This document shows, one piece after another, positions 1 through 32,373 of a stretch of 32,373 nt of DNA (its first letter is position 1; the number at the start of each line of letters is the position of its first letter). Under the pieces are notes generated by a model. The model did no database searches and was not told the origin of the DNA. It saw nothing but the letters and a program-made list of their open reading frames with translations. Made by a program: the position numbers and the translations under genes. Location: positions 1-32,373 of the forward strand of contig JARCMD010000196.1 of the NCBI GenBank assembly GCA_030248885.1. Direction: 5' to 3'. The stretch comes from Leptolyngbyaceae cyanobacterium MP9P1.79. Lineage in GTDB: Bacteria; Cyanobacteriota; Cyanobacteriia; JARCMD01.

Positions 1-98
1 AAAGTCCCTCTCCCTAGGGAGAGGGATTTAGGCTTCGACGTGAGCGCTCAGCCGAACGGTGAGGGTGGATCGGGCGGTTACAAAACTGGGATGCACCC
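1..98. repeat. Family A palindromic repeat, copy 1, cut by window start
   Basis: This is the right part of an interspersed repeat shared with 5112-5230 and 22896-23349. It contains an inverted CCCTCTCCCTAGGGAGAGGG palindrome, then a segment holding GAGCGCTCAGCCGAACGG, then GGGTGGATCGGGCGG and a terminal CAAAACTGGGATGCACCC. It matches the 23262-23349 arm almost base for base. Its right end lies 6 bases from the pgi stop codon. Its left end is outside the window. Confidence 0.8.
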
Positions 99-104
99 CA
101 TCTT

Positions 105-1688
105 CTAAGTAGCAGAAATCATCAGACTCCCAAGCTGTCCCAGATTTCCCTCCACCACGATCCCGCGTTGGTTTGCGGCTAAATGGCGCACAATTTTGTA
201 GATCGCTTCGATCTGGTCACTCGCCCCGGCCTTTTCAGCCAACGCCTCCAGCGAGATCGAGGAACCCTCAGCTTGCAGCGCTGCCACGACCTGTTTCTGC
301 AACTCTAGGATTGAAGCCGCAGCTTTTTTGCCCGCTTCCACCCCCGGTTGATGATAGGCATTGACATTGACCAAAAAGCCGTAGAGTCCCACTGCCCGTT
401 CATACAGAGCGATCAGCGCCCCAACCGTGCGTGGGTTGACTGTGGGGATCGTGAGGGTAATGGAGTCGCGGTGGTTTTCGTATAGGGCTTGCCGTGTCCC
501 TTGCAATAGCCCAGAGAGATAATCTCCAGTGGTGACACCGGGTTCAACTTCTAGGGATGGGCCTTGCCGATCGCCCAACACTTCGATAAAGGTCAAGAAA
601 AAATTCGGCACCCCTTCGCGCAACTGTTGCACATAGGCGTGTTGATCCGTCGAGCCTTTGTTGCCATAGACTGCGATCCCCTGGAAAACCTGGTGTCCAT
701 CCAAGTCTTTTTCCTTGCCCAAGGATTCCATGACTAACTGTTGCAGATAGCGACTGAAGAGCAGCAAGCTATCTTTGTAGGGCAACACGACCATATCTTT
801 TTCACCCCGCCCATTCCCCGCGAAATACCAAGACAGCGCCAGGAGAGCCGCTGGATTCCCGTGGATGTGGGGCGATCGGGTGGCACTATCCATTTCCTTT
901 GCGCCTGCCAGCATCGCTCGAATGTCGATGCCCTGCAAGGCAGCCGCCACCAAGCCCACGGCTGACAGTTCTGAAGTGCGTCCCCCTACCCAATCGTGCA
1001 TGGGAAACTGGGCCAACCACCCCTCAGATTTTGCCAATTTGTCCAAGCCGCTGTCTCTGCCGGTGATGGCGACGGCGTGCTGGGCAAAGTTTAGACCGCT
1101 GCTGGTGTAGGCGTGCTTCACCTCAATCATGCCGTTGCGGGTTTCTGGGGTGCCCCCCGATTTGGAAATGACTAGCACCAGGGTAGTGTTGAGCCGATCG
1201 CCCAACCGACTCAGGGTGCGATCGATCCCCGCTGGATCAGTGTTGTCAATAAAGTGAATCGCTAGCGGTGCAGAGAGGGGAGCCAATGCCTCAGCCACAA
1301 ATTCTGGCCCCAGCGCCGAGCCACCAATCCCAATGGACAGAATATCGGTGAATTTAGGTGCTTGTGGCGGATGGATGGTGCCGCTGTGAATCTCCTGAGT
1401 GAAGGCTTCAATTTGCGCCAGGGTGTCCACAATGTCGTGCTGCAAGTCTGGAGTGGGCGCTAAATCGGGGTCTCGCAGCCAATAATGCCCCACCATGCGC
1501 TGTTCATCGGGGTTGGCGATCGACCCTCCCTCCAAAGCTGCCATCTCTCGAAATGCCTGATCAAACTTGGGTTGTAGGGTTTCCACGAATGCATCATCAA
1601 ACCGCATTCGACTCACATCCAAGTAAAACTCTAGTCCTTCGTGGTAGTAAAGCCAATGCTGATAGCGTTGCCAAAGTGCAGCATTCAT
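105..1688 (-). CDS. pgi: Glucose-6-phosphate isomerase
   Basis: The product interconverts glucose-6-phosphate and fructose-6-phosphate in the cytosol, linking glycolysis, gluconeogenesis, the oxidative pentose phosphate route and sugar storage. The protein is 527 residues from the chosen start, which suits the bacterial family. The sugar-isomerase (SIS) core is visible with [11 protein letters not shown], the phosphate-binding [13 protein letters not shown], the PGI signature [14 protein letters not shown] and the [12 protein letters not shown] segment. I chose the second ATG (1688): a GGGA Shine-Dalgarno lies 6 bases upstream, and [12 protein letters not shown] looks like the normal family N-terminus. 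An in-frame ATG at 1700 has no ribosome site. A family A repeat ends 6 bases beyond the stop codon. The gene is transcribed away from the Uma2 gene at 1870. Function is well supported; only the start is slightly uncertain. Confidence 0.96.
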
Positions 1689-1869
1689 AGCGATTCCCAT
1701 GGTTGTTTACCACAGACCAGTGTACGGATGAAGGGGAAGGGATGAACCATGAACACAGAATTAATTCAACATTGCCCCCGTTTAGCCCATCCAGTGTCTT
1801 ATTTTTTGAAAAACCTATAATTTGCACCAGAATTGAGTAAAACTAGGGATACAAGCGCGGAGGTTAGCC

Positions 1870-2757
1870 ATGGTTCCCATCACCCACACCCCCATCCTGG
1901 AACCGATCGATTCCCCGCCATCGCCCCGTGAGACCTTGCCCACCATGTATGATCTACCCAGCGAAAACCCAGAAGACCCTGGTTTGCCTGACGTATTTCA
2001 TAACCTGCAACCGTACTTGCTCAGTCGCACCCTCCAGTTAAGCGCCTACCCCCGTAATAACTGGTTTGCTGCTTCCAGGCTCTATCTGTACTACGATGTC
2101 AATCGCCCGTTTTTGCAGATCAGCCCTGATTGGTTTCTCGCTGTCGATGTGCCGCTGTTGTACGACGGCACAGAACTCCGGCTCAGCTATGTTGTTTGGC
2201 AAGAAGGCAAATCCCCCGATATGGCGATCGAGTTTTTGTCTCCGGGGACTGAGGTTGAAGATTTGGGACGCTTCTACGGTGAAGCTGTTGAACAAAGTGC
2301 CAGTCAGCCTCCTGCCAAACTTGAAGTCTACGAGCGCTATTTGCAGATTCCTCACTACTTGGTCTACAGCCGCTACACCCAAGAGTTGCGGTATTTCCAG
2401 CTAGCTGGCGGACAGTATCAAGAACAGGCGCTCAATGCAGTAAATCCGATCGTCTGGCTAGCTAATTTAGAGATTGGTTTGGGAATTTGGGACGGTGTGT
2501 TTGAGGGAATTCCTGGCTATTGGTTGCGCTGGTGCGATCGAGAGGGCAATTGGCTGTTGACGGATACGGAGCAGGCGGAGCTACAAGCTGAACAGGAGCG
2601 ATCGGCGAAGGAGCAGGAGCAATCGGCAAAAGAGCAAGCACAGACTCAATTGTTGCAAGCTGCTCGAAACTTGTCGGCAACGGGCATGGACATCGCACAG
2701 GTGGCTCAACTTTTGGAACTATCGGCAGCGCAAGTCCAGGCTCTCCAATCTTTTTGA
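1870..2757 (+). CDS. Uma2 family (DUF820) putative endonuclease with C-terminal coiled coil
   Basis: This 295-residue protein has the cyanobacterial Uma2/DUF820 fold, a PD-(D/E)XK-like nuclease family that is heavily expanded in cyanobacteria and of unknown cellular role. The core runs from MYDLPSENPEDPGLPDVF to about residue 225. It includes LYYDVNRP, the acidic strand PDMAIEFLSPGTE, and KLEVYERYLQIPHYLVYSRYTQEL. The tail from about residue 235 is a Glu/Gln/Lys-rich helix with an imperfect repeated QERSAKEQ unit, followed by a short LSAAQVQAL helix, as is common in the long members of this family. A GGAGG Shine-Dalgarno stands 8 bases before the ATG. A second Uma2 gene of a different subtype follows after 94 bases. 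Family assignment is confident. Nuclease activity is only an inference from the fold. Confidence 0.9.
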   Translation: MVPITHTPILEPIDSPPSPRETLPTMYDLPSENPEDPGLPDVFHNLQPYLLSRTLQLSAYPRNNWFAASRLYLYYDVNRPFLQISPDWFLAVDVPLLYDGTELRLSYVVWQEGKSPDMAIEFLSPGTEVEDLGRFYGEAVEQSASQPPAKLEVYERYLQIPHYLVYSRYTQELRYFQLAGGQYQEQALNAVNPIVWLANLEIGLGIWDGVFEGIPGYWLRWCDREGNWLLTDTEQAELQAEQERSAKEQEQSAKEQAQTQLLQAARNLSATGMDIAQVAQLLELSAAQVQALQSF

Positions 2758-2851
2758 TTTGGAGTCACCCAAAAGAATTTATGCAACAACTAGCTGGCTA
2801 GGAAGCTAATTCAGGCGGCAATTCAACTATTGAGAAGCAGGAGATTTCGCC

Positions 2852-3460
2852 ATGATTGCCCAAATTGAGGAACGTGTACTCTATTCTCCAGAGGAGTATT
2901 TGGCAATGGAGGTTGAGAGTGAGATTCGGCATGAATATATTGATGGAGAGATTGTGCCAATGGCTGGAGCGATGCCAAACCATAACCGAATTACCCTGAA
3001 TATAGGGAGTGAGCTTCGCTCTGCATTTAAGGGAAAATCCTTTGAGGTGTTCGTGGCTGACCAGCGGTTGTGGATTCCAGCGTCCCAGATTTACACGTAC
3101 CCGGATGTGGTCGTGGTGGCGGGAGAACTACAGCTTCAGGAGGGACGGCAAGACACGATCGTAAATCCGTTGGTGATTGTGGAGGTGTTGTCAGAATCGA
3201 CGCAGGGGTACGATCGGGGCAATAAGTTTGCAGCATATCGGACTATTCCGAGTTTCCAGGAGTATGTTTTGGTCAATCAGTACAGTGTTCAGGTTGAGCA
3301 TTACACCAAAACTGCGCCGAAAAAATGGGAGTTTCAGGAGTATGACGCAGAGACTGAGACGATCGGATTCCCTACTTTGAACGTGGAGATTCTCCTGGCA
3401 GATATTTACGAGAAGGTGACGTTTGAATCGGTTGCAGGTGTTCCTGCTGAGCCACTCTAG
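2852..3460 (+). CDS. Uma2 family (DUF820) putative endonuclease, short form
   Basis: The protein is 202 residues and belongs to the compact Uma2 type. Visible family marks are the N-terminal SPEEYLAMEVESEIRHEYIDG segment, YPDVVVVAGE with the first acidic residue, VEVLSESTQGYDRGNKFAAYR with the second acidic residue and a candidate lysine, and the terminal FPTLNVEILLADIYEKVTF. These match the D...E-x-K arrangement of PD-(D/E)XK enzymes. An AGGAG site lies before the ATG. It follows the longer Uma2 gene on the same strand, but the two proteins are too different to be a recent tandem duplication. No partner gene suggests a specific restriction or toxin role. Confidence 0.9.
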   Translation: MIAQIEERVLYSPEEYLAMEVESEIRHEYIDGEIVPMAGAMPNHNRITLNIGSELRSAFKGKSFEVFVADQRLWIPASQIYTYPDVVVVAGELQLQEGRQDTIVNPLVIVEVLSESTQGYDRGNKFAAYRTIPSFQEYVLVNQYSVQVEHYTKTAPKKWEFQEYDAETETIGFPTLNVEILLADIYEKVTFESVAGVPAEPL

Positions 3461-3686
3461 ATCAAACAGGAGATGCTGATGCGTTGGGCAGGTCAGTTGT
3501 GGAGTAGCGAACACGCATGCCTATTAAACCTGGTTCGCTAACTGAGCAAAACTAAAAACTAAAAACTATTGCCTTAACTGGTTAGAAACTTCTGCCAAGC
3601 TGCATTAGATGTGTGTAGAGCTTGAGAGATCGCGTAGGATTGCTATATTACAAAAGCTGAAACCTTACTGTCGGATAAATACCAGC

Positions 3687-5051
3687 ATGATTCCTGATCC
3701 CAATGCTCCCCGATCGAACCCATCTTCATCATTGGAACCGATCGTATCTCATCCGCATCAAGCAGGTGAACCCAGCCTGAATGGGGCTAATAGCAATGGC
3801 GCTTCAGTCGAACGAGGGGCAACATCTGCCAAAGAAATGGAGGACTCGGCATCAGATGATTCAGAGGCTGAAGTTGCCGCTCGCCGGAATTCCGAAGTGC
3901 TTTCCGGACTTCCCCCCTCCAATAAGACTACAGGGACACGCAGTTTTTGGGAAGAAAACCCGCCTCTGTTGCTGCTAACCGTAGCAGCCGTGGGAGTGTT
4001 GATTGTGGGATTGATCCTAGATAACTACTGGATGGAATTAGTCAGTTCGATCGTCACCCTCCTGCTGTCCCTCCGTCTGCTCTATCCGTCTTTGAAGCCG
4101 ATTCTGTCTGAGTTGCTCACGGGGCAGGAATCGCTGCTCATTGCTAGTCTGGGCTTGCTAGTTGCGACGATCGGCTTTTTGCAATTGGGTGGAGTTAACC
4201 AGGCGCTAACCAAATGGGTGAGAGGGCTAAACTGGGAGGCAGTAGGCGCACTGGGGGAAGTATTTGGGGCGTTGGGGCAAATTTTGATTGCTGTTCTAGC
4301 CGTCTACATTGCCTGGCGGCAGTACGTTATTTCCAAGGAATTGACGATTCAGCAAAACACGATCACCCAGCAGCAGACGATCGACACCTACTTTCAGGGC
4401 ATCTCAGAACTGGTGTTAGACGAAGAAGGATTGCTAGAAGATTGGCCCCAGGAGCGGGCGATCGCTGAAGGTCGCACCGCCGCCCTGTTCAGCAGCGTCA
4501 GTGCTGAAGGCAAAGCCAAAATTATTCGCTTTCTGTCTCGCGCCAAGCTGCTGACCCCCCTGAAGCGCGATCGACGCTTAGGACGAGCCATTCTAGATGG
4601 AGTCGGCGGATATGCAGAGGATCGTCTCCATGGAATTCGGGTGATTGATTTGGGCGTGATGTTGGCGGGAGCAGACCTTTCCTGCACAGATCTGCGGTGG
4701 ACAGACTTGAGCGAAGCAAACTTAATTAGATGTAACCTAAGTCGTTGCGATCTCGTGAAGGCAAATCTGTCGCGCACCATTCTCTACGATGCCCGTCTCA
4801 GAGGGACGGATCTAAATGGGACACGATTCTTCTTTGGCACTGCGCTCGTGACTAGCCCCCGCAGTCGCATTGAAGCCCCAAATTACCGCACGGGTCTCCA
4901 CACAGGGGCAGTGGTGGAAAATGCTGATTTCACCAACGCCCAACAAATGTCTGAGGAACAGCGCTACTATTGCTGTGCTTGGGGCGGTTCTAAGACCAGA
5001 GCGACAATTCCGGGTGGTTGTCAGGGAATTCCTAATAAGCTAGGTCGTTAA
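3687..5051 (+). CDS. Membrane pentapeptide-repeat protein
   Basis: From the start chosen here the protein is 454 residues. It begins with about 85 residues that look disordered (Ser, Pro, Asn and acidic rich). Four hydrophobic segments follow near residues 93-111, 117-139, 149-171 and 192-214. Next is a cytoplasmic helical region with QQQTIDTYFQGISELVLDEEG, then pentapeptide repeats of the A(D/N)LSxx type near 324-383 (AGADLSCTDLRWTDLSEANL and following). Pentapeptide repeats form a quadrilateral beta helix. Function in this class is unknown. The reading frame extends upstream to an ATG at 3609, but neither start has a clear ribosome site. I prefer 3687 because MIPDPNAPRSNPSSS looks like a natural disordered beginning. 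The gene ends convergently with the small gene at 5289, with a family A repeat between. Confidence 0.85.
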   Translation: MIPDPNAPRSNPSSSLEPIVSHPHQAGEPSLNGANSNGASVERGATSAKEMEDSASDDSEAEVAARRNSEVLSGLPPSNKTTGTRSFWEENPPLLLLTVAAVGVLIVGLILDNYWMELVSSIVTLLLSLRLLYPSLKPILSELLTGQESLLIASLGLLVATIGFLQLGGVNQALTKWVRGLNWEAVGALGEVFGALGQILIAVLAVYIAWRQYVISKELTIQQNTITQQQTIDTYFQGISELVLDEEGLLEDWPQERAIAEGRTAALFSSVSAEGKAKIIRFLSRAKLLTPLKRDRRLGRAILDGVGGYAEDRLHGIRVIDLGVMLAGADLSCTDLRWTDLSEANLIRCNLSRCDLVKANLSRTILYDARLRGTDLNGTRFFFGTALVTSPRSRIEAPNYRTGLHTGAVVENADFTNAQQMSEEQRYYCCAWGGSKTRATIPGGCQGIPNKLGR

Positions 5052-5111
5052 TCGTAGTGAATCAAGCAAGTCCCTTACAAGCAATAGTTCGGGCATTTTT
5101 GCGATAGCCAG

Positions 5112-5230
5112 CCCTCATCCCCCAACCCCTTCTCCCAGAACGGGAGAAGGGGAGCCAGATTGAAGTCCCTCTCCCCTCTTGGGAGAGGGATTTAGGCTTC
5201 GACGTGAGCGCTCAGCCGAACGGTGAGGGG
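5112..5230. repeat. Family A palindromic repeat, copy 2
   Basis: The copy has two consecutive hairpins: CCCCTTCTCCC...GGGAGAAGGGG (near 5124-5152) and CCCTCTCCC...GGGAGAGGG (near 5165-5190). The shared ATTTAGGCTTCGACGTGAGC and GCTCAGCCGAACGGTGAGGG segments follow. It lacks the GGATCGGGCGG...CAAAACTG end seen in copies 1 and 3. It lies between convergent genes, 60 bases after the pentapeptide gene and 58 before the end of the small secreted-protein gene, so transcripts from both sides would run into a strong hairpin. Confidence 0.85.
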
Positions 5231-5288
5231 CTATACTAGCTGTGCAACAGAGTTTCCAGCACCTCCACAAAAACTATCCGAAGTATTG

Positions 5289-5597
5289 TTACAACGGCAC
5301 GATAGATCGAAACAGCTGGCGAATGCGGAGCAAAAAGAGGGTTTGCTTCAGCTTGGAGGGTAGGAGCGCTGAGCTACCTGGATACGACGCAAGTTTTTCT
5401 TGTAAAGTAGCGTATTCACTGGCTGTGAGCGGCTTACCATCTAAGGGCGATCGGGCTGACGTAATAATTTCTGTCCGCAGAATCTCTTCTGGAACATCGC
5501 TTGGAGGAGGCAGAGCGAGGGTAGTTGCAGGAAACCCGATCGCAGCGAGCAAGCTGAGATACCACCAAAATTGACCCGCGAGCTGCCTTGATGACAT
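5289..5597 (-). CDS. Small secreted protein of unknown function
   Basis: The protein is 102 residues. An N-terminal hydrophobic stretch (FWWYLSLLAAIGFPATTLA) is followed by a plausible signal-peptidase cleavage after TTLA-LP, so I expect export to the periplasm or thylakoid lumen. The mature part contains DVPEEILRTEIITSARSPLD and LTASEYATLQEKLAS, which looks like the conserved cyanobacterial small-protein type, but I know no function for it. There is no obvious Shine-Dalgarno. Upstream lies a symmetrical repeat region (5773-5830) that may belong to its promoter. Downstream is family A copy 2. It is unlikely to be a shadow ORF, because the signal-peptide pattern is coherent and neither strand here has a better frame. 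Confidence 0.75.
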   Translation of the reverse strand: MSSRQLAGQFWWYLSLLAAIGFPATTLALPPPSDVPEEILRTEIITSARSPLDGKPLTASEYATLQEKLASYPGSSALLPSKLKQTLFLLRIRQLFRSIVPL

Positions 5598-5889
5598 GAG
5601 TTTTAGCAGTAAGTAAAGAAGCCTAAAAACAGATAGCTTGCAAAGGCGGCTCTTTAGTCTCCTGTCCAGAAAGGTCTAGGCAAAGATGTTCAGATGTCCT
5701 CTGCAAGCTGTCTCAATATCCGATCGCTAGCGATCTATTGGAGAGATTCTAGCGAAAAATCATGCTTTGAGTGCAGTGTTAACTTTGACAAGTACCAGTG
5801 GAGATCACAAGTACCGGTAGATAACACTGCAAATCATTTCACCACTGTCGTTAGTTTTTAGCTCAACGTAGTCCTAAGATTCCTAAGAC
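5598..5889. other. Intergenic region with a symmetrical repeat
   Basis: This 292-base gap lies between the small lipoprotein gene and the small secreted-protein gene, both on the minus strand. It contains a 9-bp inverted pair enclosing a direct pair (5773-5830, listed separately) and a CCTAAGACTTAGG palindrome (5882-5894) that overlaps the lipoprotein stop codon. I see no convincing coding frame. Confidence 0.5.
5773..5830. promoter_or_regulatory. Candidate operator: inverted repeat around a direct repeat
   Basis: GCAGTGTTA (5773-5781) and TAACACTGC (5822-5830) are perfect inverted copies. Between them ACAAGTACC occurs twice, at 5788-5796 and 5807-5815, with a 19-base period. This compact symmetry is about 180-230 bases upstream of the minus-strand secreted-protein gene. 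It could be a regulator binding site or a small folded RNA. No promoter boxes were identified with confidence. Confidence 0.3.
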
Positions 5890-6018
5890 TTAGGGAGACG
5901 GAGATGCGGTGGGAGAAGGAGAAGGGCTAGTTGGGGCAGTACCACCATCGCCGCAGGCTCCCAGAGTAAGCGCTAGGCTCAAGACCAAGACCAAAGAAAC
6001 AAGCTTGAATTTGTTCAT
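5890..6018 (-). CDS. Very small lipoprotein (42 residues)
   Basis: Reading the minus strand from the ATG at 6018 gives 42 residues: MNKFKL, a hydrophobic core VSLVLVLSLALTLGAC, then GDGGTAPTSPSPSPTASPSP and a TAA stop. The LGAC lipobox with Cys near residue 22 predicts lipid modification and membrane anchoring. The remaining 20 residues are a Pro/Ser/Thr tail without a folded domain. An AAGGGGAG ribosome site lies 4 bases before the ATG, stronger than at most genes here, which argues for real translation. It resembles the small Pro/Ser-rich lipoproteins that are often left unannotated in cyanobacteria. The gene sits alone, upstream of the small secreted protein and on the same strand, 292 bases apart. 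Role unknown. Confidence 0.75.
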   Translation of the reverse strand: MNKFKLVSLVLVLSLALTLGACGDGGTAPTSPSPSPTASPSP

Positions 6019-6284
6019 ACACTCCCCTTTAAGGATTGATGTCTAATGGAGATGACAACTAAATAGTGTAGTGCAAGAATGCACTCAACCAGTACAAGTC
6101 ACAACCAGAGTAGCAGAGTCAATACACAATTGTTCTGCTTTGATGGATCGTAGACGATTCGCTGTGAACCTATCTACATCTGCTCAATCATAGCTGCTAC
6201 TGACGAGTTTGGAAGTTCGATTTTGGAAGTCAGGGATGGAAACTTTACTAAGGGTCGTGGATTAAATAATATGCAACACTCCCG
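6019..6284. other. Intergenic region upstream of the small lipoprotein
   Basis: These 266 bases hold the leader of the 42-residue lipoprotein gene (its ribosome site is at the 6019 end) and then nothing I can assign. No tRNA-like fold or convincing ORF was seen. Confidence 0.4.
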
Positions 6285-6388
6285 CTGTAGGGCGAAGCAT
6301 CCGGGCAATGACCTTCTGATCGACTCAAAGGCTTGTCTGCGAGCGGCTTCGCCCCTACAGTAGTATTTTTTTTCCGCAGGTCACCTTA
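6285..6388. repeat. Family B palindromic element, copy 1
   Basis: The core begins CTGTAGGGCGAAGCATCCGG at 6285 and ends GCTTCGCCCCTACAG at 6360, giving opposed arms. The right end is GGTCACCTTA at 6388. Read on the minus strand this is TAAGGTGACC, and its first three bases are the stop codon of the AarF/ABC1 gene. The left end has decayed. Confidence 0.75.
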
Positions 6389-8068
6389 CTTTTCAACCAG
6401 CCGATCGAGCTTCTCCTTCAGGGTTAAATCTAGCAGCGACCGCAGCAGGATCAGCAGCCACAGCCCCGACAGACCGAAGAGACCGATCGCCCCCACTTTG
6501 TAGCCTCCTACCAGCAAAATTGCGGCTGTCAGCACACTAAATCCCGTCAGGCAAGCATAGACCAAGCTTTTTACAGCCAGATTGATGCGTTTCAAGGTGC
6601 GATCGGTTTCCACAGAGCGCACGCGAATTTGCAGTTCCCCTCGTTCCAAGCGCTCTTCTAGGCGCTTAACGAGCAGTTCTGTAGAGTTAGGCTGGTTGAA
6701 ACGGGCTTGAATCAAGCTTTTAGCTTGCCTTGCTAATTCCCCGATCGCGTTGCCTCGCCCTTTAGAGGAGAGGGTCAGGCTTTTGATGAAGGGCTGAGCG
6801 CCGGTGACTAAGTTGTAGTCTGGGTCAAGGGTGCGGGCGATTCCATCCAGGGTGGTGAGGGCTTTCAGAATAAACGTCATCTGGGCAGGCAGCCGAAAAG
6901 GTTGCTGCTGGAACATCTCATAAATTTCACTTTTCAGTTGCCCAAAGGCTTGGATGTCGATCGGTTTTTCCGTGAAGCGTTCCAGGATAAAGGCAATTAA
7001 CCTACGGACGGGGGTCATATCTGCCACGGGCACAATTAACCCCATGGCAGTGAGGGTATCCACCACTTCATCGGTGTCTTTTTTCAACACCGCAAAAAAG
7101 GTCTTGATCATCTGAGATTTTGCCAAAGGTTTGACCTCGGACATCATGCCAAAATCGTAGAAAATCAGTGAACCATTCTGGCTAACGGCTAAGTTGCCGG
7201 GATGGGGATCGGCCTGGAAGAAACCATCTTGAAGGAGTTGCTTCAAGTAGCAGCACATGCCGATTTGGTTGATTTCTTTGACATTAATTCCTTGGGCTTC
7301 CATGGTGGGGCGATCGTCTATTTTGATGCCCGGAGCATACTCCATGGTTAACACTTTTGAGGTGGTGTATTTCCAGTAAATTAGAGGGACTTTAATCCGG
7401 GGATAGCCAAGGAAGTTTTCCCGAAAGCGATCGGCATTTTTCCCTTCTTGCACATAGTCAATTTCTTGATAGAGAATGGTGAAGAATTCCTGATAGATCG
7501 ACTCCAATTCGTATTGGCGTGTCCAGGGCAAGTACCAGCGACAAATTTTTAGCAGGCGCTCGATCGCTTGGCAATCTAAATCAAATAACCGTTTGAGTCC
7601 AGGACGTTGGACTTTCACGATCACATCTTCACCTGTGTGTAATCTGGCTAGATGCACCTGACCTAAACTTGCAGCCGCTAGGGGAGTGCGATCGAATTCT
7701 CGAAATAGGGCATGAATCGAACCGCCCAGCTCTTCCTCAACAAGAGCCACGGCTTGCAGAGCATTGAATTGAGGTACTCGATCCTGGAGTTGACTGAGGG
7801 TTTGCACATACTCTAGGGGGATCAAATCTCCACGGGTGGACATCGCCTGCCCAATTTTGATGAAGGTGGGCCCTAAATTCAGCAGGGTACCCGTCAACCA
7901 CTCGGCCCGGCGTTGGCGTTGGGAGGTGGAGGTTAGTCCAAAGGTTCTATCCCACCACAAATAAAATGCCAATTTTGCCGCTGAACCAAACACGTCAATC
8001 TGGCGGGACAGCAGGGAATAGTTCGATCGTTGCCAGGGTCGTGGCTTTGGCTCAAGGACAGAGAGCAT
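6386..8068 (-). CDS. AarF/ABC1/UbiB family atypical kinase
   Basis: The protein is 560 residues and belongs to the ABC1/ADCK/UbiB protein-kinase-like family, whose cyanobacterial and plastid members act in prenylquinone or membrane-lipid homeostasis. The family marks are in order: KIGQ (71-74) in the KxGQ helix, the Ala-rich loop AAAS (131-134) replacing a glycine loop, VKVQRPG with the ATP-site Lys152, DPHPGN (287-292) and DFG (305-307). Two hydrophobic segments at the C-terminus (about 500-550) anchor it to a membrane. The stop codon TAA is also the edge of a family B repeat. Cyanobacteria carry several paralogues, so I give no gene symbol. The family is certain; the substrate is not. Confidence 0.93.
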   Translation of the reverse strand: MLSVLEPKPRPWQRSNYSLLSRQIDVFGSAAKLAFYLWWDRTFGLTSTSQRQRRAEWLTGTLLNLGPTFIKIGQAMSTRGDLIPLEYVQTLSQLQDRVPQFNALQAVALVEEELGGSIHALFREFDRTPLAAASLGQVHLARLHTGEDVIVKVQRPGLKRLFDLDCQAIERLLKICRWYLPWTRQYELESIYQEFFTILYQEIDYVQEGKNADRFRENFLGYPRIKVPLIYWKYTTSKVLTMEYAPGIKIDDRPTMEAQGINVKEINQIGMCCYLKQLLQDGFFQADPHPGNLAVSQNGSLIFYDFGMMSEVKPLAKSQMIKTFFAVLKKDTDEVVDTLTAMGLIVPVADMTPVRRLIAFILERFTEKPIDIQAFGQLKSEIYEMFQQQPFRLPAQMTFILKALTTLDGIARTLDPDYNLVTGAQPFIKSLTLSSKGRGNAIGELARQAKSLIQARFNQPNSTELLVKRLEERLERGELQIRVRSVETDRTLKRINLAVKSLVYACLTGFSVLTAAILLVGGYKVGAIGLFGLSGLWLLILLRSLLDLTLKEKLDRLVEK

Positions 8069-8235
8069 GGAATGGGGTGAGGAGTTGTCTTCAGTTTAGA
8101 CTAGAGTGGTGAAAAATCCAGTCACACTCTATATCCTTTCAGGATTCCCATTTTCAGGCTGGCTCAACCAATCTGGAACAAGCCGAGATTTGGTAGGAGA
8201 CTTGCAGATAATTCATGTATGTTTGCATAAACCTT

Positions 8236-8338
8236 GCATGGGCGAAGCATTCGGGCAAAATACCTTGCAATGCAACCAAGTACATTTACCGAATGCTTCG
8301 CCCCTATAGCGATAGCATTTTTCCCAGAAATCTCCTTA
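8236..8338. repeat. Family B palindromic element, copy 2
   Basis: The arms GGGCGAAGCATTCGG (from 8240) and CCGAATGCTTCGCCC (to about 8303) form a long hairpin. The right end CCCAGAAATCTCCTTA finishes at 8338. On the minus strand this is TAAGGAGATTTCTGGG, whose TAA is the aspS stop codon. It lies about 170 bases upstream of the AarF/ABC1 gene, so it could end the aspS transcript. Confidence 0.8.
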
Positions 8339-10120
8339 CTGCTTGGGCTTGTAGGTGGATGCTACGTGTAGTTCTTTCAATTGCTTGTCATCGACTTTAG
8401 ATGGGGCATTGGTGAGCAGGCATCCGGCTTGTTGGGTTTTCGGGAAGGCGATCGCATCTCGAATCGATTCTTCTCCAGCCAGCAACATCACTAAGCGGTC
8501 TAACCCAAAGGCCAGTCCGCCGTGGGGTGGAGTGCCATATTCAAAGGCTTCCAGCAAAAATCCAAACTTGTTATGGGCTTCTTCTGAAGACAGCCCAATT
8601 AACTCGAAGACCTGGGATTGCAAATCGGGTTGATAAATCCGCAAACTCCCGCCGCCGACTTCAAACCCGTTGTAAACCAGGTCGTAGGCTTGGGCCCGGG
8701 CAGTTTTCAAGTCAGTGTCGGCGCTATGGGGGGCGGTGAAGGGATGGTGCAGGGCTTCTAGGCGTTTTTCCTCGGCATTCCACTCAAACATCGGGAAGTC
8801 CACTACCCAGAGCAGATTAGTTTGAGTTGCGTCAATTAAGCCCAATTCTCGTCCGATCGCCTGTCGCAAGCGATCGAGCGTCTTGTTCACCGTTCCTGTA
8901 TCCCCGGCTCCGAACAGTAGCAAATGTCCAGGAGTTGCCCCGGTGCGGGTGAGGAGTTCTTGTTTTTGGGCTTCTGTCAGGTTATTTTTGATGGCCCCGA
9001 TCGTGTCAATCTCGCCATCGTCCCGGACTCGGATATAGGCCAATCCCTTGGCTCCCGCATTCGTAGCCTCTTGGAACAGGTCACCACCGGGTTTAATTCG
9101 CACATTTGAGATTGCGTCATTGCCGCCAGGAATGGGCAAAATTTTGACAATGCCGCCCGTGGCTACTGCATCGGCAAAGACCTTGAAGCCAGAGTCTTGG
9201 ACTAAATCTGAGACATCTACTAATTCCAGACCAAACCGGGTGTCGGGCTTATCGCAGCCGTAGCGGTTCATGGCTTCGGCGTAGGTCAGGCGGGGGAAGG
9301 GACGGGGTAGATCGATCGCCTTCACTGTTTTAAAGATGTGACAGACTAATCCCTCGCTGAGGTCAATAATTTCTTCCTGGGATAGGAAGCTCATTTCCAT
9401 GTCCAGTTGGGTAAACTCTGGCTGGCGATCGGCCCGTAGGTCTTCATCTCGGAAGCAGCGGGCAATCTGATAGTAGCGATCGAACCCTGCCACCATCAGC
9501 AATTGCTTAAACAGTTGGGGTGACTGGGGTAGGGCGAACCATTCCCCTGGGTTCACCCGCGATGGCACAAGGTAATCCCTGGCTCCCTCCGGAGTGGAGC
9601 GGGTCAAAATTGGGGTTTCAACTTCGATGAATCCTTCTGTATCTTCCAGGTAGCGCCGGATGGTTTTGATGATCTGGTGACGCAGTTGTAAGTTGCGGCT
9701 CATGCGTTCGCGGCGCAGATCCAAGTAACGATATTTCAGCCGCAGGTCTTCGCGCACTGAGTCTGTATCAGCGCTGGACACCTGGAAGGGTAATTGCTTC
9801 CGTACAGCGTTAAGTAATTCAATTTGGTCAGCATAAATTTCGATTTCGCCTGTGGGCAGACGGGGATTGAGGGAATCATCAGGACGCTGGGTCACGCGCC
9901 CCATAATCTTGACGACGTATTCGTTGCGGAGATCGCCTGCGGCTTCGTAGGAGTGGGGTGTGCGCTCTGGGTCGCTGACAATTTGCACGATGCCAGACCG
10001 ATCGCGCAGATCCAAAAAAATCACACCGCCATGATCCCGGCGACGGTCTACCCAGCCGAATAGGGTAACTGTTTCTCCAATGTGTTCGATTCGGAGTTGA
10101 CCGCAGTAGTAGCTTCGCAT
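8336..10120 (-). CDS. aspS: Aspartyl-tRNA synthetase
   Basis: The product charges tRNA with aspartate using ATP in the cytosol. At 594 residues it is the bacterial type with an N-terminal OB-fold anticodon domain (about 1-110), a class II catalytic core and an inserted GAD domain (about 300-410). Class II motifs are clear: [40 protein letters not shown] and [12 protein letters not shown]. In the anticodon domain the segment reads [16 protein letters not shown]. His30 at this place is typical of non-discriminating enzymes that also charge tRNA-Asn, whereas discriminating bacterial enzymes usually have Leu here. I treat that as an inference. The TAA stop coincides with the end of a family B element. 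No Shine-Dalgarno is evident. Confidence 0.97.
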
Positions 10121-10461
10121 GGGGCGCTCAGTGAGAGAAGAGTGAACTATTTGTGTCTCCCCATCATACGTTGAGCTAACGTCTTAGATGGCGCATTTTT
10201 TGGATAGCCGTAGTCTGGATGCCATCTTGTTAACCCGCAATGTTCTAAATAGCCCAGGTTTCAAAGGCGACTCGAATCGAGACTCTTTTCACCAACAAGT
10301 TGGGAGAGCTAAGGTTAAGCAGAGGACGATCGCACCTGTCCAACTAAAAATAAATTCCCGGCTTCTTGAAGAAACCGGGAACCTGTAGCAGATTCAATTT
10401 ATTGACAGAAATAAATTTTGGAACGCTTTTGCAACTCTACCTACTGATGCAAATTTACTAA
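10121..10461. other. Intergenic region upstream of aspS
   Basis: This 341-base gap holds the aspS upstream region and, at its far end, a rho-independent terminator for the coiled-coil gene (10345-10382). A 66-codon plus-strand frame (10188-10388) runs through the terminator and has no protein-like features. I see no RNA gene. Confidence 0.5.
10345..10382 (-). terminator. Rho-independent terminator of the coiled-coil gene
   Basis: TTCCCGG (10355-10361) pairs with CCGGGAA (10375-10381). The inner TTCTT/AAGAA extends the stem to about 13 pairs with one mismatch and a tiny loop. Read on the minus strand the hairpin is followed by ATTTATTTTTAG. It lies about 80 bases past the stop codon of the 10462-10863 gene. 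Confidence 0.7.
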
Positions 10462-10863
10462 TTAGCTATGGGGAGGACGGGGAGCAATTAGGACATCCCA
10501 GGCTGCTTTGGCGGCATCGGACAACCGATCGCCCAACTCAGTGAATTCGCGGACGATCGACTCCCAATTTTTCTCGGCTTCTTCCTGAATCAGTTCAATG
10601 GACTTCGCGATGCGGTCTTTGTCAATTAGGTGATTTTGCTCAACCGATTCTCTCGCCTTCCGCACGGCGGTCAAGTAGGCTTCACGGGTTAGGGTGCCCG
10701 CAGACTGAGCTTCAACCTGGGCCCGCATCTTCAGGGCTTCAATCAGAGACTTCGTTTGTTGCTTGATCTCGTCTGTTTCGCCTGCCATTTCTTGTTCTAC
10801 CAAAGCATCGGTCTGGGGGCTAACCTGAACAACGACAGATTCAGCATTCATGGGTTCGGTCAT
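10462..10863 (-). CDS. Predicted helical/coiled-coil protein of unknown function
   Basis: The protein is 133 residues with no signal peptide and no membrane segment. After a short acidic N-terminus it is almost entirely charged helix: ALVEQEMAGETDEIKQQTKS, LIEALKMRAQVEAQSAGTLT, then AYLTAVRKARESVEQNHLID and WESIVREFTELGDRLSDAAK, ending in APRPPHS. An AGGAG ribosome site lies 9 bases before the ATG, and a terminator follows the stop, so it appears to be the last or only gene of its unit. It is preceded on the same strand by the DUF1997 gene, 88 bases upstream. I do not recognise a named family. The composition suggests a cytosolic structural or scaffold-like protein, but no function is supported. 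Confidence 0.8.
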   Translation of the reverse strand: MTEPMNAESVVVQVSPQTDALVEQEMAGETDEIKQQTKSLIEALKMRAQVEAQSAGTLTREAYLTAVRKARESVEQNHLIDKDRIAKSIELIQEEAEKNWESIVREFTELGDRLSDAAKAAWDVLIAPRPPHS

Positions 10864-10951
10864 GGTGCAAGTCTCCTGAGTGCAATGGGAATTGTCTCTA
10901 TTCTTCTAACGTGGTTTGTCTACCAAAGGACTGAAAAAAGACTGCGATCGG

Positions 10952-11527
10952 CTACGTGCTGAGAGTATTGATAGGCATCCCCAAGTTAAAAGCCGAAGCC
11001 GGAGTCTCAGCCGCCCAATGGCGATAATCCAACAATATCTGATGCATCAACCGTTGCTTCATCGTCATCAGAACACTCTTGAGCAAACCGTTTCCAGTCA
11101 TTTCAATCAAGGACTTGGGTGTGAACATGAAAAGCGCTGGCAAATCAACTTGCACCTCTAAGTCTGCGCGACCGTGTAGCTCAGTCACGCCATTTACTTC
11201 GCCAGGAGAGAGAAGTCCAACTAAATTCAGGGCAAAGCCACGGCTCAAATGTTCAATGCCGCGTAGCTCACACTTAACAGACTTGACGTGGACGGTTCCA
11301 TCTGACTCTGCCCACACTTTCAGATCCACCACGGGCTGAATGTTAAGCATCATGAAGGCAAGGGGACGCATTTTTAGACGAAAACAATCTCCCCGCTGCT
11401 CCACCCGATTGGGGTCAAAGAGGGCGCTGACTAATCGATGGGGTTGACGGAGGTAGTGCTGAATGGGAATGGGCTGTTCCGGCACTACAAGGTCAATGGA
11501 TTGGGAGGCAGTGAATCGAGTAAACAT
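10952..11527 (-). CDS. DUF1997 family protein
   Basis: This 191-residue soluble protein matches the DUF1997 pattern found in cyanobacteria and plastids. It opens with FTRFTASQSIDLVVPEQPIP followed by IQHYLRQPHRLVSALFDPNR and a lipid- or START-like alternation of beta strands (CFRLKMRPLAFMMLNIQPVV, DLKVWAES). It continues with VDLPALFMFTPKSLIEMTGN and a C-terminal helix. Function is unknown in the family. The gene lies 88 bases upstream of the coiled-coil gene on the same strand, and the two could be co-transcribed. There is no clear Shine-Dalgarno. Family call is fairly confident from the overall pattern. Confidence 0.82.
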   Translation of the reverse strand: MFTRFTASQSIDLVVPEQPIPIQHYLRQPHRLVSALFDPNRVEQRGDCFRLKMRPLAFMMLNIQPVVDLKVWAESDGTVHVKSVKCELRGIEHLSRGFALNLVGLLSPGEVNGVTELHGRADLEVQVDLPALFMFTPKSLIEMTGNGLLKSVLMTMKQRLMHQILLDYRHWAAETPASAFNLGMPINTLST

Positions 11528-11888
11528 AGCAAGGGAAGTAAAAGGGCTTAGCTATCCAGTCAAGTGAGGGGATTTTATGCAAAAACTCTGAGAAAAATGT
11601 TAGCGCGAGCGGGAAAACGTCCTGAAAAACTGTCCCGTAAATTTACTGAATCAAATTGATCTTAACTTATCGATCTAATGGTCAACCATAACTTTAGATA
11701 TAGGCAACTCGTGCAACTAAAGGTAAGAGTGCCAGGCTACCACTCAATTTCCTATGCTTAAAGAGACAGAAGCGATTGAGATATATTAAGAAATTTCAGA
11801 ATGTTTGAGGAGGGAAATCCTGAAAGACATTAGGACAAGCTTCAGGAAAAACAGATTGTGAAATAATTGTAAAGCAGTATTGCCAAGT
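11528..11888. other. Intergenic region, AT-rich
   Basis: The 361 bases separate the 3' end of the CphA2-like gene from the DUF1997 gene (both minus). Short frames such as those near 11755 and 11802 encode about 10 residues and are not credible. I see no repeat family member, tRNA or clear terminator. The part nearest 11528 should contain the DUF1997 promoter. Confidence 0.4.
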
Positions 11889-13799
11889 TTAGAGAATCTT
11901 CGCAATCTCCTTCAAGTAGACTCGCTTAAATGGCTCCGTAGTACCGAGTTCGTACTGTTCTACCAAACCTTTGGCGCGAACTGAGATGGTGGTGCCATCC
12001 TTCACAACGACGATCGAATCTTCAAAAATATCCCGTGACAGCAAGATCTCAGTTTCCGTAGGATCATCCAGAATCACGATGGTGCTGCCTTTGTAAAACA
12101 TGCCCTCGTCTTCAAAAACCCTTTCTCGATACTCGGCAATCAACAGATTCAACTTGGGATTGCGGAGGAGGTTTTGCACGTTTCTGTTGTAGTCCTGTTG
12201 CAGTACTTTCTCCGATCGGTTGACAAAGACTCCAGCTTGACAGACCGCCCCGATCGTCCAATCAGGATGCCGCACCAAAATTTCATCCACAATTTCTTGT
12301 AATTCTGAAACCGAGATTTGGTTGAAGGTGATGGTAGGAATTCTGGCATCGGCACCCGTGGCAAAAAAGGTGGATAGAATCGAAGCGGGAACGTCTACGC
12401 TCTCACCTACAGCGGGTTTGAGGTGCATGTAAATGCCTGGCGCAGCGTTGATCTCAATAATCCCAAAGTTCCCTTCGTGCCAGGATTTGGAAAGATTACG
12501 GGTAATCACATCAATGCCCAAACAGGTGAGCCGAAAGTGTTGGGCGATGTCTTGAGCCAGGATAATGTTGTCGGGATGGATGGTGCGGGTTGCATCGATG
12601 CTTAAACCGCCAGAGGAGAGATTGGCAATTTTCCGCAAATAGACAATTTTATTCTCCTCTAGGACGCTCTCCAGATTAAATCCTTGTTCAGATAAATACC
12701 GCCGCATGGACTCATCGGTTTTAATTTTGCCTAGGGGCGAAGTGGGTGTGTCTAACCGGGATTTGGTGGCGTTTTCCTGCTCAATCAGTTGGGCGATCGT
12801 TGAGGTGCCATCTCCCACAACAGAGGCAGGGCGGCGCTCTGTAGCCGCGACAAATTTGCCATTGACACAGAGGAGGCGAAAATCGGAACCAGGGATATTT
12901 TGCTCAACAATGATGCGAAGGGGTTGACCGGGGGGAATGGCTTCGACGGCGCGATCGAAGGCAAATTCTACCCCTTGTTCATCCTGGACATTGGCAGTAG
13001 CACCGATGCCTTTGTGCCCCACAACAGGTTTGATGGCAACGGGATAGCCGATTCTTGTCGCTGCACCGATCGCCCCCGCCAACGTGGAGACAATATCGCC
13101 TTTGGGAACATGAAACCCTAATTCGTCCAAGAAGGCTTTGCAGTCGTCTTTGTGAGTGGTGAAGTCGGAGTCTAGGTTGCTGTCGCAATCAAAGGTGGTG
13201 GCGACTCCTCGGACTTGCTTGCGGCCATAGCCATATTGCATCAGCCCTTCATTCCACAGGTAAAAGGTGGGGATCTGCTTGTGACGGGCTGTGAGTAGCA
13301 GGGAATAGACTGTGGGTCCGCCATAGGCAGACTGGCGAAAGATATCTTGCACGTCTCGCAGTTGCCTGTCTAGGGGGAAGTCGGTGCTTTGGGAAATTGC
13401 CTCGAACCAATCCCACACAAGGTAAATGGCGGCTTTCCCGGTGCGGGCGTGGAGGGTTTGAACGGCAATCTTGGTGTACTTAGGGTAAGGTTTTTGGCTC
13501 CAGCGATCGAAGTGCAGATCCATGTCCAGTTTGCTAACTTCTAGTAGGGTTTCGGCAAACAACTGAGCGTAGGAGTCGTAGGTGCGATCGGCTAGGTGGG
13601 GGTAGACAGCGCTCACAGCTTGGTGATAGGTGGCGATCGGCGCCACGTCCTGGTAGTCAGTCGTTGTGAAGTTGAAGACGAGAGCCGCTGTATCTAGATA
13701 GGGATTGGGCCCCGCATAATGCCGGATATTGAAGATGTCCAAGGTATCCGTTTTTCGAGCATTAACTCGGTAGGAATCAACCATTTCGTTGCGACTCAT
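11889..13799 (-). CDS. cphA2: CphA2-like cyanophycin synthetase (degenerate Mur-ligase half)
   Basis: The protein is 636 residues, shorter than the roughly 870-900 of CphA1. Its N-terminal domain and an ATP-grasp domain are intact in outline: QYGYGRKQVRG (188-198) matches the conserved CphA linker motif, GHKGIGAT (261-268) the glycine loop, RKIANLSSGGLSIDATRTIH (389-408) the substrate region, and EINAAPG (449-455) the metal-binding motif. The C-terminal third should be a Mur-ligase module, but the GTNGKTTT P-loop is missing (TFNQISVSELQEI there instead) and the part is truncated. This is the architecture of CphA2, which polymerises beta-aspartyl-arginine dipeptides using one active ATP site. 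A GGGAG ribosome site lies 7 bases before the ATG. A stand-alone CphA-derived ligase with a different substrate remains possible. Confidence 0.85.
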   Translation of the reverse strand: MSRNEMVDSYRVNARKTDTLDIFNIRHYAGPNPYLDTAALVFNFTTTDYQDVAPIATYHQAVSAVYPHLADRTYDSYAQLFAETLLEVSKLDMDLHFDRWSQKPYPKYTKIAVQTLHARTGKAAIYLVWDWFEAISQSTDFPLDRQLRDVQDIFRQSAYGGPTVYSLLLTARHKQIPTFYLWNEGLMQYGYGRKQVRGVATTFDCDSNLDSDFTTHKDDCKAFLDELGFHVPKGDIVSTLAGAIGAATRIGYPVAIKPVVGHKGIGATANVQDEQGVEFAFDRAVEAIPPGQPLRIIVEQNIPGSDFRLLCVNGKFVAATERRPASVVGDGTSTIAQLIEQENATKSRLDTPTSPLGKIKTDESMRRYLSEQGFNLESVLEENKIVYLRKIANLSSGGLSIDATRTIHPDNIILAQDIAQHFRLTCLGIDVITRNLSKSWHEGNFGIIEINAAPGIYMHLKPAVGESVDVPASILSTFFATGADARIPTITFNQISVSELQEIVDEILVRHPDWTIGAVCQAGVFVNRSEKVLQQDYNRNVQNLLRNPKLNLLIAEYRERVFEDEGMFYKGSTIVILDDPTETEILLSRDIFEDSIVVVKDGTTISVRAKGLVEQYELGTTEPFKRVYLKEIAKIL

Positions 13800-13954
13800 G
13801 CAGTTTCTCCCTTGCCAATAGTTGAGGTTATTTGCGATCGGATTGCCATTTGCATCAAACCACGTTTAGGTAATTCTGCTCTCTCCCCCTTATGGTAGTT
13901 ATCTCTTCCGTGTCCGTCAGCTTTAAGCAGGAAATCCGGCGTGAACAAGTTGAA

Positions 13955-14482
13955 TTAGGGGCGATCGTAGACTGGAAAGCTGGAAGTTGCCAGTTCCACC
14001 AGTTTTCCTTGCTCATAGATTTCAAAGGGTTGATGAATCCAGGGATTATCTGGCAAATAGCTGACGTAGTAATCTGGCTTAAATATTGAGCAGGCTTTGT
14101 ACCAAAGCACAGCGGTGCGGACTTCTTCGATGTAGAACCCGTAGCGGCGATCGAGCCACATCAAGGTTTTTTCTAGGGTGACTCCAGAATCCACGAGGTC
14201 ATCTACTAACAGGACATGGCTTCCCAAATTAGGTGTCGTCATCGCTAAATCGTGGGAAAACGTCACCGATCCCCGCGTTTGTCCTCCCTCACCGCCGTAG
14301 GACGCAGCAGCCAAAATTGCCAGAGGTTGCTTGTAAAGTCGCGATAGGATATCTCCAACCCTCAGTCCACCTCTAGACAGACAGACGATTTGATTGAAGT
14401 GCCAGTTGGACTGATGGATCTGGACGGCTAGTTGTTCGATCGTTTGGTGATACTCTGTCCAAGACACATGGAGATCTGGCAT
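13955..14482 (-). CDS. Phosphoribosyltransferase family protein
   Basis: The protein is 175 residues with the type I phosphoribosyltransferase fold. The PRPP-binding loop HVLLVDDLVDSGVT occupies residues 89-102, preceded by QIVCLSRGGLRVGDILSRLY, which supplies the usual pyrophosphate loop. Such small proteins act in purine salvage (hypoxanthine or xanthine types), but the base-specificity hood is not one I can assign. A GAGGC ribosome site is present. The start is divergent from the transporter at 14552, and the 69-base gap must hold both promoters. It ends 155 bases before the CphA2-like gene, on the same strand. Confidence 0.88.
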   Translation of the reverse strand: MPDLHVSWTEYHQTIEQLAVQIHQSNWHFNQIVCLSRGGLRVGDILSRLYKQPLAILAAASYGGEGGQTRGSVTFSHDLAMTTPNLGSHVLLVDDLVDSGVTLEKTLMWLDRRYGFYIEEVRTAVLWYKACSIFKPDYYVSYLPDNPWIHQPFEIYEQGKLVELATSSFPVYDRP

Positions 14483-14551
14483 AGAAGTGCCTCAAGGGTT
14501 TGCAGCCTGGGGAAATGATACAACTAGACCTAACGTTTTGCGGAATGGACT

Positions 14552-15982
14552 ATGACCAATCCCTCTGATTCTCTGGGGACAGTGCCTGAAAAGTTGAGCG
14601 TGAGTACCAAGTTGGCCTATGGAGCCGGAGACTTGGGCCCAGCCATCACAGCTAACATTCAGGCGGTGTTTCTGTTGATTTTTCTGACCAATGTTGCAGG
14701 GTTGGAGCCGGATTTAGCGGGGATCGCTCTGCTCATTGGCAAGGTGTGGGACGCGATCAATGACCCGATCGTGGGCGTGTTGAGCGATCGAACTCGATCG
14801 CGCTGGGGACGGCGGTATCCCTGGATCATTGTGGGAGCGATTCCCTTTGGCATTACCTTCTTTTTACAGTGGGTCGTACCTCGTTTTAGCAGCGATCCGG
14901 TTTTGAACCAATGGAGTTTGTTTTGGTATTACGTCATCATTTCGATTCTGTTCAATACCTTTTATACAGCGGTTAATTTACCCTACACCGCCCTCACACC
15001 TGAGCTAACGCAGGATTACCAGGAACGCACCACGCTTAATAGTTTTCGCTTTTTCTTTTCGATCGGGGGCAGCATTCTCTCCCTGCTGCTAGCCCAAGCG
15101 ATTTTCAAACTGACCCCAGACCCGATTCAACGATACATTTTGTTGGGGGCAAGTTGCGCTGTGATCTCGGTGCTGCCGCTGTTTTGGTGTGTCTGGGGCA
15201 CCTACAAGCGCACGATGGGCGGATCTCAAAATTTGGCAACCGAGGACGACGGCACCTCCCTACCGATGCTGGAACAGTTGCGTGTCATTTTTCAAAATCG
15301 CCCGTTTCTCTACGTCATCGGCATTTATCTTTGCTCGTGGTTGGCGCTGCAAAACACGGTAGCCATTATTCCCTTCTTTGTCAAAAATTGGATGCGGTTG
15401 ACCGACCAGGATTTTATCAACGTGATTTTGGTGGTGCAAGTGACTGCCCTCAGTATGCTCTTTGTGTGGAGTAAAGCCTGTGAACGAGTGGGCAAAAAGG
15501 CTGTCTACTTCATGGGCATGGGGCTGTGGATTATTGCTCAATTTGGCTTGTTTTTCTTGCAGCCAAACCAGGTTGGACTGATGTATTTTCTGGCGGTGCT
15601 GGCGGGTTTTGGGGTGTCTACGGCTTACCTGATCCCATGGTCGATGCTGCCCGATGTGATTGATTTAGATGAACTGAATACGGGGCAACGACGGGAGGGC
15701 ATTTTCTACGCCTTTATGGTGTTGCTCCAGAAAATTGGCTTGGCACTGGGCTTATATCTGGTCACCTTGGCATTGAAATATTCCGGGTTTGTCAAAACTG
15801 TGGCCGGAGAAGCGGCCCCCGATCAGCCCGCCTCGGCCCTGTTGGCTATTCGAGTGGCGATCGGCCCCTTGCCCACGATCGTGCTGATCCTCGGTTTGGT
15901 TTTAGCCTACTTCTACCCCATTACCCGCGAGGTTCATGCAGAGATTTTGCTCAAGCTCCGATCGCGCAAGGAGTCAGTGTAA
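14552..15982 (+). CDS. MFS transporter of the GPH (glycoside-pentoside-hexuronide:cation) type
   Basis: The protein is 476 residues with about 12 hydrophobic segments. It begins KLAYGAGDLGPAITANIQAV and carries the family motif NDPIVGVLSDRTRSRWGRRY in the loop after the second membrane helix. The LPDVIDLDELNTGQRREGIF segment in the later half is also typical of GPH carriers related to melibiose permease. These use Na+ or H+ gradients to move sugars. The substrate is not visible here, although the sucrose genes further along make a sugar plausible. Its nearest neighbours are a divergent phosphoribosyltransferase and a convergent kinase, and neither indicates a substrate. The 3' region is full of family B repeats. 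Confidence 0.9.
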   Translation: MTNPSDSLGTVPEKLSVSTKLAYGAGDLGPAITANIQAVFLLIFLTNVAGLEPDLAGIALLIGKVWDAINDPIVGVLSDRTRSRWGRRYPWIIVGAIPFGITFFLQWVVPRFSSDPVLNQWSLFWYYVIISILFNTFYTAVNLPYTALTPELTQDYQERTTLNSFRFFFSIGGSILSLLLAQAIFKLTPDPIQRYILLGASCAVISVLPLFWCVWGTYKRTMGGSQNLATEDDGTSLPMLEQLRVIFQNRPFLYVIGIYLCSWLALQNTVAIIPFFVKNWMRLTDQDFINVILVVQVTALSMLFVWSKACERVGKKAVYFMGMGLWIIAQFGLFFLQPNQVGLMYFLAVLAGFGVSTAYLIPWSMLPDVIDLDELNTGQRREGIFYAFMVLLQKIGLALGLYLVTLALKYSGFVKTVAGEAAPDQPASALLAIRVAIGPLPTIVLILGLVLAYFYPITREVHAEILLKLRSRKESV

Positions 15983-16044
15983 TTAATGCAGCTTGGTAGA
16001 CGTTTCTGATCAGTTAGGGGGATCGTTTTGAGTTTTGAGTTTTG

Positions 16045-16117
16045 AGGTGATTTCTGGGAAAGAAGACACTGCTGTAGGGGCGTTTGCATGGCGTGTGCTT
16101 TGCACTTAGCCTCCGAC
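16045..16117. repeat. Family B partial unit, variant core
   Basis: It starts AGGTGATTTCTGGGAAAG like a family B terminus and reaches CTGTAGGGGCG, but then carries the variant GCGTGTGCTTTGCACTTAG (16091-16109) rather than the GAAGCATCCGG arm. The same variant, inverted, appears in the composite copy at 23424. Confidence 0.6.
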
Positions 16118-16120
16118 AGA

Positions 16121-16263
16121 TAAGGTGATTTCCAGAAAAGACCATACCAACAAATGTGGAATGTAGGGGCGAAGCATCCGGCAGATAAACCCCTGAATTG
16201 ACAGAAGATCATTGCCCGGATGCTTCGCCCGTGCAGGGGTAAATTTTTCTCAGAAATCTCCTA
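16121..16263. repeat. Family B palindromic element, copy 3 (complete)
   Basis: The element is bounded by TA on both sides. The left end is TAAGGTGATTTCCAGAAAAG and the right end is TTTCTCAGAAATCTCCTA. The internal arms are GGGGCGAAGCATCCGG and CCGGATGCTTCGCCC. At about 143 bases it is one of the best-preserved copies. Confidence 0.8.
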
Positions 16264-16323
16264 AGCCTCTGAATCGACTAGAAGGTCATTGCTTGGAGGC
16301 TTTGCCCTTCCGGTTCTTAGCTA

Positions 16324-18054
16324 TCAACCATTAGAAGCGCGGTTGTGTCCGTTTTCTATGAGTTCCTCGCCGCGACGATCGTCAGGGCGGGTGGGCAGAT
16401 GGATGGTGAAGGTTGTCCAGCCCTCGTCGCTCTCGACGACGATCGTACCCCGTAGCCGCTCCACCAGCCGTTGCACTAAAGCCAAGCCCAAACCGGTGCC
16501 CCCCTGCTTCCACGGGTCGGCATGGGGAATTCGGTAAAATTTGTCAAAGATGCGGGGTAATTCTGCTTCCGGGATCTCAACTTCATTGCTGAGGGTGAAG
16601 GTGATCACAGACATGACGTGGGGAGTGGAGCCATTCACGCCTAGTCGAGTTGCCACGCCTAGCTCGGTCGTCAAAGCGGGTAGCTGGGATTCATGATGAA
16701 CACTCAACATAATGCGGCCGCCTGCGGGGGTGTATTTGCAGGCGTTGTTGAGGAGTTCTGCCAAAATTCGCCCTAGGCTGGCGCGATCGGAGAGCAAGTT
16801 AGGCAGGTTGAGAGAGAGGTTTAACTTTAAGATCTGTTGACGTTCTTGAGCGCGCGATTGAAACGGTTCCATAATCGTGAATAACCACTCAGCAACAACG
16901 ATCGACTCAATCAGAAACACTGGATAGGATGCACCTTCCAACCGCTGTAAGTCCAATAGGTCATCGATCAGTTCGGCTTCTCGTAGACACTCGGTATGCA
17001 AAATCTCCAGATAGCGTGCCTGGCGATCGGGGGTCGTGGCCAATTTCAGCATGTGGATCGCCATTTTCATATTAGAAACAGGAGTGCGTAGCTCGTGGGA
17101 CACCGTACTCAAAAAGTCATCTTTGAGGCGATTCAGTTGCTCTAATTTCTGCACTTGGGCTTGGGTAACCTGCTGAAGTCGCGCTTGATGGATGGCGATC
17201 GCACACTGATTTGCCACCTGTTTGAGCAATCTCACTTCTAGCTCACTGAAGAGGTCGTCCCAGGCGCGAAATAAGATCACGCTGCCTAGAACTTCTTGAC
17301 CATTGGTTAGCGGGCAGACCAGCGCTTCCACCTGGCCATAACCAGGATGGGAAATTAAGCAAAACTGAAAGCAATACTTATCCAGAGTTTGCGCGTGAAT
17401 TTCGGGAAACTCCGTCATCTGCCACGTATGCCGTGGGGGCAAGGAGGGGTCCGCAACATATTCGTAACAGACAACAAGGGACTCTTGTTCTAGTTCGTAA
17501 AGCGCCAGACTACAGCAGAGAATGGGCAAGTTGGAGAGCAGTTCTTGGGCAACCGTGCGAACAATTTGCACCTCATCCAAACTTTTCCACACTTTTTCAC
17601 TGGTCACCCGCAATAGGGTCTCAAAATCCATCGCTTGCTGCAACTGGGCGGTGCGTTCTTGGATTTGGTGGCGCAGGGTTGTTTCAGTGATTTTAGATTC
17701 CATCACTGTTACCAAAAGTCCTACACCTCTGTTGGTGGCATCTTTCAAAGGGCTAACGGCGCAATTCGCTAAAAATCGGCTTTTGTCCCGCCGCTGCATG
17801 GGAAACTCTCCCTGCCAGATGTTGCCCTGTTTCACTTGGTGAAGAATATCTGTTGCTGCTTGCCGATCGCTCACAGGCACAACAATTTCACAAAATAATT
17901 GACCTATTACCTCTGAAGATGTCCTTTGGTAAATCGCTTCAGCGTGGCGATTCCAAAAGATAATTTCTCCCTCTAAGGTTGTGGCAATTACAGCAGTACA
18001 GACTTGCTCTAGTAAGGATGCTTGAAAGATAATTTGCTCATCTGCTTGTGCCAT
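16324..18054 (-). CDS. PAS-GAF sensor histidine kinase
   Basis: The protein is 576 residues, cytoplasmic by composition. A PAS domain occupies about 8-122 (AVIATTLEGEIIFWNRHAEA), followed by a short coiled helix. A GAF-type domain spans about 145-290 with Cys and His residues, then comes HisKA with phospho-acceptor His320 in FLSTVSHELRTPVSNM. The HATPase domain has the N box ELLNNACKYTP with Asn437, the F box IFDKFYRIPHADPWKQ and the G2 box GGTGLGLALV (518-527). The G1 site reads SNEVEIPEAEL instead of a DxGxG, a large deviation at an ATP-contact loop. An SD-like GGTGAAG precedes the ATG. No response regulator gene lies nearby, so it is an orphan kinase. The input signal cannot be deduced. 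Confidence 0.92.
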   Translation of the reverse strand: MAQADEQIIFQASLLEQVCTAVIATTLEGEIIFWNRHAEAIYQRTSSEVIGQLFCEIVVPVSDRQAATDILHQVKQGNIWQGEFPMQRRDKSRFLANCAVSPLKDATNRGVGLLVTVMESKITETTLRHQIQERTAQLQQAMDFETLLRVTSEKVWKSLDEVQIVRTVAQELLSNLPILCCSLALYELEQESLVVCYEYVADPSLPPRHTWQMTEFPEIHAQTLDKYCFQFCLISHPGYGQVEALVCPLTNGQEVLGSVILFRAWDDLFSELEVRLLKQVANQCAIAIHQARLQQVTQAQVQKLEQLNRLKDDFLSTVSHELRTPVSNMKMAIHMLKLATTPDRQARYLEILHTECLREAELIDDLLDLQRLEGASYPVFLIESIVVAEWLFTIMEPFQSRAQERQQILKLNLSLNLPNLLSDRASLGRILAELLNNACKYTPAGGRIMLSVHHESQLPALTTELGVATRLGVNGSTPHVMSVITFTLSNEVEIPEAELPRIFDKFYRIPHADPWKQGGTGLGLALVQRLVERLRGTIVVESDEGWTTFTIHLPTRPDDRRGEELIENGHNRASNG

Positions 18055-18725
18055 ATCTTCACCGTAAGCTGAATGCTTTCTACTACTGGAAAGTAGTGTT
18101 TGATTGAACCAATATTGTCAGTATTGCTAAATTAAATGCACCAATGTTTAGTTTGATTTGCTTTATTCAGATTTCTCATCTACACAGGGAACAAAGATAT
18201 AGAAATAATAATGCTGCACCTGAAGACCTAGATCAATAAATCATAATTCCAAAGGCGACAGGAGACTCTAAATGAATCGAGCTAATTAAAACTTACCGTA
18301 ATGCAGCAACCCTACATACTTCAGGCAATTAAGGGAAATTTAAACCTAGTTTAGAAGATGTTTGGAACGTATCAAAATACAGCCGCAAAAGGTGAATGTT
18401 AACTTGGTTCTCTATTCGGCTCAATGCTCATGTCAAACAGGATCGATCGAGGTAAATGTGTGAAAAATAATTTCTCAAACATCTTCTTAAACAAAATACT
18501 CACGAATAAATCATGGTTAAGTAAATTACGGTTAAATATTGATTAATCCTATTATGTTTAGACGAACTTAATCATGACATTTCCTGAGTAATGACACCTA
18601 CCTAATTAGATGGAGTTGGTAGTCATTAATGCTAATTAGATATAGTGAAATCAAATATAGTAAATTTCTCCTCAATTCCAGCGAGGTTTTAAGTTATTAA
18701 CGGTTTCGATCGCCCTTCAGGAAAA
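18055..18725. other. AT-rich intergenic region between divergent genes
   Basis: These 671 bases separate the sensor kinase and the 5-formyl-THF cyclo-ligase, which diverge. The DNA is clearly more AT-rich than its surroundings. It has a repeated CTAATTAGAT (18602 and 18632 area) and a doubled GGTTAARTA near 18515 and 18529. I found no ORF, tRNA or repeat family member. It should hold both promoters and possibly a small RNA. Confidence 0.5.
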
Positions 18726-19310
18726 GTGGAATTACGCCGATCGCTTCTCAACACTCGCCAACATCTATCCTCCTCAGAATGGCGCGAGAAAAGCGATCGG
18801 ATCTGCGCCCATTTGCAAACTTGGCTGCTATTTTCTCAGGCTCAAACGGTGTTGTCCTACTTCAGTTTTCGCCAAGAACCTGATCTAAGTCCGTTATGGG
18901 AACTGGAAAAGGGGCGACTAAAACAGGGGCAGTTGCAGAAACAGTATGGTTTTCCACGCTGCGTTGGTAAGCAGTTGTGTTGGCATCTCTGGTCGCCGAT
19001 CGCTGCACCACTGGTCATAGGGCAGTATGGGATTCCCGAACCCCACCCTGAATGCCCCGTTGTCGTGTCTGAGAGGGTTGACGTGATTTTGGTGCCTGCG
19101 GTGTCCTGTGACGATCGCGGCTATCGATTGGGCTATGGCGGCGGCTTTTACGATCGGCTACTGGGATCACTGGAATGGAGCCACAAGATTGCGATCGGGA
19201 TCACGTTTGATTTAGGGCGAGTTCGTGAATTGCCGATCGATCCTTGGGACACGCGACTCTCAGGAGTCTGCACGGAGACAGGATTATTTGTCGTTAATAA
19301 ATCTTGCTGA
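18726..19310 (+). CDS. 5-formyltetrahydrofolate cyclo-ligase
   Basis: The product (MTHFS) converts 5-formyl-THF to 5,10-methenyl-THF with ATP in the cytosol, recovering folate for one-carbon metabolism. At 194 residues the length is normal. The N-terminal ELRRSLLNTRQHLSSSEWRE fits the family, and the nucleotide-binding signature RGYRLGYGGGFYDR is at 131-144. The end is PWDTRLSGVCTETG. The start used is GTG at 18726 with AGGA 5 bases upstream. No in-frame ATG precedes it. It converges with the sucrose-phosphatase gene, and a long hairpin (19354-19416) lies between. Confidence 0.93.
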   Translation: MELRRSLLNTRQHLSSSEWREKSDRICAHLQTWLLFSQAQTVLSYFSFRQEPDLSPLWELEKGRLKQGQLQKQYGFPRCVGKQLCWHLWSPIAAPLVIGQYGIPEPHPECPVVVSERVDVILVPAVSCDDRGYRLGYGGGFYDRLLGSLEWSHKIAIGITFDLGRVRELPIDPWDTRLSGVCTETGLFVVNKSC

Positions 19311-19352
19311 AAGAGAAATTCTGAAAAGTTTGATCTGTTACCCGGTAAATTG

Positions 19353-19420
19353 AGGGCGAAGCATTCGGCAAATAATTTTTGACGGTTGTAGAGAATGCTT
19401 GCCGAATGCTTCGCCCCTAC
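19353..19420. repeat. Family B core, copy 4; candidate bidirectional terminator
   Basis: GGGCGAAGCATTCGGCAA (19354-19371) and TTGCCGAATGCTTCGCCC (19399-19416) are a perfect 18-bp inverted pair with a 27-base loop. The outer TAAGGAGATTTC ends are worn away; a weak remnant AGAGAAATTCTGAAAAG is at 19312. It lies between two convergent gene ends, 43 bases after one and 51 before the other. There is no T-tract, so termination is an inference. Confidence 0.75.
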
Positions 19421-19471
19421 CATGGTTCCTATAGAGGAATACTCAAACCTTGCACCCCAGTTTATTGAGGA

Positions 19472-20200
19472 CTATAACAATCCGAAATGCTTCAGCCCAG
19501 CCAAAATGCCCCAGGCGTAGGGAGAATCGGCTAAGTGGTGGTGGGATTGCCCGTGGCTGTGATACCAATCTAGAAGCTCTGGCTGAGCATTGCTCACGAT
19601 AATTCCCCGACCCGGTTGTTGAAATAGACTGGCATCATTGCCAGAGTCGCCACAGACTAGGGTGAGGTCAGATGAAACCCCCAAGTGTTGCCGGAGATAG
19701 GCAGTGGCATTGCCTTTGTTTGCGCCTGTGGGCAGGATATCGACATCGCAGCCACTGCTGAAGACGATTTGTGCCGCGAGATTCGCTGCTGCAAACTGAC
19801 GCTCTAATGCGGCTAAAACCAATTCTGGGGTTGCCACTTCCAGCAAAAAGCTCAGTTTCCAGGGATTTTGCTCTGTGTCGGGTTGGGGCTGGAGCGCGGG
19901 AAAGGCGGCCGCCAAGGTGGCGATCGTCTCCCGGTTCCAGCCCTCAGAGAGCAAGTCTGCCCACTCTGGGTCGAGGGTTTCTTGATGATGGATTTGAGTT
20001 CCTACCCCAGTAATTAAATAATCTGGCTCCAGAAGCTGCCGGTTCTCAATTAACCGACGGGCGGATGCAAAAGAGCGCCCCGTTGAGTAAGTGATGCAAA
20101 GTTGCGATCGGTCTGCCAACAACCGTTCGTTAAGAGCGATCGTGGCCGCATCATCCCCCACCAGGGTATTGTCCAGATCCGTAATGAATAGAAGGCGCAT
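19472..20200 (-). CDS. Sucrose-phosphate phosphatase
   Basis: The product removes phosphate from sucrose-6-phosphate, the last step of sucrose synthesis. It is a HAD-superfamily protein of 242 residues. All four HAD motifs are visible: DLDNT (8-12) with the nucleophile Asp8 and Asp10, TYSTGRS (37-43), Lys162 in ANKGNATAYL, and CGDSGND (183-189). The ATG at 20200 gives the expected N-terminus MRLLFITDLDNTLVGDD. A 36-codon longer frame from 20308 reads through a family B repeat and is rejected as the start. The next gene upstream on the same strand is the debranching enzyme, with a B element between, so they may be separate units. The cognate synthase is at 23504-24976. Confidence 0.92.
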   Translation of the reverse strand: MRLLFITDLDNTLVGDDAATIALNERLLADRSQLCITYSTGRSFASARRLIENRQLLEPDYLITGVGTQIHHQETLDPEWADLLSEGWNRETIATLAAAFPALQPQPDTEQNPWKLSFLLEVATPELVLAALERQFAAANLAAQIVFSSGCDVDILPTGANKGNATAYLRQHLGVSSDLTLVCGDSGNDASLFQQPGRGIIVSNAQPELLDWYHSHGQSHHHLADSPYAWGILAGLKHFGLL

Positions 20201-20226
20201 AGGGAAAATGGTTTCGAGATTTGAGC

Positions 20227-20365
20227 TTAGAAGATTTCTGAGAAAGATGTTATCGCTGTAGGGGCGAAGCATCCGGCAGACAAGCTCTTGAACTAACCAG
20301 AAGGTCATTGCCCGGATGCTTCGCCCTTCCGGTGCCTGGTATAAACTTTTCTGGAGATCTCCTTA
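20227..20365. repeat. Family B palindromic element, copy 5
   Basis: The left end is TAGAAGATTTCTGAGAAAG (20228) and the right end is CTTTTCTGGAGATCTCCTTA (20365). The inner arms are GGGGCGAAGCATCCGG (20260-20275) and CCGGATGCTTCGCCC (about 20312-20326). Both edges are TA. The right TA belongs to the stop codon TAA of the debranching-enzyme gene. The left end is 27 bases upstream of the sucrose-phosphatase ATG, so this repeat also forms most of that gene's 5' region. Confidence 0.8.
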
Positions 20366-22648
20366 TGCCTCAATGACGACACGGAGATTGCCACGCTTTT
20401 TGACTACACCACAGGACGTGGTGGTGCCAGAACGCTCAAACTCCAGGTCTAAGAGAGTGGCACCTACTTTGAGATTAGTGAGGGAAAGGCGATTGATGGA
20501 TTCCGGCAGGGCGGGATCAATGATGCGGACATAGTTGCTGGGAGCATCAGGAACCAGGTTAACCATCATTTGAATCAGTTGAAAAATTGTACCCGTGGCC
20601 CACGCTTGGGGAGAGCAGGCAACTGGATATTGCACTGGCTCACTATCTCCGTCGCGCTCATAGCCGCAGAATAGTTCCGGGGGACGGTTATAGGGTTGTT
20701 GCAGGGTCATGTCAAAAAGTCCCTGAGCGAGTTCCAGGGCTTGGTCAATTAAGCCGATCGATCGCAGTCCCAAGGCAGTCAGGCTGTTGTCGTGGGGCCA
20801 AACAGAGCCGACATGATATCCCATGGGGTTATAGGCAGGAGACAAGCTGCTGAGAGTGCGAATTCCCCAGCCGTTAAACATATCAGGCGCTCGCAGGCGT
20901 TCAGCCACGTTGCGGGCTTTTTCGGGAAGGAGAATGCCCAAGTTCAAGCAATGTCCAGGGTTGGAGGTAATGCTATCCACGGGTTTACCGTTGCCATCCA
21001 AAGCCAAGGCGCAGTAATCCTGATCGACCATCCAGAAGTCGCGATTGAAGCGCACCTTGAGTTCCTTGGCTTCTGCCAACCAACGATCGGATAACTCCAG
21101 GTGTTTCAAGGTGTGGGCAATTTCGCTCATGCGGACTTTGGCAGCATAGACATAGGCTTGCACTTCACAGAGGGCGATCGGGCCCGTTGCCAATTGCCCC
21201 GCACTATTGACAATGCAGTCCCCAGAGTCTTTCCAGCCCTGATTTTGCAGCCCGCGACTGGAGCGCCGACTGTAGGAAAGATAGCCTGTTCTCTGACAGT
21301 TGCGATCGATCCAGTCCATCGCAGCCACAGCGTTGGGCCACAATTTTTCGAGAATTTCTTGATCCCGTGTCCAAGCATAATATTCTGCATAAAGCATAAG
21401 CCACAGGGGAGTGGCATCGATCGTGCCATAGTAGGGCGTGTGGGGAATTTCGTGGCACCTAGCCATTTCGCCCAATCGCAGTTCATGCAGAATTTTGCCG
21501 GGTTCTTCTTCACGCCACTCGTCATCGGTTTTGCCTTGATATTCCGCCAAAATCATGAGCGTTTCGCGGGCGATCGTGGCATCCAGCATTAGGGTTTGCG
21601 ATGCGGCAATGAGAGAGTCGCGCCCAAATAAGGTGGAAAACCAAGGCACCCCCGCAGAGAGCGCTTTGCCTTTGCCAAACGTTTGACGCAATTGATAGAC
21701 ATCTCGCTCTGCCTGCTCAATAACTTGATTCAACGCCTTATTGTCCGTGCGAATCTGCATCAATTGCTGTCGCCATGCCTCTTCTTCCATCGTCTCGGCG
21801 GCCTTTGCCTGGGCGAGGTTGACGGGAGTGTGGACTTTAGACACAGAACGATTGTCAGTTAGCAGTTGCAAGCGATAGCCCAACTGCTGTGTTTCATGGG
21901 AATCCAGCTTTAAATTCCACAGAGCCGTGTAACCTTTGAGAAAATCGGGCTGGCGCTGGAAAAATTGGATGCGGGATTCCATAACTGCTCCATCCAACCC
22001 TTGATAAGCCAGGGTGAGTTCCATAAATTGATTGGCACTGAGTGGTGCAGGCTCGGACTCCTCTCCGTTGATCCCTGGTGCTGCTTCATTGATGGGTTTG
22101 TTCGGCACTGACCGTAGCCGTTTGCCACGCCGATCGCGATTGAACCCCCGAATTTCAAACAAGTCGATAAAGTCGGCATCAAAGCTGAGGCTAAGTTCAA
22201 AGCTAACTGGACTGGTGCTGTAGTTAGTGATCGTGAGTTGCTCAAATAAGCCGCCATTCAGCACGATTTCTCGTTGAATCCCGACGGTTTCCGCCGAAAT
22301 TTGGTCGTTGATGCGCGGATTGGCACACAGCACAGACAGCACAAACCCTTTCTTCGCCGTGCTACTCAGCAAAATCGGCAGTTGCCCCTCAATTTGAAGC
22401 TCTAGACGGCTCAAGAAGCGTGTGTCTTGGCAAAACAGCCCTAAACTGCCCTTCGCATCCTGTTCAGAACATCCAGCAATATTGCCTAGCGTATCCGTGA
22501 TTAAAAACAGGTCATCGTCTTTGAGTGTCAGTGTGGGTTGAGGGCTGGCACTATTCACGCAGGGCCAGATGGGAATCTGTAATTCCTCATCGCTGACAAA
22601 CGTTTTGCTGTCTAGTTCAAGAAGCTCTGACATTGTTAAATCTGCCAT
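20363..22648 (-). CDS. Amylo-alpha-1,6-glucosidase / glycogen-debranching-like protein
   Basis: The protein is 761 residues. The first half is the beta-sandwich domain of the glycogen-debranching N-terminal family (LITDTLGNIAGCSEQDAKGS, LGLFCQDTRFLSRLELQ). The second half is an (alpha/alpha)6 catalytic barrel with GVPWFSTLFGRDSLIAASQT, EEPGKILHELRLGEMA, PYYGTIDATPLWLMLYAEYY and NPMGYHVGSVWPHDNSLTAL. Family members hydrolyse alpha-1,6 linkages or act on related oligosaccharides, and the specificity is not settled by sequence. A second ATG five codons in is possible. The stop codon is shared with the end of a B element. It lies between sucrose-phosphatase and sucrose-phosphate synthase on one strand, which suggests a link between stored glucan and sucrose metabolism. 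Confidence 0.9.
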   Translation of the reverse strand: MADLTMSELLELDSKTFVSDEELQIPIWPCVNSASPQPTLTLKDDDLFLITDTLGNIAGCSEQDAKGSLGLFCQDTRFLSRLELQIEGQLPILLSSTAKKGFVLSVLCANPRINDQISAETVGIQREIVLNGGLFEQLTITNYSTSPVSFELSLSFDADFIDLFEIRGFNRDRRGKRLRSVPNKPINEAAPGINGEESEPAPLSANQFMELTLAYQGLDGAVMESRIQFFQRQPDFLKGYTALWNLKLDSHETQQLGYRLQLLTDNRSVSKVHTPVNLAQAKAAETMEEEAWRQQLMQIRTDNKALNQVIEQAERDVYQLRQTFGKGKALSAGVPWFSTLFGRDSLIAASQTLMLDATIARETLMILAEYQGKTDDEWREEEPGKILHELRLGEMARCHEIPHTPYYGTIDATPLWLMLYAEYYAWTRDQEILEKLWPNAVAAMDWIDRNCQRTGYLSYSRRSSRGLQNQGWKDSGDCIVNSAGQLATGPIALCEVQAYVYAAKVRMSEIAHTLKHLELSDRWLAEAKELKVRFNRDFWMVDQDYCALALDGNGKPVDSITSNPGHCLNLGILLPEKARNVAERLRAPDMFNGWGIRTLSSLSPAYNPMGYHVGSVWPHDNSLTALGLRSIGLIDQALELAQGLFDMTLQQPYNRPPELFCGYERDGDSEPVQYPVACSPQAWATGTIFQLIQMMVNLVPDAPSNYVRIIDPALPESINRLSLTNLKVGATLLDLEFERSGTTTSCGVVKKRGNLRVVIEA

Positions 22649-22866
22649 TCTAAAAATAAGTGTGTTTTCTTACTGTTCCCAATTAAGGGACACCAATTGA
22701 GAAGTATGAATGAAGGACGCTGCTTGAACAACATCTTGGACATTGTTGGAACGATTTCAAGAGGCTTACAGGTTCTACCGCAATCCATTCCCCAAGGGCG
22801 GGTTTGGCAGATTAATCTGAATAGAAAAATATTTGTAGACTCGCCCTGATCGAGGCGATCGGTAAT
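22649..22866. other. Upstream region of the debranching-enzyme gene
   Basis: These 218 bases before the gene start have no ORF or repeat that I can identify. The promoter of the 761-residue protein should be here. No clear -10/-35 or NtcA-type GTAN8TAC box was found. Confidence 0.35.
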
Positions 22867-23003
22867 TTAAGGAGATTTCTGACAAAGATGTCACCGAATG
22901 CCTCTCACTTTTGTAGATCTCCGATCCGCCCACCCTTCGGGAAGCAAGCTACATCCCCAACCCTTCTCCCTGGGGAGAAGGGAGCCGGAATTCAAAGTCC
23001 CTC

Positions 23004-23011
23004 TCCCTAGG
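23004..23011. repeat. Left 8-bp target-site duplication TCCCTAGG
   Basis: TCCCTAGG immediately precedes the GCTTGTCATTACC terminus and recurs at 23262-23269 right after the other terminus. Removing one copy plus the element restores CCCTCTCCCTAGGGAGAGGG, which is exactly the uninterrupted sequence at window positions 6-25. Confidence 0.9.
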
Positions 23012-23261
23012 GCTTGTCATTACCAACATTTTTGAGAAATCGAAGATTTCTCAAAAATGTGAATTCTAAACCTCTCAGAAGGCCCAAATTGTCGCCCGAA
23101 TCGCCCCCCTGCCCCCCAATTCTGGGGGGTTCTGAGATCGAAGTCCCCCAGAATTGGGGCCTTAAAGCCTTTTAGGCATACATGAAAAGGGGCAAGTGCA
23201 AGGTCTAGAGCATTTGTCAGACACTCTCTAAGCCTTTTAAGAGATGTTGGTAATGACAAGC
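23012..23261. mobile_element. 250-bp MITE-like element with 18-bp terminal inverted repeats
   Basis: It begins GCTTGTCATTACCAACAT and ends with the exact reverse complement ATGTTGGTAATGACAAGC. It is flanked by TCCCTAGG on both sides. Inside are a 15-bp hairpin CATTTTTGAGAAATC / GATTTCTCAAAAATG with a 3-base loop (23027-23059) and a second perfect 15-bp inverted pair CCCCAATTCTGGGGG / CCCCCAGAATTGGGG (23114-23128, 23145-23159). A 79-codon minus frame crosses it but looks like a by-product of the repeats. It is non-autonomous; the parent insertion sequence is not in the window, and I cannot name its family. Confidence 0.9.
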
Positions 23262-23269
23262 TCCCTAGG
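23262..23269. repeat. Right 8-bp target-site duplication TCCCTAGG
   Basis: This is the second copy of the duplication; see 23004-23011. The family A palindrome continues from here into GAGAGGGATTTAGG. Confidence 0.9.
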
Positions 23270-23503
23270 GAGAGGGATTTAGGCTTCGACGTGAGCGCTC
23301 AGCCGAACGGTGAGGGTGGATCGGGCGGTTGCAAAACTGGGATACACCCGATGTCACCCCTGTAGAGGCGAAGCATCTGGTAGATACCCCCTTGAATCAA
23401 CCAGAAGATCGTTGCCCGGATGCTAAGTGCAAGGCACACGCTACGTGAGTGCCCTTCCGTCACCTGGTATAAACTTTTCTGGAAATCTCCTTAACTCCGA
23501 TCG

Positions 23504-24976
23504 CTAACCCGCCTGAACTCTAGCCCCAGTCCCCTTCAAACTGGTAGTCACCTGAGCAGTGGCACCAGATGGGTAGGATGTCCGGGGGACAGGTTGCACA
23601 TTCCACACCTGCTCGTGGGTAATGGATTGGGCGAGCAGGCGGCGGTAGAGGTCACTCAGTTGCACGGCAACTCCTGACCAACTAAAGTTTTGCTGGACTC
23701 GCATTGAGGCTTGCCGTCTCAATTTTCTTGCCCACAACTCATCGGAAAGCACCCGATCGATCGCCTGGGAAAATCCAGTCACATCATGGGGTGCAACCAG
23801 TAGCCCTGTTTCCTCTGGGATCACAGTGAACTTCAGCCCGCCCACATCTGAGGCAATGACTGGGGTGCCGCAGCCCATGGCTTCGATCGCCACCAAGCCA
23901 AAGGGTTCGTAGTGGCTGGGAATAACGCAAACATCCGCTGCCGTGTAATAGAGCGGCAATACATCATGGCCTACCCGGCCGATGAAGTGTGTCTGGTCAC
24001 TCAAGCCCACTTCCTTGACAATTTGTTCGATCCGATCGCGCTCCTGTCCATCTGCCTGACCTGGCTCACTGCCACCAACGATCAGCAGCCGCAGATCAGT
24101 TCCCGCCTCTTTGGATTGGGCACAGGCCCGCACCAGCGTCTCAATCCCTTTGCGGGGATCAAAGCGACCCACATACAGGACGACCTGCTCACTATGACGA
24201 ATTTGCAACCTTGCCCTAGCATCAGATTTCGACGTGACATGAAAATTATCCGTGTCCGTGCCACAGGGGATCACAGCAATGCAGCCCTGCTCAGAAACAA
24301 CCGATCGCAACATCTCCTGTTCTTGGGGGCTGGTGGCTACCACACAGTCTGCCTGCTCCAAAATTTGCTGCTCAACAGCTAAACGAATGTCGGCGATCGA
24401 CGGGCGACTCTTCACCGCCTGATACTTTATCGCTCCCAAGGAATGATAGGTATGCACGAGTTGAATATTGCTGAGTTCCCTCAGGCGCAACCCAATCCAC
24501 GCCGAGAGCCAATAGTTGGTGTGGATGAGCGGATAGTTGGTGCCTTCTTTTGCCTGAAATTTTTGAAACGCCTGCACAAACTGCGGCATGTGATCAAATA
24601 ACTCATCTCGTGGAATAAACGTTTCGGGACCGGCGACGAGGCGAATGGTGCGGCAGTGGGGGGAATGTTGCACGATCGCTGGGTCATTAACATTTACTTT
24701 ACGAGTAAACATATCGACCTGCCATCCCAGTTTTGCCAACGCTTCACCAACTTGCCGCACGTAGACATTTTGCCCTCCAGCTTCCTCTTTGCCAATGTCC
24801 GCCGCAGGGTCACCATGGTCAGAGATTAAGGCAATGGCTTGCCGGGAGGAGTGACGTTGCTGGACAAAGGCAAAGGGAGGATTTGGCGATTGAGTGGAAC
24901 TTTTAACCGGATTTTTAGTTGTATTAGTTAGGGTTGAACTGAGGGGCGATCGGGATTGGGCATCAGCGTTTAACAT
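23504..24976 (-). CDS. spsA: Sucrose-phosphate synthase (unidomainal, cyanobacterial type)
   Basis: The product is a GT4 glycosyltransferase that joins a nucleotide-activated glucose to fructose-6-phosphate, giving sucrose-6-phosphate. Visible motifs are IGKEEAGGQNVYVRQVGEAL (61-80) in the acceptor domain, HTYHSLGAIK (175-184), VGRFDPRKG (269-277) and the EX7E pair Glu357/Glu365 in EPFGLVAIEAMGCGTPVIAS. The pattern matches single-domain SPS of filamentous cyanobacteria, which lack the phosphatase-like C-terminal domain. The protein carries an unusual 45-residue Ser/Thr/Asn-rich N-terminal extension before IALISDHGDP. A GAGGTG ribosome site sits just before the ATG and supports that start. Sucrose-phosphatase is further along on the same strand. 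A related sucrose synthase is less likely, as it would be about 800 residues. Confidence 0.88.
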   Translation of the reverse strand: MLNADAQSRSPLSSTLTNTTKNPVKSSTQSPNPPFAFVQQRHSSRQAIALISDHGDPAADIGKEEAGGQNVYVRQVGEALAKLGWQVDMFTRKVNVNDPAIVQHSPHCRTIRLVAGPETFIPRDELFDHMPQFVQAFQKFQAKEGTNYPLIHTNYWLSAWIGLRLRELSNIQLVHTYHSLGAIKYQAVKSRPSIADIRLAVEQQILEQADCVVATSPQEQEMLRSVVSEQGCIAVIPCGTDTDNFHVTSKSDARARLQIRHSEQVVLYVGRFDPRKGIETLVRACAQSKEAGTDLRLLIVGGSEPGQADGQERDRIEQIVKEVGLSDQTHFIGRVGHDVLPLYYTAADVCVIPSHYEPFGLVAIEAMGCGTPVIASDVGGLKFTVIPEETGLLVAPHDVTGFSQAIDRVLSDELWARKLRRQASMRVQQNFSWSGVAVQLSDLYRRLLAQSITHEQVWNVQPVPRTSYPSGATAQVTTSLKGTGARVQAG

Positions 24977-25202
24977 AGTTTCACCTCATGAAATCACAGG
25001 TCTAGAACTAGGGAGTGCTGAGGTAATAGGGATAACTTGAGTGAACGCAGTTAGAAAACTTAGGCTCACAAATCAGCACTACCGACATAGAAACGCAGTC
25101 TATATTCCTGACGAAAGATAAGATTAGGCAATTAAGAGAAAATGGGCATCTAATCTCAGAGAAACCCTGGTTAGAGGGTGCGTTTAGCGTTTTAAGTTAG
25201 GT
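24977..25202. other. Upstream region of the sucrose-phosphate synthase gene
   Basis: The 226 bases hold the spsA ribosome site and presumably its promoter. No convincing promoter boxes, ORF or repeat copies were recognised. The gap also carries the 3' end of the GT4 transcript. Confidence 0.35.
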
Positions 25203-26285
25203 TCAAATCGATCGGTGGACGGGTACTGTTTGCTTCAAGTGACCATTGCGGGCAAACCGCTCTGCCAAGAGTTGCTGGTATACAGCTTCGTACCCATCCG
25301 TCATAGACCGCATACTGAACCGATCGCACACATAATCGCGGCAAGCCTGGCGATTGAGTTGAGCTGCCGGTTCGATCGCCGCCACACACTCCTCAACGCT
25401 GTGACACAGGAACCCGGTTTTGCCATGGGCAATGACTTCTGATGTCGAGCCTTTTTCCAGCGCAATCACTGGAGTGCCAACTGCCATCGATTCAATCATC
25501 ACCAGACCGAACGGCTCCCGCCAAGTAATGGGGAATAAAGTGGCCACCGCCCCACCCATCAACACACTTTTTTGAGCGTGATTCGCCTCGCCTAAGTATT
25601 GAATTTGATCCCCATCAAATTGGGGTAATAACTCCTGAGCGAAGAACTCACGGTCTACAGGATCAACCTTGCCTGCTAGTTTCAACCGCCACCCAGCGCG
25701 CTTAGCAATTTCGATCGCCAAATGGGGACCTTTTTCTGGGGAAAGCCGACCTAGAAACGCCAGATACGGTGGCTCATCAGGGTGGGCATGAAACTCGTAG
25801 GTGCTGGGGTCAATGCCGTTGTAAACAGTAGCCACACAATTCAGCCCTAGCCTGGGTTCCCGTTGAGCATTGGAAATGCTCACGTAGGGTTGACGGCGAG
25901 CATGGGTAAACATTTTTTCATTGTCAGGGGTGAATACTCCATGCAAGGTATGCACTGTGGGGGTTTTCACCAAATTGGCATAGGGCAAGGCAGCACAGCC
26001 CATATGGGAGTGAATAATGTCAAAGTCCTGGGCCTGCTCATACACCTGGGCGAGTTGCAACATTTCGTAGATACCGTATTCCTTTACGGCTGGATCGAGT
26101 CGCAATGCCTGGGAATGAACTGATTCCAACTTGGCAAGACTGAGAGAGTCGCCTGACGCGAATAAGGTAACCTCATGACCTCGGCGCACTAATTCGTTGG
26201 TTAACAGCGCTACAACTAATTCAATGCCCCCATAGGCTGGAGGAGGTACCCGCTCCCAAAGTGGCGCGATCTGAGCAATCCGCAT
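25203..26285 (-). CDS. GT4 family glycosyltransferase of unknown substrate
   Basis: The protein is 360 residues with a two-Rossmann GT-B fold. The N-terminal loop PPPAYGGIELVVALLTNELV (14-33) is the GGIE variant of the acceptor loop. The donor domain has FLGRLSPEKGPHLAIEIAKR (177-196) and the EX7E pair Glu257/Glu265 in REPFGLVMIESMAVGTPVIA. Proteins of this type transfer a sugar from a nucleotide donor to a lipid, glycan or small acceptor, and I cannot choose. It lies immediately upstream of sucrose-phosphate synthase on the same strand, with a 226-base gap, and is divergent from the invertase gene. That makes a role in sugar metabolism plausible but unproven. Confidence 0.88.
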   Translation of the reverse strand: MRIAQIAPLWERVPPPAYGGIELVVALLTNELVRRGHEVTLFASGDSLSLAKLESVHSQALRLDPAVKEYGIYEMLQLAQVYEQAQDFDIIHSHMGCAALPYANLVKTPTVHTLHGVFTPDNEKMFTHARRQPYVSISNAQREPRLGLNCVATVYNGIDPSTYEFHAHPDEPPYLAFLGRLSPEKGPHLAIEIAKRAGWRLKLAGKVDPVDREFFAQELLPQFDGDQIQYLGEANHAQKSVLMGGAVATLFPITWREPFGLVMIESMAVGTPVIALEKGSTSEVIAHGKTGFLCHSVEECVAAIEPAAQLNRQACRDYVCDRFSMRSMTDGYEAVYQQLLAERFARNGHLKQTVPVHRSI

Positions 26286-26622
26286 CCCGAACCTCCAAAA
26301 AATAAAGAAGATGAGAAAAAAGAAGATAAAAGTTGGATCAAAAGCATCGATCGCTTTCTACCAAGGTCGAACCTCCGACTAACTTAACCTAGGTCAACGC
26401 AGAGGTCTAAAAGAAATTTAAGAAAGATCTAAGAGTTTTAGCAACCCTCATGAGGTAGAGATACTTGCAATAGTAACCCCAAAAAATGTGTCTTTAGGAT
26501 TTGATGTCTGTTAGATAATTAAAAATTCGCTTGAAAGTGCTAATGTCAGCTATTCCATACCCAGCGGGAACGCACTTTAACCCCTTGTCTTCTTTACTTG
26601 AGAACTCTGCAATTTTTACCCC
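26286..26622. other. Divergent promoter region between GT4 and invertase genes
   Basis: The 337 bases are AT-rich near 26300-26340 (minus-strand leader). They must contain two opposite promoters. No clear operator palindrome or repeat copy was found. The invertase ATG has no Shine-Dalgarno. Confidence 0.4.
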
Positions 26623-28197
26623 ATGAGTGCGTCGAATTTTGATTCTGTTTCTTTTGATTCTGCTTCCCAGGCCCAATCCATTTTGCAAACCGCCCGATCG
26701 CTCTTCTACGATCGGGCACTGGTGCAACTGGATGGCCAATATGTCGGTGCGGTCGCTGCCATCACCTCAAAGCGGCAGAGTGAAGCGCAGGCTCAGGAGT
26801 TAAACTACAACGAAATATTTATGCGGGATAATGTCCCTGTCATGATCTTCCTCTTGTTGGAAGGTAAATCTGAAATTGTGCGGCACTTCCTGGATACTTG
26901 CTTGAAATTGCAAAGCAACCAGTTTCAAACCTTGGGTATTTTTCCCACCAGTTTTGTGGAAAGTGATGGCGGATTGGTGGCGGATTATGGGCAGCGGGCG
27001 ATCGGGCGGGTGTCGTCTGTCGATGCGTCCCTGTGGTGGCCAATTTTGGCCCATATCTACGTTCAGCGCACGGGCGATCGGGCTTGGGCTTCCCAACCAA
27101 ATGTGCAAAGAGGCATTCAGCAATTTTTGCACTTAATTCTCCATCCCTGGTTTCGGGACGCACCAACTCTGCATGTTCCTGATGGGGCATTTATGATCGA
27201 TCGTTCCCTGGATGTCTGGGGCGCACCTCTGGAAATTCAAGTGCTGCTCTACGGCGCACTCCTCAGCGCTGCTAAGTTGATTCAGCTAGACCTCTCTGAA
27301 AAGGGGGTGTGTGGCGATAGCGCCGTTCGTTTACATTCGCCCAGTGATGCGTTCACACAGCAACAAATTCATCAATTTACCTACGCCCTCGCCTGGGTGA
27401 AGCGCTTACGTAGCTACCTGTTGAAGCACTATTGGGTCAACATCAAAACGGTGCAAGTGCTGCGACAGCGCCCCACGGAACAGTATGGCGATGAAATTAC
27501 CAATGAATACAATATTCAAACTGAAAGCATCCCCCACTGGTTGCAATACTGGTTGGGCGATCGGGGCGGATATCTATTGGGCAACATTCGCACGGGTCGC
27601 CCAGACTTTCGCTTTTTCATGCTGGGTAATTGCTTAGGGGCAATGTTTGATGTCATCAGTCCCAAACAGCAGCAAGCTCTGTTCCAGCTAATTTGGCACA
27701 ACCAGAGTAGCCTGATCGCCCAAATGCCCCTACGAATTTGTCATCCTCCCTTGGAAGACACCGATTGGCGGCACAAGACCGGGTTCGATCGCAAAAACCT
27801 GCCCTGGTGCTACCACAATGGCGGTCACTGGCCTTGCCTGCTCTGGTTCCTGGGCGTGGCTATTTTACGACATCAACGCCACCATCCCCAAGTTGCCAGC
27901 GGTCATGAACCGTGGGGAACATCAATGCTGCAATCTTCCTATGAATTGCTGCTTCAGCGGTTACCCCGCCAAAAGTGGGCAGAGTATTTTGATGGCCCCA
28001 CGGGGCTATGGGCGGGGCAACAAACGCGCTACTACCAAACTTGGACAATTACTGGACTGCTGCTGATCCACCATTTTCTCAAGGTCAATCCAGCGGATGT
28101 GGACATTATGAATCTTCCGACTGTCAAGGAGTTGAGTGACATTAAGATTTTTGGAGTACCGTCAGTGCCCATTCCTGGGACGGGTTGGTCGTCATGA
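26623..28197 (+). CDS. Alkaline/neutral invertase, GH100
   Basis: The product hydrolyses sucrose to glucose and fructose in the cytosol, opposing sucrose-phosphate synthase. At 524 residues it is slightly longer than the Anabaena InvA/InvB enzymes. Family marks include NYNEIFMRDNVPVMIFLLLE (61-80), LGIFPTSFVE (104-113), SVDASLWWPILAHIYV (132-147), PDGAFMIDRSLDVWGAPLEI (186-205) and WAEYFDGPTGLWAGQQTRYY (452-471). By comparison with the characterised Anabaena enzyme, the catalytic pair is probably Asp193 in MIDR and Glu454 in WAEYF. That assignment is inferred. The first 25 residues, rich in Ser and Asp, form an extension. It is transcribed away from the sucrose synthesis genes. Confidence 0.93.
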   Translation: MSASNFDSVSFDSASQAQSILQTARSLFYDRALVQLDGQYVGAVAAITSKRQSEAQAQELNYNEIFMRDNVPVMIFLLLEGKSEIVRHFLDTCLKLQSNQFQTLGIFPTSFVESDGGLVADYGQRAIGRVSSVDASLWWPILAHIYVQRTGDRAWASQPNVQRGIQQFLHLILHPWFRDAPTLHVPDGAFMIDRSLDVWGAPLEIQVLLYGALLSAAKLIQLDLSEKGVCGDSAVRLHSPSDAFTQQQIHQFTYALAWVKRLRSYLLKHYWVNIKTVQVLRQRPTEQYGDEITNEYNIQTESIPHWLQYWLGDRGGYLLGNIRTGRPDFRFFMLGNCLGAMFDVISPKQQQALFQLIWHNQSSLIAQMPLRICHPPLEDTDWRHKTGFDRKNLPWCYHNGGHWPCLLWFLGVAILRHQRHHPQVASGHEPWGTSMLQSSYELLLQRLPRQKWAEYFDGPTGLWAGQQTRYYQTWTITGLLLIHHFLKVNPADVDIMNLPTVKELSDIKIFGVPSVPIPGTGWSS

Positions 28198-28457
28198 GTG
28201 ATTAGACGCAACCAGAATCTTTATACGGATGTTTTTGTAAAAGATTGGATATCCAGTAGGGGCGGGTTAGCAGATAGGCAAAATGGTGCTGTTGATCTTG
28301 CTGAGTTCGCCCTACGATCGCAATTTTCCAAGGTATTTCAATATTTATACATGGGAAAAGATAAACGGGAAATCACCCTCTGGGTGATAGGCTACAGAAT
28401 TCATTCTGTTAATCTATAGTGTCTGGGTTCCTATTCTTGCCAGTGGATTAATGAACT
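28198..28457. other. Intergenic region after the invertase gene
   Basis: The gap has a perfect hairpin ATCACCC-tct-GGGTGAT (28372-28388) followed by a weaker AGAAT/ATTCT inverted pair near 28397. It also has a faded family B-like remnant (CAGTAGGGGCGG...GTTCGCCCTAC, 28255-28315). The hairpin is a possible invertase terminator, though it lacks a T-run. A 73-codon frame here has no protein-like features. Confidence 0.5.
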
Positions 28458-29276
28458 ATGTCCTCTTCTTTTCCCGTTCGACTGATATTTGATGTCAGCG
28501 CGATCGTCGCTGGCAAAACCCGTGAGTGGCAAGAATTTTCGCAAATGGGCACCTGCATTTTGCCCCAAGCCGTGTGGAGTGAATTGGAGTTTTTGTGCGA
28601 TCGGGCCTCAGAACCAGGAACCGAGAAAATTGCCAGGGAATTCACCCGCTTTTACCCCGAAAGCGGGTGGCAGGTGAGTTCCTTAAAGGCCAGTCATGCC
28701 TCTTTGCCCTCTGCCAAGGGCGAGGACTTGAGTAAGCAAGCAAGGTTAACTTTGGCAGTGGCCAAGTGTGTCTATGGAGTTGCTGAAACCTACCCCAATG
28801 ATTTGGTCATTCTCATCTCCAATCAGCAACCGCTGATTAATCAGGTGAAGTCCTTGACTGTGCCTAATCTTTGTGGAATCACGGTGGCGGCTTTGCTGCA
28901 ATGGAGTCGCACTCAGCAACGACCCGCTTCGGTGACAGCACAGATGCAGGACATGAAAGGCATGGGTAGGGTGGCTCAACGTTCCGCTAATGTGTCATCT
29001 AAGGTTGCTGCTGATTCTAATACACCTGCTGCTAACCGATCGACTCCGGTTACTAAGCCGATCGCCCCATCAAGTTATCCGTCCAGTTCTTCCAAAACAC
29101 CTAAATTGAATGGGCTAGTGATGACTGTATTGGGGGTAATATTGCCAGCGATCGTGGCTCTAGGCGCATGGTATGTTCTCCAACCTAGTAGTTTTAAAAA
29201 GTTTTGGGGACAAATGGGTTTGCCTGGAATGTCTGAGAAACCTGCCCTTCGCAAGCCAAAATCCACAAATAAATGA
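28458..29276 (+). CDS. PIN-like domain protein with a C-terminal membrane anchor
   Basis: The protein is 272 residues. The first 150 resemble a PIN nuclease domain: RLIFDVSAIVAG with Asp12, LPQAVWSELEFL with Glu42/Glu44, GEDLSKQARLTLAVAK with Asp90, and DLVILISNQQPLINQ. The usual terminal Asp is replaced, since SNQQ stands where (S/T)ND is expected, so activity is doubtful. A Ser/Thr/Pro linker (about 160-215) leads to a membrane helix at about 219-241 and a basic tail (KPALRKPKSTNK). The topology suggests a PIN domain tethered to the membrane. The stop codon overlaps the ATG of the DUF4385 gene in ATGATGA, so the two are translationally coupled. I would not call it a VapC toxin, because no antitoxin gene is adjacent. 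Confidence 0.82.
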   Translation: MSSSFPVRLIFDVSAIVAGKTREWQEFSQMGTCILPQAVWSELEFLCDRASEPGTEKIAREFTRFYPESGWQVSSLKASHASLPSAKGEDLSKQARLTLAVAKCVYGVAETYPNDLVILISNQQPLINQVKSLTVPNLCGITVAALLQWSRTQQRPASVTAQMQDMKGMGRVAQRSANVSSKVAADSNTPAANRSTPVTKPIAPSSYPSSSSKTPKLNGLVMTVLGVILPAIVALGAWYVLQPSSFKKFWGQMGLPGMSEKPALRKPKSTNK

Positions 29277-29770
29277 TGACGTTTAATTATACCGTTGACT
29301 TTAAAGCGATCGACTTTCGCCAACATCCTGAACTGTATCGTGTGGGCAAGGGTGAACAGGGGGTATTGCTGGTAGAACCCTATAAGTCAGAGATTCTTCC
29401 CCACTGGCGCTTTAAAACACCGCCGATCGCCCACGAATCTAGCCAAAAAATCTACGCTCTATTTCTGGATTATTTGGCACAAGGAGACTTTTTGGGCGCA
29501 GATATGGCACGCAAGTTTCTTCAGATGGGATATACCCGCGCCCGACGTTATGCCAATCACCGCAGCGGGCGTAAGTATGTAAAAAATCCCCAAAAGGAAG
29601 ATTCAGAAGTAGCTCAACGTGAGGCCCGCAAGGAGGTTTTACCGCTCGATACTGACCCAGTCAAGGCTGAATGTGCGGCTATTTTCAAGGCGGTGTGGTT
29701 ACAAGCCAAGGCGAATGAAACCTACATACAGCTTTCACAACAACACCGCCTGATGTATAAAAAAATCTAA
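29273..29770 (+). CDS. DUF4385 family protein
   Basis: The protein is 165 residues, soluble and basic. It matches the DUF4385 pattern: NYTVDFKAIDFRQHPELYRV, GKGEQGVLLVEPYKSEILPH, MARKFLQMGYTRARRYANHR and DPVKAECAAIFKAVWLQAK. No function is known for the family. The start overlaps the stop of the PIN-domain gene (ATGATGA), which shows co-translation. A second ATG directly follows the first. It ends 43 bases before the convergent cytochrome b-like gene. Confidence 0.88.
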   Translation: MMTFNYTVDFKAIDFRQHPELYRVGKGEQGVLLVEPYKSEILPHWRFKTPPIAHESSQKIYALFLDYLAQGDFLGADMARKFLQMGYTRARRYANHRSGRKYVKNPQKEDSEVAQREARKEVLPLDTDPVKAECAAIFKAVWLQAKANETYIQLSQQHRLMYKKI

Positions 29771-29813
29771 GGCATGAAAAAGGTAATGAGAACCCTATGA
29801 CATCAACTCTGAC

Positions 29814-30455
29814 TTAGAGATTCGGTGTCGGTGTTTCCTCGATCGCGCTCAACAATCTTTCCTTCTCTTCCTTTTCTTGCCAAATCAAGCTGACCAGGTG
29901 AACAACCGCTAGGAAGAGGGCAGCGGCTGAAAGAACATAGCTATGTAGGGTATAAAGCCGCTCGACAGTGAGGGAATTGACAGCGCCTCCGGTCAAAATA
30001 TCTCGCACTTGCCGACCGATGAGGGGAATGGCTTCGATCGTCCCCAGCTCAATTTTGAAGCGCCAATAGCCCAGTTGTGACCAATCGAGAATCATCGCAG
30101 TCCACCCCAGCCCGATCGCTGTTAGGATGAGGAAAATGACGCTGAACCAGGCTGTGAGCCAACTCCGGCGAAATCGCTCTCCCAGAAACATCACTACCAT
30201 CTGAATCAGGGATGCGCCAATTAATCCATTACCGGCAATATTGTGAACTCCATAGATTAACCAGCCGCTAGGAACATCCTGGACAATCATTTTGATTGAG
30301 CTATAGGCCCCGCCAGCGATCGGCTGATAGTAGATGGAGAGCAAAATTCCTGTAATTGCAGCAGTGGCTGCCAGAGTCAACACTGTAACGGATAGAATGG
30401 TTGCCAGTCGCCGAAGCACAAACTCGTAGGAAATGCCTTTCGTTACTCTATCCAT
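29814..30455 (-). CDS. Cytochrome b6-like protein with an altered heme site
   Basis: The 213-residue, four-helix membrane protein matches the N-terminal cytochrome b domain (b6, PetB type) in length and layout. His71 and His171 correspond to one heme pair, and the spacing of the helix IV histidines His171/His186 is 15, as in b6. The other helix II ligand position, 14 residues after His71, is Gln85 instead of His, so one heme is missing or ligated differently. The Cys used for the covalent heme c-n in b6 is absent from the short N-terminus (MDRVTKGISYEFV). This is not the photosynthetic PetB; it is a paralogue whose electron partners I cannot name. No Rieske or subunit IV gene is adjacent. Confidence 0.85.
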   Translation of the reverse strand: MDRVTKGISYEFVLRRLATILSVTVLTLAATAAITGILLSIYYQPIAGGAYSSIKMIVQDVPSGWLIYGVHNIAGNGLIGASLIQMVVMFLGERFRRSWLTAWFSVIFLILTAIGLGWTAMILDWSQLGYWRFKIELGTIEAIPLIGRQVRDILTGGAVNSLTVERLYTLHSYVLSAAALFLAVVHLVSLIWQEKEEKERLLSAIEETPTPNL

Positions 30456-30585
30456 GACGATTAAATGTTAAATATTGTTACTTTTCATTTTAACGGCATT
30501 CTTTAGAGAATTACACCTCCCAGGATTGAAGTGAAACCTGCGGCATCCGATCGGTTTCCTGGACGCTGGGTCGAAATTTGATTTA

Positions 30586-31611
30586 ATGGGACAAGGTCTA
30601 GAGGCAAAGGTCGTGGTTGACGCATTTACTAATCCAGCTTTGAGTCATGCATCTGTGAGCGATACACCGAACAACTCCGCCAAGCAGCCTTTAGAGTACA
30701 TCGGTAGAAAACAACCCAAACCTAGGGAAACCGATCGCAGCGGGCAACTCCGATCGCCCTACTTGCCTAGTCCAGAACTGGTGGAGGCGGTTAATTTAGC
30801 CATCTATCTGGAGCGACCGCTATTGCTCAAAGGGGAACCGGGGTGCGGCAAAACCCAATTGCCCCGTGCTGTGGCTTATGAATTGGGCTTGCCTTGGGAG
30901 TCCTGGTATGTGAAATCGACCAGTCGAGCGCAGGATGGGCTGTATACCTACGATGCCGTCGGGCGCTTACGAGATGCTCAACTGGCGGCATCGGGGCAAT
31001 TGACGGCGGAGGAACGGCAACGTATGGCTGATCCGGCGACCTACATTCGCTGGGGAGCGCTGGGACGGGCGTTTAGAAACGATCGCCGCACCGTGGTCTT
31101 GATTGATGAAATCGACAAGGCGGATATTGACTTCCCCAACGATTTATTGCTGGAATTGGATGAACAACGCTTTTTCATTCAAGAAGTGGAGGTTGATCAT
31201 CCGTTGCGAGAGGTGCGGGCCAAGGTAACGCCGATCGTGTTCATCACCAGCAATGACGAAAAGGACTTGCCCGATGCATTTCTGCGGCGCTGTTTGTTTC
31301 ACCATGTCCAGTTTCCCGATCGCCACCAATTGATCAACATCATCAACGCCCACTTCACCAGTTCAGCCCAGGAATTGCCCCAAAATTTGGTGCAGGCGGC
31401 GGTGCATCGCTTCATGGAATTGCGGCAAGACATGGATGCAGCGGGGAACATGGGCAAGAAAGTCAGCACCAGTGAACTGCTGGATTGGGTGCGGGTGCTG
31501 CATCGCCACCCATTGGACGATGCATTGGCTAAGCTAGAGGGCAAGCTCCCGTATGCGGGAGTGCTGCTGAAAAATTGGGATGACCATGTACGTTACTTGC
31601 AGCAGAAATAA
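30586..31611 (+). CDS. MoxR-type AAA ATPase
   Basis: The protein is 341 residues. Walker A is GEPGCGKT (83-90), Walker B is VVLIDE (170-175), sensor 1 is TSNDEK (221-226), and an Arg pair (RR 234-235) follows. The segment SPYLPSPELVEAVNLAIYLE (57-76) before Walker A is the conserved entry of the cyanobacterial MoxR-like group. These ATPases act as chaperones that remodel a partner, commonly a von Willebrand A or CoxE-like protein encoded next door. The first 35 residues are an unconserved extension. A later start (GTG within the extension) is possible, as no Shine-Dalgarno is evident. The next gene starts 15 bases after the stop, so the two are probably one operon. Confidence 0.9.
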   Translation: MGQGLEAKVVVDAFTNPALSHASVSDTPNNSAKQPLEYIGRKQPKPRETDRSGQLRSPYLPSPELVEAVNLAIYLERPLLLKGEPGCGKTQLPRAVAYELGLPWESWYVKSTSRAQDGLYTYDAVGRLRDAQLAASGQLTAEERQRMADPATYIRWGALGRAFRNDRRTVVLIDEIDKADIDFPNDLLLELDEQRFFIQEVEVDHPLREVRAKVTPIVFITSNDEKDLPDAFLRRCLFHHVQFPDRHQLINIINAHFTSSAQELPQNLVQAAVHRFMELRQDMDAAGNMGKKVSTSELLDWVRVLHRHPLDDALAKLEGKLPYAGVLLKNWDDHVRYLQQK

Positions 31612-31626
31612 AATCGGGACAAACCT

Positions 31627-32373
31627 GTGAATAATTTACCCTTGCTGGATTTATTTACGCGGCTCCGAGAAGCGGGGCTACCGCTGGGCGTGGGGGAATA
31701 TGAGTTGGCGCTAGAGGCGTTGCAGGGCGGCTATGGAGTCACTAGCCGGGATGCGTTGGCGCGGCTGTGTCGGACGCTGTGGGTGAAGTCCCCAGAGGAC
31801 GATCGCATTTTCACTCATCACTTTGACCAGACGATCGGCCCAGCAGTGCTGCCCGTCGCCAAGGCTGACAAACTCGCGCCGATCGCAGACTCCAAAATGG
31901 CTGTGGCAGTTGGGAGAATGGACTCGATCGCTCAAAACCCCACCTCTCTGGGTCAACCCACGGATGCACCCGTAGAGCCATCTAAGATACCGATCGCCAT
32001 TCTGGTGGGAACCGTGGCGCTGTGTGTCACCGCCCTCAGTCTGGTCACCCTGACTTTTTTGCAGTCCCGTCCCCCTGTCACGGTGGGGCGATCGGCTCCG
32101 CCAAATCCACCAACCAGAATTAGTGAGCCATTGCTCCCGCCCCAGAAACCCATTCCAAGGAAAAATAGTCCTACAACCCCTAAACCCTGGCTGAAACTGG
32201 TTCCCCCGATCGTCCCTGAGCCTGTCAAGCCAAAAACTCCCCTCCCCTCGCCCTTTTTGGCTCTGCTGGGGCAACCGAATACCTGGGGTGTTTTGGGTGC
32301 CGTTGCATTTTTGGCGGGATTTAGTCAGATGAAGCGCCGCGCAAACCGCCTGCAACAATCTGCGTCTCAAACT
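31627..32373 (+). CDS. Membrane protein partner of the MoxR ATPase, cut by the window end
   Basis: A GTG at 31627 opens a frame of 249 codons with no stop before the window ends. The N-terminus, LPLLDLFTRLREAGLPLGVG and EYELALEALQGGYGVTSRDA, continues to LARLCRTLWVKSPEDDRIFT (about 44-63). It looks like the start of CoxE/VWA-associated proteins that sit beside MoxR-type ATPases. A linker (75-118) leads to a membrane helix at 121-145, a Pro-rich segment (150-210) and a second short hydrophobic stretch near 219-234 followed by MKRRANR. It may be a much larger modular protein, and the C-terminal domain that would define it is outside the window. An ATG start was not found. The opposite strand carries an overlapping frame that is a shadow. 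Confidence 0.75.
   Translation, partial: MNNLPLLDLFTRLREAGLPLGVGEYELALEALQGGYGVTSRDALARLCRTLWVKSPEDDRIFTHHFDQTIGPAVLPVAKADKLAPIADSKMAVAVGRMDSIAQNPTSLGQPTDAPVEPSKIPIAILVGTVALCVTALSLVTLTFLQSRPPVTVGRSAPPNPPTRISEPLLPPQKPIPRKNSPTTPKPWLKLVPPIVPEPVKPKTPLPSPFLALLGQPNTWGVLGAVAFLAGFSQMKRRANRLQQSASQT

Follow-up and report, generated by a model that had tools for sequence, protein, structure and literature searches.

How did one intergenic site come to hold three repeats, each inside the other, and what decided where the innermost one landed? The window analysed here is a stretch of 32,373 nucleotides (contig JARCMD010000196.1, positions 1 to 32,373) from Leptolyngbyaceae cyanobacterium MP9P1.79, and the site is found at 22868-23493. 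It lies between the start of a debranching-type gene on one side and the end of a glycosyltransferase gene on the other; no ORF of at least 100 aa was found between 22649 and 23503. The genes and the two outer layers are distributed as follows, with strand given where assigned:

20363-22648, reverse strand: glycogen-debranching-type enzyme gene; the nest is about 220 bp upstream of its start
22868-23493: layer B, dispersed repeat TAAGGAGATTTC...GAAATCTCCTTA, 163 bp without its insert; the outermost layer, with the greatest divergence
22887-22895: left target duplication GATGTCACC of layer A, inside layer B
22896-23349: layer A, a MITE whose ends are imperfect and of GGGTGCATCTCACTTTTGCA type; 196 bp once the inner element is removed
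23350-23358: right target duplication GATGTCACC of layer A
23504-24976, reverse strand: group 1 glycosyltransferase gene (GT4 domains by Pfam; sucrose-phosphate-synthase-like according to the original prediction)

The original prediction described a three-layer nested insertion, and its junctions, duplications and rebuilt layers were all verified on the sequence. Excision of the 250-bp element restores, as proposed, a family A palindrome: the resulting unit measures 196 bp, and its part 99-196 is 98% identical to window 1-98. Around this unit GATGTCACC is exact at both 22887-22895 and 23350-23358, bracketing 22896-23349. Excision of layer A in turn gives a family B unit of 163 bp, which aligns with 20227-20365 as announced (82.6% over 92 bp and 90.7% over 43 bp). 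The proposed search of the genome for layers lacking the inner ones also succeeded: family A copies contiguous across the inner junction are present on C281 (96%) and C198 (93%) of the strain's own genome (G000), and many family B copies there are unbroken across the layer A junction. The nest is real, and a chance origin is ruled out because the genome contains dozens more copies of the inner element and 138 hits of its 17-bp TIR at two mismatches or fewer, against 0 for a reversed-pattern control.

The duplications, together with the uninterrupted A and B copies elsewhere in the genome, support B as the first layer, A as the second and the 250-bp element as the last. Copy identities agree with this order, only loosely: 82-88% for B, 93-99% over the matched part for the nearest A, and up to 94% over the full length for the inner element. 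In the flanking protein, identity to the closest named relatives is about 70%. Layer B is older than layer A. No recognisable target duplication was observed at family B copies, so that we infer its arrival from copy number only, and just two of the three insertions are demonstrated with duplications. The claim of three time-ordered insertions therefore stands for the order, and for duplication-backed transposition it stands for layer A and the inner element but not for layer B.

The features of the inner element and of its target are the following:

23013-23260, forward strand: inner element, non-coding MITE core CTTGTC...GACAAG, 248 bp, or 250 bp with the ambiguous flanking G/C
23013-23029, forward strand: left TIR CTTGTCATTACCAACAT, its ends set from sister copies
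23244-23260, reverse strand: right TIR, reverse complement of CTTGTCATTACCAACAT
23114-23159: internal hairpin CCCCAATTCTGGGGG / CCCCCAGAATTGGGG, resembling a dispersed cyanobacterial hairpin into which other MITE copies insert
23003-23012: left inner target duplication CTCCCTAGGG (8-bp reading TCCCTAGG, 23004-23011)
23261-23270: right inner target duplication CTCCCTAGGG (8-bp reading 23262-23269)
22999-23007: left arm CCCTCTCCC of the interrupted layer A palindrome
23268-23276: right arm GGGAGAGGG of the interrupted layer A palindrome

The flanking TCCCTAGG duplication is indeed present, exact at both 23004-23011 and 23262-23269 and bracketing 23012-23261; its length, however, is ambiguous. 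As the target CCCTCTCCCTAGGGAGAGGG is itself palindromic, the duplication reads either as TCCCTAGG around a 250-bp element or as CTCCCTAGGG around a 248-bp element, that is 8 or 10 bp. Paired sister copies showed an exact 9-bp duplication in ten cases and, in four others, a duplication of 9-10 bp that contains one mismatch; in the same survey three MITE elements were without target duplication. A MITE copy at about 2934-3384 of C49 (L037/L070) has no duplication; each of its flanks is half of a different family A palindrome, so that it resembles a recombinant. With the same ends, the MITE exists in several lengths in the genome: 167, 209, 226, 248, 333 and 370 bp (L229, L255, L072, L001, L076 and L084).

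To judge from sequence comparison, the inner element is a MITE of an IS4-family, IS50/Tn5-type IS. Two pieces of such an IS were identified in the genome, both running into contig ends. On C552, the TIR CTTGTCATTACCAACATCTCCTAAG is followed by a frameshifted transposase and then by an interrupting family A copy; this transposase matches PF14706 (Pfam, E = 7.6e-13) and, above the cut-off, the IS4/Tn5 DNA-binding model NF049926 (NCBIfam). On C341, the other end CTTGTCATTACCAACATTTTT is present, and the C-terminal coding part of the transposase runs on into that repeat; this piece carries the YREK motif YACRWLIEEYHRCLK and matches Tn5 with an E-value of 4.4e-19. A phmmer search with the broken transposase of C552 yielded nothing credible in the PDB, whereas the C341 piece and a relative, L290, did match. 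The left end of the MITE runs on as ATTTTT, as on C341, and the right end as ATCTCYTAA, as on C552; the MITE therefore bears that IS's two distinct ends. Since both ends match those of a transposase-bearing IS, a Tn5-like transposase would move the MITE in trans. No intact parent IS was found in the strain's own assembly, which is 89% complete and whose contigs break at these repeats.

The ends of the IS50 subgroup, its Y(2)R(3)E(6)K motif, its direct repeats of 8-9 bp and its length of 1350-1550 bp are given in the passages of De Palmenaer et al. (2008, PMC2266710) that treat this subgroup. The likeness to IS50/Tn5 as described there lies in the Tn5-matching transposase fragments, the YREK motif, the CT... 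ends and the 9-bp duplications, direct repeats at MITE copies being mostly 9 bp and thus within the published range; at the two incomplete IS pieces no such repeats were observed. Compared with the end consensus CW------Y---CA-A--W- in these passages, CTTGTCATTACCAACATTTT fits except for an A, not a C, at position 13, a difference found in the MITE and IS ends here; the TIR of a relative, CTATCCATTACCCACATC, fits at the positions covered.

The ends of family A are of a different kind, namely of GGGTGCATCTCACTTTTGCA and GGGTGCATCCCAGTTTTGTA types, and its copies are flanked by duplications of 9 bp, or in a few cases 8 bp. In other cyanobacteria, ISs some 1.17 kb long have layer A-type ends and carry ISKra4-type transposases (E = 8.9e-50 for L431 and 9.3e-23 for L437, both matches being of partial ORFs and below the whole-protein cut-off). 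These ISs have duplications of 8 bp (L417) and 9 bp (L437), and target duplications of 8-9 bp are typical of the ISKra4 family. The original prediction had read two transposition machineries from the contrast between 8 and 9 bp. Both families typically leave 9 bp, so this contrast is no evidence; two distinct machineries for the inner element and layer A are nevertheless indicated by comparison of the elements, because their TIRs are unrelated and the probable parent transposases differ (IS4/Tn5-type against ISKra4 type).

The original prediction overlooked that the inner element systematically targets palindrome axes. An arm resembling CCCTCTCCC adjoins 82 of the 97 distinct inner-element ends, against 2.5% of background positions counted over 130 kb of the strain's genome. 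At the reconstructed MITE sites, dyad scores taken at the centre of the duplication averaged 7.1 against a background of 2.8 (p = 4e-9). The genome retains 328 palindromes of the interrupted-target kind that are uninterrupted, and non-palindromic MITE targets also occur (AACCAACAA at L002 and CCTTACAAC at L203).

Because the MITE sites all belong to one palindrome family, other cyanobacteria were examined for ISs related to the parent. IS boundaries were set by TIR and duplication only, palindromes not being used, and L349 and L397, whose automatic IS calls are seemingly mis-bounded, were left out of the statistics. The dyad score of the 40 distinct IS50-like insertions was 6.7 against 2.8 (p = 2e-19), and 23 of them were at or above the 99th background percentile; insertion sites of one genome often share a repeat family, so these are not fully independent. 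Among the target palindromes are some of unrelated sequence: CCTCCGGC-TTT-GCCGGAGG at L279 (L285 is similar), CCCCCCTT-AAA-AAGGGGGG at L290, whose transposase of 477 aa is Tn5-like along its full length (E = 3.7e-39), and CCCCTTCTCCC..GGGAGAAGGGG at L350. In G056, four copies are located within CCCCTCTCCC..GGGAGAGGGG, like the one in the window. The bias is present in the CTATCC, CTAATC and GCTAC groups; by contrast, ISs that end in CTGACTTTTCC/CTTACTTTTCC and mostly duplicate 10 bp (L396, L399, L400 and L402) show little or none. One insertion (L401) is located between two HIP-like GGCGATCGCC palindromes, the arrangement being centred on the duplication. These results show that the MITE and relatives of its parent IS strongly prefer palindrome axes.

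The transposase itself may read the two-fold symmetry of the target, as a duplex dyad or as an extruded hairpin, and the simplest account is a transposase dimer reading a target that has two-fold symmetry over about 17-19 bp. The abundant family A palindromes would then act as landing pads, so that such nests would be frequent. It is conceivable, and we propose it tentatively, that this cyanobacterial Tn5-type clade picks its targets by self-complementarity (hairpin, cruciform or general dyad) and not by fixed sequence, the MITE inheriting this targeting. If so, any palindromic repeat, whatever its sequence, would offer a landing pad.

The structure of the sites bears on another explanation, which has about an even chance of being correct: a symmetric duplex would be recognised, in the form of a 9-bp cut flanked by two pyrimidine-rich half-sites, and palindromes would supply both half-sites with no hairpin involved. 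At offsets 3-8, left half-sites are nearly always C/T and right halves G/A. At IS sites, strong symmetry extends no further than about 8-9 bp from the axis and falls off beyond, a span that could correspond to the reach of a duplex-reading transposase dimer. Tolerance of non-palindromic targets by the MITE also agrees with duplex half-sites, as does the palindromic target preference described for Tn5, in which GC marks the ends of the duplication (PMC1525189). On the other hand, the halves covary within sites beyond what a symmetric consensus would predict: half-sites matched their own partner at 5.05 of 8 positions against 3.59 for shuffled partners (p <= 0.0005), and at 4.54 against 3.27 once repeated targets were removed. 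The outer arm pairs (offset 8-13) are also slightly more often complementary than in controls matched for inner symmetry (0.42 against 0.27, p = 1e-4).

Survival bias, with insertion everywhere and persistence only in harmless intergenic palindromic repeats, is improbable. The targets are indeed intergenic repeats that are numerous in the genome, but the insertions sit on the axis and not just somewhere in the repeat, and the family A sites, in the same genome and under the same selection, show no dyad bias (2.3 against 2.8, p = 0.96).

Targeting of the palindrome axis by an IS50/Tn5-type element thus completes an account of the whole locus that we consider highly probable. The intergenic region would have received at least two, and probably three, small non-autonomous elements in succession, the old repeat B first. 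A MITE with ISKra4-type ends (layer A) would have entered B, duplicating GATGTCACC, and the IS50/Tn5-type MITE (IS4 family), moved in trans, would then have entered the dyad axis of the CCCTCTCCCTAGGGAGAGGG palindrome of layer A. That the nest is instead a product of recombination or assembly of dispersed repeats, involving no successive insertions, is hardly credible: numerous contigs do terminate within these repeats, and the C49 copy without duplication resembles a two-palindrome recombinant, but both inner layers are bracketed by exact duplications, the window copy is far inside a 32-kb contig and each outer layer has uninterrupted copies in the genome.

ISRm22 (IS4 family, IS4Sa subgroup) and ISPsy8 (IS3 family) are established cases of ISs that enter repetitive extragenic palindromes (REP) at the palindromy axis, and in this they are like the present elements (Tobes and Pareja 2006, PMC1525189). 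Each of the two uses one REP family in one species, whereas here several Tn5-type ISs and a MITE use unrelated palindromes across cyanobacteria; the duplications are 9 bp here, compared with 6 or 3 bp. IS1397, ISKpn1 and IS621 are of the IS3 and IS110 families, and their chemistry is unlike that of the Tn5-type elements here. They likewise land in REP or palindromic units, as cited in passages of PMC1525189. The passages on IS50 in PMC2266710 report no strong per-site palindrome preference, which is seen here. Small mobile repeats and MITEs of cyanobacteria are likewise dispersed and non-coding (Elhai et al. 2008; Nezha, Zhou et al. 2008; as presented in passages of PMC3733652). No report of Tn5-clade targeting of unrelated palindromes in cyanobacteria was found in the open-access literature, a scope that leaves key cyanobacterial repeat papers outside. 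Axis insertion is known for a few ISs, and what we observed looks like a Tn5-clade version of it, common to IS and MITE. The Tn5 transposase is a widely used enzyme, its structures have been solved, and target choice by such transposases is only partly understood. Natural relatives that insert at the axes of palindromes of various sequences are a comparison set for finding the part of the protein that reads the target. Axis targeting would also explain the pile-ups of small repeats in such genomes, and the readable insertion order at one site.

The distribution of the MITE beyond its own genome was also considered. Among 390 cyanobacterial genomes, for which the best two candidates per genome were retained so that a diverged copy could be missed, no full-length MITE was found. 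Part-element matches occur in 120 of the 390, mostly at element positions about 90-148, and the middle of the MITE (window 23101-23159) matches dispersed hairpins in many other cyanobacteria. A hairpin of CCCCAATTCTGGGG type forms the MITE interior, and such hairpins also hold the ends of the elements or ISs L075 (C73), L077 (C143) and L023 (C552); as this hairpin is both target and MITE interior, copies nest in copies. Another nest is visible at about 1-1048 of C552, where the IS fragment (L023) is broken by a family A copy at the contig end.
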